Below are positions 1 to 64,000 of a stretch of DNA of 64,000 nt, piece by piece; positions within the stretch are counted from its first letter, which is position 1, and every line of letters begins with the position of its first letter. This DNA comes from Burkholderiales bacterium (GTDB lineage: Bacteria > Pseudomonadota > Gammaproteobacteria > Burkholderiales > JABEVD01). The translations under genes and the position numbers were made by a program. Below the pieces are notes generated by a model. It saw nothing but the letters and a program-made list of their open reading frames with translations. It did no database searches and was not told the DNA's origin. The stretch lies in assembly GCA_019753155.1 (NCBI GenBank), contig JAIELG010000016.1, positions 1 through 64,000 on the forward strand, in the 5' to 3' direction.

Positions 1-296
1 ATGGTCATGGTTTGCCCTTTCCTGGGATTAAGGTCGATCTCGTCAATCAACCTCTTACCATGACCTCCCACCTTAACGCTATCCCTCAGCGCTTTTGCAC
101 ATAATTTTGCACATTACCGAATTATTTGAATTCTGGTAAAAAGGTAGCGGCCCCTTTTTCAGACGCCTGCCTTTCCAAGAACCCAAGCATTCGCATCTGA
201 TAGACTGATGGCTGAGTCGCTCAGGGCGATACAGCCACATTCCCGCCGGGTTTTTCTGTTGCGAAGCGCAATAAAGACTCAATAAATACAGTCAGT
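1..296. other. Left-edge region without a supported gene
   Basis: No convincing complete gene is seen here. A minus-strand frame is open from about position 114 to the left edge, with a possible GTG start at 71, and could be the first codons of a gene lying outside the window. Two notable local repeats are present: a 10-base direct repeat TTTTGCACAT at 93-102 and 105-114, and an inverted pair GGTCATGG (3-10) / CCATGACC (58-65). A 67-codon minus-strand frame at 79-282 has no recognisable family and is not called. The region lies downstream of feoB. Confidence 0.4.
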
Positions 297-2084
297 TCAA
301 TACCCGAGTGAGCGGGCGCCCTGATAAAAGACGAAGCTGAGTAGCCATGCCAGCCCCAGCGACCAGGCGATCGAGAGCAGCATGAAGGCGTTGCTTTTCG
401 ATTCGCTGCGCAAGGTTGCGATGGTCGATAAGCAGGGCGTATAGACCAGGGTGAACAGCATGAAGCTGTATGCCTCGACCCAGTCGAGCTGGTGCGCCAT
501 CAGGTTCATCAATCCCTTGCCCTGCATGCCGTAGATCACGGCTAGGGAGCCGATCACGATTTCCTTGGCGACGAAGCCGAAGATGAGGGCTATGGCGAGG
601 TGCTGGTCGATACCGATGGGGTCGAGCAGCGGGGAGAAGGCGATGCCGATCATGCCGGCCAAAGTATGGGCGCTCGCGGGCGGAACGTCAGTCGGAAAAT
701 GGGTGAGCAGCCATACGAGCAGCACTCCGGCTATGATGAATTTGCTGGCGCGGTTCAGAAAATGGCGTACCTCGTGCCAGCCGCGCATCAGCATCTGCTG
801 CAGCGTAGGGAAGCGGTAGGGCGGCACTTCCAGGATGAACGGTTCGGTATTGCCGTATTGCTTCTTGAAGAGCACCGCGGTGAGGAGCGCCGTGGCGAAG
901 CTGAAGAGATAGAGGCTGAACAGGACGAGCGGCGCGGCTTTTTGAGAGAAAATGGCGGCGGTGACGAAAATGAAGACTTGGAGCCTTGCCGAGCAGAGGG
1001 AAAACGGGATCACCAGCATGGTCAGAAGGCGCAGGCTGCGCTGCCGCATCACGCGCGTGCCCATCAATGCGGGAACATTGCAGCCGAATCCCATCAGCAG
1101 CATGACGAAGCCGCGCCCGTCGAGTCCGAGGCGCGACATCAGCGCATCCATCAGGAAGGCGGCACGGGAGAGATACCCGGTATCCTCGATGATCGCCATG
1201 AAAAGGAAAAACAGGATGATGATGGGCACGAATGTAGCGACTGTTCCAAGTCCGTTGTATATGCCGTCGAGCAGCAACCCTTTCAGGATGGGCGAAGCAT
1301 GGGTGAACATCGGATCGAGCGCAGCGTGGCGGAAGGCATCGAGGCTCCAGGCAACCCCATCCTGCAGCGGTTTTCCGAACAGGAATATCGCCTGAAAGGT
1401 GAGGTACATCACCAGAAAAAAAAGCGGCAGGCCTAGCCATGGATGCAGCAAAACGCGGTCCAGCCTGGAAGTCAGGTTGTCCGAAAGTTGCGCAGGGATC
1501 TGCACCGAACTTTTCAGAATGCTGTCCATGACGGACTCTATCTTGTCGTCCTGGGCGAGCATTTCCTTCAGGTGTTCGAGCTTGGCGGGGCTGCTCGTCT
1601 CGATCGTGCGTCCCAGGAGCTGGTAGGTTTCCTTGTAGCCGGTTCCATATTTCGCGCTCAGGAGCACTACCGGCAAGTCGAGCAATGCCGACATTTTCTC
1701 CGTTTCAACCGTGATGCCGAACTTTTTTGCTTCGTCCGCCATGTTGAGCAAAACGATGGCGGGGAGTCCCAGTTGTTTCGCCTGCAACACGATGCTCAAC
1801 TGACGTTCTATCTGGGAGGTGTTGAGAATGATCAGCACCAGTTCGACGCTGTTGTTTTCGAGAAAATGGCGCACGACCTGCTCATCCTCGGAAAAACCAT
1901 GCAGGTCGTAGATTCCGGGCAGATCCACGATTTCAACCATGCTGCCGCCCAGGAGGACTTTCGCTCCCAGAAGATCCACGGTAACACCCGGCCAGTTTCC
2001 CGTGCGGGAGGATGCGCCCGTGATGCGGTTGAAAAACGTGGATTTTCCCGTGTTGGGCATGCCCAGCAGTGCGATGCGCTTCAT
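297..2084 (-). CDS. feoB: Ferrous iron transporter FeoB
   Basis: Inner-membrane Fe(II) uptake protein with an N-terminal cytosolic GTPase and a membrane core carrying the gate motifs. The G1 loop GMPNTGKS is at residues 8-15, G2 lies in the GVTVD segment near 33-37, G3 DLPG at 54-57, G4 NMAD at 114-117 and G5 SAKYG near 143. Hydrophobic segments fill roughly residues 210-590. At 595 residues it is shorter than the roughly 700-780 residues usual in enterobacteria, so the soluble linker and C-terminal tail are reduced. Its ATG overlaps the feoA stop as ATGA, so translation is probably coupled. It is expected to be Fur-regulated through the site upstream of feoA. Confidence 0.97.
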   Translation of the reverse strand: MKRIALLGMPNTGKSTFFNRITGASSRTGNWPGVTVDLLGAKVLLGGSMVEIVDLPGIYDLHGFSEDEQVVRHFLENNSVELVLIILNTSQIERQLSIVLQAKQLGLPAIVLLNMADEAKKFGITVETEKMSALLDLPVVLLSAKYGTGYKETYQLLGRTIETSSPAKLEHLKEMLAQDDKIESVMDSILKSSVQIPAQLSDNLTSRLDRVLLHPWLGLPLFFLVMYLTFQAIFLFGKPLQDGVAWSLDAFRHAALDPMFTHASPILKGLLLDGIYNGLGTVATFVPIIILFFLFMAIIEDTGYLSRAAFLMDALMSRLGLDGRGFVMLLMGFGCNVPALMGTRVMRQRSLRLLTMLVIPFSLCSARLQVFIFVTAAIFSQKAAPLVLFSLYLFSFATALLTAVLFKKQYGNTEPFILEVPPYRFPTLQQMLMRGWHEVRHFLNRASKFIIAGVLLVWLLTHFPTDVPPASAHTLAGMIGIAFSPLLDPIGIDQHLAIALIFGFVAKEIVIGSLAVIYGMQGKGLMNLMAHQLDWVEAYSFMLFTLVYTPCLSTIATLRSESKSNAFMLLSIAWSLGLAWLLSFVFYQGARSLGY

Positions 2085-2314
2085 CCTGCCGTCACATCGA
2101 TCTTGTATGCATCATTGCGCCTCAACATGAGGTCGGTGGTGCCGATCCTCAAATGCAGCGGGCCGGAGAAACGGCCGAGGCGGATGACCTGTACGCGCTT
2201 TCCGATGCGAAAGCCCATTGCGGCGAGCCTGTGGTAAAGCTCGTCTTCGGCATGCAGCGCAGTGATTACGCCCGATTCGCCGGGACCGAGCGTGGACAGC
2301 TTGACGATATCCAT
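2081..2314 (-). CDS. feoA: Ferrous iron transport protein A (FeoA)
   Basis: Small SH3-like protein of 77 residues that works with FeoB in Fe(II) uptake, thought to modulate the FeoB GTPase at the cytoplasmic face. The typical layout is visible: a start region MDIVKLSTL, the GESGVI turn, the LYHRLAAMGFRIGK segment and the C-terminal LMLRRNDA strand. It is the first gene of the feoAB operon and overlaps feoB by four bases. A Fur-box-like sequence lies only about 12 bases upstream of the ATG. The Shine-Dalgarno sequence is weak. Confidence 0.95.
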   Translation of the reverse strand: MDIVKLSTLGPGESGVITALHAEDELYHRLAAMGFRIGKRVQVIRLGRFSGPLHLRIGTTDLMLRRNDAYKIDVTAG

Positions 2315-2325
2315 ACGATTAGCTT

Positions 2326-2348
2326 AATGAGAATTGTTCTTGATTATT
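2326..2348 (-). promoter_or_regulatory. Candidate Fur box of the feoAB promoter
   Basis: On the plus strand the site reads AATGAGAATTGTTCTTGATT. It is an imperfect palindrome (AATGAGAA paired with TTCTTGATT) close to the AATGAGAAT-TTCTCATT style of Fur box. It lies 12 bases upstream of the feoA start, where bound Fe-Fur would block transcription. A fur gene is present at 40106-40531. The match is by eye only. Confidence 0.6.
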
Positions 2349-2581
2349 GCAGAATTCCGGCAATTTGAAAAGGGTTTTTGATATATCCGGTTTTGCTCAA
2401 GCCACGGAACTTGGGAAGGTAAGATTGGTCTGAACCTTCGTGGGATATGGAACAGTTTCAACCTGAATTTAGAATGAATGCAAATCGTTGCGATACGGAT
2501 AAAAGTGGCCTAAACTGGTTTTTGTTTCCATGCCGGATCTGATGCCGATATGCGGACTTAGGAAAAATCCAAGGATAAATC

Positions 2582-3508
2582 ATGATTTCTGAAGAAGAGA
2601 CCTTGCTTCCTGAAGAGGTTCCCGTCGAGGAAACGCCCTCCCAGCATGCGGATGATCCTGTATTCGATGCTATCCAGATTTATTTCAACGAGATCAGAAA
2701 AAAACCGCTGCTGACTGCGGATGAGGAATTGAAGCTGACCCGGCTCGTGAAACAGGGCGACTTCGAGGCGCGTCAGAAAATGATCGAGCGCAATCTGAGG
2801 CTGGTGGTGAAGATTGCGCGGCATTATGTCAACCGGGGAGTGGCTTTGCTCGATCTTATCGAAGAAGGCAACCTGGGGTTGATCCATGCGCTTGAAAAAT
2901 TCGATCCGGAGTTGGGATTTCGCTTCTCGACCTATGCCACCTGGTGGATCAGGCAAAACATCGAACGTGCGATCATGAACCATTCGAGAACCATCCGCCT
3001 TCCCGTTCATGTGGTGAAGGATATCAACATCATTCTGCGCGCGATTCATGAACTCGAGTCGCATGGAGGAGACTCGGGTGTGGACAGGATTGCTCACAAG
3101 ACAGGCATGAGCGTGGCAGATGTGAGATGGGTGCTGCAGCAGAACGAGAAAACGCTGTCGCTGGATGCGCCGCTCGATATCGATCCCATGCTTTCCATAG
3201 GGGAGTCGATCCCGGATGACCACAACCTTGCACCCGACATGCTCATGGAGAACTCGGAAATGGAAAGGCTGGTGGGAGAATGGATGGGACGACTCACTGA
3301 AAAGCACAGGCTGGTTATCGAACGGCGCTACGGATTCAACGGCTACGATATTTCGACGCTCGACCAGATCGCCCAAAGCATGGAATTGACTCGCGAGCGA
3401 ATCCGCCAGATACAGAGCGAAGCGCTGCAGGAACTGCGCAGTTTGCTCTCGCGGCTGGAAATTTCCCAGGAAATGCTGATCCCCGGGAATTTTCCAGCAG
3501 AATACTGA
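2582..3508 (+). CDS. rpoS: RNA polymerase sigma factor RpoS (sigma-38 type)
   Basis: A group 2 sigma-70 family factor of 308 residues that directs RNA polymerase to stationary-phase and general-stress promoters. Region 1.2 starts near residue 25 (DPVFDAIQIYFNEI). Region 2 holds NLRLVVKIARHYVNRG and GFRFSTYATWWIRQ (about 71-124), and region 4.2 carries the helix-turn-helix ending in LTRERIRQIQSEAL near the C terminus. There is no long region 1.1, which favours RpoS over RpoD. The start is supported by AAGGA at 2571-2575. Unlike in many proteobacteria, nlpD is not next door; feoAB diverges upstream. It converges with the outer-membrane gene, leaving 6 bases between the stops. Confidence 0.9.
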   Translation: MISEEETLLPEEVPVEETPSQHADDPVFDAIQIYFNEIRKKPLLTADEELKLTRLVKQGDFEARQKMIERNLRLVVKIARHYVNRGVALLDLIEEGNLGLIHALEKFDPELGFRFSTYATWWIRQNIERAIMNHSRTIRLPVHVVKDINIILRAIHELESHGGDSGVDRIAHKTGMSVADVRWVLQQNEKTLSLDAPLDIDPMLSIGESIPDDHNLAPDMLMENSEMERLVGEWMGRLTEKHRLVIERRYGFNGYDISTLDQIAQSMELTRERIRQIQSEALQELRSLLSRLEISQEMLIPGNFPAEY

Positions 3509-3514
3509 GGTTCC

Positions 3515-4060
3515 TTAGAACGCGTAGATCACGCCGGCAGACCAGACATTCGAATTGAAGTTGGTGGTGTTGCCTGCATTGGTCTTCACGGCAGAACCGT
3601 AGCGATCCCACCCGAGGCGTATGCCGATCTGCGGCGAGACATTATACTGAACGCCCAGGCCGTAGGTTGCTGCAGTGCGGCTTGCGCCCAGGTAGGTGCC
3701 GGTTGCGTCGGAGATTTTGGTCTTCGAGCTGGCGAATCCAAGCTTGCCGTACAGCGAGAAGCTGTCGGACAGGGGCAGCGTGCCAATTGCAGCGACCCCG
3801 AATGCATCGCCTTTGCCGCTCATCGTTGCGGTGGTGAATTTTCCGACGCCGGTGAATTGCGCTTCCACGCCGAAGTTCTTGTCGAACTGGTAGCCGACCA
3901 AACCGCCGTAAACGGAGTCGGATGATTTCGTCAGGACTGCATTACCGAAATTGCTGATCTTGGCGTTTCCCAGCGTGCCTCCGATGTAAAAGCCGCTCTC
4001 GGCAAAGGCGGGTGTCGCAACGGCAACCGAGAGAAGTGCGGCAGCAAGAGTCTTTTTCAT
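3515..4060 (-). CDS. Outer-membrane beta-barrel protein, OmpA/opacity type
   Basis: An exported 181-residue protein with a clear signal peptide (MKKTLAAALLSVAVATPAFA, cleavage after AFA near residue 20). Alternating hydrophobic strands follow, and the protein ends in ...AGVIYAF, the terminal phenylalanine typical of BAM-assembled barrels. Size and the FYIGGTLGNAKIS and VGYQFDKNFGVEAQF segments fit an eight-stranded OmpA-like or opacity-type barrel. A good Shine-Dalgarno (GAAGGAAG in the sense direction) precedes the ATG. The gene stands alone, convergent with rpoS. No specific function can be assigned. Confidence 0.85.
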   Translation of the reverse strand: MKKTLAAALLSVAVATPAFAESGFYIGGTLGNAKISNFGNAVLTKSSDSVYGGLVGYQFDKNFGVEAQFTGVGKFTTATMSGKGDAFGVAAIGTLPLSDSFSLYGKLGFASSKTKISDATGTYLGASRTAATYGLGVQYNVSPQIGIRLGWDRYGSAVKTNAGNTTNFNSNVWSAGVIYAF

Positions 4061-4211
4061 GTTCTACTTCCTTCAAGTGTTGATAAACGGGTATGCAACG
4101 AGTTTGATGCGCCAATGTAAACAGTCAAAGCATGTACGAGAGGCGTCGAAGCGAATGGTAATGCAAAAATATTAGCACAAAATTAAGGAAAAATGACAGG
4201 CGGTGGCGCGG

Positions 4212-4697
4212 CTATTTTTTTTGGAAAAGCGCGAGATACTTTCCATAGCCTGCTTTTTCCAGGTCATCGACAGGGATGAAACGCAGTGCAGCGGAATTGA
4301 TGCAATAACGCTTGCCGGTCGGAAGCGGGCCGTCATCGAAAACATGTCCCAGGTGAGAGTTTCCGTGTCTGCTGCGAACTTCCGTTCTTGCCATGAAAAG
4401 CGAGCGGTCCGTCCTGAGGGTGATGTCCTCGGGTTCCAATGGCTTTGTGAAGCTGGGCCAGCCCGTTCCGGAGTCGAACTTGTCAAGCGAACTGAAAAGC
4501 GGTTCTCCCGAGACGACATCGACATAAATCCCCGCCCTTTCATTGTTCCAGTAGGCATTGTGAAACGGCGGCTCGGTCCCGTTTTCCTGGGTGACGTAAT
4601 ATTGCTCGGAATCGAGGCGTTTTTTCAGTTGATCGTGTTCACTGCCCATGGCTGCGCCTCCGCAAAACAATAACAATACAGGAATGAGTTTTTTCAT
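4212..4697 (-). CDS. msrB: Secreted peptide-methionine (R)-S-oxide reductase MsrB
   Basis: Reduces methionine-R-sulfoxide in proteins. The MsrB core is visible as [10 protein letters not shown] (around residues 74-83), [11 protein letters not shown] (114-124) and the catalytic [11 protein letters not shown] with Cys132. An N-terminal hydrophobic leader ([18 protein letters not shown]) suggests export to the periplasm. The two CxxC zinc pairs of many MsrB proteins are absent ([11 protein letters not shown] replaces the first), and the only other cysteine, Cys12, is in the leader, so the mature enzyme would be a one-cysteine form. It sits 4 bases after the molybdoenzyme gene in what looks like a three-gene operon. 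Confidence 0.92.
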
Positions 4698-4701
4698 CGT
4701 G

Positions 4702-5451
4702 TCAGGACCCGGAGAACCAGTTGTAGCCCTGATCCTCCCAATAGCCGCCCGGATAGCGATTGGTCACGAAGATCGCGGCTATATGCTTCGGATTCTTGAA
4801 GCCGAGTTTCGTGGGGATGCGCAGCCTCATCGGAAAACCGTATTCCGGCGGCAAAATCCGGTCTGCGAACTTGAAGGCGAGCTGTGTCTGTGGATGCAAT
4901 GCGCTCGCCATGTCGATGCTGGTGTAATAATCGTCGAGGCACTTGAACCCGACGTATTTGGCCGAGAGGTCCGCGCCCACGCGTTCGAGAAAATGCCGCA
5001 ACGGAACCCCCGTCCATTTCCCCATGGCGCTCCAGCCTTCCACGCAAATGAGTCGCGTAATCTGGGAAACCTGAGGCAATGCATAGAGATCCGGCAGGCG
5101 CCATGTCCGCTTGTCCCGGATGCTGCCGGCGAGTTCGAGCCTGTAGTTTCCGCCATCGACATCGGGTATTTCGTCTTCGTCGTAGTAGGCATTGAAAGGG
5201 AACGGGCGCGTAATCGCGCTTTCAGGGTAGGTGGGCGCGAGCTTGTCGGGGTTGAAAAGGAGACCCTGTGCCTTGTCGTTCCATTTCGAGAAAGCCATCA
5301 GCGTCCTCTGTACGGATTCGCTGTCCGTGATGTCGCAGCCGGAGAGGAGGGCAAGCGCCCCGAGGCTCATGGAGCGCTTGAGAAAAAGCCGCCTCTCGAT
5401 GAGTTCGATCGCCTTGCGGGGAAGCGCCTCAGCCAGGACGATTTTAGTCAT
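4702..5451 (-). CDS. Tat-exported molybdopterin oxidoreductase, sulfite-oxidase/MsrP family
   Basis: A 249-residue mono-molybdopterin enzyme of the sulfite oxidase fold. The N terminus has a twin-arginine motif RRLFLKR (20-26), a hydrophobic stretch and LLSGC with Cys39, so it may be a Tat-exported lipoprotein. LICVEGWS contains Cys136, the expected molybdenum ligand. The chosen ATG at 5451 overlaps the stop of the upstream cytochrome b gene as ATGA; the frame is open further upstream but that part lies inside the cytochrome gene. With the cytochrome b partner and a downstream secreted MsrB, the setting resembles the MsrPQ periplasmic methionine-sulfoxide repair system. The partner is, however, b561-like and not a recognisable MsrQ, so the substrate is open. 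Confidence 0.85.
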
Positions 5452-6017
5452 GCCCGCCCCGTGAACATGGGGATGAGGGTGCGCGGCACCAGGATGGCCA
5501 TGGCGATATGTACAAGCGCGAAAACGGCAATGCCTGACATGGCGAAGAAATGCACGAGGCGCGCCCCTTCGTAGCCCCCGAAAATCCGGGCGAGTTCCTG
5601 CAACTGCACCGGTTTCCAGAGCGCCGCACCGGACAGAACCAGGATGATCGCCAGCAGTATGGCCGAGATATAGGCGGCTTTCTGTATGGGATTGTAATTG
5701 CCGGGGCGATGCGATAAGTGGGAAATGTCCGAGCGCAAAATCGCACCGAGGGTCAACGGCAGGAAGCGTCGCCGGTAATGGCCCGAGAGCAGGCCATAGA
5801 GCACATAAACCAGCCCGCTCGACGCGAGCAGCCACATGGCGGCGAAATGCCATTGCAGCGCGCCGGCCAGCCAGCCGCCCAAGGTCAGTGCTTTGGGGAA
5901 CCGGAAGTGAAACAGCGGGGACGCATCATAAATCCGCCAGCCGCTGAACAGCATGGCAAGTACGGCGGCAGCGTTTGTCCAGTGGCAGATGCGCACCAGA
6001 AGGGGATGGATAGGCAT
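5448..6017 (-). CDS. Cytochrome b561-type membrane electron carrier
   Basis: A 189-residue integral membrane protein with about four hydrophobic helices and histidines suited to ligate b haems (RICHWTNAA near residue 12, WHFAAMWLL near 57, LVHFFAM and VHIAMAI in the last third). It fits the dihaem cytochrome b family that links the quinone pool to exported oxidoreductases such as hydrogenases or thiosulfate reductase. It is first in a three-gene operon with the molybdoenzyme (ATGA overlap) and msrB, and presumably supplies electrons to that enzyme. It diverges from the decarboxylase cluster across 142 bases. Confidence 0.85.
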   Translation of the reverse strand: MPIHPLLVRICHWTNAAAVLAMLFSGWRIYDASPLFHFRFPKALTLGGWLAGALQWHFAAMWLLASSGLVYVLYGLLSGHYRRRFLPLTLGAILRSDISHLSHRPGNYNPIQKAAYISAILLAIILVLSGAALWKPVQLQELARIFGGYEGARLVHFFAMSGIAVFALVHIAMAILVPRTLIPMFTGRA

Positions 6018-6159
6018 GATCGTCTCCGCCCGAAAATACCCTGTAAAGATAGTCGAATATCAAGTCGAGCACAATACCATCCGATAATTTAGGCGTAAAA
6101 TTGCCGTTTTGCCGGCGTGCGGAAGAACCGGCATGCCGTAAGAACCTTGAGGGAAAGCC

Positions 6160-7596
6160 ATGCACGAGACATCCACGCTCGATCCTTCCGATTGGAACGC
6201 GTTCAGAAAAGAGGCGCATCGAATGCTCGACGACATGATCGATTACCAGGAGCATATTCGACAGCGGCCGGTCTGGCAGCCCATTCCGGGGGACGTGCGC
6301 GATCTTTTCAGGGAGGCTCTCCCCAGGCAGGCGTCCGATCTTGCGAGCGTGCATGAAATTTTCATGCACGACGTGCTTCCCTTTGCAGTGGGCAATGCCC
6401 ATCCCGGTTTCATGGGCTGGGTTCATGGCGGAGGAACGCCCATAGGCATGCTCGCGGAGATGCTTGCTGCGGGATTGAATGCGAACCTGGGCGGGCGCGA
6501 CCAGATGCCTGTCGAGGTCGAGAAGCAGGTGCTCGCCTGGGCGCGCGAACTGTTCGGTTTTCCCGAAACTTCCAGCGGTCTCTTCGTGACCGGCACATCC
6601 ATGGCGAATTTCATCTCGCTGCTTGTCGCACGTACCGCGTATCTGGGGACGGATGTCAGACGGCAAGGCGTACATGGCAGCAGGCTTGCGGCTTACGCTT
6701 CAGAGGGCGCTCACGGCAGCATCGCCCAGGCGCTCGATCTTTCCGGGCTGGGCGTCGATGCGCTCAGGATCATTCCCGTGAACGGGCGCTTCGAAATGGA
6801 TGTCGTGGCGCTCGATGCTGCGATCAAAAAAGACAGGGCGTCGGGATATGTTCCGTTTTTTGTCGCCGGCACTGCAGGAAGCGTGGATACGGGTGCAATC
6901 GATGCACTCGATGCGATCGCGGATATCGCAAGGCGGGAGCAGATCTGGTTTCATGTTGACGGCGCCTATGGCGCGCTCGCCAGGCTCGCCCCCGGTATTG
7001 CGCCCCGTCTCGATGGAATCGAGCGTGCGGATTCCATCGCATTCGATTTTCACAAGTGGGCTCAGGTGCCCTACGATGCAGGATTCGTCCTGGTGCGGGA
7101 CGGCGAGCTTCACCTTCGCACGTTCGCTTCCAGCGCATCCTATTTGAGACGGGAAAGCAGGGCGCTTGCCGCAGGTTCCCCCTGGCCGTGCGATTTCGGC
7201 CCGGATCTCTCCAGGGGGTTCAGAGCGCTCAAGACCTGGTTCACGATCAAGGTGTTCGGCGCGGAAAAGCTGGGGCAGGTCATTGCCGGAACCTGCGATC
7301 TCGCCCTTTACCTGAAAGATCGCATAGACGCGTCCCCCCAACTTGAACTTCTTGCGCCGGTTTCGCTCAATATAGTCTGTTACCGGTACAGATGCGAACA
7401 TGCGGACAGGGTGAATGCGGACATCGTGGCGAAGCTGCAGGCTTCCGGAATCGCCGCGCCTTCGACAACCGTGATAAACGGAAATCTTGCCATAAGGGCG
7501 GCAATAGTCAATCATCGCACTGGGCGGGACGATATCGATGCCCTGGTCAATGCCTCAATCGCTTACGGACAGTCGATCACTCAAAATGAATCCTGA
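6160..7596 (+). CDS. PLP-dependent group II decarboxylase (aromatic amino acid/glutamate type)
   Basis: A fold-type I PLP enzyme of 478 residues in the group II decarboxylase family. Visible motifs are GNAHPGFMGWVHGGG (78-92), FVTGTSMANF (141-150), HVDGAYG (264-270, the Asp that contacts the pyridine nitrogen) and FDFHKWA with the Schiff-base Lys298. Shine-Dalgarno GAGGG is at 6149-6153. Its last 11 bases overlap the ATP-grasp gene. Family knowledge predicts an amino acid to amine reaction and CO2 release; the substrate (aromatic amino acid, aspartate or a larger compound) cannot be read from the sequence. The tight packing with an ATP-grasp ligase and a second PLP enzyme suggests that it feeds an amine into a ligation step. 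Confidence 0.88.
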   Translation: MHETSTLDPSDWNAFRKEAHRMLDDMIDYQEHIRQRPVWQPIPGDVRDLFREALPRQASDLASVHEIFMHDVLPFAVGNAHPGFMGWVHGGGTPIGMLAEMLAAGLNANLGGRDQMPVEVEKQVLAWARELFGFPETSSGLFVTGTSMANFISLLVARTAYLGTDVRRQGVHGSRLAAYASEGAHGSIAQALDLSGLGVDALRIIPVNGRFEMDVVALDAAIKKDRASGYVPFFVAGTAGSVDTGAIDALDAIADIARREQIWFHVDGAYGALARLAPGIAPRLDGIERADSIAFDFHKWAQVPYDAGFVLVRDGELHLRTFASSASYLRRESRALAAGSPWPCDFGPDLSRGFRALKTWFTIKVFGAEKLGQVIAGTCDLALYLKDRIDASPQLELLAPVSLNIVCYRYRCEHADRVNADIVAKLQASGIAAPSTTVINGNLAIRAAIVNHRTGRDDIDALVNASIAYGQSITQNES

Positions 7597-8767
7597 AATC
7601 TGCAATGACGAAAAACTCATCGGTCTTGCCAGACTGATGAAGATGGCGTTCGACGGCATCAATCTCGCGCCGATAGGGGATGCGCTGATTGCGCGGGTGG
7701 AGAAGAATCCGCTGGACGCAGAAGCGCTCATGGATCTTTCCACTGTTTTGCAGCTCAAGTTCATGCCCGAAGTCGCGCTCGACGTGCAAAGCCAGGCTCT
7801 TGATATCAAAACCCTGTACCATTTGCCGGCAAGCGGGGAAGAAAAAATCAGGCTGCTTGCCATCATGGCGCCTGGAAATTTGATGACGAATGCGCCGCTC
7901 GAATTTCTGGTCGAAGGATCGGACATATCGCTTTACATGCTTTATGTCTCGCCTGATTTGCAGCTACCTCCCGCCCTGCCTGAGCACGATCTGCTCTTCG
8001 TCGCAGTGGGCGAATCGGACCGCAGCCGTCCCGTTCTGGAAGAACTCGGTCGGGCCGTAAAGACATGGCCGCGCCCGGTTCTGAACCTTCCGGACAATAT
8101 TCTCGCAACTTCCAGGGAAGCGGCCCCAATCCGCCTCGCGTCCCTTGCCGGGGTCGATATGCCGCTCTCCGTCCGGGTGGAGCGGGCCGCTCTCGAAGCA
8201 ATCGGGCAGTTCCCCGTGATTGCAAGACCCGTCGACTCCCATGCCGGGCAGGGGCTTGCAAGAATCGACAGCCCTGAAGACATCCGGGCTTATCTGAGCG
8301 CGCGTCAGGAGCAGGAATTTTTTGTCGCGAAGTTCGTCGAATACAGGAGCCGCGACGGCCTTTACAGGAAATATCGCATCGTTCTCATAGACGGCAAGCC
8401 TTATGCCTGCCACATGGGGATATCGGAACACTGGATGATCCATTATGCCAATGCGGGCATGGACGAGAGCGCGGAAAAGCGGGAAGAGGAGGCGCGTTTC
8501 ATGGCTGGTTTCGACGGCGATTTCGCCAGGCGCCATTACGATGCATTGAGCGGCATTGACGAGCGCATGGGACTCGATTATCTCGTCATCGATTGCGCCG
8601 AGACTCAGGATGGCAGGCTGCTGATTTTCGAGGTCGATATCGGGGCGGTCATCCACGCCATGGATCCGGTCGATGTTTTTCCGTACAAGGCGCCCCAGAT
8701 GAGGCAGGTTTTTTCCGCATTTCGCAACATGCTCGCCAGAGCGGCCCATGAATACGAGAGCGCTTAA
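7586..8767 (+). CDS. ATP-grasp ligase with TPR-like N terminus
   Basis: A 393-residue protein. Residues from about 35 to 80 (LMDLSTVLQLKFMPEVALDV onward) resemble a TPR-type helical pair. The second half is an ATP-grasp core: IARPVDSHAGQGLARI (nucleotide-binding lysine replaced by arginine), FVAKFVEYRSRDG, the YRKYRIVLIDGKPY strand and a metal-binding end LLIFEVDIGAVIHAMD with EVD in place of the usual EVN. It resembles RimK/glutathione-synthetase-type ligases, which join a carboxylate to an amine through an acyl phosphate. The ATG at 7586 was chosen because an in-frame start further upstream lies inside the decarboxylase. It overlaps that gene by 11 bases and the next by 20, so translation is probably coupled. 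Confidence 0.75.
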   Translation: MNPEICNDEKLIGLARLMKMAFDGINLAPIGDALIARVEKNPLDAEALMDLSTVLQLKFMPEVALDVQSQALDIKTLYHLPASGEEKIRLLAIMAPGNLMTNAPLEFLVEGSDISLYMLYVSPDLQLPPALPEHDLLFVAVGESDRSRPVLEELGRAVKTWPRPVLNLPDNILATSREAAPIRLASLAGVDMPLSVRVERAALEAIGQFPVIARPVDSHAGQGLARIDSPEDIRAYLSARQEQEFFVAKFVEYRSRDGLYRKYRIVLIDGKPYACHMGISEHWMIHYANAGMDESAEKREEEARFMAGFDGDFARRHYDALSGIDERMGLDYLVIDCAETQDGRLLIFEVDIGAVIHAMDPVDVFPYKAPQMRQVFSAFRNMLARAAHEYESA

Positions 8768-10181
8768 GATCGTCCGCCGCCTCGCCCTCGCCGATACCCG
8801 AGCGCTTCTGGCCGAAGGCGGAGATGCCAGGATTGCGCTCGAATCCGGCAGAAATGAATATGGGTGCAGGCCTTATCCGGACCCTGACCTTGCCGCATTG
8901 GGTTCTTCCACTGCATCCACCATTTCGGAATCGGGATATGCCGCAGCGGAGGCGCTGCGCGAAAAAATCCTCGCAAATCCGGACGAAGCAGGCGGAGAGT
9001 TCGATCGCATCAGGGATGAGCTTTCCCGGTTATGCGGCATCTCAGACCTGGAAGGACTCGAAATCGTCTTCGCTGCTTCCGGCACCGATGTCCACCTGAT
9101 CGCGTCCCAGATCGTCAAGCCCGCATGCGCCGTGATGGTGGATGGGACGGAAACTGGAAGGGGCGTCCCTTCCGCGCTTTCGGGACGCCACTTCAGCACG
9201 AGAACTGCGTTTTGCGGGAAAGTGATGCCCGGGATGCCGCTCTCCGAGGCCATGGCAGTCATGAACGTGCGAATCCGCGCACCCGACGGCATGCCGCGGG
9301 ATTGCGGCGAGATCGATATGGATGTCGTTGCCTGTGTCGAATCGGTGGTGGAAAAAGGCGGAAAAGTTCTCCTCGTGCTGACGGACGTTTCCAAGACGGG
9401 GATGATCGCCCCGAGTCTCTCCTGCGCAATCGAACTCAGGAAGAAATTTCCCGCTTCAGTCGAAGTGCTCGTGGATGCCTGTCAGTTCAGGATGTCGCCT
9501 TCCACCTTGAGGGCCTACCTCGAACAAGGCTTCATGGTGGCCCTCACAGGATCGAAATTTCTGACCGGCCCCACCTTTTCCGGCGCGCTGCTCATGCCGC
9601 AGGCGCCGCGATGGGAAATCCCGAAGACACTGAAATCCTATTCTTCCAGATACGAGTGGCCTGAAGGCATGCGCTCCGATTGGCTGGGGGATGACATCAA
9701 TTTCGGACTCCTGCTGCGCTGGGAAGCGGCGCTTGCCGAACTGCGGGCGTTTTGCAAGGTGCCGGAAGAAAAGGCGGGGAAATTCCTGCTCGAATTCGCC
9801 CAAGAGATCGGGCAGCGCCTCGAAGAGGATGCCCGTTTCGAATCCCTGCCGGTGCCTCCACTGGATCGCCGTGTTCTTGTGCCGGCACCCGGATGGGATT
9901 CCATCCAGACGATATTTCCCTTCATGCTCAAAAGAGGGGGGCTGCTTTTGGGGCTGGAAGAGGCTAAGGAAATTCATGTGCAGCTTCAGGAAGGTCGTTC
10001 CGGTATCGACGCCATTGCAGGATCGCGCTACAGCCTGGGGCAGCCCGTTTCCTGCGCAGGAAAGGGCGCGCTTCGCCTTTGCGCGAGCGCGAGGCTCGTC
10101 GTCGAGGGCGCTCTAAACGGCGATGCGGTCATCAATCGTGCGCTCGCCGCGCTCGACAGGGTAGCGATGCTTCTGGATTAA
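8748..10181 (+). CDS. PLP-dependent enzyme, aminotransferase class V-like
   Basis: A 477-residue protein with fold-type I PLP landmarks. FAASGTD (108-114) is the phosphate/PLP cradle, VLVDACQFRMS (240-250) carries Asp243, and TGSKFLTGPTFSG (268-279) has the likely Schiff-base Lys270. The layout is closest to class V aminotransferases and cysteine desulfurases, but no cysteine-loop signature or other subfamily mark is recognised. The start lies inside the ATP-grasp gene (20-base overlap), so this is the third gene of a coupled set. I do not know its substrate. Its position suggests that it handles the same metabolite as the decarboxylase and the ligase. Confidence 0.72.
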   Translation: MNTRALKIVRRLALADTRALLAEGGDARIALESGRNEYGCRPYPDPDLAALGSSTASTISESGYAAAEALREKILANPDEAGGEFDRIRDELSRLCGISDLEGLEIVFAASGTDVHLIASQIVKPACAVMVDGTETGRGVPSALSGRHFSTRTAFCGKVMPGMPLSEAMAVMNVRIRAPDGMPRDCGEIDMDVVACVESVVEKGGKVLLVLTDVSKTGMIAPSLSCAIELRKKFPASVEVLVDACQFRMSPSTLRAYLEQGFMVALTGSKFLTGPTFSGALLMPQAPRWEIPKTLKSYSSRYEWPEGMRSDWLGDDINFGLLLRWEAALAELRAFCKVPEEKAGKFLLEFAQEIGQRLEEDARFESLPVPPLDRRVLVPAPGWDSIQTIFPFMLKRGGLLLGLEEAKEIHVQLQEGRSGIDAIAGSRYSLGQPVSCAGKGALRLCASARLVVEGALNGDAVINRALAALDRVAMLLD

Positions 10182-10202
10182 TCCCACGCATGGATGATGA
10201 TT

Positions 10203-10988
10203 ATGTGTCAACTGCTCGGCATGAATTGCAACGTACCCACGGACATCTGCTTTTCCTTCACCGGTTTCCAGAAGCGCGGCGGGGGGACGGACGTGCACGG
10301 CGATGGCTGGGGGATCGCCTTCTTCGAAGGCAAGGGTGTGAGAATGTTCGTCGATCCGCAGCCTTCGGCACAGTCGCCCGTCGCCGAGTTCGTGCGGAAT
10401 TATCCGATCAGATCGCTCAATGTCATCGCGCACATACGCAAGGCGACCCAGGGCAGGGTGGCCCTGGAAAACACGCATCCTTTCATGCGCGAACTTTGGG
10501 GCCGATACTGGATATTCGCCCATAACGGCAATCTTCCGGGTTTTCAGCCGGATCTGGACGGCATGTTCATTCCGGTCGGGGACACCGACAGCGAGCGCGT
10601 GTTCTGCTGGATGCTGCAAAGATTGCGCCGGCGCTTCGGCGCGCAGGCTCCGGAGCGCGATGCGCTTTTCGGGGCGTTGCACGGTCTCAGTTGCGAACTT
10701 GCGGATTTGGGAATATTCAATTATCTCCTCTCCAACGGAGACTGTCTCGTCGCGCACTGCTCGACAGAGCTTGCCTATATCGTGCGACAGTCGCCTTTTG
10801 CCGTGGCGCATCTTAAGGACGAGGATGTGACGGTGGATTTTTCCGATGTGACCACATCGAAGGATCGCGTCGCCGTGATCGCCACGGCTCCCCTGACCGA
10901 CAATGAATCCTGGACGCTCATGAAGCCCGGTACCTTGCTGATGTTCCATGACGGCGAGGTGGAAGCGCATCGCGATACCTGTTGCTGA
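10203..10988 (+). CDS. yafJ: Class II glutamine amidotransferase, YafJ family
   Basis: An Ntn-hydrolase of 261 residues. The start was placed at 10203 so that Cys2 follows the initiator Met (MCQLLGMNCNVPTDICFSFT); two in-frame ATGs six and nine bases upstream would bury the nucleophile. The sequence tracks the E. coli YafJ family: KRGGGTDVHGDGWGI, VVAHIRK-like IAHIRKATQG, ENTHPFMREL and FAHNG-type IFAHNGNLPGF. The family is related to the EgtC hydrolase of ergothioneine synthesis, but YafJ's own substrate is not established. It follows the PLP gene by 21 bases on the same strand, so it may be part of that operon, though yafJ is also common on its own. Confidence 0.88.
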   Translation: MCQLLGMNCNVPTDICFSFTGFQKRGGGTDVHGDGWGIAFFEGKGVRMFVDPQPSAQSPVAEFVRNYPIRSLNVIAHIRKATQGRVALENTHPFMRELWGRYWIFAHNGNLPGFQPDLDGMFIPVGDTDSERVFCWMLQRLRRRFGAQAPERDALFGALHGLSCELADLGIFNYLLSNGDCLVAHCSTELAYIVRQSPFAVAHLKDEDVTVDFSDVTTSKDRVAVIATAPLTDNESWTLMKPGTLLMFHDGEVEAHRDTCC

Positions 10989-11016
10989 CCCCGTCCAATC
11001 AGGGATAATATGAGGC

Positions 11017-11439
11017 ATGACGAGTAATGCCCTCAGCAAGAAAGAATTCGAAACCCTGTCCGATTTCCGCTACCAGTTGCGACGCTTCCTGCGTTTTAGC
11101 GAGGAGGCGGTGCATAGCCATGGACTCACCCATCTTCAATATCTGCTGATTCTCCATGTCAAAGGCTATCAGGGCAGGGAATGGGCGACCATAGGGGAAC
11201 TTGCCGAGAAGCTTCAGGCCCATCACCATGGGGTGGTATCCCTGGTCTCCCGCTGCGAGAAACTCGGACTCGTTTACCGACAGCAGGGCAGGACCGACAA
11301 GCGCGAAGTCGAAGTGCATCTCACCCCGGAAGGCAACAGGATGGTGGAGAAGCTTGCCCGCCTGCATCGGGATGAATTGGTCGGCTCGACCGGCAGGTTC
11401 AGGGTGCCGGGCGCGGATGAGCTGCGCAAGGGGGACTAG
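11017..11439 (+). CDS. MarR-family transcriptional regulator
   Basis: A 140-residue winged-helix protein. The DNA-binding core is recognisable as GLTHLQYLLILHVKG, TIGELAEKLQAHHHGVVSLV (recognition helix), then the wing GLVYRQQGRTDKREVEVHLT with the D-x-R signature of MarR proteins. Such factors usually respond to small phenolic or amphipathic ligands. It begins 28 bases after the yafJ gene on the same strand, so it may be the local regulator of the decarboxylase/ATP-grasp/PLP cluster. No palindromic operator was found with confidence. Confidence 0.88.
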   Translation: MTSNALSKKEFETLSDFRYQLRRFLRFSEEAVHSHGLTHLQYLLILHVKGYQGREWATIGELAEKLQAHHHGVVSLVSRCEKLGLVYRQQGRTDKREVEVHLTPEGNRMVEKLARLHRDELVGSTGRFRVPGADELRKGD

Positions 11440-11498
11440 CGCGCAGGGCTTCCCGTTCGATGCTATAAATGGATAATCCATTTGGAACGGGAGGCGAC

Positions 11499-11930
11499 AT
11501 GTCACTACAGAGCACATCCGAAACGAGGCGCAGGATGATTTCAGAAGCCGCTTATTTTCATGCCGAACAGCACGGTTTCGAAGGCGATCCGGAATCCTAC
11601 TGGCTGGAAGCCGAAATGGAAATCGACCGCGAGCTTTTGCAGCCGGAATCGAAGCAGGCTTTCCAGCAAAGACTCGAGGAGGAATTCGATGAGTGGGATG
11701 CCAGGCTGGATGCGCTCAAGGAAAGGGCGATAGGGGCCGGCAAGGAAATTCGCAGCGAACTCGAAAAGCAGATCGAGCATCTTTCGGACAGGAGGGAGGC
11801 GGCTGGGTCGAAACTGGGCGAACTTCGCTGGCGCACCGAAGACGCATGGGAAGACCTGAAGGAAGGCGCCGAGAGGGCCTGGAAGGAAATGGGCGAGGCG
11901 CTCGACCGCATTTCATCGCGCTTCAGGTGA
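11499..11930 (+). CDS. DUF2934 protein with C-terminal coiled coil
   Basis: A 143-residue protein. The segment ISEAAYFHAEQHGFEGDPES to about residue 45 (YWLEAEMEID) matches the short DUF2934 motif. The remainder is strongly charged, with heptad-like EEEFDEWDARLDALKERA and an apolipoprotein-like helix rich in E, K, R and A, ending in ALDRISSRFR. The start at 11499 is supported by GGGAGG at 11489-11494; an upstream in-frame ATG lacks this. TATAAAT at 11463-11469 may be the -10 element. It precedes the PPK2 gene by 29 bases. Function is unknown. Confidence 0.75.
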   Translation: MSLQSTSETRRRMISEAAYFHAEQHGFEGDPESYWLEAEMEIDRELLQPESKQAFQQRLEEEFDEWDARLDALKERAIGAGKEIRSELEKQIEHLSDRREAAGSKLGELRWRTEDAWEDLKEGAERAWKEMGEALDRISSRFR

Positions 11931-11959
11931 AGGTTTGATCGATTGATGCGTGAGGTGTA

Positions 11960-12733
11960 ATGAAATTGCTCAAGATTTCGATGCGGGAATACGAGGAATC
12001 CCTGCATCTTCTCCAGATCGAACTCACGAAATTGCAGCGGCACTTCATCGAATGCGGCGACAAGATCCTGATCATTTTCGAAGGCCGGGACGCATCCGGC
12101 AAGGACGGGACGATCAAGCGCATCATCCAGCATCTCTCACCCAGGGAAACCCGGGTCGTGGCCCTCGGCAAGCCTTCCGACAGGGAGCGGGGCTCCTGGT
12201 ATTTCCAGCGCTACGTTTCCCATCTGCCTGCATCCCAGGAACTGGTTCTTTTCAACCGCAGTTGGTACAACCGCGCAGGGGTCGAGCACGTCATGGGATT
12301 TTGCACCGATTCCGAATACGAGGAATTCATGAATTCGGTCTCGGAATTCGAACACATGCTGGTTCATGCCGGGATCAGGTTGTTCAAGTATTATCTCGAC
12401 ATCTCGAAAGAGGAGCAGGAAAAGCGCCTGGCGGATCGCAGGAAAGATCCGCTCAAGCAGTGGAAAATCAGTGCAATAGACGAAGAAGCGCTCAAGCACT
12501 GGAAGGCATACAGCAGCGCGCGCAACGAGATGTTCGCGCGCACGCATAACGTGACCGCGCCCTGGACGGTAGTCAAGGCAGACGACAAGCAGCTTGCAAG
12601 GGTCAGTGTGATCAAGGATATCCTGACCCGCCTCCATTACAAAGGCAAGGACGAGGCCATCACCCTGCCCAATCCCGACATCGTTTTCGGCTATCACGAC
12701 GACTGCATCAGGCATGGCTTGATCTCGAAGTAA
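11960..12733 (+). CDS. ppk2: Polyphosphate kinase 2 (PPK2 family)
   Basis: A P-loop kinase of 257 residues that transfers phosphate between inorganic polyphosphate and nucleoside phosphates. The Walker A loop FEGRDASGKDGT is at residues 40-51. The lid and second motif are GSWYFQRYVSHLPA and FNRSWYNRAGVE, and the C-terminal segment KQWKISAIDEEAL fits class I (nucleoside-diphosphate-forming or -using) enzymes of about 250-300 residues. Shine-Dalgarno GAGGTG precedes the ATG. It is probably co-transcribed with the DUF2934 gene. Whether it favours ADP or GDP cannot be told from the sequence. Confidence 0.92.
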   Translation: MKLLKISMREYEESLHLLQIELTKLQRHFIECGDKILIIFEGRDASGKDGTIKRIIQHLSPRETRVVALGKPSDRERGSWYFQRYVSHLPASQELVLFNRSWYNRAGVEHVMGFCTDSEYEEFMNSVSEFEHMLVHAGIRLFKYYLDISKEEQEKRLADRRKDPLKQWKISAIDEEALKHWKAYSSARNEMFARTHNVTAPWTVVKADDKQLARVSVIKDILTRLHYKGKDEAITLPNPDIVFGYHDDCIRHGLISK

Positions 12734-12736
12734 TCA

Positions 12737-12753
12737 TTCAGCTTCCGTTCAGC
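12737..12753 (+). promoter_or_regulatory. Direct-repeat operator of first glycine-zipper gene
   Basis: TTCAGC-TTCCG-TTCAGC, two identical hexamers 11 bases apart. This is the spacing expected for two subunits of an OmpR/PhoB-family regulator on one face of the helix. A GATAAT-like -10 lies at 12779-12784, so the repeat sits just upstream of or at the -35 region. The same element occurs at 15526-15542 before the second glycine-zipper gene. Confidence 0.7.
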
Positions 12754-12801
12754 TATCCGGGGATAACATGAAACCTCGATAATATCCAACAGGAGGCTGA
12801 A

Positions 12802-13269
12802 ATGAACGGAAAGATTACCCTGGCGCTATTGACGGCGCTTTTATCCGCCACGGCCATGGCGGAGGATTACGAAGGCTATGCCAAGGTGGAGCGCGTCACG
12901 CCCCAGTACGAGCGCGTCAACGTGTCCCGTCAGGTCTGCGAAAATATAGAGGCCGATGCAAGGCCCAGGGAGTACGGCGGCTCCATCCTGGGCGGCATAG
13001 CCGGTGCGATAGTCGGCAATCAGGTCGGGGGCGGGAACGGTCGGGTCGCCGCAACCGCTGTTGGCGCCATCACCGGGGCCATCGTGGGAGACCGGATTCA
13101 GAATTCGAATCCTGGGGAATCGCGTCGCTGCCGCAATGTGGAGCATGGCGAGAACAGGCTCACGGGCTATCGCGTGAGCTATGTCTATGACGAGCGAAGC
13201 TATGAGACAATCATGCCGAACGACCCGGGAAGGGAAATGCGCGTGAGGGTTTCCGTAAATCCCGAGTGA
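12802..13269 (+). CDS. Exported glycine-zipper 2TM protein (first copy)
   Basis: A 155-residue protein with a signal peptide ending TAMA near residue 20. The two-pass glycine zipper (SILGGIAGAIVGNQVGGGNG, then AVGAITGAIVGDRI) is of the kind found in the rickettsial 17-kDa antigen family, and is followed by a charged C-terminal part. Two cysteines (CENIEADAR and RRCRNVE) flank the zipper and could form a disulfide. Such proteins sit in the cell envelope. The gene has a strong AGGAGG ribosome site and the TTCAGC direct repeat upstream. It heads the row leading to the PepSY, regulator and kinase genes and has a close paralogue at 15619-16035. Confidence 0.85.
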   Translation: MNGKITLALLTALLSATAMAEDYEGYAKVERVTPQYERVNVSRQVCENIEADARPREYGGSILGGIAGAIVGNQVGGGNGRVAATAVGAITGAIVGDRIQNSNPGESRRCRNVEHGENRLTGYRVSYVYDERSYETIMPNDPGREMRVRVSVNPE

Positions 13270-13289
13270 GATGACATCAGGAGAGACTC

Positions 13290-13535
13290 GTGCCCATATT
13301 CTTCGTGCTTCTATTGATCCTGCCGGCGAATCCGGTCTTCCCGCAGGATTTTTCGCTCGTGGCGGAGGCTTCCCATGTGAGCCTTTCGCAGGCGATAGAA
13401 ATCGCGAAGAATCGCACGGGCGGGCAGGTGTTGTCGGCCCAGAGCGAGGGCGGCGCCTACAGGATCAAGGTGCTGACTCCCTCGGGCGAAGTCATCGTGC
13501 TGCAGGTCGATGCCGCAACGGGCGCGGTCAGGTAG
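13290..13535 (+). CDS. Small exported PepSY-domain protein
   Basis: An 81-residue protein: an N-terminal hydrophobic leader (MPIFFVLLLILPANPVFP) followed by a single PepSY domain recognisable as VSLSQAIEIAKNRTGGQVLS and VIVLQVDAATGAVR. PepSY domains are extracytoplasmic and often regulate proteases or partner with two-component systems. The first codon is GTG. Its TAG is immediately followed by the ATG of the response regulator, so the two are translated together. It is probably an accessory or sensory component of the adjacent kinase. Confidence 0.85.
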   Translation: MPIFFVLLLILPANPVFPQDFSLVAEASHVSLSQAIEIAKNRTGGQVLSAQSEGGAYRIKVLTPSGEVIVLQVDAATGAVR

Positions 13536-14222
13536 ATGCGTATCCTTCTGGTCGAAGACGAAGCGGGTCTGCGGCAACAGGTGAAGCTTCATCTGGAAGC
13601 CGAGGGTTACGAAGTCGATGCGAGCGGGGATGGGAAAGAGGGTTGTTATCTCGCTTCCGAGTATGTTTTCGATGCTGCAATTCTTGATCTCGGGCTGCCT
13701 GGGATGACCGGCCTCGAAATCATCAGGAAGATTCGGGGCACGGAGAAGACTCTGCCTGTATTGATCCTGACTGCACGGAGCCGCTGGCAGGACAAGGTGG
13801 AAGGGCTGGAAGCGGGGGCCGACGATTATCTTGCCAAACCTTTCCAGATGGAAGAGCTGCTCGCAAGGCTGAAAGCGCTTTTGCGGCGCTCGGCAGGCGT
13901 AGCGTCCAGCCTCCTGCACTGCGGGCCGGTTTCGATCGACATGAAGGCGCAGAAGGTTTTTCTTTCCGAGCGTGAAGTGGAACTGACCGCGTTCGAATAC
14001 CGCATGCTGGAATACCTGATGAAACAGCGCGGCAGGATCGTCTCGAAGAACGAGCTTTCGGATTACCTTTATCCGCACGACGAAGACAGGGACAGCAACG
14101 TGCTCGAAGTTCTGGTGGGAAGGCTGCGCCGCAAGCTCGACCCGGAGGGCAGGCTGCTTCCCATAGAAACCCTGAGGGGGCGCGGCTACCGCTTCACATT
14201 GCAGGGGAACCATGTCCCTTAA
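13536..14222 (+). CDS. OmpR/PhoP-type response regulator
   Basis: A 228-residue regulator. The receiver domain has acidic pocket residues in LLVEDEAG, phospho-acceptor Asp51 in AILDLGLPG and the conserved Lys in DDYLAKPF. A winged-helix Trans_reg_C domain covers about residues 125-225 (ELTAFEYRMLEYLM, VLEVLVGRLRRKL, TLRGRGYRF). Overall it is closest to the PhoP/QseB group. It overlaps the kinase gene by 11 bases. The TTCAGC direct repeats before the two flanking glycine-zipper genes have the spacing used by this family and are the natural candidate targets. Confidence 0.95.
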   Translation: MRILLVEDEAGLRQQVKLHLEAEGYEVDASGDGKEGCYLASEYVFDAAILDLGLPGMTGLEIIRKIRGTEKTLPVLILTARSRWQDKVEGLEAGADDYLAKPFQMEELLARLKALLRRSAGVASSLLHCGPVSIDMKAQKVFLSEREVELTAFEYRMLEYLMKQRGRIVSKNELSDYLYPHDEDRDSNVLEVLVGRLRRKLDPEGRLLPIETLRGRGYRFTLQGNHVP

Positions 14223-15522
14223 TGCGAGAATCGCGCTCTGGGGGGCGATCGTTCTCGCGGTGTTCATCCTCCTCACAGGCATAGCCCTCGACCGCGCTTT
14301 CAGGGAGAGCGCAAGTTCCGCGCACGAAGCGCGCCTTCTCGGTCAGATCTATCTTCTGATCTCGGCGGCGGAATTCGGGAAAGGCGGGATGGTCATGCCT
14401 GAGGCCCTTGCGGAGCCGCGTTTCTCCCTGCCCGGCTCCGGCCTTTATGCTGCGGTTTCCGATGAGAGAAAGTCAGTCTGGCGCTCCCAGTCGGTTGCAG
14501 GCATCGCCATTCCTTTCGGTTTTTCCCTACAGCCGGGAAAGCGCAATTTCGAGTCGCGCACGGACAGGGAAGGGAAAACCTATTTTGTCGAGAGCATGGG
14601 CGTCAAATGGGTGTCGAACGGGAGCAGCGCGGCGTTCACTTTCAGCGTTGCGGAAGACCTGAAGGAATTCGATGCGCAGATCGCGCATTACCGGCACAGC
14701 CTGCTGTCCTGGCTCGGCATCATGTCGCTGCTTCTCCTGCTGACCCAGGCAGCGGTGCTGCGCTGGGGACTCGCGCCCCTGCGGCGCGTCTCCATCGAAC
14801 TCGGGGAGATCGAGGAAGGAAAGCGCGACAGGCTCGGGGACTATCCCGCAGAACTGAGCCGGCTCACCGAAAGCCTGAACAAATTGCTCCTGCATGAACG
14901 AGCGCAGCAAAAGCGCTACAGGGACGCCCTTTCCGATCTCGCCCACAGCCTGAAGACCCCGCTTGCGGTGATGCGTGCGGCGCTCGGCGCCGACGCTTTG
15001 AAAGATACCGTGGAGGACGAGGTTGCGAAAATGGACAGGATAGTGGGTTATCAGTTGCAGCGCGCCGCAACCGCCGCCCCTTCCAGTCTTGCCGTCCCGT
15101 GCAGGATCAGGCCGCTCGTCGAAAAAATCGCCAATTCGTTATCCAAAGTTTATTTCGACAAGGGGGTGATGGTCTCGATTTCAGTCGATGCGGGGATAAG
15201 TTTCAGGGCGGACGAAGGCGACATGATGGAAATGCTGGGCAACCTGATCGACAATGCATTCAAATGGTGCGGGAAAGAGGTGCGCATCAGCGCGAATCTC
15301 GAAAAAGGCGGGCTTCGCTTGGAAGTCGAGGACGATGGGCCTGGAATTGCGAGGGATGCGAAAATCATGGAGCGCGGGGTCAGGGCGGACGAGACGGTTC
15401 CGGGTCACGGCATCGGGCTTGCCGTGGTGAAGGATATCGCAGGGGCTTACGGCGGCGCTCTGGAAATCGGGAAGAGCGTATTGGGCGGCGCGCTTTTCAG
15501 AATAGTATTGCCCGAGCGTTGA
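14212..15522 (+). CDS. Sensor histidine kinase, PhoQ/QseC type
   Basis: A 436-residue inner-membrane kinase. TM1 is about residues 7-26, a periplasmic sensor of roughly 135 residues follows, and TM2 is about 163-184. A short HAMP-like linker precedes the dimerisation motif SDLAHSLKTPLAVM with phospho-acceptor His245. The catalytic domain shows the N box NLIDNAFKWC, G1 VEDDGPGI and G2 GHGIGLAVV. The linker and H-box context resemble PhoQ. The gene overlaps the regulator and probably phosphorylates it. The ligand is unknown; the PepSY protein and the envelope glycine-zipper proteins hint at envelope stress or metal sensing. Confidence 0.94.
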   Translation: MSLNARIALWGAIVLAVFILLTGIALDRAFRESASSAHEARLLGQIYLLISAAEFGKGGMVMPEALAEPRFSLPGSGLYAAVSDERKSVWRSQSVAGIAIPFGFSLQPGKRNFESRTDREGKTYFVESMGVKWVSNGSSAAFTFSVAEDLKEFDAQIAHYRHSLLSWLGIMSLLLLLTQAAVLRWGLAPLRRVSIELGEIEEGKRDRLGDYPAELSRLTESLNKLLLHERAQQKRYRDALSDLAHSLKTPLAVMRAALGADALKDTVEDEVAKMDRIVGYQLQRAATAAPSSLAVPCRIRPLVEKIANSLSKVYFDKGVMVSISVDAGISFRADEGDMMEMLGNLIDNAFKWCGKEVRISANLEKGGLRLEVEDDGPGIARDAKIMERGVRADETVPGHGIGLAVVKDIAGAYGGALEIGKSVLGGALFRIVLPER

Positions 15523-15525
15523 CCG

Positions 15526-15542
15526 TTCAGCATCCGTTCAGC
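15526..15542 (+). promoter_or_regulatory. Direct-repeat operator of second glycine-zipper gene
   Basis: TTCAGC-ATCCG-TTCAGC, matching the element at 12737-12753 at 16 of 17 positions. It begins 4 bases after the kinase stop codon, so the second glycine-zipper gene probably has its own regulated promoter. The -10 element is less clear here. Confidence 0.7.
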
Positions 15543-15618
15543 TTGAGGGTGTTAAATTGCTTCTCACGGGCCTAAGAAGTTTGCATTCAGGGGTCCGGGC
15601 ATATCTGAGGAGATGAAA

Positions 15619-16035
15619 ATGAACAGGACAGTGATTTTTGCAATGCTGATGTTTTCCGCAGGGATTGCAAATGCCGATCCCTATTCCGAGTCCGACGGGG
15701 CCATGAGGCCGCATTATGTCGAAGTCGTCCGTCCGCGCCAGGAATGCTGGAACGAAGCGGTGGATGCTCCGAGATCCTACGGAGGCGCCATCCTGGGCGG
15801 CATCGCAGGCGGCATCCTGGGCAACCAGGTGGGCGGCGGCAACGGCAGGACGGTTGCTACCGCCATCGGCGCTGCAACCGGCGCGATGGTCGGCGACGGC
15901 ATGGATAATTCCGGCAGCCGGGTCGTCAGGCGCTGCAGGGTGGTGCAGGAAGTGGAACGGGTGCAGGATGGCTATGAACCCGCCTATCGCGAGGCGCCGC
16001 GCCGCGAATACAGGGATGAGGAAGACGACGATTGA
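15619..16035 (+). CDS. Exported glycine-zipper 2TM protein (second copy)
   Basis: A 138-residue paralogue of the protein at 12802-13269. It has a signal peptide (MNRTVIFAMLMFSAGIANA), the zipper AILGGIAGGILGNQVGGGNG then AIGAATGAMVGDGM, and flanking cysteines (RQECWNEA, RRCRVVQE). The C terminus is acidic (DEEDDD). The ATG at 15619 was preferred to the one at 15613 because GAGGAG at 15607-15612 then has a normal 6-base spacing. It is preceded by the TTCAGC direct repeat, and its 3' end overlaps the convergent DUF3025 gene by 52 bases. Confidence 0.85.
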   Translation: MNRTVIFAMLMFSAGIANADPYSESDGAMRPHYVEVVRPRQECWNEAVDAPRSYGGAILGGIAGGILGNQVGGGNGRTVATAIGAATGAMVGDGMDNSGSRVVRRCRVVQEVERVQDGYEPAYREAPRREYRDEEDDD

Positions 16036-16766
16036 CGGCGACCTTTCCTGAAATAGTTTTCGTTGTCGTAATAGGCTGGATCGGAATTGTTGCTGTCCCA
16101 GCCGGGATAGCCTAAAAGCGGCACGGGGCACAGGTCGGCCGGACTCGAAAGGGACGCCAGCCGGCCGGACAGGATTTCGTCGATGCGCCCGTTTCCGATA
16201 TGGATGTCGTCGGTTTCGAGAACGATGCCCTGTCCGGTCATGCCGATATAGGGATGCATCGTCTTTTCCAGCAATCCGTGCCCGAATATCAGGAAAGACA
16301 TGCCGGCTTCGACGAGTTCGCGTTTCTCCCAGAACAGTTCCTTCCACCTGAAACTGCGCAGGTCCTCTGCGAGTTCGGTTCGTGAAGAGAGCACGATGAC
16401 CCCGCTTTCATCGAAATGGGTCAATGCATTGGCGAGCGCATTTCTGGGCGCGCTGCATTCCCGGTAATGGAGCGCATTGATCCGGCTCTTGGTTTTCGGG
16501 AAATGCAGCCAGACCAGCGCGTTGAAGAAGTCGTGCCAGTTGCGGGGCCGGGTACTGATTTCCCCCGTTTCGAAAATCCGGGTTTCGTAATCGGCTTTTT
16601 GCGGCTCGACAAAACGGATGGTCCTGCCGTTTTCGTTGGCGATGGGGTTTTTCCGCAGCATGCGCCCGTAGTCCTCATGAGCGGGCCAGTCGGGAAAATG
16701 CGGGAAGGGCAGGTGGGTGAGCATCGGGTTCCCGGCTGCGAAATCCGGATTCCAGCGGTCCGTCAT
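15984..16766 (-). CDS. DUF3025 family protein
   Basis: A 260-residue soluble protein of a proteobacterial family of unknown function. The family mark RNWHDFFNALVWLHFPKTKS (about 75-94) and the adjacent INALHY are plain, as are FGHGLLEK and PLLGYPGWD. No signal peptide or membrane helix is seen. The last roughly 17 residues are low-complexity (a serine run between arginines) because this end is antisense to the acidic tail of the second glycine-zipper gene; the functional protein may effectively end near NENYF. Confidence 0.75.
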   Translation of the reverse strand: MTDRWNPDFAAGNPMLTHLPFPHFPDWPAHEDYGRMLRKNPIANENGRTIRFVEPQKADYETRIFETGEISTRPRNWHDFFNALVWLHFPKTKSRINALHYRECSAPRNALANALTHFDESGVIVLSSRTELAEDLRSFRWKELFWEKRELVEAGMSFLIFGHGLLEKTMHPYIGMTGQGIVLETDDIHIGNGRIDEILSGRLASLSSPADLCPVPLLGYPGWDSNNSDPAYYDNENYFRKGRRQSSSSSSLYSRRGASR

Positions 16767-16935
16767 CGGGACACCTCGCTGAAAAACAATACGGTCCGGT
16801 TCATTTTTCGGTTCTTACGGGCGTGTAAAGGTATAGGAACAAGAAAAGCGCCAATTCTGAAATTCATGCTACCCTTTTTGCCGACAGGCGTCATCTGCAA
16901 TGCGGCTGGCATACCCCGAAATTAGCGAAATCATC

Positions 16936-16996
16936 CAGGTCAGGTTCACTGGAATTCGAAAATGGGATTATCATATCCACTCAGGGTCATGACCTG
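16936..16996. repeat. Inverted repeat in the gap before the DUF4160 remnant
   Basis: CAGGTCA at 16936-16942 pairs with TGACCTG at 16990-16996, and the right arm lies within a perfect 10-base palindrome GGTCATGACC. The 250-base gap between the DUF3025 start and 17017 holds no gene that I can support. The repeat could be an operator or an RNA hairpin ahead of the DUF4160/DUF2442 pair. Confidence 0.35.
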
Positions 16997-17016
16997 ACAA
17001 CTCAGTTAGGATAGAT

Positions 17017-17490
<474 letters not shown>

Positions 17491-17798
17491 GGCGCCTGTC
17501 GTCAGTTTCGTGCCAGTCCAGATAAGGGTGGCCTGTCGACCTCGAAGTTCTGTAACGAATTGAATTCCAGACCTGAGGAATTTAATGAGGGTAGATCTTC
17601 CCGCGCCAGATGACATCGTTGCGACTTACGTAGCTGCTTGCTATTCTTATAAGCAGCTCATAAGAGATTACTTTAATCTAAATTCATAATGGGGAGAACT
17701 TGTTGTATAGCGCGGAGAATGCGCTGCTTATCTAACGCTTGATTTTTGAAAATAGTGGCTTGTGGTTTTATGGTGCAAGAAATTAAAGGGAATTTAAT
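17491..17798. other. AT-rich junction upstream of the helicase gene
   Basis: A 308-base gap where composition changes from GC-rich to AT-rich. It holds one possible tiny gene (17585-17689) and an 8-base-pair hairpin AGCTGCTT / AAGCAGCT at 17632-17639 and 17651-17658 with an 11-base loop and no following T run. It presumably also contains the promoter of the helicase operon. No direct repeat or integrase site was recognised at this end of the island. Confidence 0.4.
17585..17689 (+). CDS. Possible 34-residue small ORF
   Basis: Opens with ATG after GAGGAA at 17575-17580 and reads MRVDLPAPDDIVATYVAACY and on to SYKQLIRDYFNLNS. The IVATYVAACYSYKQLIRDYF segment has the look of a helix-turn-helix start or the truncated head of a transposase or regulator, but no family can be named. 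It could be a remnant at the island edge or chance. Confidence 0.25.
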   Translation: MRVDLPAPDDIVATYVAACYSYKQLIRDYFNLNS

Positions 17799-19961
17799 AT
17801 GGTTTCGACAATATGGGGAGCAACCAAGAAGCCAATATCCAGCCAGCGTCTAGCTCGTTTTTTCGCAGATCATCCAAGTTATGATGGCTACTTATATATC
17901 GGTTATCCGATTATTGGTACACCAGATGGCCCTTATCCAATTGATGCTTTGTGGTTAAGCCCGAAAAAAGGGATTGTTCTTTTTAATTTGATTGAGGGTC
18001 GAGATCTAGGTTACTTCCAAGATGCGCAGGATGATAGTATAAACAAACTCGAAGCCAAGCTTCGTAATCACAAGTCATTGATGAAGGGGCGCAATCTTCA
18101 GGTTGATCTTCATGTGGCAACATTTGCGCCAATCGGGAATGTCAACGAACAATATGACGGAGATTACCCTGTTTGCAATGCGGATAACCTTGATTCTTGG
18201 ATCAATGGTCTGGAGGATAAAGCAAATCAAGTTTACGAAGCAACTCTTGCCGTAATCCAGTCGATTTCCACAATTCGAAAGGGGAGGAAGAAGCGGGAAG
18301 TCAGAAAGCAGGATTCCCGTGGCGCAAAACTTAAGGATCTAGAGGATTCCATCGCCAATCTAGACAACCTACAAGGACGAGCGGTTATTGAAACTGTTGA
18401 AGGGGTGCAACGAATCAGGGGATTGGCTGGTTCAGGAAAAACCATAGTGCTGGCCTTGAAAGCAGCCTATCTACATGCACAACATCCTGACTGGAAAATC
18501 GCAGTGACATTCCATACTCGTTCACTCAAGGGCCAATTTAAGCGACTTATTAACACTTTTGTCATTGAGCAAACAAACGAAGAGCCTGATTGGGATAATT
18601 TGCACATTATCCATGCTTGGGGGGCTCCAGGAGGTACTGAACGAAATGGGTTATATTATAGTTTTTGTCAGGCACATGGCCTAGAGTTTTTTGACTTCAA
18701 ATCAGCCCAGTTTCGCTTTGGTGAAAACCAGGAATTTGAAGGCGCTTGCGAGAAAGCTTTGCAAGAGGCTATAGAAGAAAATCCAGCATACAATGTTATA
18801 TTGATTGATGAAGCCCAAGATTTCTCACCGGCATTTCTCCGTCTCTGCTATGAGTTTGTTGGGGCGGATAAACGCCTTGTCTATGCGTATGATGAATTAC
18901 AGAATCTAAGCAACAAATCACTGCCTTCCCCAGAGGAAATCTTTGGTCATCATCCTGACGGTACTCCGCGCGTACGTTTTGCTGAACCGCAACTAGGTAT
19001 GCCTCAGCAGGACGTAATTCTTGAAAAATGCTACCGAAATTCCCGGCCTGTGTTGGCAACTGCGCATGCACTGGGATTCGGAATATATCGAGAGCCACCA
19101 GAAAAGGCTAGTACCGGTCTAATTCAGATGTTCGACCAAAGCAAGCTCTGGCTAGACGTGGGATACAAGGTGGTCGGTGGTAAACTTGAAGATGGAAGCG
19201 ATGTGCGGTTAGCGCGTACTGAGGACAGTAGTCCGAAATTTCTCGAAAGCCACTCATCGGTTGATGATCTACTGCAATTTCAATATTTTGATACTCCCCA
19301 AGAGCAAGCAGAGTGGCTAACAAATGCGATCAAATACAATCTTGAGGAGGATGAGCTTCAGCCGGACGACATCATTGTGATAAATCCTGATCCCCTAACT
19401 ACACGGAAAGTGGTTGGTCCAATACGAAAGCTGTTATTCGAATGTAAGATCAACTCACATTTGGCTGGCGTAGATACTTCTCCTGATATTTTTTTTGATG
19501 CTGACGCAAAATCTATAGCATTTACAGGCATTTACCGTGCGAAGGGGAATGAGGCCGGCATGGTTTATGTGATCAATGCGCAAGATTGCTATTCGTCGTT
19601 TGGTAACCTTGCACGTGTAAGAAATCGACTGTTTACTGCCATAACCCGTAGCAAGGCGTGGGTGCGAGTTTTGGGCGTGGGCAAAGGAATGAAAAAACTC
19701 ATGGCAGAGTTTGATACTGTTAAAAAAGATGACTTCGAGTTGCGGTTCCGTTATCCAACCGAAGAAGAGCGTAAGCAGCTCAATATTGTGAATCGCGACA
19801 TGACAGAGGATGAGAAGAAGCGGGTTAAACAGGTTCAAAAGGGTTCGACAAATCTTGATACTCTGTTGAATGATCTTGAGTCAGGAAAAGTCTTCCTTGA
19901 GGATTTACGAGAAGATCAACTTAAACGGTTGCGTTCATTATTCGGCGGAGGAAACGCATGA
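17799..19961 (+). CDS. Superfamily 1 (UvrD-like) helicase with NERD-like N terminus
   Basis: A 720-residue protein. Residues 1-120 resemble the NERD/PD-(D/E)XK-like module (GYPIIGTPDGPYPIDALWLS with Asp49, then KGIVLFNLIEG with Glu66), although the usual catalytic lysine after the acidic residue is not seen. The helicase core has Walker A GLAGSGKT at 208-215, Walker B LIDEAQDF around 335-342, RNSRPVLATAHAL (motif IV region) and the late motifs YRAKGNEAGMVYV and NRLFTAITRSKAW. The gene is AT-rich compared with its neighbours and overlaps the DUF2290 gene by 4 bases. It is probably an acquired nucleic-acid enzyme used in phage or plasmid defence; that role is inferred. Confidence 0.8.
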   Translation: MVSTIWGATKKPISSQRLARFFADHPSYDGYLYIGYPIIGTPDGPYPIDALWLSPKKGIVLFNLIEGRDLGYFQDAQDDSINKLEAKLRNHKSLMKGRNLQVDLHVATFAPIGNVNEQYDGDYPVCNADNLDSWINGLEDKANQVYEATLAVIQSISTIRKGRKKREVRKQDSRGAKLKDLEDSIANLDNLQGRAVIETVEGVQRIRGLAGSGKTIVLALKAAYLHAQHPDWKIAVTFHTRSLKGQFKRLINTFVIEQTNEEPDWDNLHIIHAWGAPGGTERNGLYYSFCQAHGLEFFDFKSAQFRFGENQEFEGACEKALQEAIEENPAYNVILIDEAQDFSPAFLRLCYEFVGADKRLVYAYDELQNLSNKSLPSPEEIFGHHPDGTPRVRFAEPQLGMPQQDVILEKCYRNSRPVLATAHALGFGIYREPPEKASTGLIQMFDQSKLWLDVGYKVVGGKLEDGSDVRLARTEDSSPKFLESHSSVDDLLQFQYFDTPQEQAEWLTNAIKYNLEEDELQPDDIIVINPDPLTTRKVVGPIRKLLFECKINSHLAGVDTSPDIFFDADAKSIAFTGIYRAKGNEAGMVYVINAQDCYSSFGNLARVRNRLFTAITRSKAWVRVLGVGKGMKKLMAEFDTVKKDDFELRFRYPTEEERKQLNIVNRDMTEDEKKRVKQVQKGSTNLDTLLNDLESGKVFLEDLREDQLKRLRSLFGGGNA

Positions 19962-20629
19962 CGCTTAGCGCCGATAAAATACGGAAACAGGTCGAGATTC
20001 TTACCGCGGACTTAATCAGATTGAGTCTGTGTAATCATCAGAATTTTCCATCGGTGACATCTGGGGCCGGAGGGTTTAAGGATATTTCATTCAGCAAAGC
20101 TGGAGATCTAAGTATGGTGCTTAAAAACCAGCCATATCGGGAAATTTATACTGAATTGGATCGCGCACAAGCATACAATCTCAAAATGATTGACGGGGCT
20201 TTGATTCAAATGATGTACCGATTCAAGGGGAATGCGTTGAAAGGTCACCGCTTGGCTTTTTTTCCCTCTCCATACCTAGAAGAGTTCCAAAACAATCCAG
20301 ATATCTACGAGAGTGATGAGATTTTCGCGGATATCATGATGAGGAATATTGTTGTATTTCCACTAAGATTTGATTTTGATTCTTCCAGCGAAATTTTCGT
20401 GGATCAGCACCATCCAAAATCGCATTTGACACTTGGTCAATATATAAATTGTCGTATTCCTGTGAGCTCGCCAGTTACGCCATTTGCCTTTTTAGACTTC
20501 ATTTTGCGAAGTTTTTACAATACGGCGCATCGAAAATATTCATCAGAGATTAATAAATTCGTAGATGTATTTTCGAATACAATTACTGATTCAGAAAAGA
20601 AAATTGTCCATGTACAGATTCCTTCATGA
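19958..20629 (+). CDS. DUF2290 protein, partner of the helicase
   Basis: A 223-residue protein matching the DUF2290 family, most clearly in the C-terminal half (HPKSHLTLGQYINCRIPVSS, then FLDFILRSFYNT) and in AQAYNLKMIDGALIQMMYRF. No membrane segment or known catalytic motif is visible; the conserved H-P-K-S-H-L-T and C-R-I-P residues may form an active or binding site. It overlaps the helicase gene by 4 bases and shares its AT-rich composition, so the two are one transcriptional and probably functional unit. The biochemical role is unknown. Confidence 0.78.
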   Translation: MTLSADKIRKQVEILTADLIRLSLCNHQNFPSVTSGAGGFKDISFSKAGDLSMVLKNQPYREIYTELDRAQAYNLKMIDGALIQMMYRFKGNALKGHRLAFFPSPYLEEFQNNPDIYESDEIFADIMMRNIVVFPLRFDFDSSSEIFVDQHHPKSHLTLGQYINCRIPVSSPVTPFAFLDFILRSFYNTAHRKYSSEINKFVDVFSNTITDSEKKIVHVQIPS

Positions 20630-20756
20630 TGCCCTTGACTCGCCCCAGTTGCAAGCCTGCTTGCTGATCATGACCGTTTAGGGGCGGGGGGAATCCCTAC
20701 CCAAAATCGCCGTCATGGGTTAAGCTTCAAAGTTTCCCCTGCACCGAAAAGAGACC

Positions 20757-22424
20757 ATGGCACAATACGTTTTCACCATGAACCGCGTGGGCAAGATCGT
20801 GCCCCCGAAGCGTCAGATCCTGAAAGATATTTCTCTCAGTTTTTTTCCCGGCGCCAAGATCGGCGTGCTGGGTCTCAACGGTTCCGGGAAGTCCACCCTT
20901 CTGAAAATCATGGCGGGAATCGACAAGGACATCGAGGGCGAGGCGATTCCCATGCCGAATCTCAACATCGGTTACCTGCCGCAGGAGCCGCAGCTCGATG
21001 CCGATCTCACCGTGCGCGGAGCGGTCGAGGCGGGACTCGGGGAAGTGTTCGAAGCGCAACAGAAGCTGGAAGCCGTTTATGCCGCCTATGCCGAACCCGA
21101 TGCGGATTTCGATGCGCTCGCCATCGAGCAGGCAGGGCTGGAAGCGATCATCGCAGCCTCCGATGGACACAACGTCGAAGTGCAGATGGAAATCGCGGCT
21201 GACGCCCTGAGGCTCCCGCCCTGGGATGCGACGATAGGTCATCTTTCGGGCGGAGAAAAGCGCCGCGTCGCGCTGTGCCGCCTCCTGCTCTCCAAGCCCG
21301 ACATGCTGCTGCTGGACGAGCCGACCAACCATCTGGATGCGGAAAGTGTGGAATGGCTGGAACAATTCCTCACCCGGTTTCCCGGCACCGTGGTCGCCGT
21401 CACCCATGACAGGTATTTTCTGGACAATGCCGCCGAATGGATACTGGAACTCGACCGCGGCCACGGCATTCCCTGGAAGGGCAACTACAGTTCGTGGCTG
21501 GAGCAGAAGGAAGCCAGGCTGGAAACCGAAGCCAGGCAGGAAGCCGCGCGCATCAAGGCGATGAAGCAGGAACTGGAATGGGTGAGGCAGAACCCCAAAG
21601 CGCGCCAAGCCAAATCCAAGGCGCGTCTCGCCCGTTTCGACGAGCTTTCCAATTACGAATACCAGAAACGCAACGAGACCCAGGAAATTTTCATCCCGGT
21701 CGGAGAGCGCCTGGGCAACGAAGTCATCGAATTCGATGGCGTTTCCAAGGCCTATGGCGACCGTCTGCTGCTGGACGATCTGAGCTTCAAGGTGCCGCCC
21801 GGCGCCATCGTCGGCATCATCGGCCCGAACGGCGCGGGCAAATCCACGTTGTTCCGCATGATGGCCGGCAAGGAAACCCCTGACTCGGGGGATGTGAAGA
21901 TCGGGGCGACGGTGAAGATTGCTTATGTAGACCAGTCGCGGGATGCGCTTTCCGCAGGCAAGAGCGTTTTCGACGAAATCTCGGACGGGCGCGACATCCT
22001 GACCGTGGGCAAATACGAGACCCCTGCGCGCGCCTATATCGGCCGCTTCAATTTCAAGGGAGGCGACCAGCAGAAGATCGTGGGCAATCTCTCGGGTGGC
22101 GAGCGCGGACGCCTGCATCTTGCCAAGACGCTGATTTCCGGCGGCAACGTTTTATTGCTGGACGAGCCTTCCAACGACCTCGACATCGAAACGCTGCGCG
22201 CTCTCGAAGATGCGCTGCTCGAATTCGCCGGCTGCGTGATGGTCATCTCCCATGACCGCTGGTTCCTCGACCGGATCGCGACCCACATCCTCGCCTGCGA
22301 GGGAGACTCGAAGTGGGTGTTCTTCGACGGCAATTACCAGGAATACGAAGCGGACAAGAAGAAGCGCCTCGGTGAAGAAGGCGCGAAGCCCAAGCGCCTG
22401 CGCTACAAGCCGATCAGCCGGTGA
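20757..22424 (+). CDS. ettA: Energy-dependent translational throttle EttA (ABC-F ATPase)
   Basis: A 555-residue ABC-F protein with two ATP-binding cassettes and no membrane domain. It binds the ribosomal E site and gates early translation elongation according to ATP/ADP ratio. Cassette 1 has GLNGSGKST, signature LSGGEKRR and LLLDEPTNHLD; cassette 2 has GPNGAGKST, LSGGERGR and LLLDEPSNDLD. The interdomain linker WVRQNPKARQAKSKARLARF is characteristic of EttA, and length matches the E. coli protein. The gene lies at the right edge of the AT-rich island and returns to the host's GC-rich composition. Confidence 0.97.
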   Translation: MAQYVFTMNRVGKIVPPKRQILKDISLSFFPGAKIGVLGLNGSGKSTLLKIMAGIDKDIEGEAIPMPNLNIGYLPQEPQLDADLTVRGAVEAGLGEVFEAQQKLEAVYAAYAEPDADFDALAIEQAGLEAIIAASDGHNVEVQMEIAADALRLPPWDATIGHLSGGEKRRVALCRLLLSKPDMLLLDEPTNHLDAESVEWLEQFLTRFPGTVVAVTHDRYFLDNAAEWILELDRGHGIPWKGNYSSWLEQKEARLETEARQEAARIKAMKQELEWVRQNPKARQAKSKARLARFDELSNYEYQKRNETQEIFIPVGERLGNEVIEFDGVSKAYGDRLLLDDLSFKVPPGAIVGIIGPNGAGKSTLFRMMAGKETPDSGDVKIGATVKIAYVDQSRDALSAGKSVFDEISDGRDILTVGKYETPARAYIGRFNFKGGDQQKIVGNLSGGERGRLHLAKTLISGGNVLLLDEPSNDLDIETLRALEDALLEFAGCVMVISHDRWFLDRIATHILACEGDSKWVFFDGNYQEYEADKKKRLGEEGAKPKRLRYKPISR

Positions 22425-22559
22425 GGCATGGGACGCTTTCAACCCTTCCCACAACCCGGATGCCGCGCGATAAACTAAAGTTGTAATTGGACCTTGCTCG
22501 AATCTCCGGGCAAACTTCGTTTTTCTTCGTACATAGTCTATCTTGATATGGGGGAGAAA

Positions 22560-23666
22560 ATGGATAAAAAACCATTGCCATCCGATGGCGACATGATAGT
22601 GGAACTGACTTGGCGGAAGGATTTTTTTCGCTGGTCGTTTCCGGTGGTGCTTGCAATCATCGGCGAGCATCTTGCAAGAACATGGAACGCCGTGACGGTG
22701 CCCATCGATATCGCCGCAATCCTGGTTGTCGCAAGCGCCTGGATCGGGGTCATGCTCAGGCCTGACCCCGTGGCCCGGTATGCCGGCTATTTCGTGGATA
22801 TCGCCATTCTGACGGCGCTCTCCGGCGGCGTCGGCACCATTGCCGTTTTCTCCAGTCAGGCGGGCTTCGAAGTGCTCCGGGAACTGGCGTTCTGGGCGCC
22901 GGTGATCTCGGTTTTCTGGGTGACGGTTCATCACAGGCAACCCAAATTGGCTGTCGCTTTCATCGCGGTCCTGTATTGCGGCATATTCTGGGGTTACTGG
23001 TCCAGTCATGCGCTTCATGATGCCGGCACTTTTGCAAGATGGGTTTTCGAATATCTGGCCCAGGCAGCTTTGCTGATCGCCCTGATGAAACTGTTCTGGG
23101 CGTTCAAGCAGCGTGAAATGGTGCTCAAGGAGAAACTCGACATGGCGGTGAATCACGCCTTGCATGACACCCTCACTTCGCTTCCAAACCGGCGTTCCTT
23201 CGACGAGGAACTCTTGCGCGGCTGCGAGCGTGTCAATCGTGACGGCAGCCGGCTTTCCATCATCGTCGCCGATATCGATCATTTCAAGGCGTTCAACGAC
23301 GAATACGGTCATTCCTGCGGAGACGAGGTTCTGAAGACGGTCGCCCGGATCATCAGCGAGCGCATCAGGGTTTCGGACTGGGCCTGCCGCTGGGGCGGGG
23401 AGGAGTTCGCGATCATTTTGCACAATACCGATCTCGCCAATGCGCGCGACCTGGCCGAAGAGTTGCGCGTCGCTTTCGCCGCCCACCTGATTCGGGATAA
23501 AAAACAGTTGACCGTCAGCCTCGGCGTCAGCGAATACCGGCCAGGCGAGACGCCGCATGCCGTTTTCGATCGCGCCGACATGGCCATGTTTCGCGCGAAG
23601 TCGCTCGGGCGAAACCGCGTGGAGACCGACTGCACTTATCCGCTTCCCTCATTTGCAGGCGAGTAG
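22560..23666 (+). CDS. Membrane-bound diguanylate cyclase (GGDEF)
   Basis: A 368-residue protein making c-di-GMP. The N-terminal 180 residues hold several hydrophobic helices (about 28-66, 76-96, 110-123, 130-147, 163-180), a membrane sensor without a named domain. The catalytic domain begins near DTLTSLPNRRSF, has the metal-binding VADIDHFKAFND and the active-site loop RWGGEEF with GGEEF at 279-283, so it should be active. An inhibitory RxxD site (RVSD, 270-273) precedes it by the standard five residues. GGGGGAG at 22550-22556 supports the ATG at 22560. It converges with an HD-GYP phosphodiesterase gene, giving a make/break pair. Confidence 0.92.
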   Translation: MDKKPLPSDGDMIVELTWRKDFFRWSFPVVLAIIGEHLARTWNAVTVPIDIAAILVVASAWIGVMLRPDPVARYAGYFVDIAILTALSGGVGTIAVFSSQAGFEVLRELAFWAPVISVFWVTVHHRQPKLAVAFIAVLYCGIFWGYWSSHALHDAGTFARWVFEYLAQAALLIALMKLFWAFKQREMVLKEKLDMAVNHALHDTLTSLPNRRSFDEELLRGCERVNRDGSRLSIIVADIDHFKAFNDEYGHSCGDEVLKTVARIISERIRVSDWACRWGGEEFAIILHNTDLANARDLAEELRVAFAAHLIRDKKQLTVSLGVSEYRPGETPHAVFDRADMAMFRAKSLGRNRVETDCTYPLPSFAGE

Positions 23667-23677
23667 GGAGGAACGCT

Positions 23678-24280
23678 TCATGCGGCCCTGTATGGGCTGT
23701 GTTCTATGATTTCGTAAAATATTTCGACGAGTTGCGGGTCGAATGTCTTGCCGGCTTCCCTGCGCATGATTTCCATGATCTCATCGTGATTTCTTGCATT
23801 GTGGTAGGACCGGGTGATGGACAGGGCATCATAGCTGTCGGCGATGGCTATGATGCGTGAGCAGATGGGGATGGCGACCCCCGAAAGGCCATCAGGATAG
23901 CCTCCCCCATCGTAATGTTCATGATGGTGTCGAATGACGAGGGCCGCCTGCTGGGCGCCTTCCAGTCCCGTCGAAAGCATAATGTCCTCGCCGATTTCGG
24001 AATGCCGTTTCATCACCGCCCATTCTTCATCGTCGAACTGGGAAGGCTTCAGAAGAATGGCGTCGGGTATCCCGATTTTGCCGATATCATGGAATGACGA
24101 ACCCATCCTGAGCGCGCTGACTTCGTGCTCGTCCAGGCCGTAACGCTCGCCGATTGCTTCCGAAAGCCCCCGCACTCGCTCCGAGTGAAGTCGGGTCATC
24201 AAATCGCGATAGCCCAGCGCAACCGATAACCCGGCAGTATACCTGCGCAGCACTTCGAAAATGTCGTCATTCGATTCCAT
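23678..24280 (-). CDS. HD-GYP phosphodiesterase
   Basis: A 200-residue stand-alone HD-GYP domain protein expected to degrade c-di-GMP. Metal ligands are visible as SSFHDIGKIGIPD (HD at 64-65), MKRHSEIGEDIM, IRHHHEHYDGGGYPDGL (GYP at 127-129) and IIAIADSYDALS. No receiver or sensor domain is attached. It is convergent with the diguanylate cyclase, with 11 bases between the genes. A decayed copy of the same gene lies at 31306-31756 in the same orientation on the far side of the Anbu cluster. Confidence 0.92.
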   Translation of the reverse strand: MESNDDIFEVLRRYTAGLSVALGYRDLMTRLHSERVRGLSEAIGERYGLDEHEVSALRMGSSFHDIGKIGIPDAILLKPSQFDDEEWAVMKRHSEIGEDIMLSTGLEGAQQAALVIRHHHEHYDGGGYPDGLSGVAIPICSRIIAIADSYDALSITRSYHNARNHDEIMEIMRREAGKTFDPQLVEIFYEIIEHSPYRAA

Positions 24281-24334
24281 AATCGTGCAGAGCTTGTTGG
24301 AAATACAGCATTCTGCCCGCTGATTGCGGAAAAT

Positions 24335-27300
24335 TCAATCCTGGGGGTTTTCCTCATGTTCCGCTTCCGGATTCCATCTCAGATCGAGGGTCAGCGGATA
24401 GTCCCTGTTGATTGCTTCGCGCGGCGCCATGCCTTCCTTCAGCGACCCGGGGGTATGACCGTGATTCCAGAAACGGCTGACGCGCCGTGCTTCGGCTTCG
24501 AAGGCGTTGACCGGAAATGCATCGTAATTGCGGCCGCCGGGATGGGCGACATGATAGGTGCAGCCGCCAATGGAGCGACCGTTCCAGCTGTCCACGATGT
24601 CGAATACCAGTGGCGCATGAATGCCTATGGTCGGGTGTAGCGCGGAGGGCGGTGCCCAGGCGCGGTAGCGTACCCCGGCCACGAATTCGCCCTGCGTGCC
24701 CGTGCTGCGCAGGGGCACGCGGCGGCCGTTGCAGGTGAGGATGTGGCGCGAGTCGGTCATGCCGCTCACCTTGACTTGCATCCGCTCCACCGAAGAGTCG
24801 ACGTAACGCGCGGTGCCGCTGCTGCCGGCTTCTTCGCCCAGCACATGCCAGGGTTCGATCGCCATGCGCAGTTCGAGCTGGATGTTTTGGACAGAGAGGG
24901 TGCCGTAATGGGGGAAACGAAATTCAAGAAACGGTTCGAACCAGTCCGCCTGCAGGGGATAGCCTGCACGTTGCAGGTCGCGTACCACGTCCTCCATGTC
25001 GGTGCGGACAAAGTGGGGCAGCATGAAGCGGTCGTGCAGCGAGGTGCCCCAGCGCACCAGTTCATGCCGGTAGGGGTGTTTCCAGAACCAGGCGACGAGG
25101 GACCGCAGCAGCAGCATCTGCACGAGGCTCATGCGCGGGTGGGGCGGCATTTCGAAAGCGCGCAGTTCGACGAGGCCAAGACGTCCGGTATCGCTGTCCG
25201 GGGAGTAGAGTTTGTCGATGCAGAATTCGGTGCGGTGTGTGTTTCCGGTAACGTCGATGAGGAGGTGGCGCAGCAGGCGGTCGACGAGCCAGGGGGCTGG
25301 AACTTCGCCATCGGGCATCTGCTGGAAAGCGATGTCGAGTTCGTAGAGATTTTCGTGGCGCGCCTCGTCCACGCGCGGCGCCTGGCTGGTGGGGCCGATG
25401 AAGAGGCCGGAAAACAGGTAGGAAAGCGCAGGGTGGTGCTGCCAGTAGGTGACAAGGCTCCTCAACAGGTCGGGCCGGCGCAGCGCCGGGCTGTCGGCAG
25501 GGGTCGCGCCGCCTATGGTGATGTGGTTGCCGCCGCCGGTGCCGGTGTGGCGCCCGTCGAGCATGAATTTCTCCGTGCCCAATCGGGTGAGGTATGCCTG
25601 CTCGTAGAGCGTAGTGGTGTTTTTCACCAGTTCGTCCCAGCTTGCAGCCGGATGGATGTTGACTTCTATCACGCCTGGGTCCGGCGTGACCGGCAGCCGC
25701 ACCAGACGCAAGTCTCGCGGCGGCTGGTAGCCTTCCAGCACTACCGGCATGGAAAGCGCTGCTGCGCTCGCCTCGATGGAGGCCACGAGATCCAGATAAT
25801 GTTCCAGTTGCGTCGTGGGCGGCAGAAATACATGCATTTGTCCGTCGCGTGCTTCCACGCACAGCGCGGTGTGGGGAATCCATTCGGGTGCGGCGTGGGG
25901 AGTTTCCGCTTCGACGCGTTCATTGTAGCGCCGCGCGACTTCCCCCGCTACATCGCCGAGCGGGCCGACTTCTTCGAACAGGCTGCGCTCCAGGTCTTCA
26001 TCCCTGTCTTTTAGCGGCACCCAGGGCAGCGAGCCCAGCGGCAGGCGCAATCCCATCGCGGAGTCGCCGGGGACGAGGAACATCTCGCCGCGGCGAAATG
26101 TCCACGGGCTGCTCGCCCAGGCGTCTTTCCTGCGGTGGAGCGGCAGGGCGTATCCCACCGGCTCACCCAGATTGCCTGCCAGGAGCTTCGCCAGGCGCCT
26201 TCTTTCCAGCGGGTCTTTCAGGTCGAATTCGAGCGGATCCAGGTTGTCCGGCACGAGGCCTTCCTGCAACAGGTAATGGATGGGATCCTCATAGCCTGCC
26301 TTGATCGTTGAGGCGGATACCCCCAGCCGCCGCGCAAGCTGCCGCATGAATTCTTCGGCATCCTCCAGTGTGACGCCGTAGTCCCTGTTCTCGTCCGCCA
26401 GCAACTCCGGGTTGCGCCATACCGGCACGCCGTCCTTGCGCCAGAAGCAGGCGAGTTGCCAGCGCGGCAGCGGTTCGCCCGGATACCATTTGCCCTGACC
26501 GCAGTAGAGCATGCCGCCGGGGCCGAATGCGTCTTTCAGGCGACGCACCAGTTCGCCGGCAAGCCGGCGCTTTTGTTCGCCGTCCGCAGCGGTATTCCAT
26601 TGCGCGGATTCCATGTCGTCTATGGAGACGAAGGTGGGCTCTCCCCCCATGGTCAGGCGCACGTCGCCCCGATCGAGCTCGGCATCGATTTCGTGCCCGA
26701 GTGCTTCGATGTCCGCCCACTGCGCCTCGCTATAGGGTTTGGTGACGCGCGGGTCTTCGTGGATACGCTGCACGCTGTTGTCGAAATGGAATTCCACCCG
26801 ACTTTTGCCCGTGTAGCCGCCGGTTACGGGCGCCGCGCTCGCCGGGTCTGCGGTGCATGCGAGCGGAATGTGTCCTTCGCCTGCGAAGAGGCCGGAGGTG
26901 GCATCGAGTCCGATCCAGCCCGCGCCCGGCACGTAAACCTCGGCCCAGGCGTGCAGGTCGGTGAAATCCTGTTCGGGTCCGGAAGGCCCGTCCAGTGATT
27001 TGACGTCGGCAGTCAACTGCACCAGGTATCCGGAAACGAAGCGGGCAGCCAGGCCAAGGTGCCTCAGAACCTGCACCAGCAGCCAGCCCGAGTCGCGGCA
27101 TGAACCGAGCGCGCGGGACAGGGTTTCCTCGCAGGTTTGCACCCCGGCTTCGAGGCGGATGGTATAGTCGACCTGTCGATACAGCCGCCGGTTGAGTTCC
27201 ACCAGAAAGTCGACGATAGGCGTCGGCGAGCGGTCGACTTCGCTCAGGAATTTTTTCAGCAAGGGTCCCGGCTCTTCGGCTTCCAGATAAGGTCCCAGCT

Positions 27301-27637
27301 CCTTGCGGAGCGGGTTGTCGTAGGCGAAGGGATAGTTTTCGGCGTATGCCTCGACGAAGAAGTCGAACGGGTTTATCACCGTCATGTCGGCGACCAGATC
27401 CACCTCGATGACAAGCTCGCTGGTCTTTTCCGGGAACACCACCCGCGCCAGATAATTGCCGAAGGGATCCTGCTGCCAGTTGATGAAATGCTTCTCGGGC
27501 AGGATGCGCAGGGAATAGGACTCGATCGGCGTGCGCGAATGCACCGCGGGACGCAGCCGGAATACATGAGGATCGAGTTGCACCGGCTTGTCGTAGCGGT
27601 ACCGGGTCTTGTGATTGAGTGCTACGCGTATGGTCAT
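24335..27637 (-). CDS. Transglutaminase-like/DUF2126 protein of the Anbu cluster
   Basis: An 1100-residue cytoplasmic protein. Residues 1-80 form the bacterial transglutaminase N-terminal domain. The transglutaminase core has the Cys-His-Asp triad in GSCRDSGWLLV (Cys180), FTDLHAWAEVY (His229) and WIGLDATSG (Asp245). From about residue 300 the protein is DUF2126 (EPTFVSIDD, GKWYPGEPLPRW, TGGGNHITIGG, MPPHPRMSL). Large fusions of this type occur with alpha-E, circularly permuted ATP-grasp and Anbu proteins. It is the last gene of the three-gene minus-strand operon, 3 bases after the alpha-E gene. Catalysis (isopeptide making or cleaving) is inferred. Confidence 0.93.
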   Translation of the reverse strand: MTIRVALNHKTRYRYDKPVQLDPHVFRLRPAVHSRTPIESYSLRILPEKHFINWQQDPFGNYLARVVFPEKTSELVIEVDLVADMTVINPFDFFVEAYAENYPFAYDNPLRKELGPYLEAEEPGPLLKKFLSEVDRSPTPIVDFLVELNRRLYRQVDYTIRLEAGVQTCEETLSRALGSCRDSGWLLVQVLRHLGLAARFVSGYLVQLTADVKSLDGPSGPEQDFTDLHAWAEVYVPGAGWIGLDATSGLFAGEGHIPLACTADPASAAPVTGGYTGKSRVEFHFDNSVQRIHEDPRVTKPYSEAQWADIEALGHEIDAELDRGDVRLTMGGEPTFVSIDDMESAQWNTAADGEQKRRLAGELVRRLKDAFGPGGMLYCGQGKWYPGEPLPRWQLACFWRKDGVPVWRNPELLADENRDYGVTLEDAEEFMRQLARRLGVSASTIKAGYEDPIHYLLQEGLVPDNLDPLEFDLKDPLERRRLAKLLAGNLGEPVGYALPLHRRKDAWASSPWTFRRGEMFLVPGDSAMGLRLPLGSLPWVPLKDRDEDLERSLFEEVGPLGDVAGEVARRYNERVEAETPHAAPEWIPHTALCVEARDGQMHVFLPPTTQLEHYLDLVASIEASAAALSMPVVLEGYQPPRDLRLVRLPVTPDPGVIEVNIHPAASWDELVKNTTTLYEQAYLTRLGTEKFMLDGRHTGTGGGNHITIGGATPADSPALRRPDLLRSLVTYWQHHPALSYLFSGLFIGPTSQAPRVDEARHENLYELDIAFQQMPDGEVPAPWLVDRLLRHLLIDVTGNTHRTEFCIDKLYSPDSDTGRLGLVELRAFEMPPHPRMSLVQMLLLRSLVAWFWKHPYRHELVRWGTSLHDRFMLPHFVRTDMEDVVRDLQRAGYPLQADWFEPFLEFRFPHYGTLSVQNIQLELRMAIEPWHVLGEEAGSSGTARYVDSSVERMQVKVSGMTDSRHILTCNGRRVPLRSTGTQGEFVAGVRYRAWAPPSALHPTIGIHAPLVFDIVDSWNGRSIGGCTYHVAHPGGRNYDAFPVNAFEAEARRVSRFWNHGHTPGSLKEGMAPREAINRDYPLTLDLRWNPEAEHEENPQD

Positions 27638-27640
27638 GGA

Positions 27641-28606
27641 TCAGCTTTCAGCGCTTTCGAAAGAAGGGCTGCGTATATCCGGCAGGCGGAAGTAGCGCTC
27701 GCGCAGTGCTGCGTTGATCGAGTCGAGTCCGATCTGGATGCGGTCGATCAATTCGTGCAGTCCGGCCTTCGCCAGCACCGCGCCGTCGGCCGTACCCAGC
27801 ATGGCCCGTGTTGCGCGCACCGTATCCAGGACCGGCATCGATCGCGGCAGAACCTTCAGAACCTCCTCGATTTCCGTCAGACAATGCAGGACGGTGCGCG
27901 GGAACAGCGCATCCTTGAGAAGGAAGTCGATGACCTGCGCGCTTTTGGCATGCACGCCGATATGGCGGCGGTACATCTGGTACGCGGAGAGCGCCTTGAG
28001 GATATTCATCCACAGCAAATCGCCATATTGCTCCCCTACCGGAGTATCGGCAGGCAGGATCACGGCGTGGCTGATATCCAGGATGCGGCTGGTCATGTCC
28101 GCGCGCTCGATGTTGCGGCCGATCCGCAGGAACTGGAACGCGGCATCGCGCGACATGGTGCCTGAGAGCAGTCCGACGATGCCCTGGCGGTGACGGATGA
28201 TGGCCTGCAGCACTTCGTAGCGGCGGCTGCGGTCGAGCTCGCCCGAGAGTTCCCGTTTTGCGTAGAGATAAAGCTCGTTCACCCATTCCCAGGACTCCCA
28301 GGGCAATACTTCGCGAAAAGTGCGCGTATTTTCCCTAGCCTGCGTGATGCAGGTCATGATCGAACTCGGGTTGCGCTCATCCTGGATCAGAAAGCGCATC
28401 ACCGCCGTTTCGTCGGCTTCGGGATAATGTTCGAAAAACAGCTGGTCGAGTCCCGCGATCCTGACGAGCGGCTCCCATCCGAACGATGCGCCGCCCGGCA
28501 TGTCGAGGGTCATCAGCGTGACTGCGTTGATAAGACGGGCCGTGTCCTCCGCCCGCTCCATGTAGCGGGTCATCCAGTACAGGTTTTCCGCGACTCGAGA
28601 CAACAT
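27641..28606 (-). CDS. Alpha-E domain protein (DUF403)
   Basis: A 321-residue all-helical protein. It starts [20 protein letters not shown], the invariant beginning of alpha-E domain proteins, and includes MTCITQARENTRTFRE, LYLYAKREL and SRDAAFQFLRIGRNIERADM. The start is fixed by a one-base overlap with the upstream ATP-grasp gene (TAATG). Alpha-E proteins always travel with circularly permuted ATP-grasp proteins and often with transglutaminases and the Anbu peptidase, and are thought to take part in making or handling a peptide tag. No catalytic residues are known. Confidence 0.93.
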   Translation of the reverse strand: MLSRVAENLYWMTRYMERAEDTARLINAVTLMTLDMPGGASFGWEPLVRIAGLDQLFFEHYPEADETAVMRFLIQDERNPSSIMTCITQARENTRTFREVLPWESWEWVNELYLYAKRELSGELDRSRRYEVLQAIIRHRQGIVGLLSGTMSRDAAFQFLRIGRNIERADMTSRILDISHAVILPADTPVGEQYGDLLWMNILKALSAYQMYRRHIGVHAKSAQVIDFLLKDALFPRTVLHCLTEIEEVLKVLPRSMPVLDTVRATRAMLGTADGAVLAKAGLHELIDRIQIGLDSINAALRERYFRLPDIRSPSFESAES

Positions 28607-30054
28607 TACTGGACTCCTTGCACGATCCAGGTATCCTTGCTTCCTCCGCCCTGCGACGAATTCACCACCAGGGAGCCCTTGCGCAACGCCACGCGGGTCA
28701 GCCCGCCCGCAGTGACATAAAGCTGGCTGGATTGTAGCACGAACGGTCTCAGATCCAGGTGGCGGGGCGCGAGTCCTTCTTCGCACAGGGTCGGCGCGGT
28801 GGAGAGCGACAATGTGGGTTGCGCCATGTAGTTGCGCGGATTGGCCCGGATGAGTTCGGCAAACTTGGCGCGTTCCGCGGAGGTCGATTGCGGCCCGATG
28901 AGCATGCCGTAGCCGCCCGACTCGTTGGCGGGTTTCACCACCAGCTTGTCGAGATTGGCCAGCACGTAGTCCCGGTCCTTGTCGTACATGCACAGGTAGC
29001 TCGGCACATTGGGCAAAATCGCCTCTTCGCCGAGATAGTACTCGATCATCTGCGGCACGAATGCATACACCACCTTGTCGTCGGCAACCCCGGAGCCTGG
29101 CGCATTGGCAAGTCCCACGTTGCCCGCCCGCCATGCGCGCATCAGGCCGGGTACGCCGAGACAGGAATCGGGCCTGAATACCTCAGGGTCGATGAAATCA
29201 TCGTCGATGCGCCGGTAAATCACGTCCACGCGCTGCAATCCGTCTATGGTCTTCATGTAAACGCAGTCGTCTGCGAGCACCGTCAGATCGGCGCCTTCCA
29301 CCAGTTCCGCCCCCATCTGCTGGGCGAGGTAGCTGTGCTCGAAATAGGCCGAGTTGAAGATTCCCGGAGTCAGCACAGCGATGATGGGGCGCTGTTCCGG
29401 ACGCGGCGAGAGCGCCGCGAGGGTGTCATAGAGCTGGGCCGTGTAGTCGTCCACAGGCTGGATGCGGTAGCTGCCGAACACTTCCGGAAACAGCCGCTTC
29501 ATCAACTGCCGGTTTTCCAGCATGTAGGACACCCCGGATGGCACCCTCAGGTTGTCTTCCAGCACATAGAATTCTCCATCCGAATGACGCACCAAATCGG
29601 TGCCGCAGATATGCGCCCATACCCCAAAACGTGGCATGGCGCCGATGCAGGCGGATCTGAAATTCTTCGAATCCTGCAGCACCTCAAACGGGAATACCCC
29701 GTCCCGGACGATGTTCTGCTCGTTGTAAATGTCGCTGATGAACAGGTTGAGCGCGGCAAGACGCTGTTTCAGCCCGCTTTCCACGCGCGCCCATTCGCGC
29801 CCGTCGATGATGCGCGGTATCACGTCGAAAGGCCAGGCCCGGTCTATGTTTCCAGCTTCGGTGTAGACCGTGAATGTGATGCCTGAGGCCATGATCGCGG
29901 CATTCACCGCTGCAACCCGCTTGGAAAGCTCCTGTTCCCCGAGTTCCGAGATGAAATCACACAGGCCGCGCGCCAACGGGCGCGGCTGTCCGTCCGAAGT
30001 CATCAGTTCGTCGAAGGTGTTGTCTACCCGGTAATCTTCACAGGCGATGGTCAT
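28606..30054 (-). CDS. Circularly permuted ATP-grasp protein (DUF404/DUF407)
   Basis: A 482-residue ligase-like protein. [20 protein letters not shown] (the permuted metal-binding part) comes before the nucleotide-binding segment [17 protein letters not shown], which is the reversed order that defines the family. The C terminus has [11 protein letters not shown] and [11 protein letters not shown]. The ATG at 30054 was chosen because AGGGGA sits at the right distance upstream; a start 11 codons earlier lacks that support. It heads the operon with alpha-E and transglutaminase. The family is predicted to ligate amino acids or peptides; the substrate is unknown. Confidence 0.92.
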
Positions 30055-30180
30055 GGATAGTTCCCCTAGTGTGTTTGCCTGCACCAAGCAAGAGCCGGGC
30101 CAGCCTGAGATACGCGATCAAAACGCTTCCATTCACCTGTGATTGTAGCTAGAATCGAAAGAAACTCTTTCCTGGGAACG

Positions 30181-30963
30181 ATGACTTACTGCCTCGCGAT
30201 CAAAGTGGACGAAGGTCTGGTGTTTGCGTCCGACTCCCGCACCAATGCGGGTGTCGACCATGTCAGCACCTATTCCAAGATGCATACTTTTGCCTGGCCT
30301 TCCGACCGGTTTTTCGTGCTGCTTTCGGCGGGAAATCTTGCCACCACGCAGGCAGTCGTCAAGCGGCTCAAGGCGGATGCGCAGGACTCGTGGGCGTTCA
30401 GCCTGCGCACGGCCCAGGACATGGATGCCGCGGCCAACTACGTGGGCAAGGTTTCCACCGACATTCAGCGCAACCAGTCCGAGCGGGATACTTCCAGCGC
30501 CAGTTTCGAGGCGACCTTTATTTTCGGGGGGCAGATTGGAGGCGGAGAGTCCGTGATCTTCCTGATCTATCCCCAGGGCAATTACATACACGAATCGAGC
30601 GATCACCCTTTCTTGCAGGAGGGCGAGACCAAGTACGACAAGCCTATCCTGGATCGCGTCATTCGCCATGATACGCCGCTTGAGCTTGCCGGGCGCTGCG
30701 CGCTGGTGTCGATCAACTCCACCATACGCAGCAATCTGGCGGTCGGGCCGCCCGTGGAACTCCTGTTGTATCCGGCCTATGGGCATGGAAATTACCGTCG
30801 CCTGCTGCTCAATGAGAACGATCCGTTCTACCGCTCGATGAACGAGGCCTGGAACGAGGGGCTGAGGCAGGCGCTCAACAACCTGCCGCCATTCGAATGG
30901 GAACAGGAAGTCAGGGCGGTGCAACTGGTGCAGGAAGCCGCATTCACGCAAACGATGGGTTGA
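30181..30963 (+). CDS. Anbu, ancestral-beta-subunit proteasome-like peptidase
   Basis: A 260-residue Ntn-hydrolase. The start at 30181 gives MTYCLAIKVDEGLVFASDSR, with Thr2 as the expected N-terminal nucleophile after Met removal; an in-frame start 42 bases upstream would hide it. Family residues include SDSRTNAGVDHVSTYSKMH and the GGGESVIFLIYPQGN region. Length matches known Anbu proteins (about 240-260). It is transcribed divergently from the ATP-grasp/alpha-E/transglutaminase operon across 126 bases, the known companion genes of Anbu, so the four proteins probably act in one pathway. Its substrate and any ATPase partner are not established. Confidence 0.92.
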   Translation: MTYCLAIKVDEGLVFASDSRTNAGVDHVSTYSKMHTFAWPSDRFFVLLSAGNLATTQAVVKRLKADAQDSWAFSLRTAQDMDAAANYVGKVSTDIQRNQSERDTSSASFEATFIFGGQIGGGESVIFLIYPQGNYIHESSDHPFLQEGETKYDKPILDRVIRHDTPLELAGRCALVSINSTIRSNLAVGPPVELLLYPAYGHGNYRRLLLNENDPFYRSMNEAWNEGLRQALNNLPPFEWEQEVRAVQLVQEAAFTQTMG

Positions 30964-30986
30964 ACGAATCACTCACTGGAGCATCC

Positions 30987-31289
30987 ATGTTTATCGCAAT
31001 GAACCGCTTCAAGATCGTCAAGGGAATGGAAGAGGATTTCATCGAAATCTGGAAGCGGCGCGAGAGCTATCTCGAAGGCGTGCCGGGATTCAGGGAATTC
31101 CATTTGCTGCAGGGGCAGAGCTACGACGATTACACCCTTTTTGCTTCCCATTCGGTATGGGATTCCCCGCAGGTTTTCGAGGACTGGACGCGCTCGGAAG
31201 CGTTCAGGCTCGCTCACGCGCGGGCAGGTTCGGCGAAGAACGTCTACATGGGGCCGCCCAACCTCGAACTATTCGAAGCCGTGATCTAG
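30987..31289 (+). CDS. ABM-domain monooxygenase, IsdG/HmoA-like
   Basis: A 100-residue ferredoxin-like fold protein of the antibiotic-biosynthesis-monooxygenase superfamily. It starts MFIAMNRFKIVKGMEEDFIE and has VPGFREFHLLQG, YTLFASHSVWDSPQVFEDW and FRLAHARAG, where a histidine would bind haem in the haem-degrading members. GGAG at 30978-30981 supports the start. It lies 23 bases after anbu and probably shares its transcript. Haem degradation is plausible given the other iron genes in the window but is not shown by the sequence. Confidence 0.78.
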   Translation: MFIAMNRFKIVKGMEEDFIEIWKRRESYLEGVPGFREFHLLQGQSYDDYTLFASHSVWDSPQVFEDWTRSEAFRLAHARAGSAKNVYMGPPNLELFEAVI

Positions 31290-31305
31290 CAGCCTGTCGG
31301 ATTTT

Positions 31306-31756
31306 TCAGTTGGCCCGATACGGGCTGTGCCCGATGATGCCGAAAAAAATTTCCATGAGCTCTTGGTAGAGTTTGATGCCGTTTTCCTTTTGCAGGATGG
31401 CCATGATTTCTTCATGGCGCCTTGCACGATGATAGGACCAGGTCACGGCCATGGCATCATAACTGTCCGCGATGGAGATGATGCGGGCGCAGACGGGAAT
31501 GGCGTTTCTCGATAGTCCGTCAGGATAGCCGCTGCCATCGTAATGTTCATGATGATGGCGGCGTGATCGGCTCCCTCGAGTCCCGTGGACAAATGATGTC
31601 CTCGCCGATTTCTGAATATCGCTTCATCACGGCCCATTCTTCGACGTCGAACTGGACGGGTTCGGAGTGAAGACGGGGCACGTGGTAGCCCAGCGCAACC
31701 GACAGCCCCTTGGTATATTGGTACAGTGCTTCGAAAATGTCGTCATCAGGCCCCAT
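31306..31756 (-). pseudogene. Decayed copy of the HD-GYP gene
   Basis: Begins MGPDDDIFEALYQYTKGLSV, parallel to the intact protein at 23678-24280. It then jumps from RLHSE straight to FDVEEWAVMKRYSEIGEDI, losing about 45 residues including the HD motif. A frameshift follows (LSTGLEGADHAAI in another frame), and the remaining HD-GYP sequence (SGYPDGL, IISIADSYDA, then IIGHSPYRAN) continues to a stop at 31306-31308. Nucleotide similarity to the intact gene is obvious along the whole length. It cannot encode an active phosphodiesterase. Confidence 0.88.
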
Positions 31757-31881
31757 GTTGGGCGCTCCTTTCGGCCAGACTGTTTTAATTTTGCGTGCAG
31801 GGGCGGAAGTTCAATGCCTGTTTGTTGCGTCTTGAAATGATCTATATTGGAATGGATTGTATTCAACCAATGGAGGTCACG

Positions 31882-32229
31882 ATGAAAAGATCAATCGTTT
31901 TTCTTGCGACATTATGTTTTGCCCAGAGTTCGCCTTTTGCCCTTGCACAGGAGCAGACGCAGGATCAGGTGAGGCAATCGAGCCGGCAGCAGATTTACGG
32001 CAGCCAGCTGATGACGCCTGAAGAGCGTACGCAATACCGCACCCAGATGCGCTCGGCGAAAACCCGGGAAGAACGCGAAACCCTGCGTCGCGAACACCAC
32101 AAGCAAATGCAGGAACGGGCCAGGGAGAAAGGGGTGCAGCTTCCCGACATGCCCGCAGCCGGGCAGGGCATGGGGCCGGGCGGTGGAATGGGGTCCGGTG
32201 GCGGTATGGGCCGACGCGGGGGATACTAG
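31882..32229 (+). CDS. Small exported protein with glycine/methionine-rich tail
   Basis: A 115-residue protein with a signal peptide (MKRSIVFLATLCFAQSSPFA, cleavage probably after FALA), an arginine/glutamate-rich helical middle (LMTPEERTQYRTQMRSAKTR and HHKQMQERAREKG) and a C-terminal tail of repeated GGGMG units. The start is backed by TGGAGGT at 31871-31877. The middle recalls small periplasmic helical proteins of the CpxP/Spy kind but lacks their LTxxQ signature. It stands alone between the pseudogene and the convergent exonuclease gene. Function unknown. Confidence 0.75.
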   Translation: MKRSIVFLATLCFAQSSPFALAQEQTQDQVRQSSRQQIYGSQLMTPEERTQYRTQMRSAKTREERETLRREHHKQMQERAREKGVQLPDMPAAGQGMGPGGGMGSGGGMGRRGGY

Positions 32230-32245
32230 CCTGTTCTGGAGTTCC

Positions 32246-33001
32246 TCAACCCGATGCGGGCTTGAGCCGCTCCATGATGACGACGGGAAAATCGCATTCC
32301 TGTTTCAATGGCTCCAACTGATCCTCGCGGATGATGCGCACCCAGCTTTTCGGATATTTCAGCCCTTCCTTCCCGCCGGGGGATTCCCAGTTGAAGCGCT
32401 TCGCCTTGGCCTTTTCGCGGTTGTCGAAGCCGACTTCCGCCTTGACGACGAGGCGGGGACTTTTCGCGCTGGCGATGACCGCTTCGATGTCGTGGCGCGA
32501 CAGGATGGTCAGCATGGTCAGCACGTCGGTTACGGCCCGGTGCGGAAAGCTGTTCAGTATGCCGTGAAACCCGGCGAGATAGGTGAGGTTGCGGCTCGTG
32601 CAGTTTTTCGGGTAATCCACGTCGTGGAGTGTATCCAGCCAATATTTTGCCGGCATCTTGTGGCTTTGCCGGGCGAAAAACGTCTCCATCAGGGGGCGGT
32701 CGAAATCCCGCCCGTTGTGGGCCACGATGAAGTCGGCCTTGTTCATCATGGCCTTGACCGGGTTCAGCACGCGGATGTCGGGTTTTGCGCCGTGCCGCTT
32801 CAAAAGCTCGTCCGAGATGCCGGTATATTCCGCGGCTTCGGGGGACAATGGCCTGTCGTTGTCGATGAGCATTGAATAGAGTTCGACAGGCTGGCCGAAA
32901 TCCGTATCCCATAATACCATCCCGATTTCGATGATGAAATTCCGGTCCAGGGGGGCATTGAATTCGCCGCCGGTTTCGAGGTCAAGGCCGAGCAGGAGCA
33001 T
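32246..33001 (-). CDS. DEDDh 3'-5' exonuclease (DnaQ-like)
   Basis: A 251-residue nuclease of the RNase T/DnaQ superfamily. Exo I is LGLDLETGG with Asp7 and Glu9; Exo II is IVAHNGRDFDRPLME; Exo III is FPHRAVTDVLTML with the His and Asp of the DEDDh type. The last 60 residues (RFNWESPGGKEGLKYPKSWV) form a small extra domain. It is neither fused to a polymerase nor of the size of SbcB. It processes single-stranded ends or RNA in the cytoplasm; the precise substrate is unknown. It diverges from the P-type ATPase gene across 140 bases. Confidence 0.83.
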   Translation of the reverse strand: MLLLGLDLETGGEFNAPLDRNFIIEIGMVLWDTDFGQPVELYSMLIDNDRPLSPEAAEYTGISDELLKRHGAKPDIRVLNPVKAMMNKADFIVAHNGRDFDRPLMETFFARQSHKMPAKYWLDTLHDVDYPKNCTSRNLTYLAGFHGILNSFPHRAVTDVLTMLTILSRHDIEAVIASAKSPRLVVKAEVGFDNREKAKAKRFNWESPGGKEGLKYPKSWVRIIREDQLEPLKQECDFPVVIMERLKPASG

Positions 33002-33106
33002 GTTTATCCTCTTTCAGAAATTCGATTGTATACCGGATTTTGATAATGGATTACCCAATTCATTCCCGGTTCATGCAATAATCAGTCCCCTGCAAGATTA
33101 ATGGGC

Positions 33107-33136
33107 TTGTCTGGATTGCCCGCTTTTTGTTATAAA
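33107..33136 (+). promoter_or_regulatory. Candidate promoter of the P-type ATPase gene
   Basis: TTGTCT at 33107-33112 and TATAAA at 33131-33136 with an 18-base spacer. The start of transcription would fall within a few bases of the ATG at 33142, which has no Shine-Dalgarno sequence, so the message may be leaderless. Confidence 0.45.
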
Positions 33137-33141
33137 GTCTG

Positions 33142-35532
33142 ATGCACAACATTTCGGATATTTCCCCGGCGCAGGAACATTCCAGCGGGCTGACCCATGA
33201 GGAGGTCGCGCAAAGGATGCGCGACGGACAGGTCAACAGGGTCAAAAGAGCAACCTCGCGTCCGATCTCGGGGATTCTGAGCAGCAATATCGTCACGCTG
33301 TTCAACGGCGTTCTGGCGGGTTCCATCGCAGCCCTTCTCGTCATAAAATCCTACAGCGACGCATTTTTCCTGTCTACGGTCACATTCGGCAACATGCTGG
33401 TCGGAATCATGGGGGAGCTTCGCGCCAAATGGGCGCTCGACAGGATCGCGCTCCTGCGCAAAAGAAGCGCAGTCGTGATCCGGGCGGGAATGGAGCAGGA
33501 AATCAGGAGCGACGATGTCGTCAAGGACGATCATGTCGCGTTCTCCACAGGCGATCAGATCGTTGCGGACGGCGTTTTTATTTCTTCCGTGCCGGCCTTC
33601 ATGGACGAATCCCTGCTGACCGGGGAATCGCATGTCATCCGTAAAAATCCGGGAGACCCTGTTTTCTCCGGCAGCTATTGCGTCAGGGGTTCGGGCAGGT
33701 ATGTCGCAACAGGCGTTGGCAGCGCCTCCAAAGTCAACGAACTTGCCGAGCAGGCGAAGAAGTACAGGAACATGCGCTCCCCCCTGCAGCAGGATGTCAA
33801 TTCGATCATCCAGGTGTTGACGGCGGTGATGATCCTGTTCGTTCTCCTGCTGTTGCTGGCGAATTTCATCAAGCAGGTGCCCCTTACGGCGAACATCCTG
33901 TCCATCGTGACCGTGATCAAATCCCTGGTTCCCGAAGGGCTGGTGCTGATCCTGACTCTCGCTTTCGCGCTTGGCGCGATGCGGGCCGCCAAGCGCAAAG
34001 TGCTCGTGCAGAGGCTTTGCGCGATCGAATCCATGAGTCATCTCACGACCCTTTGCCTCGACAAGACGGGAACGCTGGGGACGAACAGGCTGAATTTCGA
34101 TGAACTCGTGTTTCTCACGCCGCTCTACGACGAAACCGTGGGCAAGCTCAAATGCTATACGGGTTCCGTCAGGGAAAAAAACCAGACCCTGCTTGCCATC
34201 GAAGCGAAATATCCGGGCATTTCATGCGAAATCATCGAGGAATTTCCGTTTTCGTCCGAAAGCAAGGTGAGCGCAGTCAGGATAATGAAGGATGGGCAGG
34301 AAATCACACTCTGGCTCGGTGCGCCGGAGGCGCTTTGCGGCGATCACCTGACCGCCTCCCAGGAATCGATGCTGAAAGGCTTCAGGCAGAAAGGATTGAG
34401 GGTTCTGGCATTCGCGAGCACGCCGCAGGTCATTCCCTACAGGAACGATCTTTCCGTCCTGGCGTTCATCGCCCTGAGGGACGAACTGCGTCCTGACGTG
34501 ACGGATGCGATCAAGTTCTACGAATCGCGCGATGTCAAACTCAAGATCCTCTCCGGCGACCATCCCGAGACTGTCGCGGCGCTTGCCAGGGAAGTCGGCA
34601 TGTCGATCAATGGGGATCTCCTGAGTGGCCCCGAGCTTCCCGATGCCGAATCGGCTGAATTCAGAACCGCTATTGAAAAGGGGCAGTTCTTCGGCAGGTT
34701 GAGTCCGCAGCAAAAAATGCAGATCGTCAAGTGCCTGCAGGAATCCGGGGAATATGTCGGCATGGTGGGGGACGGCATCAACGATATTTTGGCCCTCAAA
34801 CAGGCGGACATCGGGGTCGCCATGAATACGGGCGCCGCTGCGGCAAGGGATGTCGCCGACATCGTCCTGCTGAAGGATGCTTTCACCTACCTGCCTGCCG
34901 CATCGGAGGAGGGGGACAGAATCATCTACAACATCAAGCGCGTCTCGCGGCTCTTTCTCACCAAGAATATCTACACGCTGTTCTTCATATTGTTTTCCGG
35001 ATTCGTCGGACTCGAGTTTCCGTTGAGTCCGCGCTACATCACCTGGATCGACCTGCTCACGATCGGGATCCCCACCACGATCCTTACCTTCATGACCCCG
35101 GTTTTCAGGAGGCAGTCTGTCGACCATTTTCTCTACGAGACGACGAAATTTGCGCTCGTGACGGGATTTTCGATCGCATTTTTCTCCCTGTTCACCTACG
35201 TCAATTTCTTTTTCCTGGATGGCGGGGCGGGAAGCGGCAAAACGGCGGCAGTATCCGTCATCGTGCTCATGGGGCTGTACACCGTGTTCCATGTCTCATC
35301 CATCGAAAGGAGCCCCAGCGCTGCCTGGCGTCAGAGATGGGGGGTCTGGGCGATCCTGGTCGGTGCGGTGTTGTTTCACATCATTGCGGTCTATACTCCC
35401 ATCATGGTCGGCTTCTTCGGCCTGACGCCGCTCGATCCGCTTGCCTGGGGCATCATCGTCGCGGTGTCGGCAGTCGGCATGCTGGTGATCCGCCGTCTGC
35501 TGAAGAAGGCGGGCGTCGCCAACGCTTTTTAG
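33142..35532 (+). CDS. Cation-transporting P-type ATPase (P2-like, CtpE group)
   Basis: A 796-residue pump. The actuator motif TGES is at 160-163, and the M4 ion-binding signature VPEGL around 263-267 points to a P2-like Ca2+/monovalent cation pump of the CtpE/CaxP kind and not to a heavy-metal pump. The phosphorylation motif CLDKTGTLG has Asp307 but Gly313 in place of the almost invariant threonine. The hinge MVGDGINDILALKQADIGVA is intact. There is no N-terminal metal-binding domain. About ten membrane helices are visible, six of them after residue 600. It is followed by two more envelope-protein genes. Ion specificity is not certain. Confidence 0.88.
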   Translation: MHNISDISPAQEHSSGLTHEEVAQRMRDGQVNRVKRATSRPISGILSSNIVTLFNGVLAGSIAALLVIKSYSDAFFLSTVTFGNMLVGIMGELRAKWALDRIALLRKRSAVVIRAGMEQEIRSDDVVKDDHVAFSTGDQIVADGVFISSVPAFMDESLLTGESHVIRKNPGDPVFSGSYCVRGSGRYVATGVGSASKVNELAEQAKKYRNMRSPLQQDVNSIIQVLTAVMILFVLLLLLANFIKQVPLTANILSIVTVIKSLVPEGLVLILTLAFALGAMRAAKRKVLVQRLCAIESMSHLTTLCLDKTGTLGTNRLNFDELVFLTPLYDETVGKLKCYTGSVREKNQTLLAIEAKYPGISCEIIEEFPFSSESKVSAVRIMKDGQEITLWLGAPEALCGDHLTASQESMLKGFRQKGLRVLAFASTPQVIPYRNDLSVLAFIALRDELRPDVTDAIKFYESRDVKLKILSGDHPETVAALAREVGMSINGDLLSGPELPDAESAEFRTAIEKGQFFGRLSPQQKMQIVKCLQESGEYVGMVGDGINDILALKQADIGVAMNTGAAAARDVADIVLLKDAFTYLPAASEEGDRIIYNIKRVSRLFLTKNIYTLFFILFSGFVGLEFPLSPRYITWIDLLTIGIPTTILTFMTPVFRRQSVDHFLYETTKFALVTGFSIAFFSLFTYVNFFFLDGGAGSGKTAAVSVIVLMGLYTVFHVSSIERSPSAAWRQRWGVWAILVGAVLFHIIAVYTPIMVGFFGLTPLDPLAWGIIVAVSAVGMLVIRRLLKKAGVANAF

Positions 35533-35563
35533 GCTGCAATCGGGTAACTGAAAGGATAGGGCC

Positions 35564-36166
35564 GTGCCGCTACGCTTCCTGTTGCTCGTTGCCGCATTCA
35601 CGTTTCTGGTAACCTTCATCCAGATCGGCATCCTGACCGCAGCCTTCGACAAACTGGGTCTTTCCGCACAATCGGCTTACCTGCTTTTCATGACTATCCT
35701 GATGGGCAGCATGCTCAATCTGCCATTATTCAGCATGAAGTCGGAATCTTCCGAGACCGGCGAAGGCGAGACCAGGATCCTGGTCAACGTTGGGGGATGC
35801 GTTGTTCCCGTGGCGTTTTGCATCTACCTGATGCAGCATCATCCCCTGAATCTCCTCGTCCTGCTGACGGCAGTTTCCGTCGTGTCGCTCCTGTGCTGGA
35901 AGGTGAGCCGTCAATTGCCTGGAATAGGCATAGGCATGCCGGTTTTTCTCGCTCCCATTACTGCGGCGGCCGTTTCATACCTGCTCGATTCCGAAAACGC
36001 CGCGCCGCTTGCCTACATCAGCGGCACCCTGGGGGTGTTGATAGGCTCCGACCTGCTGCATCTCAATGACTTGAAGAGAATGGGCGCGCCCTTTGCTTCC
36101 ATAGGCGGGGCGGGAAGCTTCGACGGCATCTTCATCACGGGGATCGTGGCGGTGCTTCTTGCATGA
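35564..36166 (+). CDS. DUF1614 integral membrane protein
   Basis: A 200-residue protein of about six hydrophobic helices in a family of unknown function. The C-terminal signature MGAPFASIGGAGSFDGIFIT and the central GIGMPVFLAPITAA are typical. The first codon is GTG at 35564, preceded by AAAGGA. It lies 31 bases after the P-type ATPase gene and 12 bases before the next gene, so it is probably in that operon. Confidence 0.8.
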   Translation: MPLRFLLLVAAFTFLVTFIQIGILTAAFDKLGLSAQSAYLLFMTILMGSMLNLPLFSMKSESSETGEGETRILVNVGGCVVPVAFCIYLMQHHPLNLLVLLTAVSVVSLLCWKVSRQLPGIGIGMPVFLAPITAAAVSYLLDSENAAPLAYISGTLGVLIGSDLLHLNDLKRMGAPFASIGGAGSFDGIFITGIVAVLLA

Positions 36167-36178
36167 TATGATTCGACG

Positions 36179-36805
36179 ATGACATTCATACGCATGGCGC
36201 TCGTTTGTATTGCCCTTTCATGGGGAACCCAGGCTTTTGCAGGGGGGGCTTTCCTCGAGAAAATCGAAGCGCTCAGGAAAGAGGGCAAAATGCCAGGGCT
36301 CGCCCAGGACGGCATCTATCTGCCGCGCTCGCTCGTGCTGGATGAACTCAGAAAATCCGTCGATTCCGGGAAGATCGAGGTCAGGGATCTGGTTCTTGCC
36401 GAAGAAAAAGGAACGGTCAAGCTGGTCGCGCACGATACTGTGGATGCGCTGATCACGATAGACTTCAAGTTTCTCGAAGTGGATTGGCCGCATCGCACGC
36501 TCTGGATGGAATATGCCGAGTCTGCGAAATCGGCGAGCGATTCCCTCATCGGGCAAATTTTCGGAACCATCGCGATTTCCGTTTTCGAAGCCGCTTCGGG
36601 TTCAGGTCATGCCGAATCCATCATGTCCGGAAAACCCTGGTTCAGGATAGAGAACGGTCGCGTCGGGATCATGCTGGACAAGGTGCCTGCGCTCGAGGGG
36701 CCGCTCGACGCCAGGATGGGCCGCTTCAGATTATTCGATTTCATCGGGATCAAGGGCCTGAAGACGGAGAAGGACAGAATCCACGTCGCGCTCGGACTCG
36801 TTTGA
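36179..36805 (+). CDS. Exported protein of unknown function
   Basis: A 208-residue protein with a signal peptide (MTFIRMALVCIALSWGTQAFA). The mature part alternates beta-rich stretches (IEVRDLVLAEEKGTVKLV, ALITIDFKFLEVDWPHRTLW) with one amphipathic helix near SLIGQIFGTIAISVFEAASG, and ends in IHVALGLV. I do not recognise the family; it looks like a periplasmic lipid- or membrane-facing protein. It follows the DUF1614 gene closely and precedes nadK by 32 bases. Confidence 0.7.
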   Translation: MTFIRMALVCIALSWGTQAFAGGAFLEKIEALRKEGKMPGLAQDGIYLPRSLVLDELRKSVDSGKIEVRDLVLAEEKGTVKLVAHDTVDALITIDFKFLEVDWPHRTLWMEYAESAKSASDSLIGQIFGTIAISVFEAASGSGHAESIMSGKPWFRIENGRVGIMLDKVPALEGPLDARMGRFRLFDFIGIKGLKTEKDRIHVALGLV

Positions 36806-36837
36806 AATTGCCCCATGCACATGGTTTAATCGCACCC

Positions 36838-37710
36838 ATGGATATTCTCTTCAAAACCGTCGCGCTTATCGGGAAATACAAGAGTCCGGAGATCGCCGAG
36901 CCGCTCATCCGCCTGGGTAAATTCCTCGAAGGCCGCGGGATTGCCGTTGTCCAGGACAGGCTGACGGCTGACAACGTATCCGGCAGCGACTTTCCCGCGC
37001 TTTCCCTGGAGGAAATCGGGAAAACGGCCGGACTTGCCATCGTTCTCGGAGGCGACGGCACCATGCTCAATATAGCGCGAACGCTCGCGCCCTTCGATGT
37101 TGCGCTCGTCGGGGTGAATCAGGGCAGGCTGGGATTTTTGACGGATATCTCGATCGGCAGCATGCTCGAAACCATAGGGGCCATGCTCGACGGCCAGTTC
37201 ATCACGGAGAACAGGATGCTGATCGAAGCGTCCGTCTGGCGCGGCGGGGAGGCCGTGTTTGACGGGCTCGCCTTCAACGATGTCGTCGTGCACAGGGGCG
37301 TATCGGGAAGCATGATCGAATTCGAGGTGAGGATAAACGGGCTTTTCGTTTATACCCAGCGCTCGGACGGGCTGATCGTCGCGACCCCGACTGGCTCCAC
37401 CGCCTATGCGCTTTCCTCGGGAGGCCCCATCCTGCATCCCGGACTTGCAATGATCGCGCTGGTTCCCGTCAATCCGCACACCCTGAGCAACAGGCCCATC
37501 GTGATCGGGGGGGATTCGCTCATCGAAATCATCATGAACAGGAGCGCGGATTCGCGCGTGCATTTCGACAGCCATTCCCACATCGAACTGAAGGAAGGGG
37601 ACAGGGTCGTGGTGAAGCGGTACGAGAAAATGATCCGCCTTCTCCACCCGCAGGGGCATAATTATTTCCACACCCTGAGGGAAAAGCTGCACTGGAGCGA
37701 GAGTTTCTGA
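36838..37710 (+). CDS. nadK: NAD kinase
   Basis: Phosphorylates NAD to NADP in the cytoplasm. The 290-residue protein carries the diagnostic LGGDGTMLNIAR and the second family motif ATPTGSTAYALSSGGPILHP, plus FNDVVVHRG with the catalytic-region acidic residue. The ATG at 36838 was chosen because the conserved protein begins MDILFKTVALIG; the open frame further upstream runs antisense-like through the previous gene. Its stop shares one base with the recN start (TGATG), the usual betaproteobacterial nadK-recN pair. Confidence 0.96.
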   Translation: MDILFKTVALIGKYKSPEIAEPLIRLGKFLEGRGIAVVQDRLTADNVSGSDFPALSLEEIGKTAGLAIVLGGDGTMLNIARTLAPFDVALVGVNQGRLGFLTDISIGSMLETIGAMLDGQFITENRMLIEASVWRGGEAVFDGLAFNDVVVHRGVSGSMIEFEVRINGLFVYTQRSDGLIVATPTGSTAYALSSGGPILHPGLAMIALVPVNPHTLSNRPIVIGGDSLIEIIMNRSADSRVHFDSHSHIELKEGDRVVVKRYEKMIRLLHPQGHNYFHTLREKLHWSESF

Positions 37711-39350
37711 TGCTGCTGCGCCTTGGCATTCAGGATTTCGTCATCGTGGAGAGGATGGAGATCGAGTTCGGGCCTGGATTCACCGTGTTCACGGGCGAAA
37801 CCGGGGCGGGGAAATCGATATTGGTCGATGCGCTGGCGCTTGCCCTGGGCGAGCGGGGCGATGCTTCCATCGTGAGGCAGGGCGCCGGGCGCGCCGAGAT
37901 CGAGGCGGAATTTTCGGTTTCGCCCGGATTTTGCGGCTGGCTGAGGGAAAACGATCTCGAAGGCGATGAAGGCTCATGCCTTTTGCGGCGCATAGTCGAT
38001 GCTTCCGGGCGCTCCAGGTCCTATGTCAACGGCAGAAGCGTGACGCTGCAGCAGTTGCGCGAAGCCGCTGAATTTCTCGTCGACATCCACGGACAGCATG
38101 CGCACCAGTCCCTGCTCAAGGGCGCGAGGCAGCAGGAAATGCTGGACGTGCTTGCCGGGGCCGAGAGGCTCGCTTCCGATGTTTCGACAGCCTACAGGCA
38201 ATGGTCGTCTCTCAGGAAAGCCAGGCGGCAGTTCGAAGAGAACAGGGCCGAGATCGATGCGCAAAGAGAGACTCTGACATGGCAGGTGAACGAGCTCTCG
38301 CATCTCGCCTTCGATCTTCCGGAATGGGAAGAGACCTTGCATGAACAGGGGCGGCTCGCTCATGCCGCGAGCCTGATGGAGGGGGCGAGATATGCGCTGG
38401 ATGCCCTCAGCGAGGCGGACGATTCCTGCTTGTCGAGGCTGGGCTCCGTCGATTCGCGCCTTGCTTCACTGGAAGGCTACGATGCAGAAATTTCGCAAAT
38501 CAGGCCGTTGATCGATTCCGCGCACATCCAGGTCGCTGAAGCGGTCCATTCTCTGCGCCATTACGTTGACAGGCTGGACCTCGATCCGGGCAGACTGCAG
38601 GCGCTGGAGGCGAGAATCGATGCGGTGCATTCCGCTTCGCGCAAGTACCGCGTTCCGCCCCAGGAACTGCCTTCCCTTCTGGAAAAAGCGAAATCGCGTC
38701 TCTCGGAATTGAACGAGGCGGGCGACATCGACGCGCTTCTCGAAAAGGAAGGGGATGCGAGGAAAATTTACGAGGATCTGGCTCTGAAGTTGAGTGCGTC
38801 GAGGCGCGAAATGGCTGCCAGGCTCTCCGTGGAGGTGACCGATTCGATGCGGCAATTGTCCATGACGGGCGGCACATTCGAAGTGTCCCTGGAAGCGCTT
38901 CCCGAAGGGGACGCGCACGGCATGGAAAAGGTGGAGTTCCTGGTGGCGGCCAATCCCGGAACGCCATTGAAACCCCTTGCAAAAGTAGCTTCCGGGGGCG
39001 AGCTTTCCAGGATCAGCCTGGCGATACAGGTGATGGGGCTGCGTGCCCAGCGCGTGCCGACCCTGATTTTCGACGAAGTGGATGTCGGCATAGGCGGGGG
39101 CGTGGCGGAAATCGTGGGCAGGCTGCTGTTCCGGCTCGGGAAGGGCAGGCAGGTATTGTGCGTGACCCACCTGCCCCAGGTCGCATCCTGCGCGGACAGT
39201 CAGTTCTCGGTTTCCAAGGAAAGCGGCAGGAGCCGCATACGGCACCTCGACGAGGAAGGCCGGGTCGAGGAAATAGCGAGGATGCTGGGAGGGGTGGAAA
39301 TCACTGAAACCACGCGCGATCACGCGCGGGAGATGCTGGGCAAGCCTTGA
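37710..39350 (+). CDS. recN: DNA repair protein RecN
   Basis: An SMC-like ATPase of 546 residues that acts in double-strand break repair. Walker A FTGETGAGKSILV is near the N terminus, a long coiled-coil middle runs from about residue 150 to 360, the ABC signature region is LKPLAKVASGGELSRISLAI, and Walker B is LIFDEVDVGIGG. Length is normal for RecN. The last codons (ITETTRDHAREMLGKP) overlap the convergent PEP-CTERM-like gene by 31 bases, and a shortened copy of this end recurs beside fur. Confidence 0.96.
   Translation: MLLRLGIQDFVIVERMEIEFGPGFTVFTGETGAGKSILVDALALALGERGDASIVRQGAGRAEIEAEFSVSPGFCGWLRENDLEGDEGSCLLRRIVDASGRSRSYVNGRSVTLQQLREAAEFLVDIHGQHAHQSLLKGARQQEMLDVLAGAERLASDVSTAYRQWSSLRKARRQFEENRAEIDAQRETLTWQVNELSHLAFDLPEWEETLHEQGRLAHAASLMEGARYALDALSEADDSCLSRLGSVDSRLASLEGYDAEISQIRPLIDSAHIQVAEAVHSLRHYVDRLDLDPGRLQALEARIDAVHSASRKYRVPPQELPSLLEKAKSRLSELNEAGDIDALLEKEGDARKIYEDLALKLSASRREMAARLSVEVTDSMRQLSMTGGTFEVSLEALPEGDAHGMEKVEFLVAANPGTPLKPLAKVASGGELSRISLAIQVMGLRAQRVPTLIFDEVDVGIGGGVAEIVGRLLFRLGKGRQVLCVTHLPQVASCADSQFSVSKESGRSRIRHLDEEGRVEEIARMLGGVEITETTRDHAREMLGKP
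39283..39337 (+). repeat. recN 3' end, original of a near direct repeat
   Basis: This stretch (TGCTGGGAGG, then AAATCACTGAAA, then CACGCGCGGGAGATGCT) recurs at 40067-40106 with two short internal deletions (GGTGG and about ten bases around GATCACGCGC) and one substitution. The two copies bracket the PEP-CTERM-like gene. Confidence 0.75.
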
Positions 39351-39943
39351 GTTTTTTGCAGCGCCCTGCGCTTTCTGGTGAGCATGGCGATGACGGTGAA
39401 ACCGAGCGGCATCAGGTTGCCGATATTCGGCTCGGCAACCGGCATGACTGCAACGGTGTTCACCATAAAGACGTTCTGGCTGTTCCCGACGAGTCTGCCG
39501 CTATTATTGATCTGGAGCACGCTCCCCGATCCGGCGACGATGGGGTAAGTGACGCCGCCTATCGAGATGCTTCCCCCTGCCGCAGAAGTGATCGCGGGCG
39601 TCGAACTGTTTCCTGGTGCGTAAATATTCATGGAATTTCCGGCATTGAATGATGCTCCGGACCCCAGAGTCATGGTATTCGCAGTCAAATCAATCTGCGG
39701 CGCCGAGACGAGCAGGTTGTCGAGCGTAAGCGAGCCGGATGCGGTCAGGACGATTTTCGAGTCTGAAGCAAGCGTTCCGCCAATCAGGGAAAGGTCGCCC
39801 GTGCAGTTCAACGACAGGAAATTCACGAGGCTGGAAGTTTGCGCCCCGGAGCAACTCATGTTCGCGACACTGATTGTCGAAGCGGCATCGGCCACGGGCG
39901 GCAGAAGAAACAAAACTCCGGCGAGGATGGCTGTTGCGCGCAT
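39320..39943 (-). CDS. Exported protein with PEP-CTERM-like anchor
   Basis: A 207-residue protein with a signal peptide (MRATAILAGVLFLLPPVADA), a low-complexity Ser/Thr/Gly/Ala-rich beta-type middle with many short repeats (GDLSLIGGTLAS, GSLTLDNLLVSA), and a C-terminal sorting segment AEPNIGNLMPLGFTVIAMLT ending in RKRR. This fits PEP-CTERM anchors cut by exosortase, except that the motif reads V-A-E-P where V-P-E-P is usual. The 15 residues after the basic cluster are antisense to the recN end and are atypical, as if the original stop had been lost. Probably surface or exopolysaccharide-associated; two cysteines near the N terminus may pair. Confidence 0.68.
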   Translation of the reverse strand: MRATAILAGVLFLLPPVADAASTISVANMSCSGAQTSSLVNFLSLNCTGDLSLIGGTLASDSKIVLTASGSLTLDNLLVSAPQIDLTANTMTLGSGASFNAGNSMNIYAPGNSSTPAITSAAGGSISIGGVTYPIVAGSGSVLQINNSGRLVGNSQNVFMVNTVAVMPVAEPNIGNLMPLGFTVIAMLTRKRRALQKTQGLPSISRA

Positions 39944-40066
39944 TCCGATCTTCCTTGAATTTCAGATTAGACCAATATATCGATGGAATATGACATTGTT
40001 GTGATTGTCTGAATTATATGATTGGATAATTCGGGTCTGTCTTCAAATTTCGCAATTTCCCCAATT

Positions 40067-40106
40067 TGCTGGGAGGAAATCACTGAAATCACGCGCGGGA
40101 GATGCT
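40067..40106 (+). repeat. Partial copy of the recN 3' end beside fur
   Basis: Matches 39283-39337 at about 38 of 40 aligned bases, with the two internal deletions noted there. It ends exactly at the fur stop codon. The copied piece keeps the codons for ITE-TR in one frame but no longer encodes a useful protein. Confidence 0.75.
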
Positions 40107-40531
40107 CAGTCCTTGTAGGGACAGGCCTGCTTGACGCAGTCGGCGTACAGGTAAAGGGAGTGGTCTGTGATGATGAAGCCTTTTTCTTTCGCGATCTTGG
40201 ATTGCCTGCGTTCGATTTCGGGGTCGTAGAATTCCTCCACGCGCCCGCATTGCAGGCAAACGATATGGTCGTGATGGTTGCCCGTGTTGAGTTCATAAAC
40301 CGCCTTGCCGCCTTCGAAATGATGCCTGACCAGCAGGCCCGCCTGCTCGAATTGCGTCAGAACCCTGTAAACCGTGGCGAGTCCCGTATCCATCCCTTCG
40401 TTGATCAGAAGCTTGTAAACGTCTTCGGCCGTCAGGTGGCGAACGGAACTGTTCTCGAACAGTTCCAGGATTTTGATGCGGGGAAGGGTTGCCTTGAGCC
40501 CGATGTTCTTCAGATCGTTCGCGTTGCTCAT
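40106..40531 (-). CDS. fur: Ferric uptake regulator Fur
   Basis: A 141-residue iron-responsive repressor. The winged helix covers [20 protein letters not shown] and [15 protein letters not shown]. The metal-binding and dimerisation half has [17 protein letters not shown] and the C-terminal CVKQAC, giving the two cysteine pairs of the structural zinc site. Length and the [17 protein letters not shown] start are typical of Fur and not of Zur or PerR. It is divergent from bamE across 65 bases, a common betaproteobacterial pairing. The Fur-box-like site ahead of feoAB is a likely target. Confidence 0.95.
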
Positions 40532-40596
40532 ATGCCTTATGTGCGGTTGTCCAATTTGCTGTATGATATAGCGTTTGAACGCCTTTTGAAACAGTC

Positions 40597-41799
<1,203 letters not shown>

Positions 41800-41866
41800 T
41801 ACCGTTCATACGGTTCGGGTCAGCTCCCGCCTTCCATCTACCATCCAGTGCCCTAGGAGTCCATAA

Positions 41867-42988
41867 GTGCCACAGACTGCAATTCTTGCGCTCGCAGATG
41901 GCACAATCTTCCGCGGCAGCTCCATCGGGGCGGCGGGCGCGAGCGCCGGGGAGATTGTTTTCAATACATCGATGACGGGTTATCAGGAAATATTGACGGA
42001 TCCGTCCTATTGCAGGCAAATTGTCACCCTGACTTATCCCCATATCGGCAATACCGGCGTCAATCCGGAAGATGTCGAATCGGCGGGGATTTATGCGAGT
42101 GGACTCGTGATCCGGGATTTGCCGCTTGCTTCTTCCAACTGGAGAAAAACGCAGGGGCTATCCGAATACCTGGCGGACAACGGGATTGTTGCGATTTCGG
42201 ACATCGATACCCGGAAATTGACGCGCATACTCAGGGAAAGGGGCGCCCAGAATGCCTGCATCATGGCAGGCGATGTCGACGAGATTGAAGCGTTCGCCAT
42301 GGCGCGCGCGTTTCCCGGACTTGCCGGAATGGATCTCGCGCAGGTCGTGAGCTGTGCCGAGTCCTATTCCTGGGACGAGTGCGAATGGAAGCTGGGACGC
42401 GGCTATGGCAGGCAGGAGAATCCCGTCCATCATGTCGTCGCGCTGGACTTCGGCATCAAGCGCAACATACTGCGCAAGCTCGCAAGCCGTGGCTGCAGGG
42501 TGACCGTGCTGCCCGCGCAGGCATCGAGCCGCGAAGTGCTGGAATTGAATCCGGACGGCATTTTTCTTTCCAACGGGCCGGGAGACCCCGAGCCATGTGA
42601 TTATGCCGTCACCGCCATACGCGAACTTATCGAGACGGGGATCCCGCTTTTCGGAATATGCCTGGGGCACCAGCTTCTCGCGCTCGCCATAGGCGCGAAG
42701 ACGCTCAAGATGAAGTTCGGGCATCACGGCGCGAACCACCCCGTACAGGATCTCGATTCGGGCCGCGTCATGATATCCAGCCAGAATCACGGTTTTGCGG
42801 TCGACGCCTCGACCCTGCCGGAAAACGCCAGGGTGACCCATGTTTCCCTTTTCGACGGCAGCCTCCAGGGCTTTGCCCTGAAAGACCGGCCCGCGTTCTG
42901 TTTTCAGGGCCACCCCGAGGCGAGTCCGGGTCCGCAGGATGTCGATTATCTTTTCGACAGGTTCGTGTCACAGATGGAAGGTGCCTGA
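41867..42988 (+). CDS. carA: Carbamoyl-phosphate synthase small (glutaminase) subunit
   Basis: Supplies ammonia from glutamine to CarB for arginine and pyrimidine synthesis. The 373-residue protein has the small-subunit N-terminal domain ([17 protein letters not shown]) and a class I amidotransferase domain with nucleophile in [13 protein letters not shown] and the His/Glu pair in [12 protein letters not shown]. Translation starts at GTG 41867, supported by AGGAG at 41855-41859. One base separates it from carB. Confidence 0.97.
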
Positions 42989-42989
42989 T

Positions 42990-45900
42990 ATGCCGAAGCG
43001 CACAGACATCAAGAGCATACTGATCATCGGCTCGGGTCCGATCGTGATCGGGCAGGCATGCGAATTCGATTATTCCGGCGCGCAGGCCTGCCGGGCATTG
43101 CGCGAGGAAGGTTACCGCGTGATCCTCGTCAACTCCAATCCTGCGACGATCATGACCGACCCGGAAATGGCGGACGCCACCTATATCGAGCCGATCACCT
43201 GGCAGATGGTCGAGAAGATCATCGAAATCGAAAAACCCGATGCGCTGCTGCCGACCATGGGCGGACAGACCGCCTTGAATTGCACGCTCGATCTCGCGAA
43301 GCACGGGGTGCTCGAAAAGCACGGGGTCGAAATGATAGGCGCGTCGAGGGAAGCCATAGACAAGGCGGAAGACCGGGAAAAATTCAAGGCCGCCATGACG
43401 AAGATCGGGCTCGCGAGCGCCCGTTCGATGATCGCCCACAGCCTCGAAGAAGCCCTGCAGGTCCAGGCTTCGATCGGCTATCCGGCGATCATCCGGCCTT
43501 CCTTCACCATGGGAGGGAGCGGCGGCGGGATCGCCTACAACCGCGACGAATTCGTCGCGATATGCGAATCCGGGCTGGAAGCCTCGCCGACGAAGGAACT
43601 CCTCATCGAGGAATCCGTGATTGGCTGGAAGGAATACGAGATGGAAGTGGTCCGCGACAGCAGCGACAACTGCATCATCATCTGTTCCATCGAAAATTTG
43701 GACCCCATGGGCGTGCATACCGGGGATTCGATCACCGTGGCGCCGGCACAGACCCTGACCGACAAGGAATACCAGATCATGCGCGACGCATCGATCGCGG
43801 TGTTGCGCGAGATCGGGGTGGATACGGGCGGCTCGAACGTGCAGTTCGCGGTGAACCCAAGGGACGGAAAAATGCTGGTGATCGAGATGAATCCGCGCGT
43901 ATCGCGCTCATCGGCTCTTGCCTCCAAGGCGACCGGGTTTCCGATCGCAAAGGTCGCAGCCAAGCTTGCCGTGGGGTATACGCTGGACGAACTGAAGAAC
44001 GACATCACCGGCGGCGCGACTCCGGTTTCATTCGAGCCTTCCATCGATTATGTCGTCACGAAAATACCGCGTTTCGCATTCGAGAAGTTTCCCCAGGCGA
44101 ACGACAGGCTCACGACCCAGATGAAGTCGGTGGGGGAAGTGATGGCGATCGGGCGCACTTTCCAGGAATCCTTCCAGAAGGCATTGCGCGGCCTCGAGAC
44201 GGGCAGGGACGGACTCGACGAGATCACCCTGGATGCGGATGAGATCGAAACGGAACTCGGGGATCCCGGTCCGGAGCGGATCTGGTATGTTGCGGATGCG
44301 TTCAGATGCGGCTTTTCCTTCGATGAAATCCGCAAATTGAGCGACATCGATCCCTGGTTCCTTGCCCAGATCGAGGATCTCGTGCTTCAGGAAAAATCCC
44401 TGGAAGGGAGAATGCTCGATGATGTCGGGTATGACGAACTCAGGAAGCTCAAAAGAAGCGGCTTTTCCGACATGCGGCTGGCAAGGCTTTTGGGGTGCGG
44501 CCAGGACGATGTCAGGGGCAGGCGCATCGGGATGAACCTCAGGCCCGTCTATAAGCGGGTCGATACCTGCGCGGGAGAATTCGATACCCATACCGCCTAC
44601 CTGTATTCGAGTTACGAGGAAGAGTGCGAATCGCGGCCTTCGGGGAGGAGGAAAATCATGGTCCTCGGGGGCGGGCCGAACCGCATCGGTCAGGGTATAG
44701 AATTCGATTACTGCTGCGTGCATGCCGCGCTTGCCCTGAGGGCGGACGGGTTCGAGACGATCATGGTGAACTGCAACCCCGAGACCGTCTCCACGGATTA
44801 CGATATGTCGGACAGGCTCTATTTCGAACCCCTGACGCTGGAGGACGTTCTCGAAATCGTGCATGTCGAAAAGCCCGTTGGCGTCATTGTCCAGTTCGGC
44901 GGGCAGACGCCGCTCAAGCTTGCAGACGATCTTGCGGCCAATGGGGTTCCCGTCATCGGCACGAGTCCGGACATGATCGATTGTGCGGAAGACCGCGAGC
45001 GCTTCCAGAAGATGATCAACGATCTGGGCCTCAGGCAGCCGCCCAACCGCACGGCGAGAGAGCCGAAGGAAGCCTTGCGTCTGGCCGTCGAGGTCGGTTA
45101 TCCGCTCGTGGTGCGTCCGAGTTATGTTCTGGGCGGGCGTGCGATGAGGATCATTCATAGGCAGGAAGATCTTGAGCGCTACATGAAGGAAGCGGTCAGC
45201 GTATCGAACGATTCCCCGGTGCTGCTGGACCGTTTCCTGAATAATGCGCTGGAAGTCGATGTGGATGCGGTGTGCGACGGGAAAAGGGTGCTGATCGGCG
45301 GCATCATGGAGCATATAGAGGAGGCAGGCGTGCATTCGGGGGATTCGGCCTGTTCGCTCCCCCCCTTCTCCCTCTCGGAGGCCATGCAGGACGAACTCAG
45401 ACGGCAGACCGTCCTGCTCGCCCATGCGCTCGAAGTCGTCGGCCTCATGAACATCCAGTTCGCGATCCAGGGGGAGGATGTGTACGTGCTCGAAGTCAAT
45501 CCGCGCGCATCCCGCACCGTACCCTTCGTTTCCAAGGCGACCGGCTTGCCGCTCGCCATGATCGCAGCGCGCGCCATGGCCGGGAAGACGCTCGATGAGC
45601 AGGGCATTTTCAGCGAAGTGATCCCTGCCCATTATTCGGTCAAGGAAGCCGTATTCCCATTCATCAAGTTTCCCGGGGTGGATACGCTTTTGGGGCCGGA
45701 AATGAAATCGACAGGGGAAGTCATGGGCGTGGGCAGGAGCTTCCCGGAAGCTTTCGTGAAATCCCAACTTGCCGCAGGCGTGAAGCTGCCGGTCTCGGGG
45801 GCTGCATTCATCAGCGTGAAGCAGGCGGACAAGTCAAAGGCCGTGGAAATCGCGGCAATCCTGTCGAGGCAGGGCTTTTGCATTTATGCGACGCGCGGCA

Positions 45901-46196
45901 CGGCGCTCGAACTCAACCGGGCGGGAATCGCTGCCGTGACGGTCAACAAGGTCGCGGAAGGCCGTCCGCATGTGGTCGACATGATCAAGAACCGCGAAAT
46001 CGATCTCATCGTCAATACGGTCGAGGAAAAGAAGGGGGCGATCAGGGATTCCTATTCGATCAGGAATGCCGCGCTGCAGGGCAGGGTAACCTATTACACA
46101 ACGATGTCCGAAGCCAAGGCGGCATGCATCGGGATTCAGCATATGCAGGAACTCAATGCCTACAGCGTTCAGGGACTGCATTCGAATCAACATTGA
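42990..46196 (+). CDS. carB: Carbamoyl-phosphate synthase large subunit
   Basis: A 1068-residue synthase made of two homologous ATP-grasp halves and a C-terminal MGS-like allosteric domain. The first half starts [20 protein letters not shown] and includes [13 protein letters not shown]; the second half starts [20 protein letters not shown] and includes [10 protein letters not shown]. The allosteric domain follows [14 protein letters not shown] near residue 930. The ATG at 42990 is used because the frame further upstream lies in carA. It forms an operon with carA and probably greA, which starts 9 bases later. Confidence 0.97.
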
Positions 46197-46205
46197 GGTA
46201 AAACT

Positions 46206-46682
46206 ATGAGCAAAATTCCACTGACGGTCACGGGCGCAGAGCTGCTGAGGGCCGAACTTCACCATATGAAAACGGTCGAGCGGCCCAGCGTGATCGCGGC
46301 GATCGCGGAGGCAAGATCGCACGGCGATCTTTCCGAAAATGCGGAATACGACGCCGCCAAGGATAGACAGAGTTTCATCGAGGGCAGGATTGCGGAACTC
46401 GAATCGAAGCTTTCCAATGCGCAGATCATCAATCCGGCCCTGCTGGATGCGGACGGGCGCTGCGTTTTCGGCGCGACAGTCGAGATCGAGGATTTGTCTT
46501 CCGGGGAGATCATGACCTATCAGATCGTCGGGGACGACGAAGCCGACATCAAGCTGGGCAAGATTTCGGTGGGTTCCCCGATGGCGCGCGCGCTCATCGG
46601 GAAATCCGAAGGCGATGTGGCCGAGGTCATGGCCCCCGGAGGCTTGCGCGAACTCGAAATACTGGATGTGAAATACGTCTGA
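46206..46682 (+). CDS. greA: Transcription elongation factor GreA
   Basis: A 158-residue factor that rescues backtracked RNA polymerase by stimulating transcript cleavage. The N-terminal coiled coil has [20 protein letters not shown] and [13 protein letters not shown] with the acidic tip residues D and E; the C-terminal FKBP-like domain includes [17 protein letters not shown] and [20 protein letters not shown] precedes the ATG. The stop overlaps the next gene by one base. Confidence 0.96.
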
Positions 46683-47134
46683 TGAGAAATCCGGGGCAGA
46701 GCCTGCAGGAAATCGCCGTCACATTATGGGTGGGCGGGCTCTGGATCACGGGTTACATGGCGGCTCCCGTACTCTTCGCGTCCCTCCCGGACAGGATGCT
46801 GGCGGGCATGCTTGCAGGGAAGATGTTCACGGTGATCTCCTATATCGGGTTGATCTGCGCCATCTACCTTCTTGTTTACAGGGTGTACAGGCTCGGCGCT
46901 TCGGCGCTCAGGGAAGGATTTTTCTGGGCGGTGCTGCTGATGCTGCTCCTGACCTGCGCCGCGCATTTCGGCATACAGCCCGTCATCGAACGCCTGAAGG
47001 AGGCGGCCCTGCCCAGGGATGTGATGCAAAGTGTTTTCAGGGACAGGTTCCAGACATGGCACGGCATATCGAGCATACTCTATCTGGTGCAGAGCGTTCT
47101 CGGTCTGTTCCTCGTTCTTGGCAAAAAAACCTAG
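46682..47134 (+). CDS. DUF4149 membrane protein
   Basis: A 150-residue protein with four hydrophobic helices. The family features GGLWITGYMAAPVLFASLPD and the FRTWH-like FQTWHGISSILYLVQS are present. Function is unknown; in Betaproteobacteria it commonly follows greA or precedes yhbY, as here. It shares one base with greA and overlaps the convergent yhbY gene by 4 bases. Confidence 0.8.
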   Translation: MRNPGQSLQEIAVTLWVGGLWITGYMAAPVLFASLPDRMLAGMLAGKMFTVISYIGLICAIYLLVYRVYRLGASALREGFFWAVLLMLLLTCAAHFGIQPVIERLKEAALPRDVMQSVFRDRFQTWHGISSILYLVQSVLGLFLVLGKKT

Positions 47135-47418
47135 GGCAGAACCAGTTGAGGTTTTTCGGCCTGCCTGTAAATGACCAGGGTTTTTCCGATATGCTTGACG
47201 GGGTAAGCGGCAAGATCGCCGCATATCGTGTCGAGCATGGCTTCCCGCTCATCCTTTTCGCCGGATGCGACCTTGATTTTGATGAGTTCGTGGCTTTTGA
47301 GCGCACAGTCGATTTCGTCGAGAACGGATTTGGTCAGGCCGTTTTTTCCGATGATGACGACAGGGTTGAGCGTATGGGCTTCCCCGCTGAGAAAGCGTTT
47401 TTGCGCAGGACTGAGCAT
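47131..47418 (-). CDS. yhbY: Ribosome-associated RNA-binding protein YhbY (CRM domain)
   Basis: A 95-residue CRM (CRS1/YhbY) domain protein associated with assembly of the large ribosomal subunit. The conserved RFLSGEAHTLNPVVIIGKNG (the G-x-x-G RNA-binding loop), ALKSHELIKIKV and IGKTLVIYRQ are all present. It diverges from rlmE across 28 bases, the usual arrangement in this class. Confidence 0.94.
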   Translation of the reverse strand: MLSPAQKRFLSGEAHTLNPVVIIGKNGLTKSVLDEIDCALKSHELIKIKVASGEKDEREAMLDTICGDLAAYPVKHIGKTLVIYRQAEKPQLVLP

Positions 47419-47446
47419 GCTGTTTCCAAATCATGAATTCTAACCG

Positions 47447-48055
47447 ATGAAGCGCAGCAAAACCAGCCGCGCGTGGATGCGGGAGCATGTCTCCGATTTC
47501 TATGTCAAGCGCGCCAAAAGCGAGGGATACCGTTCCCGCTCCGCGTTCAAGCTGATCGAGATCGACGGGAAGGATGGCTTGTTCAGATCCGGAATGACCG
47601 TGGTCGATCTGGGGTCGACCCCAGGAGGTTGGTCCCAGGTCGCTATCGAGAAGGGTGCAAGGGTGATCGCGCTCGACATTCTGCCCATGGACCCCGTCGA
47701 AGGCGTGACATTCATTCAGGGGGACTTCAGGGAAGCTGAAGTCCTGGCGAAGCTGGAAGAAATCCTGGAAGGGCGTGCAGTCGAGCTTGTGATTTCGGAC
47801 ATGGCCCCCAATATATCGGGCGTGGACGTGACGGATCAGGCGAGGAGCATGCATCTGGCCGAGCTTGCGCTGGAATTTTGCATGGATCACCTGAAACCCG
47901 GCGGAAATTTCCTGGTCAAAGTCTTTCAAGGCGAGGGATTCGACGATTACCTGAAAGCCATGCGGGCGAATTTCAGGCAGGTTCACTCGCGCAAACCGAA
48001 GGCCTCCCGCGACAGGAGCAGCGAAGTGTATCTGTTGGGAACCGGAAAAATATGA
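47447..48055 (+). CDS. rlmE: 23S rRNA 2'-O-ribose methyltransferase RlmE
   Basis: A Rossmann-fold methyltransferase of 202 residues that modifies U2552 of 23S rRNA. The start [20 protein letters not shown] contains the first catalytic lysine. The SAM loop [14 protein letters not shown] departs slightly from the usual DLGAAPGGWSQ, and [14 protein letters not shown] and FLVKVFQG supply the remaining catalytic Asp and Lys. It is followed by ftsH after 69 bases, an arrangement seen in most proteobacteria. Confidence 0.96.
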
Positions 48056-48124
48056 GGCAAATTGTTACGCAATGCATGAAATCGGTTTAGAATTGAATTT
48101 AGATGGATGATTTAAGGAGATAAG

Positions 48125-50014
48125 TTGAACAGTCTGCTGAAAAATGTTGTCATCTGGCTCGTCATTGCGCTTGTGCTGATGTCGGTTTTCAACCAGTTCG
48201 GGGCGCACCATGCGGCCCAGGGACAGTTGGAATATTCGCAGTTCATCGGCGAAGTGAAGCAGGGACAGGTCGCCAAAGTGACGATCGAGGGTCATCTGCT
48301 GAAAGGGGTCAGGACGGACGGCAAGCATTTCGTCACCTATGCCCCATCGGACCCCTGGCTGGTCAGCGATCTCCTGAAATATGGCGTGCTGATCGAAGCC
48401 AAGCCCGAAGAAGAGCCTTCGATGCTGATGAATATTTTCGTTTCATGGTTCCCGATGCTGCTCCTGATCGGCGTCTGGGTGTTTTTCATGCGCCAGATGC
48501 AGGGCGGCGGCAAGGGCGGGGCATTCTCCTTCGGAAAGAGCAAGGCGAGGCTGCTCGATGAAAGCGCCAACCAGATCACTTTCGCGGATGTGGCAGGATG
48601 CGAGGAAGCCAAGGAGGAAGTGAGCGAACTCGTCGATTTCCTGAGGGATCCCACCAAATTTCAGAAGCTGGGCGGGCGGATTCCGCGCGGGGTGCTCCTC
48701 GTCGGCAGTCCCGGAACCGGCAAGACGCTGCTTGCCCGTGCGATTGCCGGGGAAGCCAAGGTTCCGTTCTTCAGCATTTCGGGTTCCGATTTCGTCGAAA
48801 TGTTCGTCGGCGTGGGCGCATCCCGCGTGCGCGACATGTTCGAACAGGCGAAAAAACATGCACCCTGCATCGTGTTCATCGATGAAATCGATGCGGTGGG
48901 CAGGCAGCGCGGCGCGGGCCTCGGCGGCGGCAATGACGAGCGCGAGCAGACGTTGAACCAGTTGCTGGTTGAAATGGACGGTTTTGAGGGGGTTTCGGGG
49001 GTGATCGTGATCGCGGCGACCAACCGCCCCGATGTGCTCGACCCCGCGCTGCTCCGTCCGGGACGGTTCGACCGCCAGGTCGTCGTGCCGCTGCCGGATA
49101 TCCGCGGACGCGAGCAGATCCTGCTCGTTCACATGAGAAAAGTGCCGATCGCTCCCGACGTTGCCGCTCCGATCCTTGCGCGCGGCACGCCCGGATTTTC
49201 GGGGGCCGACCTTGCAAACCTGGTGAACGAGGCTGCCCTTTTCGCAGCACGCACCAACAAGCGCCTGGTCGACATGGAGGACTTCGAGCGCGCCAAGGAC
49301 AAGATCATGATGGGCGCTGAACGCCGTTCCATGGTCATGCCGGAGGAAGAGCGCAGGAACACCGCCTATCACGAGGCGGGACATGCGATCGTGGCGAAAC
49401 TCCTGCCTGGGACCGATCCCGTGCATAAGGTCACGATCATCCCCAGGGGCCGCGCGCTGGGAGTGACCATGCAATTGCCGCAGGAAGATCGCTACAGCAT
49501 GAATCGCGACCATATCCTGAAGAACATCGCTGTGCTCATGGGCGGCAGGATCGCCGAAGAAGTGTTCATGAAGCAGATGACTACGGGCGCGGGCAACGAT
49601 ATCGAGCGCGCAACGGATCTTGCGCGCAGGATGGTGACGCAGTGGGGCATGAGCGATGCGCTGGGCCCCATGGTCTACGGCGAAAACGAGGGAGAGGTTT
49701 TTCTCGGGCGCTCGGTCACCACGCACAAGAATCTGTCGGAAGCGACCATGCAGAAGGTCGACAGCGAGATCCACAGCATCATCGAAACGCAGTACAGGCT
49801 TGCGCGCGGGCTGATCGAGGCGCATTCGGACAAGGTCGAACTTATGGCGAAGACGCTGCTCGAATGGGAAACGATCGATTCCGACCAGATCAACGACATC
49901 ATGGAAGGCAAGTCGCCGAGACCCCCCAAGCCGACTCAGCCTCCTGTTGCGCCGCCGGTTCCGCCGCAGGATGGCAGCAGCGCGAGCAGCGCAAAGCCGG
50001 CAGCTGCGGTCTGA
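48125..50014 (+). CDS. ftsH: ATP-dependent zinc metalloprotease FtsH
   Basis: A membrane-anchored AAA+ protease of 629 residues that degrades regulators and damaged membrane proteins. TM1 is about residues 6-24 and TM2 about 100-120. AAA motifs are [28 protein letters not shown] and the second-region-of-homology [19 protein letters not shown]. The zinc protease site is [12 protein letters not shown]. The first codon is TTG (48125), supported by AAGGAG at 48114-48119 and by alignment with family starts. The C terminus is proline/alanine-rich and disordered. Confidence 0.97.
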
Positions 50015-50043
50015 TTCGGGGCGCTTGCTGCGCCCGTTCTGAT

Positions 50044-50862
50044 ATGCTGATCTGCGGAAAATTCCGCTTCCCGCGGACTCGTCCCCTTATCATGGGGATC
50101 GTCAATGTCACGCCCGATTCATTCTCGGACGGTGGACGTTTTTCTTCCGAACGTGACGCCATCGACCATGGCATGCGCCTGGTCGAGGCGGGCGCCGATA
50201 TCCTCGATATCGGTGGGGAATCCAGTCGGCCAGGTGCGCAGCCCGTTTCAGCAGAAGAAGAATGCTCCAGGGTGCTTCCCGTTCTGAATGCGTTCGTGCG
50301 CGAGAATGTGCCGGCATCCGTGGACACGACCAAGGTCGGGGTCATGAGGGAGGCGATACGGGCGGGCGCTTCCATGGTCAACGACATCAACGCGCTGCAG
50401 GGGATCGATGCGGATTTCATCGCGAACTCCGGCGTTGGCGTTTGCCTCATGCACAAGCAGGGGGAGCCCATGAGCATGCAGCTTGCGCCAAGCTACGATG
50501 ATGTCGTGCGGGAGGTGTACGATTTCCTGGCGCAGCGTGTCGATGCTGCCGTTGGAGCTGGAATATCGAGGGAGCGGATCGTGATCGATCCGGGTTTCGG
50601 TTTCGGCAAGACGCTGGATCAAAACCTCGAACTCCTGAGGCATTTAGACAGGTTCCAGCAGCTCGGACTGCCCATTCTCGCAGGGCTTTCGAGGAAATCC
50701 ATGCTGGGCGAGATCACCGGAAAAGGCGTTCACGAGAGACTGCACGCGAGCATCGCCGCATCCCTCATGGCGCTCGAACGGGGCGCTTCCATCGTGCGGG
50801 TTCACGATGTCGGGCCGATGCGGGATGCTTTAACGGTATTCAACAGGATAGAAGGAAAATAA
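50044..50862 (+). CDS. folP: Dihydropteroate synthase
   Basis: Condenses para-aminobenzoate with the pterin pyrophosphate in folate synthesis; the target family of sulfonamides. The 272-residue TIM barrel has [59 protein letters not shown] and AGLSRKSML. The start at 50044 gives a short N terminus before the first strand; upstream sequence in this frame runs through ftsH. One base separates it from glmM. Confidence 0.96.
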
Positions 50863-50863
50863 T

Positions 50864-52222
50864 ATGAGCAGGAAATATTTCGGCACGGACGGGGTGAGGG
50901 GGCGGGTCGGGGAGATGCCGATCACTCCGGAATTCGTGATGCATCTCGGATATTCCGCAGGGAAAATGCTGTCCTCGCGGGACTGGCACCTGGCAAAAGG
51001 GGAAAGGCCCACGGTCCTGATCGGCAAGGATACGCGGGTTTCCGGCTATCTTCTGGAATCTGCGCTGCAGGCAGGCCTCTCTGCATCCGGGGTCGATGTT
51101 TTTCTCGCCGGCCCCATCCCCACTCCGGCTGTCGCTTATCTGACGCGCGCATTGCGCCTTCAGGCGGGTGTCGTGATCAGCGCATCCCATAACCCCTACG
51201 AGGATAACGGCATCAAATTTTTTTCCGAATCGGGCAGCAAGCTTCCGGATGACGTGGAGAAGGCCATAGAGGAGGGCATGACCGACCCCATCGTGACGAA
51301 ACCTTCCGCGAAGCTTGGGAGGGCGAAGCGGATAGGGGATGCCGCAGGGCGATATATCGAGTTCTGCAAAAGCACGTTTCCTTTCGAACTCGACCTGAGG
51401 GGCATGCGCATCGCGGTCGATTGCGCGCATGGCGCAACCTATCATATCGCGGAGCATGTATTTCACGAACTCGGCGCGGATGTGATTGCGATCGGCGTCT
51501 CCCCCGACGGACTCAATATCAATCACGAATGCGGCGCAACCCAACCCGATGCCTTGCGGCGTGCGGTACTCGAACACAATGCGGATGTCGGCATTGCCCT
51601 GGACGGGGACGGGGATCGCGTCGTCATGGTCGACGATCAGGGCATCATTTACGACGGGGATCAACTGCTTTATATCCTCGCGTCTCACAGGATGAAAACC
51701 GGCGCGATGAAAGGCGGTGTCGTCGGAACCTTGATGACCAACCTTGCCGTCGAGCATGCCCTGGAGAAATCCGGAATTCCATTCGCAAGGGCGAAAGTTG
51801 GAGACCGCTATGTGCTCGAGATGCTGCAGGAGAACGACTGGCAGATCGGCGGGGAAGGCTCGGGCCACATCATCTGCCTGGATCGTCATTCCACCGGGGA
51901 CGGGATCATTTCGGCCCTCCAGGTGCTTCATGCCATGCGCGAGGGGGAGGCCACGCTTGCGGAGTTGACGAGCGAACTCGTTCTGTATCCGCAGATACTG
52001 TTGAACGTGCGCATTGCGAAAAAATTCGAATTCGAAAAATGCGAACCTGTCATGCAGGCCGTGCGCGATGCCGAGCTCGATCTCGATGGCGCAGGACGGG
52101 TGTTGCTGCGCGCTTCCGGAACAGAGCCGCTGATCCGCGTCATGGTGGAAGGCAAATCCATGGACCGCGTGCGCTTCTGGGCGGAGTCGATCGCCAGTGC
52201 CGTGGAGGCGGGCGCGGATTGA
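50864..52222 (+). CDS. glmM: Phosphoglucosamine mutase
   Basis: Converts glucosamine-6-phosphate to glucosamine-1-phosphate for peptidoglycan and LPS. The 452-residue protein has all four domains: [10 protein letters not shown] start, phosphoserine loop [17 protein letters not shown], metal site [12 protein letters not shown], sugar-binding [10 protein letters not shown] and phosphate-binding [12 protein letters not shown]. The ftsH-folP-glmM order is conserved widely. Confidence 0.97.
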
Positions 52223-52275
52223 TTGTCCGGGCCGTTTGGATTAAGGTATAGTCTTTACCCACTTTCTGGCTTTTC

Positions 52276-54768
52276 ATGCTGAAAAAATGGAACGCCCTCG
52301 GCGTGCAGTGGAAACTGCAAATCCTGATTCTTGGGTCGGTTTTCCTGCTTTTCCTGGTTTTCCAGCAATGGATCGTCGGCAAGTTCGAGTCGCAGGGGGT
52401 CAGCGAATCCAGGGCGCTTGCTTTCGATACGGCCGACAGCCTGATCAACGGCATGAACATGCTGATGGTGACGGGAAAGATTTCGGACCCGGAAAACAGG
52501 AAGCTTCTGGTCAGCAAGATGGCTTCGATGAGGGGCGTCGAGGAACTGCGCATCATTCGCGCAAAGCAGGTGCGCGATCAATTCGGGCCAGGCCTGCCCG
52601 AGGAACAGCCTGTCGACGAACTCGACAGGCGAGCCCTCTCGTCAGGGCAGCCGGTTTTCGAGAAAATCGACAGGAATGGCACGCACCTCTTCAGGGCGGT
52701 CATCCCCTTCGTCGTCAGCACCAATTTCAGGGGCACGAACTGCCTGCAATGCCACCATGTGAAGGCCGGAAGCGTCAATGGGGCCGCCAGTGTAACGCTC
52801 AATCTCTCCGAAGAAGAACTCGCCATGGAAGGGGTGAGGAAATGGTTGTGGCTGGGACTTGTCGTTTTCCAGGTCATCCTTTCCGCGATCATCGGCTGGT
52901 TCGTCAAGTATGTCATCACCCGGAATATCGAGAATCCGCTCGAGAGCCTGAAGAAGACGATGTTGGCAATAAGGGAACGCATGGATCTTTCCAGGCGCGC
53001 CGAGATCGACGGCAGGCACAGCGATGTCGACGACATGGCGAGGACTTTCAACGTGTTCGTCGAAAACCTGGAGCAGGCGACGAACAAGCTGGCGCTTTAT
53101 GCAAAGGTTTTCGAGAACAGCGAGGAAGCGATCATCATTACCGATGCTGGAAACGAGATCATTTCCGTGAACAGGGCTTTTTCAAGGATAACGGGTTACG
53201 CTGCAGAAGAAGTGATCGGAAAAAATCCCAGGATGCTGAGTTCCGGAATGCAGGGCGGCGCTTTCTACGAAGCGATGTGGCGCACCATCGTCGAGACGGG
53301 GCACTGGCAGGGCGAGATATGGAACAGGCGCAAGTCCGGAGAAGTGTATCCGGAATGGCTGTCGGTCAGTACGGAAAGAAACGACGAGGGGGAGTTGACC
53401 AACCATATTGCTATTTTCACGGACATCACCAGCAGGAAAAGGGACGAGGAGCGCATACGTTTCCTGGCCTATTACGATTCGCTGACGGAATTGCCGAACA
53501 GGGCCCTGTTCGAAGAGCACATCAACCGGGCGCTCTCTGCTGCGAAAAGGAACGGAAAAAAAGTCGCGCTGCTTTTTCTCGATGTCGACAGGTTCAAGAG
53601 CGTCAACGATTCTCTCGGGCACCTTGCCGGCGACCTGCTTTTGCAGTCGGTTGCGACAAGGCTGAAAAAACATATCCGCGAATCGGATACGATCTGCCGT
53701 CAGGGTGGGGATGAGTTCATCATCGTGCTGACGGGAATCGAGACGCTCGACGCCGTTGTCCATGTTGCCGAGAAGATCGTGGAGAGCATGGGGGAAGCGC
53801 ATTCCATAGCCGGGCACCAGCTGGTTGTCTCGTTCAGCATCGGCATCAGCATGTATCCGGACGATGGGCAAAGCAGCGAGGTGCTCATCAGGAATGCGGA
53901 TGCCGCGATGTATCATGCCAAGGATGCGGGCAGGAACAACTTCCAGTTCTTCAGCCAGGAGATGAACTCGGAAGCCTTCGAGAGGCTTTCGATGGAGAGC
54001 GACCTGAGACAGGCGCTCAAGCGCAATGAATTGCTGCTGCATTACCAGCCGAAGATCGATATTCATTCGGGCGGCATCATCGGAATGGAAGCACTGGTCC
54101 GCTGGCAGCATCCGGAGAAGGGACTCATCCCGCCGGATAAATTCATTCCTGTTGCCGAAGAGTGCGGACTTATCGTTTCGATCGGGGAATGGGTGCTCAG
54201 AACCGCCTGCGCGCAATGCCAGGCATGGCATGAGAGCGGTCTGTTCACCGCTCCCGTCGCGGTCAATATTTCCGCGCTCCAGTTCCGTCAGAAGAACATC
54301 AGGGATATGGTCGCCTCCGTCCTCCAGGAAACCGGTCTGGCCCCGCACCTGCTCGAACTCGAATTGACTGAAAGCATGGTCATGCAGGAAGCGGAATCGA
54401 CCATTGTGACGCTACACGCGCTCAAGGAACTCGGCGTTTCGATTTCCATAGACGATTTCGGCACGGGATATTCCAGCCTGAATTACCTGAGGTATTTTCC
54501 AGTGGACAGGCTGAAGATAGACCGCTCCTTCGTTCAGGATATCTCGTCCGACAAGGACGATGCAGCCATCACCCGGACCATCATCAGCATGGGGCACAGC
54601 CTGAGAATGAAGGTGATCGCCGAAGGGGTGGAAACCACGGACCAGTTTGCCCTGCTCAGAGAGCAGGGCTGCGACGAAATCCAGGGCTATTATTACAGCA
54701 AGCCGCTGTCGGCAGAGGATTTTTGCAGTTTCCTCAGATGCAATCAGCCGAATCTTCCCGTGATGTAG
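52276..54768 (+). CDS. Haem-c-motif PAS-GGDEF-EAL protein
   Basis: An 830-residue membrane protein with both c-di-GMP synthase and hydrolase domains. TM1 is about residues 15-34, a periplasmic domain spans about 35-187, and TM2 is about 189-212. The periplasmic part contains a CxxCH haem-c motif ([12 protein letters not shown], Cys156, Cys159, His160). A HAMP-like linker and a PAS domain (about 275-390) follow, then GGDEF with intact GGDEF at 477-481 and an RxxD inhibitory site (RESD, 468-471), and EAL with EALVRW at 605-610 plus the [14 protein letters not shown] loop. All active-site motifs are kept. It lies after glmM and converges with pstB, overlapping by 25 bases. It is probably a redox, gas or haem sensor. 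Confidence 0.92.
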
Positions 54769-55526
54769 TCTTCGGTGGCTTTTTGTTTCGGCGTGGTGAA
54801 GATCGAAGTGGTTTCGCCGAATTCGATCAGTTCCCCGAGGTAAAGGTACGCGGTGAAATCCGAAACGCGCGCGGCCTGCTGCATGTTGTGGGTCACGATG
54901 ACGATGGTGTAGTCTTCCTTCAGCTCGGTGATCAATTCCTCGATCCTGGCAGTCGAAATCGGGTCGAGCGCGGATGCGGGTTCGTCGAGCAGGATGACCT
55001 CGGGTTTGACCGCGATGCCGCGCGCGATGCACAGGCGCTGCTGTTGCCCTCCCGAGAGGCTGTCTCCGCTTTGCCTCAGCTTGTCCTTCACTTCCTCCCA
55101 AAGCGCGGCCTTTTTGAGCGCCCATTCGACGCGGTCGTCCATGTCGCCGCGATTCAGTTTTTCGTGCAGCTTGACACCGAATGAGATGTTGTCGTAAATC
55201 GACATGGGAAAAGGCGTGGGCTTCTGGAACACCATGCCGATTTTCGCCCTGAGACTGTTGAGATCGCGCTTGCCGTCTATGATGTTCTCGTCGTCGAGCA
55301 GTATTTCCCCCACCGCCTTCTGGTTGGGATAGAGGGAATACATGCAGTTCATCGTTCTCAGGAGCGTCGATTTTCCGCAGCCGGACGGTCCGATGAAAGC
55401 CGTCACCCGCTTTTCCGGAATGGACAGATTGATGGAGCGCAGGGCGTGGTATTTACCGTAATAAAAATTGAGGTTGCGAACCTCGATTTTCGTCTTGAGC
55501 GACTTTTGAGCATCCATATTCGGCAT
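54744..55526 (-). CDS. pstB: Phosphate ABC transporter ATP-binding protein PstB
   Basis: A 260-residue ATPase that energises high-affinity phosphate uptake. Walker [18 protein letters not shown], the PstB mark [16 protein letters not shown], the signature [16 protein letters not shown] and Walker [16 protein letters not shown] are all standard. It is the last gene of the minus-strand pstSCAB operon; no phoU follows within this window, where the next gene is the convergent GGDEF-EAL gene. Confidence 0.97.
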
Positions 55527-55527
55527 C

Positions 55528-56370
55528 TTAATGTAAAGTGGTTTTGCTTCGGAAAATGATTCGGGTCAGAATGTTGAGTCCAAGCACCCCGAAAGTGATC
55601 AACAGGGCGCCTGCCCAGGCCAGCTTGTGCCAGTCGTCGTAGGGACTCATCGCGAACTGGAAAATCACCACGGGAAGGTTCGCCATCGGCGCATTCATGT
55701 CGATGCTCCAGAACGAGTTGTTCAGCGCGGTGAAGAGCAGCGGCGCAGTTTCGCCGCTGATGCGCGACAGCGCAAGCAGTATGCCGGTGACGATCCCCGC
55801 TTTCGATGCGCGCAAGGTGATGAGGACGATGACTTTCCAGTGGGGCGCTCCCAGCGCTGCCGCAGCTTCTCTCAGGCCGTTCGGAACCAGCTTGAGCATG
55901 TTCTCGGTGGTGCGCACGACAACCGGCACCACGATCAATGCGAGCGCGATGGCCCCAGCCCAGCCCGAGAAATGATGGGTAGACGCGACATAGATCTCGT
56001 AAACGAACAGGCCGATCACGATGGAAGGCGCCGAGAGCAGGATGTCGTTGATGAAGCGCGTTACGGGGGCGAGCCAGCCCTTCTGTCCGAATTCGGCAAG
56101 ATAGGTTCCGGCGAGGATGCCCACCGGCGTGCCGACCACGACGCCCGCCAGGGTCATGGCGAGGCTGCCTGCGATGGCATTCAACAGCCCTCCGCTGCTT
56201 CCGGGGGGGGGCGTCATTTTCGTGAAAACATTGAGCGACACGCTGGAAAATCCCTGGTCCAGGAGGGTCCAGAGGATCCACCCGAGCCAGAACAGGCCGA
56301 ACCCCATGGCTACCATGGAAAGCGTGAGATTGATGCCGTTGATGAGGCGGCGTTTCTGGTATAGATTCAT
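55528..56370 (-). CDS. pstA: Phosphate ABC transporter permease PstA
   Basis: A 280-residue inner-membrane permease with six predicted helices and the cytoplasmic EAA-type loop [20 protein letters not shown]. The segments GTYLAEFG and [13 protein letters not shown] are typical of PstA. It pairs with PstC to form the phosphate channel. One base separates it from pstB and 8 from pstC. Confidence 0.96.
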
Positions 56371-56378
56371 GGCGCTTC

Positions 56379-57341
56379 CTAGGTTTTCTCGCCTTCCTGT
56401 TTACCCAACTGGAACAGGAGCACTTTGGACAGGGCCAGCACGATGAATGTGATCACGAACATGATGAGCCCGAGTTCGATCAGCGCGGAAGTATACACTG
56501 CTCCAACGGCCTCGTTGAATTCGTTGGCCAGGGTGGACGCGATGCTGCTGCCGGGGTCGAGCAGGGACGTGCTCAGCTTCTGGGCGTTTCCGATAACGAA
56601 AGTCACAGCCATCGTCTCGCCGAGCGCACGGCCGAGTCCGAGCATGATGCCGCCCACTACCCCTATTTTCGTATAGGGCAGCACCACGTTCCATACCACT
56701 TCCCAAGTCGTGCAGCCAACCGCGTAGGCGGATTCCTTCAGGGTCGGGGGCACGATCTCGAACACGTCGCGCATGACGGATGCGATGAAGGGGATGATCA
56801 TGATCCCGAGAATGATCCCGGCCGTGAGTATGCCTATGCCCATGGGCGCGCCCTGGAAGAGCATGCCGATTCCGGGAATGGGGCCGATATGGTCGATCAG
56901 CCAGGGTTGAAAATCGTCTGAGAGGTGCGGGGCGAAGACGAACAGCCCCCACATGCCGTAAATGATGCTGGGTATGCCGGCCAGAAGCTCGATTGCGACG
57001 CCGAGCGGGCGCTTGAGCCAGGGCGGCGACAATTCCGTGAGGTAGAGCGCGATGCCGAAGCTGACCGGAATCCCGATCAGGAGCGCGATGAAGGAAGTCG
57101 CCAGCGTGCCGTAGACCTGCACGATGGCGCCGAATTTCACGTTGACCGGATCCCACTCCGTGCTCGTGAAAAATCCCCAGCCGAAAGCCTTGATCGAGGG
57201 CAGCGCTCCGATGAAGAGTTCGACGATGATCCCTACGAGCATAGCAAGGACGGCAAAGGCGAAAAATTTTGTGGTCAATCTGAAGGCGACATCGAGAAAA
57301 GCCTGAAACTTTTCCCTGGATTCCGTCTGTAATTTGGTCAT
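56379..57341 (-). CDS. pstC: Phosphate ABC transporter permease PstC
   Basis: A 320-residue inner-membrane permease with about six helices. The PstC marks [34 protein letters not shown] and the loop [20 protein letters not shown] are present, as is [18 protein letters not shown]. It follows pstS after a 67-base gap that contains a terminator-like hairpin, which would reduce its expression relative to pstS. Confidence 0.96.
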
Positions 57342-57358
57342 TATATGTTGTGGAATTT

Positions 57359-57380
57359 AAAAGGGGCCAAAAGAGGCCCC
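57359..57380 (-). terminator. Terminator-like hairpin between pstS and pstC
   Basis: In the minus-strand direction it reads GGGGCC-TCTTTT-GGCCCC followed by TTTT: a perfect 6-base-pair GC stem with a U run. It lies 28 bases after the pstS stop. Because pstCAB follow on the same strand, it is more likely a partial terminator that sets a high PstS to permease ratio. Confidence 0.75.
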
Positions 57381-57408
57381 TTATTATAGATCAAGTCATA
57401 CTACAAAA

Positions 57409-58458
57409 TCAGTTCCAGACGGATTTTCCCGTAGTGTCCTTGATCTTGTCCTTCCAGGAGTCCCTGATCAGCTTCACGACAGGAGCGGGCATGGGAACGT
57501 AAACCAGTTCTTCGGCCATCTTGGCGCCATTGTCATAGGCCCAGGAGTAGAACTTGAGCACTTCCTTCGCATTCTCGGGCTTTTCCTGGGTGGTGTGCAT
57601 CAGGATGAAGGTGGCGCCGGTGATCGGCCAGGCCTTCTTGCCCGCTTCGTTGGTCAGGATTTCGTAGAACCCGGGAGCATGCACCCAGTCAGCGCCTGCA
57701 GCGGCTGCCTGAAAGGTTTCGCTCGACGGCATGAGGTAGGTGCCGTCATGGCTTTCGAGCTGGGTGTAGGTCATGTTGTTTTGCAACGCGTAGGCGTATT
57801 CGACATAGCCGATGGAACCCTTGATGCGCTGAACATAGGATGCGACGCCTTCGTTGCCCTTGCCGCCCACGCCGACGGGGAAGTCCACCGAGGTGCCGAC
57901 CCCGGGCTTGACTTTCCATTCAGGGCTGACCTTGGAGAGATAGTTGGTGAAGATGAAGGTCGTGCCGGAACCATCGGAGCGATGCACAACGGTGATCTTC
58001 ATGTCGGGCAGCTTGACGCCCTTGTTCAGAGCCTTGATCTCGGGGGCATCCCACTGGGTGATCTTGCCGAGGTAGATGTCGGCGATGACCTTGCCGTTCA
58101 GCTTGATTTCGCCTTTCTTGATGTCGGGGAGGTTGACCGCCAGAACTTCGCCGCCCATGACCGCCGGGAACTGCGTCAGGCCGTCCTTTTCGAGTACATC
58201 GGGCATGAGGGGCATGTCGGATGCGCCGAAATCAACGGTCTTCGCGTTGATCTGCTTGATCCCGCCGCCGGAGCCGATGGACTGGTAATTCAGGCCGATG
58301 CCGGTCTTGGCCTTGTAAGCTTCGGCCCACTTGGAGTAGATGGGGTAAGGGAACGTGGCGCCGGCTCCGGTGATGTCGGTTGCAAACGCGCCGTTTGCGA
58401 CGGTCATGCCTGCGATCGCGGCGGCGATAATCATTTTGCGGTTTTTCAAAGCGGACAT
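57409..58458 (-). CDS. pstS: Periplasmic phosphate-binding protein PstS
   Basis: A 349-residue substrate-binding protein for phosphate. The signal peptide is MSALKNRKMIIAAAIAGMTV continuing to GAFA, and the mature part begins TDITGAGATFPYPIYSKW, the classical PstS start. Phosphate-contact segments YQSIGSGGGIKQINA and VHRSDGSGTTFIFTNYL are intact. The ATG at 58458 is supported by AAGGAG in the sense direction; an earlier in-frame start lacks this. It is first in pstSCAB, under a Pho box. Confidence 0.97.
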   Translation of the reverse strand: MSALKNRKMIIAAAIAGMTVANGAFATDITGAGATFPYPIYSKWAEAYKAKTGIGLNYQSIGSGGGIKQINAKTVDFGASDMPLMPDVLEKDGLTQFPAVMGGEVLAVNLPDIKKGEIKLNGKVIADIYLGKITQWDAPEIKALNKGVKLPDMKITVVHRSDGSGTTFIFTNYLSKVSPEWKVKPGVGTSVDFPVGVGGKGNEGVASYVQRIKGSIGYVEYAYALQNNMTYTQLESHDGTYLMPSSETFQAAAAGADWVHAPGFYEILTNEAGKKAWPITGATFILMHTTQEKPENAKEVLKFYSWAYDNGAKMAEELVYVPMPAPVVKLIRDSWKDKIKDTTGKSVWN

Positions 58459-58528
58459 TTGTACTCCTTGAGCGTTGATAAATTCGGTTGCGGAACCCTG
58501 ATTTCCCTGTTGACAGATTCGCCTAGGA

Positions 58529-58562
58529 ATCATAGCCCATCGATGTTTCAGTTATGTTACAG
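58529..58562 (-). promoter_or_regulatory. Pho box and -10 element of the pstS promoter
   Basis: In the minus-strand direction CTGTAACATAACTGAAAC (58562-58545) has the two CTGNAAC-type 7-base repeats separated by 4 bases that PhoB binds. A TATGAT -10 (58534-58529) follows after 10 bases, so the box takes the place of the -35 element, as in known PhoB-activated promoters. It lies about 87 bases upstream of the pstS ATG. Confidence 0.8.
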
Positions 58563-58630
58563 CATCCGGGGGAATTGACCGCCCCTGGTTTCAAGGGTAA
58601 GATTAGGCCGTTTTGTGGTCAGGGAAATCG

Positions 58631-59383
58631 ATGCGTCAAAAAATAGTCGCCGGCAACTGGAAGATGAATGGGAGTCTTGCCGGGAATGCGGCCTTGCTCG
58701 AAGGGATTGTTGTGGGCATCTCCGGTTTTTCCGGGGTCGAGTGCGTGGTGTGCGCCCCGTTCCCCTACCTGTTCCAGGTGCAGGCCAAACTCGCGGACTC
58801 CCCCGTGCTGTGGGGTGCGCAAAATCTTTCCCAGTACGACAGGGGCGCCTATACCGGTGAGGTTTCGGCTTCCATGCTGAAGGATTTCGGCGCCACCCAT
58901 GTTATTGTCGGCCATTCCGAGCGGCGCGCCATTTTCGGAGAGACGAGCATGATCGTTGCCGAAAAGTTCAGGGCTGCGGGGGATGCTGGATTGATCCCCA
59001 TACTCTGCGTGGGGGAGTCGCTCTCCGAACGCGAGTCGGGGATCACCGAGAGGATCGTGGGGGAGCAGCTCGACGCCGTGATCGATTTTGCGGGGGTGGA
59101 TGCCCTGAGAAGCGCAGTGTTGGCCTATGAGCCGGTGTGGGCGATCGGGACGGGGAGGACGGCGACTCCGCAGCAGGCGCAGGATGTGCATCGGTATCTG
59201 AGGGCGCGCATCGCTTCGAGGAGTGCGGAAGTTGCGGGGAAAGTGAGCATTCTTTACGGCGGCAGCGTGAAACCGTCGAACGCGGGGGAACTCTTCGCGA
59301 TGCCGGATATAGATGGCGGGCTGGTCGGTGGGGCATCCCTCGCAGCCTCGGAATTTTGTGAAATTTGCCGCGCAGCGGCCTAA
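58631..59383 (+). CDS. tpiA: Triosephosphate isomerase
   Basis: A glycolytic/gluconeogenic TIM barrel of 250 residues. N-terminal VAGNWKMNGS, the catalytic His in VIVGHSERRAIFGE, the catalytic Glu in AYEPVWAIGTGRTATP and the phosphate loop ILYGGSVKPSN are all present. The ATG at 58631 is supported by AGGGAAA at 58621-58627. It is divergent from pstS and followed by secG after 8 bases, the standard tpiA-secG-tRNA-Leu-nuo order. Confidence 0.97.
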   Translation: MRQKIVAGNWKMNGSLAGNAALLEGIVVGISGFSGVECVVCAPFPYLFQVQAKLADSPVLWGAQNLSQYDRGAYTGEVSASMLKDFGATHVIVGHSERRAIFGETSMIVAEKFRAAGDAGLIPILCVGESLSERESGITERIVGEQLDAVIDFAGVDALRSAVLAYEPVWAIGTGRTATPQQAQDVHRYLRARIASRSAEVAGKVSILYGGSVKPSNAGELFAMPDIDGGLVGGASLAASEFCEICRAAA

Positions 59384-59391
59384 ATATTGAC

Positions 59392-59700
59392 ATGGATATT
59401 TTTATACTGGTTTTTCATGCTCTGGCGGCGCTTGGCGTCATTGCATTGGTTCTTTTGCAGCATGGGAAAGGCGCGGACATGGGGGCGGCCTTCGGCAGCG
59501 GTTCCGCAGGCAGCCTGTTCGGCGCGAGCGGTTCCGCGAGTTTTCTGAGCCGCGCGACAGCCGTGCTCGCCGCAGTGTTTTTCGTGACCAGTCTCGGACT
59601 GACTTATATTTCGAGTCACAAGGTTACGTCTAAGGGCGTGATGGTCAGCGTTCCCGTCAAGCCTGCCCTGGCGCCGAAGTCCGGCGATATTCCGAAATAG
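59392..59700 (+). CDS. secG: Protein-export membrane protein SecG
   Basis: A 102-residue Sec translocon subunit with two membrane helices (about 3-21 and 54-74) joined by the conserved loop LLQHGKGADMGAAFGSGSAG and LFGASGSASFLSRATA. The C terminus is proline/lysine-rich. The ATG at 59392 follows tpiA closely; an upstream in-frame start lies within tpiA. Confidence 0.94.
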   Translation: MDIFILVFHALAALGVIALVLLQHGKGADMGAAFGSGSAGSLFGASGSASFLSRATAVLAAVFFVTSLGLTYISSHKVTSKGVMVSVPVKPALAPKSGDIPK

Positions 59701-59718
59701 ATTGCCGGGAAAGGCCGC

Positions 59719-59746
59719 TTGAAGTTAGAATTGAGAGATATATTAT
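59719..59746 (+). promoter_or_regulatory. Candidate tRNA-Leu promoter
   Basis: TTGAAG at 59719-59724 and TATTAT at 59741-59746 with a 16-base spacer, ending 9 bases before the mature tRNA 5' end. The -10 lies within a small inverted repeat AGAGAT/ATCTCT. Read-through from tpiA-secG is also possible. Confidence 0.45.
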
Positions 59747-59755
59747 CTCTTGAAT

Positions 59756-59840
59756 GCCGATGTGGTGAAATTGGTAGACACGCCGTCTTGAGGGGGCGGT
59801 GGCGAAAGCTGTGCCAGTTCGAGTCTGGCCATCGGCACCA
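59756..59840 (+). tRNA. tRNA-Leu (anticodon GAG)
   Basis: An 85-nucleotide class II tRNA with encoded CCA. The acceptor stem GCCGATG pairs with CATCGGC, followed by discriminator A and CCA. The D-loop contains the AATTGGTAGAC box; the anticodon arm is CCGTC-TTGAGGG-GGCGG with GAG at the anticodon. A long variable arm and the GTTCGAGTC T-loop follow. Its place between secG and nuoA is conserved in many Betaproteobacteria. Confidence 0.95.
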
Positions 59841-59933
59841 CTTAAAATAAATACAGCTTTTGCTGAGAATGATAACCGGTAAAAAATAAACTGGTCCCGG
59901 GCACATGCCTGAGGTAATGTTTGGAGGGGCATT

Positions 59934-60290
59934 ATGCTGGAGAGTTATTTCCCTGTTCTGCTGTTCATTTTCGTCGGCATCGCCATGGGCGCGGCACCCA
60001 TGCTGCTCGGCGCGATTCTGGGTCCGCATCGTCCGGACGCCGAAAAGAATTCTCCCTACGAGTGCGGCTTCGAGGCTTTCGACGATGCGCGCATGAAGTT
60101 CGACGTGCGCTATTATCTCGTCGCCATACTGTTCATCCTGTTCGATCTCGAAATCGCGTTCCTTTTCCCCTGGGCCATCGTGCTCAAGGAAATCGGCATG
60201 TTCGGCTTTGTTTCGATGCTGGTGTTCCTCGGCATACTCACCGTAGGCTTTATTTACGAATGGATGAAGGGGGCGCTGGAATGGGAATAG
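59934..60290 (+). CDS. nuoA: NADH-quinone oxidoreductase subunit A
   Basis: A 118-residue membrane subunit of complex I with three helices. The conserved loop [20 protein letters not shown], including the Cys, and [14 protein letters not shown] with its buried acidic residues are intact. TTGGAGGGG at 59921-59929 gives a strong ribosome site. It is the first gene of the nuo operon and overlaps nuoB by 10 bases. Confidence 0.97.
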
Positions 60291-60763
60291 AAGGCGTTCT
60301 GGAAAAGGGGTTTGCGACGACCCAGATCGACACGGTCATCAACTGGGCGCGCACGGGTTCGTTGTGGCCCATGACGTTCGGTCTTGCCTGCTGCGCAGTG
60401 GAGATGATGCATGCAGGCGCCGCCCGCTACGACCTCGATCGCTTCGGCGTGGTGTTCAGGGCGAGTCCCAGGCAGGCCGACGTGATGATCGTGGCGGGCA
60501 CCTTGTGCAACAAGATGGCCCCGGCGCTCAGGAAGGTTTACGACCAGATGGCCGAACCGCGCTGGGTCATTTCCATGGGATCCTGCGCGAACGGAGGCGG
60601 TTATTACCATTATTCCTATTCCGTCGTGAGGGGGTGTGATCGCATTGTGCCCGTGGACATCTATGTGCCGGGATGCCCGCCGACGGCTGAAGCGCTGCTC
60701 TACGGCATCATCCAGCTCCAGAACAAGATCAAACGCACCAATACCATCGCCAGGCAACCATGA
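60281..60763 (+). CDS. nuoB: NADH-quinone oxidoreductase subunit B
   Basis: A 160-residue peripheral-arm subunit holding cluster N2, the last iron-sulfur centre before quinone. The ligands are visible in [12 protein letters not shown] (adjacent cysteines), [13 protein letters not shown] and [15 protein letters not shown]. It overlaps nuoA by 10 and nuoC by 4 bases, so translation is coupled. Confidence 0.97.
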
Positions 60764-61332
60764 CCGACAAGACGCAACTTGAATCCGTTCTGGCCGACGC
60801 TTTCCTGAATTTTTCGGACAGGCTTGGGGAGACGACAGTCGAAATCGCAGCACAAGGCATGATCGATTCCCTGACCCGTCTCAGGGGCATGGGTTTCGAT
60901 CAGCTTGTCGATCTTTGCGGCGTGGATTATTCGACCTACGGCGACGGGAAATGGACGGGGCGCCGCTTCGCCGCCGTGTACCATCTGCTCTCGGTTGCGA
61001 ACAACGAAAGGCTGAGGGTGAGGGTGTTTGCGCAGGACGACGATTTTCCCGTGCTGGAATCCTGCATCGGAGTATGGGCAAGCGCCAACTGGTACGAGCG
61101 CGAAGCTTTCGATTTCTTCGGCATCCTGTTTACAGGGCATCCCGACCTGAGGCGGATATTGACCGACTACGGTTTCGTCGGAAACCCTTTCCGCAAGGAT
61201 TTCCCGCTTTCAGGCAATGTGGAGATGCGCTACGACGAGCATCTGGGTCGCGTTGTTTATCAGCCGGTCAGCATCCCGCCGCGGGAAGTTACGCCGCGCA
61301 TCGTGCGCGAAGCGCATTACGGCGAGGCTTGA
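60760..61332 (+). CDS. nuoC: NADH-quinone oxidoreductase subunit C
   Basis: A 190-residue 30-kDa-type subunit of the complex I connecting arm. The family motif [24 protein letters not shown] (residues about 111-134) and the downstream [12 protein letters not shown] are clear. It is separate from NuoD, unlike the fused NuoCD of enterobacteria. Three bases separate it from nuoD. Confidence 0.97.
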
Positions 61333-61335
61333 GAC

Positions 61336-62589
61336 ATGGCTGAAATCAGAAATTACACACTGAACTTCGGGCCGCAGCATCCTGCCGCGCACGGCGTGCT
61401 GCGCCTTGTCCTGGAGCTCGACGGGGAAGTGATCGAGCGGGCCGACCCGCATATCGGTCTGCTCCACAGGGCGACGGAGAAGCTTGCCGAGCACAAGACC
61501 TACCTGCAATCCGTGCCCTACATGGACCGGCTCGACTACGTGTCGATGATGTGCAACGAACACGCCTATGTGATGGCGATAGAGAAACTGATCGGGGCCA
61601 GCGTGCCGTTGCGCGCGCAATATATCCGCGTGATGTTCGACGAGATCACGCGGCTGCTCAATCACCTGCTCTGGCTGGGCGCGCATGCGCTCGACATCGG
61701 TGCGATGACGGTTTTCCTCTATTGCTTCCGCGAGCGCGAGGATCTTTTCGACTGCTACGAGGCGGTTTCCGGCGCGCGCATGCATGCCGCCTATTATCGT
61801 CCGGGTGGGGTTTACCGCGATCTTCCCGACTGTATGCCGCAGTATCAGGCCTCCAAGTGGCACAATGCCGCTGCAGTCAAATCGATGAATGAAAACAGGA
61901 CCGGTTCGCTTCTAGACTTCATCGAGGACTTTACCAGGCGTTTCCCCACCTATGTGGACGAATACGAGACGCTGCTTACCGAGAACAGGATCTGGAAGCA
62001 GAGGACGGTCGGCATCGGCGTGGTGTCTCCCGAGCGCGCCCTGCAACTCGGCTTTACCGGACCCATGTTGAGGGGTTCGGGGGTCGAATGGGATTTGCGC
62101 AGGAAGCAGCCCTACGAGGTTTACGACAGGCTCGATTTCGAAATCCCGATCGGCGTCAACGGCGACTGTTACGACCGCTACCTCGTCAGGGTCGAGGAAA
62201 TGCGCCAGTCCAACCGCATCATCAGGCAGTGCGTCGATTGGCTGCGCAGCAACCCCGGTCCCGTGATCACGGAAAACCACAAGTTTGCGCCGCCTCCCCG
62301 CGCAGCCATGAAGGACAAGATGGAGGATCTCATCCATCATTTCAAGCTGTTCACGGAAGGGATGCACGTACCCGAGGGAGAAGCGTATGCGGCTGTCGAG
62401 CATCCCAAGGGGGAATTCGGCATTTACCTGATTTCGGATGGCGCCAACAAGCCTTACAGGATGAAGATCAGGGCGGCCGGTTTTCCTCATCTTGCCGCGC
62501 TCGACGAGATGTCGAAAGGGCATATGATCGCGGACGTGGTGGCGATCATCGGCACTCAGGATATCGTTTTCGGGGAGGTCGACCGATGA
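61336..62589 (+). CDS. nuoD: NADH-quinone oxidoreductase subunit D
   Basis: A 417-residue 49-kDa-type subunit that forms the quinone pocket with Nuo[21 protein letters not shown] at the start carries the quinone-contacting His, and [40 protein letters not shown] and [11 protein letters not shown] follow the family. It overlaps nuoE by four bases. Confidence 0.97.
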
Positions 62590-63062
62590 TGCTCGGCGCC
62601 GAATCGCTGCAAAAAATCGACAGGGAAATCGCCAAATACCCGTCCGACCAGAAGCAATCCGCCGTCATGGCAGCGCTCAGGATCGCGCAGATGGAAAAGG
62701 GCTGGCTTTCCGGCGAGACCATGAATTTCGTGGCAGCTTATCTCGGCATGGAGCCGATCGCGGTATACGAGGTCGCGAGCTTCTACAACATGTACAACCT
62801 CGCGCCTGTCGGACGATACAAGATCACACTCTGCACCAATCTGCCCTGCGCACTGTCGGGGGCGAACGATGTTGCTCGGTACTTGCAGGAAAAGCTTGGA
62901 ATAGGTTTCAACGAGACGACTGCGGACGGAAAATACACCCTCAGAGAAGGGGAATGCTTCGGCGCATGCGGCGAAGCACCCCTTTTCCTTGTGAACAATG
63001 TGCGGATGTGCGGCGGTTTGACTGTCGCGGAAATCGACAAAATCCTGGCGGAACTGGAATAG
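62586..63062 (+). CDS. nuoE: NADH-quinone oxidoreductase subunit E
   Basis: A 158-residue thioredoxin-like subunit of the NADH-dehydrogenase module carrying a [2Fe-2S] cluster. Ligands are in [14 protein letters not shown] and [11 protein letters not shown]. The start ATG at 62586 overlaps the nuoD stop as ATGATG, and a second ATG three bases later is equally possible. It passes electrons next to NuoF. Confidence 0.96.
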
Positions 63063-63064
63063 TC

Positions 63065-64000
63065 ATGGAACAGATTCTTCTCAAGGGACTCGATGGCGAC
63101 AGGACATGGCATCTTGCCGATTACGTGAAGCGCGACGGCTATGCCGCGCTCAGAAAGATCTTCAGCGAAAAAATGACGCCTGAACAGGTGATCGATCAGG
63201 TCAAGAAATCCGCGTTGCGCGGGCGCGGCGGTGCGGGGTTTCCGACCGGGCTCAAATGGAGCTTCATGCCCAAGAATTACGACGGGGACAAATACCTCGT
63301 CTGCAATACCGACGAAGGCGAACCCGGAACGTTCAAGGATCGCGATATCATGCGCTTCAATCCGCACCAGTTGATCGAAGGGATGATCATCGCGGCCTAT
63401 GCCATGGGCATCAAGGTGGGGTACAACTACATCCACGGCGAAATCTGGGAAACTTACACGCGTGCGGAGGAAGCCCTGGAGGAAGCCAGAGCCGCAGGAT
63501 TCCTCGGAGAGAACATCCTCGGGAGCGGCTTTTCCTTCCAGTTGCACAACCATCTGGGGTATGGCGCCTATATCTGCGGCGAGGAGACGGCGCTGCTCGA
63601 ATCCATAGAGGGCAAGAAGGGGCAGCCCCGCTTCAAGCCGCCTTTCCCCGCGAGTTTCGGCCTGTACGGCAAGCCCACCACGATCAACAATACCGAAACC
63701 TTCGCGTCCGTTCCATGGATCATTCTGCACGGGGGGGAGAAGTATCTCGAACTCGGGCGGCCCAACAACGGCGGGACGAAGCTGTTCTCCGTTTCGGGTC
63801 ATGTCAACCGGCCGGGAAATTACGAAGTGCCGCTCGGCACGCCTTTTGCGAAACTGCTCGAAATGGCGGGCGGCATGCGGGGCGGGAAGCTGAAAGCCTG
63901 CATTCCGGGCGGGTCGTCCATGCCGGTATTGCCGGGGGAGATCATGATGGATCTCGACATGGATTACGACTCGATCGCCAAGGCAGGTTCCTACCTGGGT
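63065..64000 (+). CDS. nuoF: NADH-quinone oxidoreductase subunit F (cut by window edge)
   Basis: The first 312 codons of the FMN- and NADH-binding subunit. The NADH/FMN-binding segments [15 protein letters not shown] and [31 protein letters not shown] and the [19 protein letters not shown] stretch are present. The [4Fe-4S] N3 ligand region lies beyond the window. It starts 2 bases after nuoE, and the frame is open to the last base. Confidence 0.97.

Follow-up and report, generated by a model that had tools for sequence, protein, structure and literature searches.

What do three overlapping genes at the start of a Burkholderiales contig make together, and do the two genes behind them belong to the same pathway? 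The window (the whole stretch of DNA analysed, 64,000 nucleotides) contains the following features:

6160–7596, + strand: DC, a predicted group II PLP-dependent amino acid decarboxylase of 478 aa (PF00282, 216.1 bits)
7586–8767, + strand: GRASP, a TPR-like N-terminus followed by a predicted RimK/LysX/ArgX-like ATP-grasp ligase
8748–10181, + strand: PLP3, a predicted class-V-like fold-type-I PLP enzyme of 477 aa, without a Pfam family
10203–10988, + strand: a YafJ-type GATase_4 glutamine amidotransferase (PF13230, 418 bits), a neighbour outside the module
11017–11439, + strand: a MarR-family regulator (PF12802, MarR_2, 42.9 bits), a neighbour outside the module

The ORF coordinates bear out overlaps of 11 and 20 bases between the three genes, and the YafJ-type gene starts 21 bases past PLP3 when read from the ATG at 10203, which places its Cys at position 2. 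The layout stands above chance because the linkage is conserved in other genomes. The first-pass annotation had read the five genes as a route to a gamma-glutamyl- or peptide-like small molecule with a ligand-responsive regulator, an interpretation that is partly supported. The classes assigned to the three enzymes hold in profile searches and predicted folds.

DC scores far above the PF00282 cut-off of 27 bits in the profile search. In an alignment of the window protein with 46 of 68 eligible sequences, His185, Asp267, Lys299 and the loop residue Tyr328, which we take to be catalytic residues of group II decarboxylases, are each present in 47 of 47 sequences, and the catalytic positions align with those of solved decarboxylases. 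Lys299 (DNA 7054–7056) is the putative Schiff-base lysine. No NCBIfam equivalog cut-off was reached by DC; its closest solved structure by sequence is the R. gnavus tryptophan decarboxylase (4obu). The active site did not settle the substrate, as the top matches mix tryptophan, DOPA and diaminobutyrate decarboxylases.

GRASP consists of a TPR-like helical N-terminus (approximately residues 28–74; DNA 7667–7807) and an ATP-grasp part (approximately residues 88–393; DNA 7847–8764). Its AlphaFold2 model (mean pLDDT 95.8) predicts an ATP-grasp fold of the RimK/LysX/ArgX kind, the best structural neighbours being LysX (3vpd; VIA Z-score 18.4, rmsd 3.9 over 260 aligned residues), ArgX (3vpb; 18.3) and RimK (5zct; 18.2), all three of which act on proteins. 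Profile matches to RimK/LysX are weak: TIGR00768 gives an E-value of 3e-5, under its cut-off, and the NCBIfam rimK_fam model gives 23.5 bits against a cut-off of 143.4, so the protein would work like RimK without being filed as RimK. The TPR-like N-terminus probably binds protein; TPR_12 is matched by 26 of 75 GRASP members at E ≤ 1 (best E-value 0.00068), and no single TPR model exceeds this number, the matches being weak. In an alignment of the window with 74 of 78 eligible sequences, Asp336 and Glu349 are invariant (75 of 75) and Asp351 is kept in 74 of 75 aligned sequences, L049 and L051 being the loci without it; we assume that these three acids bind Mg as in other ATP-grasp enzymes.

At a threshold of 0.01, neither Pfam nor NCBIfam recognises the PLP3 of the window. 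Among 54 members, none matches the class V aminotransferase family PF00266 at E ≤ 1, and the only matches at that threshold are to eight unrelated Pfam families, one member each. A sequence search against solved structures returned nothing useful; its single hit, a copper ATPase (E 0.071), was judged to be chance. The predicted structure (mean pLDDT 90.4) is nonetheless assignable to fold type I with class V architecture: it superimposes on a NifS-like protein (4ixo) with a VIA Z-score of 25.7 and an rmsd of 3.3 over 339 aligned residues, and chains of NifS, alanine-glyoxylate aminotransferase and PhnW score between 23 and 26 at 10–14% identity. Lys270, Asp243, Gln246 and the stretch Ser111-Gly112-Thr113 are present in 54 of 54 sequences (the window and 53 of 53 eligible), and Lys270 (DNA 9555–9557) is the likely Schiff-base lysine.

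DC, GRASP and PLP3 form a conserved module, read here as one functional unit. The three genes lie in one order at 57 of the 80 nearest GRASP loci, and DC and GRASP lie together without PLP3 at another 16; because these are the best 80 of at least 567 relatives, the sample is biased toward window-like sequences. At some of the 57, for example L067, L070, L083, L102 and L120, a contig end truncates genes of the set, and one has a partial PLP3 match (L071); among the 16 some contigs stop 727 to 1864 nt past GRASP (L068, L074, L075, L100). With starts chosen by script, DC and GRASP are spaced by −4 nt at 24 of 73 loci. They share a single frame at L080, L121, L123 and L033, as do GRASP and PLP3 at L063 and L065; many loci are metagenome-assembled genomes, and these fusions could partly be assembly or sequencing errors. 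Outside the class, four of eight three-gene loci keep the usual order and four are rearranged, as PLP3-GRASP-DC (L170, L187, L188) or GRASP-PLP3-DC (L172); the order is also changed at L235. The first-pass annotation had allowed that the genes might be neighbours in this lineage only, or that the ATP-grasp protein might lack its catalytic residues. Neither applies: the genes co-occur far past this lineage, and no aligned GRASP sequence departs from Asp336 or Glu349. The proposal that the three enzymes share a pathway holds. A literature search, with most subscription papers and preprints outside its coverage, found no paper on the three-gene set.

The two genes downstream do not travel with the cassette. 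Neither YafJ nor MarR was found near the other 24 loci of the order at 1e-5, or at 1e-8 near the 80 nearest GRASP loci (the best 80 of at least 567). Both were therefore set aside as pathway members, and the gamma-glutamyl, amidotransferase and ligand-responsive part of the earlier proposal is unsupported. Nor did a conserved fourth gene emerge: among the clusters listed, none reached more than 12 of the 80 loci besides the cassette itself and small ORFs that are probably shadow frames. Transporters, regulators or glycosyltransferases may recur near the cassette in some lineages.

GRASP also occurs without DC or PLP3. In this form a SerC-type partner is present at 11 of 36 loci, and an extra SerC-type copy was found in 9 of 9 such genomes that are at least 98% complete. 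O-phosphoserine was considered as a building block from the SerC-type partner and a partial SerK match, hints too weak to commit to. The SerK match (36.9 bits, cut-off 380) comes from an NRPS operon of rhizobia, where it adjoins PLP3.

A link that the earlier reading did not foresee, and that points to another biological role, is that the cassette is often found close to flagellar genes. No more than 8 kb separates GRASP from a core flagellar gene at 39 of 120 unique loci, and at 25 of the 56 whose flanks measure 7 kb or more on each side. By comparison, such genes occur in 1 of 40 random control windows, drawn from eight genomes with long contigs (Fisher's test against 25/56, 1.1e-6), and the sole positive control overlaps a cassette neighbourhood. 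One PLP3 relative without GRASP (L034) had been removed before counting, and the window contributed only its first 20 kb. The screen used tblastn with E. coli proteins and undercounts, because FliK- and FlhB-type genes at L178 were missed by it and found by Pfam; ten flagellar neighbour genes were confirmed with Pfam. The neighbours are many different genes in arrangements that vary between lineages. Among loci with long flanks, adjacency is seen for 22 of the 45 that carry a full cassette, 3 of 9 DC-GRASP pairs and only 2 of 13 GRASP genes without DC or PLP3; the cassette, rather than GRASP itself, may thus be what is linked to flagellar genes. In 16 loci added later and kept outside the 120 (second copies and forms without PLP3), a core flagellar gene is present in two.

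The flagellar neighbourhood might instead be incidental, through permissive insertion or chance co-regulation, with the cassette serving general amino acid or amine metabolism. Such a reading would accommodate the 31 of 56 long-flank loci (81 of 120 overall, many with short flanks) that lack a core flagellar gene inside this 8-kb range, the window's own locus among them, as well as the scarcity of flagellar genes near GRASP without its partners. It would also suit a member of the window's genus (G433) that has a full cassette (L035) and neither flagellin nor FliF; in the window's own genome (G000), flagellin and FliF lie on a contig other than that of the cassette. We nevertheless regard it as improbable, given the excess over control windows, the differing arrangements and the co-occurrence of GRASP with flagellin across genomes. 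Within the order, 31 of 33 genomes with GRASP have flagellin, versus 103 of 167 without GRASP (p = 9.6e-5); counted by genus, the figures are 19 of 19 versus 58 of 89 (p = 7.7e-4). In a sample of the phylum the counts are 30 of 32 versus 291 of 366 (p = 0.033), six of the 30 matches being weak (E 1e-11 to 1e-12). The order and phylum-sample lists of GRASP and flagellin genomes were paired by eye. FliA-type promoters upstream of DC show no excess over the reverse strand: at a score of at least 10 of 13, they were found in 18.8% of 69 regions, compared with 21.7% on the reverse strand, 8.6% in shuffled sequence and 2.3% inside DC.

Because the genes travel together and often adjoin flagellar genes, the data suggest that the three enzymes produce a chemical tag for flagella, or attach it, and that this tag has so far gone unrecognised. 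More broadly, it is plausible, if short of probable, that the module amounts to an ATP-grasp ligase which forms amides from what the PLP enzymes supply, either on a flagellar protein or as a compound linked to motility. For such a pathway we infer the reaction, the amine, the direction in which substrates pass between the enzymes and a protein as acceptor. DC would convert an amino acid to an amine, and DC and PLP3 would supply the amine or amino-acid substrate of GRASP; in a variant with only two genes, a second transaminase, of the SerC type, would replace both. GRASP, as a RimK/LysX-type carboxylate-amine ligase, would join this building block to a carboxylate, spending ATP, and the acceptor would most likely be a filament or hook protein, modified in the cytoplasm before export. 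The fullest version is doubtful. In it, the decarboxylase and a new PLP-enzyme family would produce an amine or (phospho)amino acid locally, and a RimK-like ligase, guided by its TPR part, would attach this through an amide bond to a protein of the filament or hook; the outcome would be a widespread, undescribed post-translational flagellar tag that involves neither sugar nor glycosyltransferase.

Along the lines of the first-pass annotation, the cassette could also join an amine and an acid into a free amide or peptide-like small molecule (for example a signal, osmolyte or protectant) under the same conditions as flagella. GRASP-like folds occur in small-molecule ligases too, with Z-scores of 16.4 for glutathione synthetase (1gsa), up to 15.9 for Ddl-type enzymes and 15.3 for DcsG. 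PLP3 relatives are found in rhizobial NRPS operons with no GRASP nearby, and PLP3 can therefore serve small-molecule synthesis. A decarboxylase with an ATP-grasp enzyme is, moreover, the logic of E-64 synthesis in the available part of its description (PMC12568646). We consider this explanation unlikely, since by itself it leaves both the flagellar adjacency in many arrangements and the TPR-like N-terminus of GRASP unaccounted for.

Maf-dependent flagellin glycosylation was set aside: PF01973, which we take to be the Maf-type flagellin glycosyltransferase family, is found in no more than 2 of the order's 200 sampled genomes and is missing in G000. The same scarcity makes it quite improbable that the module supplies a flagellin glycan, assembled and transferred by other enzymes, with an unusual amino or acyl group. 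Such a role would fit the Sulfuricella sp. T08 protein in which PLP3 is fused to a SAM-methyltransferase domain, and the glycosyltransferases near a plasmid-borne GRASP and flgB. It would also have precedents in ATP-grasp proteins of flagellin-glycan loci, namely SfmE of Shewanella (PMC3765264) and CDR20291_0245 of C. difficile, each as portrayed in the available part of its source.

A flagellar role, if true, would give a function to two families that have none, GRASP and PLP3 (the latter with no Pfam model), in a cassette whose carriers range from the window's genus to rhizobia and methanotrophs; Methylobacter tundripaludum SV96 (L098) is one carrier and an Undibacterium isolate another. Sugars and methylated lysines account for most of the modifications known from flagellin, and a tag attached by a ligase would bring another kind of chemistry to a major surface structure. 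If the product is read as a flagellar tag, comparing intact flagellin masses between cells that have or lack a single gene becomes a specific test.

Several known systems resemble the cassette in part. The same pairing of enzymes occurs in methanofuran synthesis, where the decarboxylase MfnA and the ATP-grasp ligase MfnD make a glutamyl amide; DC, however, reaches only 78.9 bits with the MfnA model, far under its cut-off of 299.4, and an MfnA/MfnD identity was set aside. RimK, LysX and ArgX are alike in predicted fold and catalytic acids, whereas GRASP adds the TPR-like N-terminus and its PLP partners; in the alignment, LysX has Lys where GRASP has Arg214. The fungal E-64 pathway also takes an amine from a PLP decarboxylase and forms an amide with an ATP-grasp enzyme, but, in the part of the paper available, its product is a small molecule of fungi and its further enzymes are an oxygenase and an amide bond synthetase (PMC12568646); a flagellar link cannot apply there. 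The Shewanella sfmABCDE operon for flagellin modification is a precedent for the tag reading. According to the accessible text of PMC3765264, its ATP-grasp protein SfmE contributes to flagellin modification; cells with sfmE deleted keep their motility, spread less and show a smaller mass shift, and the retained motility weighs against that reading. The likeness is one of protein class within a small operon: the partners of SfmE are NeuB-like, TPP-enzyme, reductase and methyltransferase genes, while those of GRASP are PLP enzymes (same source). Finally, Caulobacter FlmG, as presented in the available portion of PMC7591256, is a further precedent: it joins an N-terminal TPR domain to a glycosyltransferase acting on flagellin. 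GRASP has a comparable layout, with a predicted ATP-grasp ligase where FlmG carries the glycosyltransferase.

Three overlapping reading frames, described in the first-pass annotation, are arranged head-to-tail in the window:

6160–7596: DC, group II PLP decarboxylase, matching PF00282 at 216 bits
7586–8767: GRASP, ATP-grasp ligase overlapping DC and PLP3, with weak RimK/LysX matches in NCBIfam and no Pfam match at 0.01
8748–10181: PLP3, PLP enzyme overlapping GRASP, matching neither Pfam nor NCBIfam at 0.01

The YafJ-type amidotransferase and MarR genes that the annotation had added to this cluster are present as described (profile search), but do not belong to it: neither was found near the cassette in the 24 other loci fetched from the order Burkholderiales (E ≤ 1e-5) or in 80 GRASP loci (E ≤ 1e-8). 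In all five other members of the window's genus (L031, L035, L038, L039 and L053), genes read from the sequence as encoding an RpoS-like sigma factor and MsrB precede the cassette. The region concerned in the window is 2582–4697, where MsrP/MsrQ-like genes, unmatched in the five, intervene between these genes and the cassette.

The predicted structure of PLP3 (mean pLDDT 90.4) adopts fold type I, class V, in agreement with the class-V-like enzyme first proposed. It superimposes on the NifS-like structure 4ixo (Z 25.7, rmsd 3.3, 339 aligned) and on alanine-glyoxylate and 2-aminoethylphosphonate aminotransferases (Z 23 to 25); none of the 54 PLP3 members matched Aminotran_5 at E ≤ 1. The GRASP model (mean pLDDT 95.8) resembles LysX (Z 18.4), ArgX (18.3) and RimK (18.2), and more weakly glutathione synthetase (16.4) and Ddl-type ligases (15–16). 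LysX and ArgX act on a carrier protein and RimK on ribosomal protein S6, in each case by attaching amino acids; the titles of structures 3vpb and 5zk6 name LysW and RpsF. The fold alignments begin at about residue 88, and the preceding segment is modelled as TPR-like, with helices at residues 28–40, 45–57 and 61–74; TPR_12 was matched weakly by 26 of 75 GRASP members.

Invariant residues are His185, Asp267, Lys299 and Tyr328 in DC (47 aligned sequences), and Lys270, Asp243, Gln246 and Ser111-Gly112-Thr113 in PLP3 (54 sequences). In GRASP, whose catalytic residues the annotation had proposed to check by alignment, Asp336 and Glu349 are conserved in 75/75 sequences, as are Arg214 and Arg264. Asp351 is found in 74/75, and is absent from L049 and L051, two GRASP loci outside that set. 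The roles of the individual residues in the three proteins are presumably those known in their families or indicated by motif position.

A PLP3 relative was found in 25 of 200 sampled genomes of the order and, among 274 sampled genomes of the class Gammaproteobacteria, in the window's own genome only. GRASP and DC lie beside PLP3 in 22 of the 24 other order loci fetched, the exceptions being L034, with PLP3 alone, and L043, with two GRASP genes and no DC. The L034 gene (9322–10941), a distant relative at roughly 35% identity, comes from a flagellin-bearing member of the order, and the sequence retrieved around it contains neither GRASP nor DC. In L043, and likewise in L103, the two GRASP genes, on opposite strands from each other, adjoin PLP3 and DC is absent.

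When named bacterial genomes were scanned with the GRASP alignment, at least 567 relatives were found, and the best 80 of them were kept as loci. Among these 80, some with genes cut by contig ends and one (L071) with a partial PLP3 match, 57 carry DC, GRASP and PLP3, 16 carry DC and GRASP (in four, the sequence ends 727 to 1864 nt past GRASP), one carries GRASP and PLP3, and six carry GRASP alone. The co-occurrence that the annotation had suggested searching for is thus borne out, and all 57 full cassettes keep the order DC-GRASP-PLP3. Among the organisms are Sulfuricella, Gallionella, Methylobacter, Undibacterium, Variovorax, Cupriavidus and Janthinobacterium, as well as some MAGs that carry the label Bryobacterales or Acidobacteriota. 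The commonest DC/GRASP spacing is a 4-base overlap (24/73, starts chosen by script). DC and GRASP form a single reading frame in L080, L121, L123 and L033, as do GRASP and PLP3 in L063 and L065, and in Sulfuricella sp. T08 (L042/L073) PLP3 continues into a SAM-methyltransferase domain. Among eight three-gene loci taken from beyond the class, the usual order is kept in four (L165, L166, L167 and L169), while three read PLP3-GRASP-DC (L170, L187 and L188) and one GRASP-PLP3-DC (L172), an order also found on a Rhizobium tumorigenes plasmid (L235). Because the linkage survives gene reordering, it is strong evidence for a joint function of DC, GRASP and PLP3.

The gene neighbourhood was analyzed in 128 GRASP loci, including the window, reduced to 120 at 97% GRASP nucleotide identity, using 28 E. 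coli core flagellar and motor proteins as queries (E ≤ 1e-6, up to 8 kb from GRASP). Such a gene was found in 39 of the 120 loci, and in 33 of 100 after deduplication at 80% identity. When only unique loci flanked by 7 kb or more on each side are counted, the figure is 25/56, versus 1/40 random 17-kb windows from eight long-contig genomes (Fisher 1.1e-6), the single positive window overlapping a cassette neighbourhood. With 11 later loci added, long-flank loci score 22/45 for the full cassette, 3/9 for DC and GRASP, and 2/13 for GRASP without DC or PLP3, which makes it chiefly an association of the cassette. The flagellar neighbours vary (fliC/fliD/fliS, fliE/fliF, flgA/flgB, motB/flhA, fliM/fliN/fliP, flgK/flgL, and flgK/flgE in 6–8 Mb genomes of another class), and a single inherited arrangement therefore does not explain them. 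Pfam confirmed ten of the GRASP-neighbouring genes, including some next to the SerC form discussed further on, as members of the FliK, FlhB, FliR, flagellin, FliD, YcgR, FlgK and FliF families. In a scan for FliA promoters, the regions upstream of DC showed no excess over the reverse strand (10 or more of 13 in 18.8% versus 21.7% of 69 regions; 8.6% when shuffled, 2.3% inside DC). FliA-like sites (at least 11 of 13) occur on the strand opposite the cassette in 13% of 69 DC-upstream regions versus 0.6% of shuffled ones, and are perhaps promoters of divergent genes. On a Cupriavidus plasmid (L236, 8956–10205), a GRASP relative is split into two annotated ORFs; a lone flgB and glycosyltransferase genes are close by, and the region also has metal-resistance genes.

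By genome, with lists paired by eye, flagellin was found in 134 and GRASP (E ≤ 1e-60) in 33 of the 200 order genomes; flagellin is present in 31/33 with GRASP versus 103/167 without (p 9.6e-5), or 19/19 versus 58/89 by genus (p 7.7e-4). Of the two flagellin-less GRASP genomes, G461 has FliF and a flg operon adjoining the cassette, and G433, of the window's genus, also lacks FliF. Across 398 genomes of the phylum Pseudomonadota the difference (30/32 with GRASP at E ≤ 1e-20 versus 291/366 without, p 0.033) is weak because most of the sample has flagellin; the exceptions are G704 (68% complete) and G731, with a cassette near FlgK. In the window's genome, flagellin and FliF lie on another contig, away from the cassette; judged by this gene content, the organism is flagellated.

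Among 36 fetched loci that have GRASP but neither DC nor PLP3, 11 (L168, L178, L234, L244–L248 and L250–L252) encode a SerC-type transaminase in the next gene on the same strand. NF009112 is the best NCBIfam model for ten tested partners, eight above the cut-off; the eleventh (L234) scores 551, below the cut-off of 563. In 9/9 such genomes at least 98% complete, the linked gene comes in addition to an ordinary SerC; in G363 (85% complete) it is the only one seen. A single SerC is present in G000 (the window's genome), G453, G287 and G431, the cassette or DC-less relative aside, and the SerC model had no match in two genomes of another class. The substrate of the linked transaminase may differ from that of SerC. 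The pair follows fliR in L250 and adjoins FliK- and FlhB-type genes in L178; most pairs have no flagellar gene seen nearby. PLP3 relatives also occur in 33 rhizobial plasmid records, and the two operons examined are NRPS operons with no GRASP nearby. In L232 and L233 (both 8938–10473; Rhizobium and Sinorhizobium plasmids), relatives at about 39% identity share a 4-base overlap with an NRPS adenylation/thioesterase gene, and a small ParB-like protein comes next; L233, the one tested, has a partial match to the L-serine kinase SerK.

The cassette encodes enzymes associated with flagella, which they probably modify or serve. The PLP enzymes would supply an amine or amino acid to GRASP, a putative carboxylate-amine ligase, which would join it to a carboxylate acceptor. 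A flagellar protein would be the likeliest acceptor, since the nearest folds modify proteins, the modelled N-terminus is of a protein-binding type and the cassette shows an association with flagellar genes. A literature search on the three-gene set found no paper, and the annotated genes on plasmids go by the names hypothetical protein, TPR-containing protein or RimK family; there is a real chance that the cassette carries a new chemistry. There are precedents: the ATP-grasp protein SfmE belongs to a Shewanella flagellin-modification operon, where its deletion has a partial effect (PMC3765264), an ATP-grasp gene lies beside the type B flagellin glycosylation genes of C. difficile (PMC5207246), and FlmG, a TPR-glycosyltransferase fusion, modifies flagellin (PMC7591256). 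The pairing of DC with GRASP follows the decarboxylase/ATP-grasp logic of E-64 synthesis (PMC12568646).

Follow-up and report, generated by a model that had tools for sequence, protein, structure and literature searches.

What do a helicase gene and a DUF2290 gene do together in an AT-rich island just upstream of an ABC-F gene that we take to be ettA, and how might their products share the work? The island lies in a stretch of 64,000 nucleotides from a Burkholderiales bacterium, the whole of which was analysed and is called the window here. A preliminary description of the window had reported a 720-residue SF1 helicase and a DUF2290 gene with a 4-base overlap, and had proposed that the two form a two-component defence system. 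Open reading frames and Pfam matches bore out the gene pair. Both frames are intact and on the same strand, with the overlap as described (Table 1); the helicase carries UvrD_C_2 and UvrD-helicase domains, and its neighbour matches PF10053 (E 1e-52).

The proposed role in defence was upheld by profile search and by published work on a homologous pair. The helicase matched the PADLOC Helicase model PDLC03002 over residues 1-715 of 720 (1134 bits), and the second protein matched the DUF2290 model PDLC02999 over residues 4-222 (339 bits). A homologous 'Helicase + DUF2290' pair specifically inhibits phage T7, according to Rousset et al. 2022 (PMC9122126). With a helicase-model match, an adjacent DUF2290 gene on the same strand and intact helicase motifs, the locus is almost certainly the known Helicase + DUF2290 anti-phage system, complete, probably functional and horizontally acquired upstream of ettA. 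The two-component system is already described, and this locus adds another copy. In a 2024 paper, P. aeruginosa PA1372/PA1371 was counted as a member of this system (PMC11637435); in PAO1 this pair lies within a small low-GC island with a transposase nearby (PMC4410645). The window copy shares with PA1372/PA1371 and with the K. pneumoniae SB5961 locus the same two families, the helicase-first order and the AT-rich acquired setting. It differs in its site, having inserted into the chromosome upstream of ettA and not into a P4-like satellite hotspot.

Table 1. Features of the locus, in window coordinates, and the evidence for each.
Feature	Position	Strand	Evidence and remarks
DUF4160 gene, upstream of the DUF2442 gene	17017-17240		Pfam match; spread over three reading frames
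DUF2442 gene, upstream of the helicase	17188-17490		Pfam match; apparently intact
AT-rich acquired segment	17491..20696	.	GC profile, GC rank, blastn against same-genus loci
SF1 (UvrD-like) helicase, 720 aa, ATG start	17799..19961	+	PADLOC, Pfam, motifs I-VI, N-terminal fold search
Helicase codons 49-65	17943..17993	+	Family alignment: D49 retained; N63-L-I65 in place of the catalytic E-x-K
DUF2290 protein, 223 aa, ATG start, candidate effector	19958..20629	+	Pfam, PADLOC, conserved residues, AlphaFold model
ABC-F gene, downstream of the pair	20757-22424		Pfam: two ABC domains, consistent with EttA

Base composition set the pair apart from its surroundings. The composition profile fell from about 0.55-0.60 GC to 0.41-0.47 at ~17.5-20.7 kb, and the pair itself (17799-20629, GC 0.433) ranked below all 612 sliding windows of equal length across the 64 kb (mean 0.571). 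The AT-rich island originally placed at ~17.5-20.65 kb was thereby confirmed, the pair having the highest AT content in the window (43% GC, compared with 57%). GC3 was 0.40 and 0.39 in the helicase and DUF2290 genes, against 0.72-0.76 in three adjoining genes (ettA, 0.76). By blastn against same-genus loci, homology upstream of ettA ended at ~20697, 68 bases past the DUF2290 stop. The island had also been described as inserted between a DUF4160/DUF2442 gene pair and ettA. The position was correct, but the DUF4160 gene is broken, not intact: its reading runs on through two frame changes, and it is probably a pseudogene. A short frame of 34 codons just 5' of the helicase (17587-17691) occurs in a single copy in the genome and received no assignment. 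Within the island, the repeats were short, came in two or three copies and suggested no particular meaning; promoters and terminators did not rise above chance level.

No same-genus genome examined retains both immediate flanks together, so none offers a clean empty site for comparison. In relative G002, the interval between ettA and the homologue of the 15984-16766 gene is occupied by another gene pair, for which HEC-01A and HEC-01B are the best PADLOC matches. Since G002 holds this pair in the same place, the interval upstream of ettA looks, from these two genomes, like a small exchange site for defence-type gene pairs in the genus. The G002 cassette (L028:3428-5196) consists of an AAA ATPase and a small partner, upstream of ettA.

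How the two proteins might work was approached through their conserved residues and predicted folds. The helicase comprises a putative degenerate PD-(D/E)XK-type domain at residues 1-160 and a helicase core at ~186-660. Motifs I, II, III, IV, V and VI are kept across a deep family alignment, and K214 (Walker A), T215, D337, E338, Q368 and R617 are invariant in 28 sequences; the Walker A Lys214 named earlier is therefore present here as in 28/28 relatives. A predicted model of the N-terminal 185 residues (pLDDT 86) was searched with Foldseek, and most of its top solved-structure matches were PD-(D/E)XK-class nucleases, each individually weak at E 5e-3 to 0.1 and none at E 0.001. Matches included NucS/EndoMS 2vld (prob 0.99), SduA, Card1, Can2, Bax1 and R2 endonuclease (best E 5e-3). 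These matches suggest a PD-(D/E)XK-type fold for the helicase N terminus. The N terminus had been called NERD-like; the Pfam NERD model did not match it, and what survives of the label is a predicted fold of the same broad nuclease class.

The preliminary description had further noticed that the nuclease-like domain seemed to lack its catalytic lysine. The family alignment confirmed and extended this observation. Where unpaired relatives read, for example, DFVVLHQELGLIVIECK, the window helicase reads DALWLSPKKGIVLFNLI in the same register; D49 is retained while E and K are gone, and the window helicase thus lacks the D...E-x-K active site of NERD/PD-(D/E)XK nuclease-helicases. Both residues are missing in all 33 DUF2290-paired helicases (E-x-K in 0/33), whereas the motif stands in 7/9 of the unpaired relatives that are full length. 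Of the unpaired relatives, five were mostly picked for nuclease-domain annotation (5/5 with E-x-K) and five more were chosen without such annotation (two with the motif, two haloarchaeal ones without it and one N-terminally truncated as annotated). These unpaired NERD-UvrD helicases, from cyanobacteria, Deinococcus and haloarchaea, share with the window protein a homologous core and an N-terminal nuclease-class domain at 27-36% identity; they differ in that most retain D...E-x-K and none has a DUF2290 neighbour. In the tree, a single well-supported branch sets the first five unpaired helicases apart, so that the association of E-x-K loss with DUF2290 pairing represents one evolutionary event; in these sequences, loss and pairing are confounded by descent. 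The haloarchaeal plasmid helicases L124:1556-4579 and L126:1131-4153, which have neither E-x-K nor DUF2290, share a different conserved upstream gene of ~243 aa with a hydrophobic N terminus; this may be a further case of a nuclease traded for a partner.

An alignment of 22 divergent DUF2290 sequences contained seven invariant columns (start Met included), among them D79, R137, H152 and R166, and D139 and H156 were near-invariant. Judged by conservation, this D/H/R set is compatible with an active site. The AlphaFold model of the protein (pLDDT 85, pTM 0.85) found nothing at E <= 0.001 in PDB or BFVD with Foldseek, and sequence and profile searches of PDB gave no match. Three candidate relationships were discarded. 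A short profile match to a dual-specificity phosphatase was at chance level (E 0.49), and chorismate-lyase/UTRA-fold proteins recurred in the Foldseek list with TM-scores of ~0.11 and prob <= 0.07. Kinship with the TumE (DUF6516) translation-targeting toxins was considered because the order of short motifs (RLAY, RYD, HxH) is similar by eye; profile comparison found no relationship, with an hhalign probability of 0.3% and a score below the best column-shuffled controls.

By analogy with Hachiman, we tentatively propose, at somewhat short of even odds, that a helicase acting as sensor and motor, with a dead nuclease domain, controls a DUF2290 effector. The SF1 helicase would bind and translocate on abnormal or replicating phage DNA. 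Its N-terminal PD-(D/E)XK-type domain, with the active site lost, may serve as a platform for DNA binding or partner docking, and helicase action would release or activate the DUF2290 effector, whose conserved D/H/R residues are a candidate active site. Because the DUF2290-paired helicases appear to have lost their cutting site, DUF2290 would be the likely effector. We infer a helicase-DUF2290 complex, the sensor and effector roles and an activity of DUF2290. An architecture of sensor helicase and effector is established for Hachiman, with HamB as the sensor helicase and HamA as the effector (PMC12278908). The window pair resembles Hachiman in its two-gene layout of small effector and helicase and in the proposed working mode; it differs in that HamB is a DEAD-box helicase, and neither window protein matches HamA (PF08878) or HamB. 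Gabija also has two genes including a UvrD-like helicase, and the window helicase is weakly similar to GajB (E 5.8e-5); however, GajA is an OLD-family ATPase-nuclease, no GajA match exists at the locus, and DUF2290 has no ATPase or Toprim domain. Taken together, the best overall explanation, which we hold to be probable by a modest measure, is a known defence system working through a sensor helicase and a DUF2290 effector.

The main rival reverses these roles. The helicase would itself be the effector, dismantling or blocking phage replication forks, and DUF2290 would license it as a recognition or regulatory subunit. All SF1 motifs of the helicase are intact and DUF2290 has no recognisable enzyme fold, both of which fit such an arrangement, as does the loss of a plasmid-related phenotype in PAO1 when the helicase alone is removed: without PA1372, the cost of plasmid pNUK73 is gone (PMC4410645). 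However, the most conserved residues of DUF2290 are polar or charged, more like an active site than a pure scaffold, and the nuclease motif is kept in related helicases and lost in paired ones, as expected if cutting had moved to the partner. We consider the reversal unlikely, and DUF2290 our preferred candidate for the effector.

DUF2290 was found in 0/8 same-genus genomes; among 100 relatives searched at the protein level, two genomes had it, one of them the window's own. A family search across the phylum gave 9/399 genomes, and two other phylum-level samples gave 5/399 and 9/396. In a plasmid collection, 13 records carried it, from Acinetobacter, Escherichia, Nostoc, Thioflavicoccus and Actinomycetota. 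The distribution of Helicase + DUF2290 is patchy. No relatives of the pair were found in phage records and viral contigs, so these collections do not support carriage by phages. Linkage was constant: wherever an intact DUF2290 gene was examined, at ~30 loci spread over Pseudomonadota, Bacillota, Bacteroidota, Cyanobacteriota and Actinomycetota, a helicase of the same family stood directly upstream on the same strand; the exceptions were one gene truncated by the end of its contig (L042) and a fragment (L065). The neighbours of DUF2290 are thus SF1 helicases, as a defence pair would have it, and not mainly housekeeping genes. GC of the pair was below that of its flanks at 32/33 loci, some of them near-duplicates. 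Neighbouring genes include type I restriction-modification, BREX PglX/PglZ, Hachiman and integrases, and some copies are on conjugative plasmids.

Several copies have unusual settings. One on a Lactococcus plasmid is flanked by two IS6 transposases and has an abortive-infection gene nearby. On a Thioflavicoccus mobilis plasmid (L048:835-10669), the pair lies within a BREX operon, with the PglX-like methyltransferase gene on one side of it and the PglZ gene on the other. Syntrophomonas zehnderi has two copies with matching surroundings in one genome (L067, L068), in both of which the helicase falls into the same pair of overlapping frames, of 328 and 444 aa, through a frameshift that is either inherited or programmed.

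That the pair is often plasmid-borne itself would suit a system directed mainly at plasmids or other mobile elements, or a selfish passenger, with phage defence secondary. PA1372 affects rep expression as well as the cost of pNUK73 (PMC4410645), which points the same way. Yet four other plasmids were unaffected by PA1372 loss in the same study, a homologous pair inhibits T7 (PMC9122126), and phage-defence systems are among the pair's neighbours. We find this explanation quite improbable.

Pairwise divergences of the helicase and DUF2290 were correlated (r=0.92, 28 pairs; 0/5000 permutations as high). Against the nearest relative, pS was 0.83 (saturated) and non-synonymous divergence 0.15-0.18 in both genes, which therefore evolved under purifying selection. 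This selection, together with full-length frames that retain all family-invariant residues, speaks against a decaying remnant of acquired DNA that no longer functions in its host, an account to which the broken DUF4160 gene next door lends some colour and which we regard as very improbable. That the helicase serves chromosomal repair beside an incidental neighbour agrees with its UvrD-like domains, but is largely refuted by the patchy distribution (DUF2290 missing from all same-genus relatives and nearly all of the 100), the atypical GC of the pair and its obligate linkage across phyla, and has a negligible chance of being right.

In the available text of the literature naming DUF2290, we found no explanation of the mechanism of the Helicase + DUF2290 system. 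The comparison made here yields a specific proposal, in which the N-terminal domain of the helicase would be a dead nuclease and the activity would be carried by the conserved polar residues of DUF2290. It also ties the system to PA1372/PA1371, the PAO1 pair behind a classic plasmid-cost experiment. The system itself is known and widespread; what would be new is how the work is divided between the two proteins, as the loss of the active site suggests. A bolder version, which we think doubtful, is that a NERD-UvrD-type nuclease-helicase gave up its active site and passed cutting or killing to a DUF2290 protein with a catalytic fold outside the solved structures. If true, the DUF2290 lineage would represent the evolutionary split of one enzyme into a motor and an effector.
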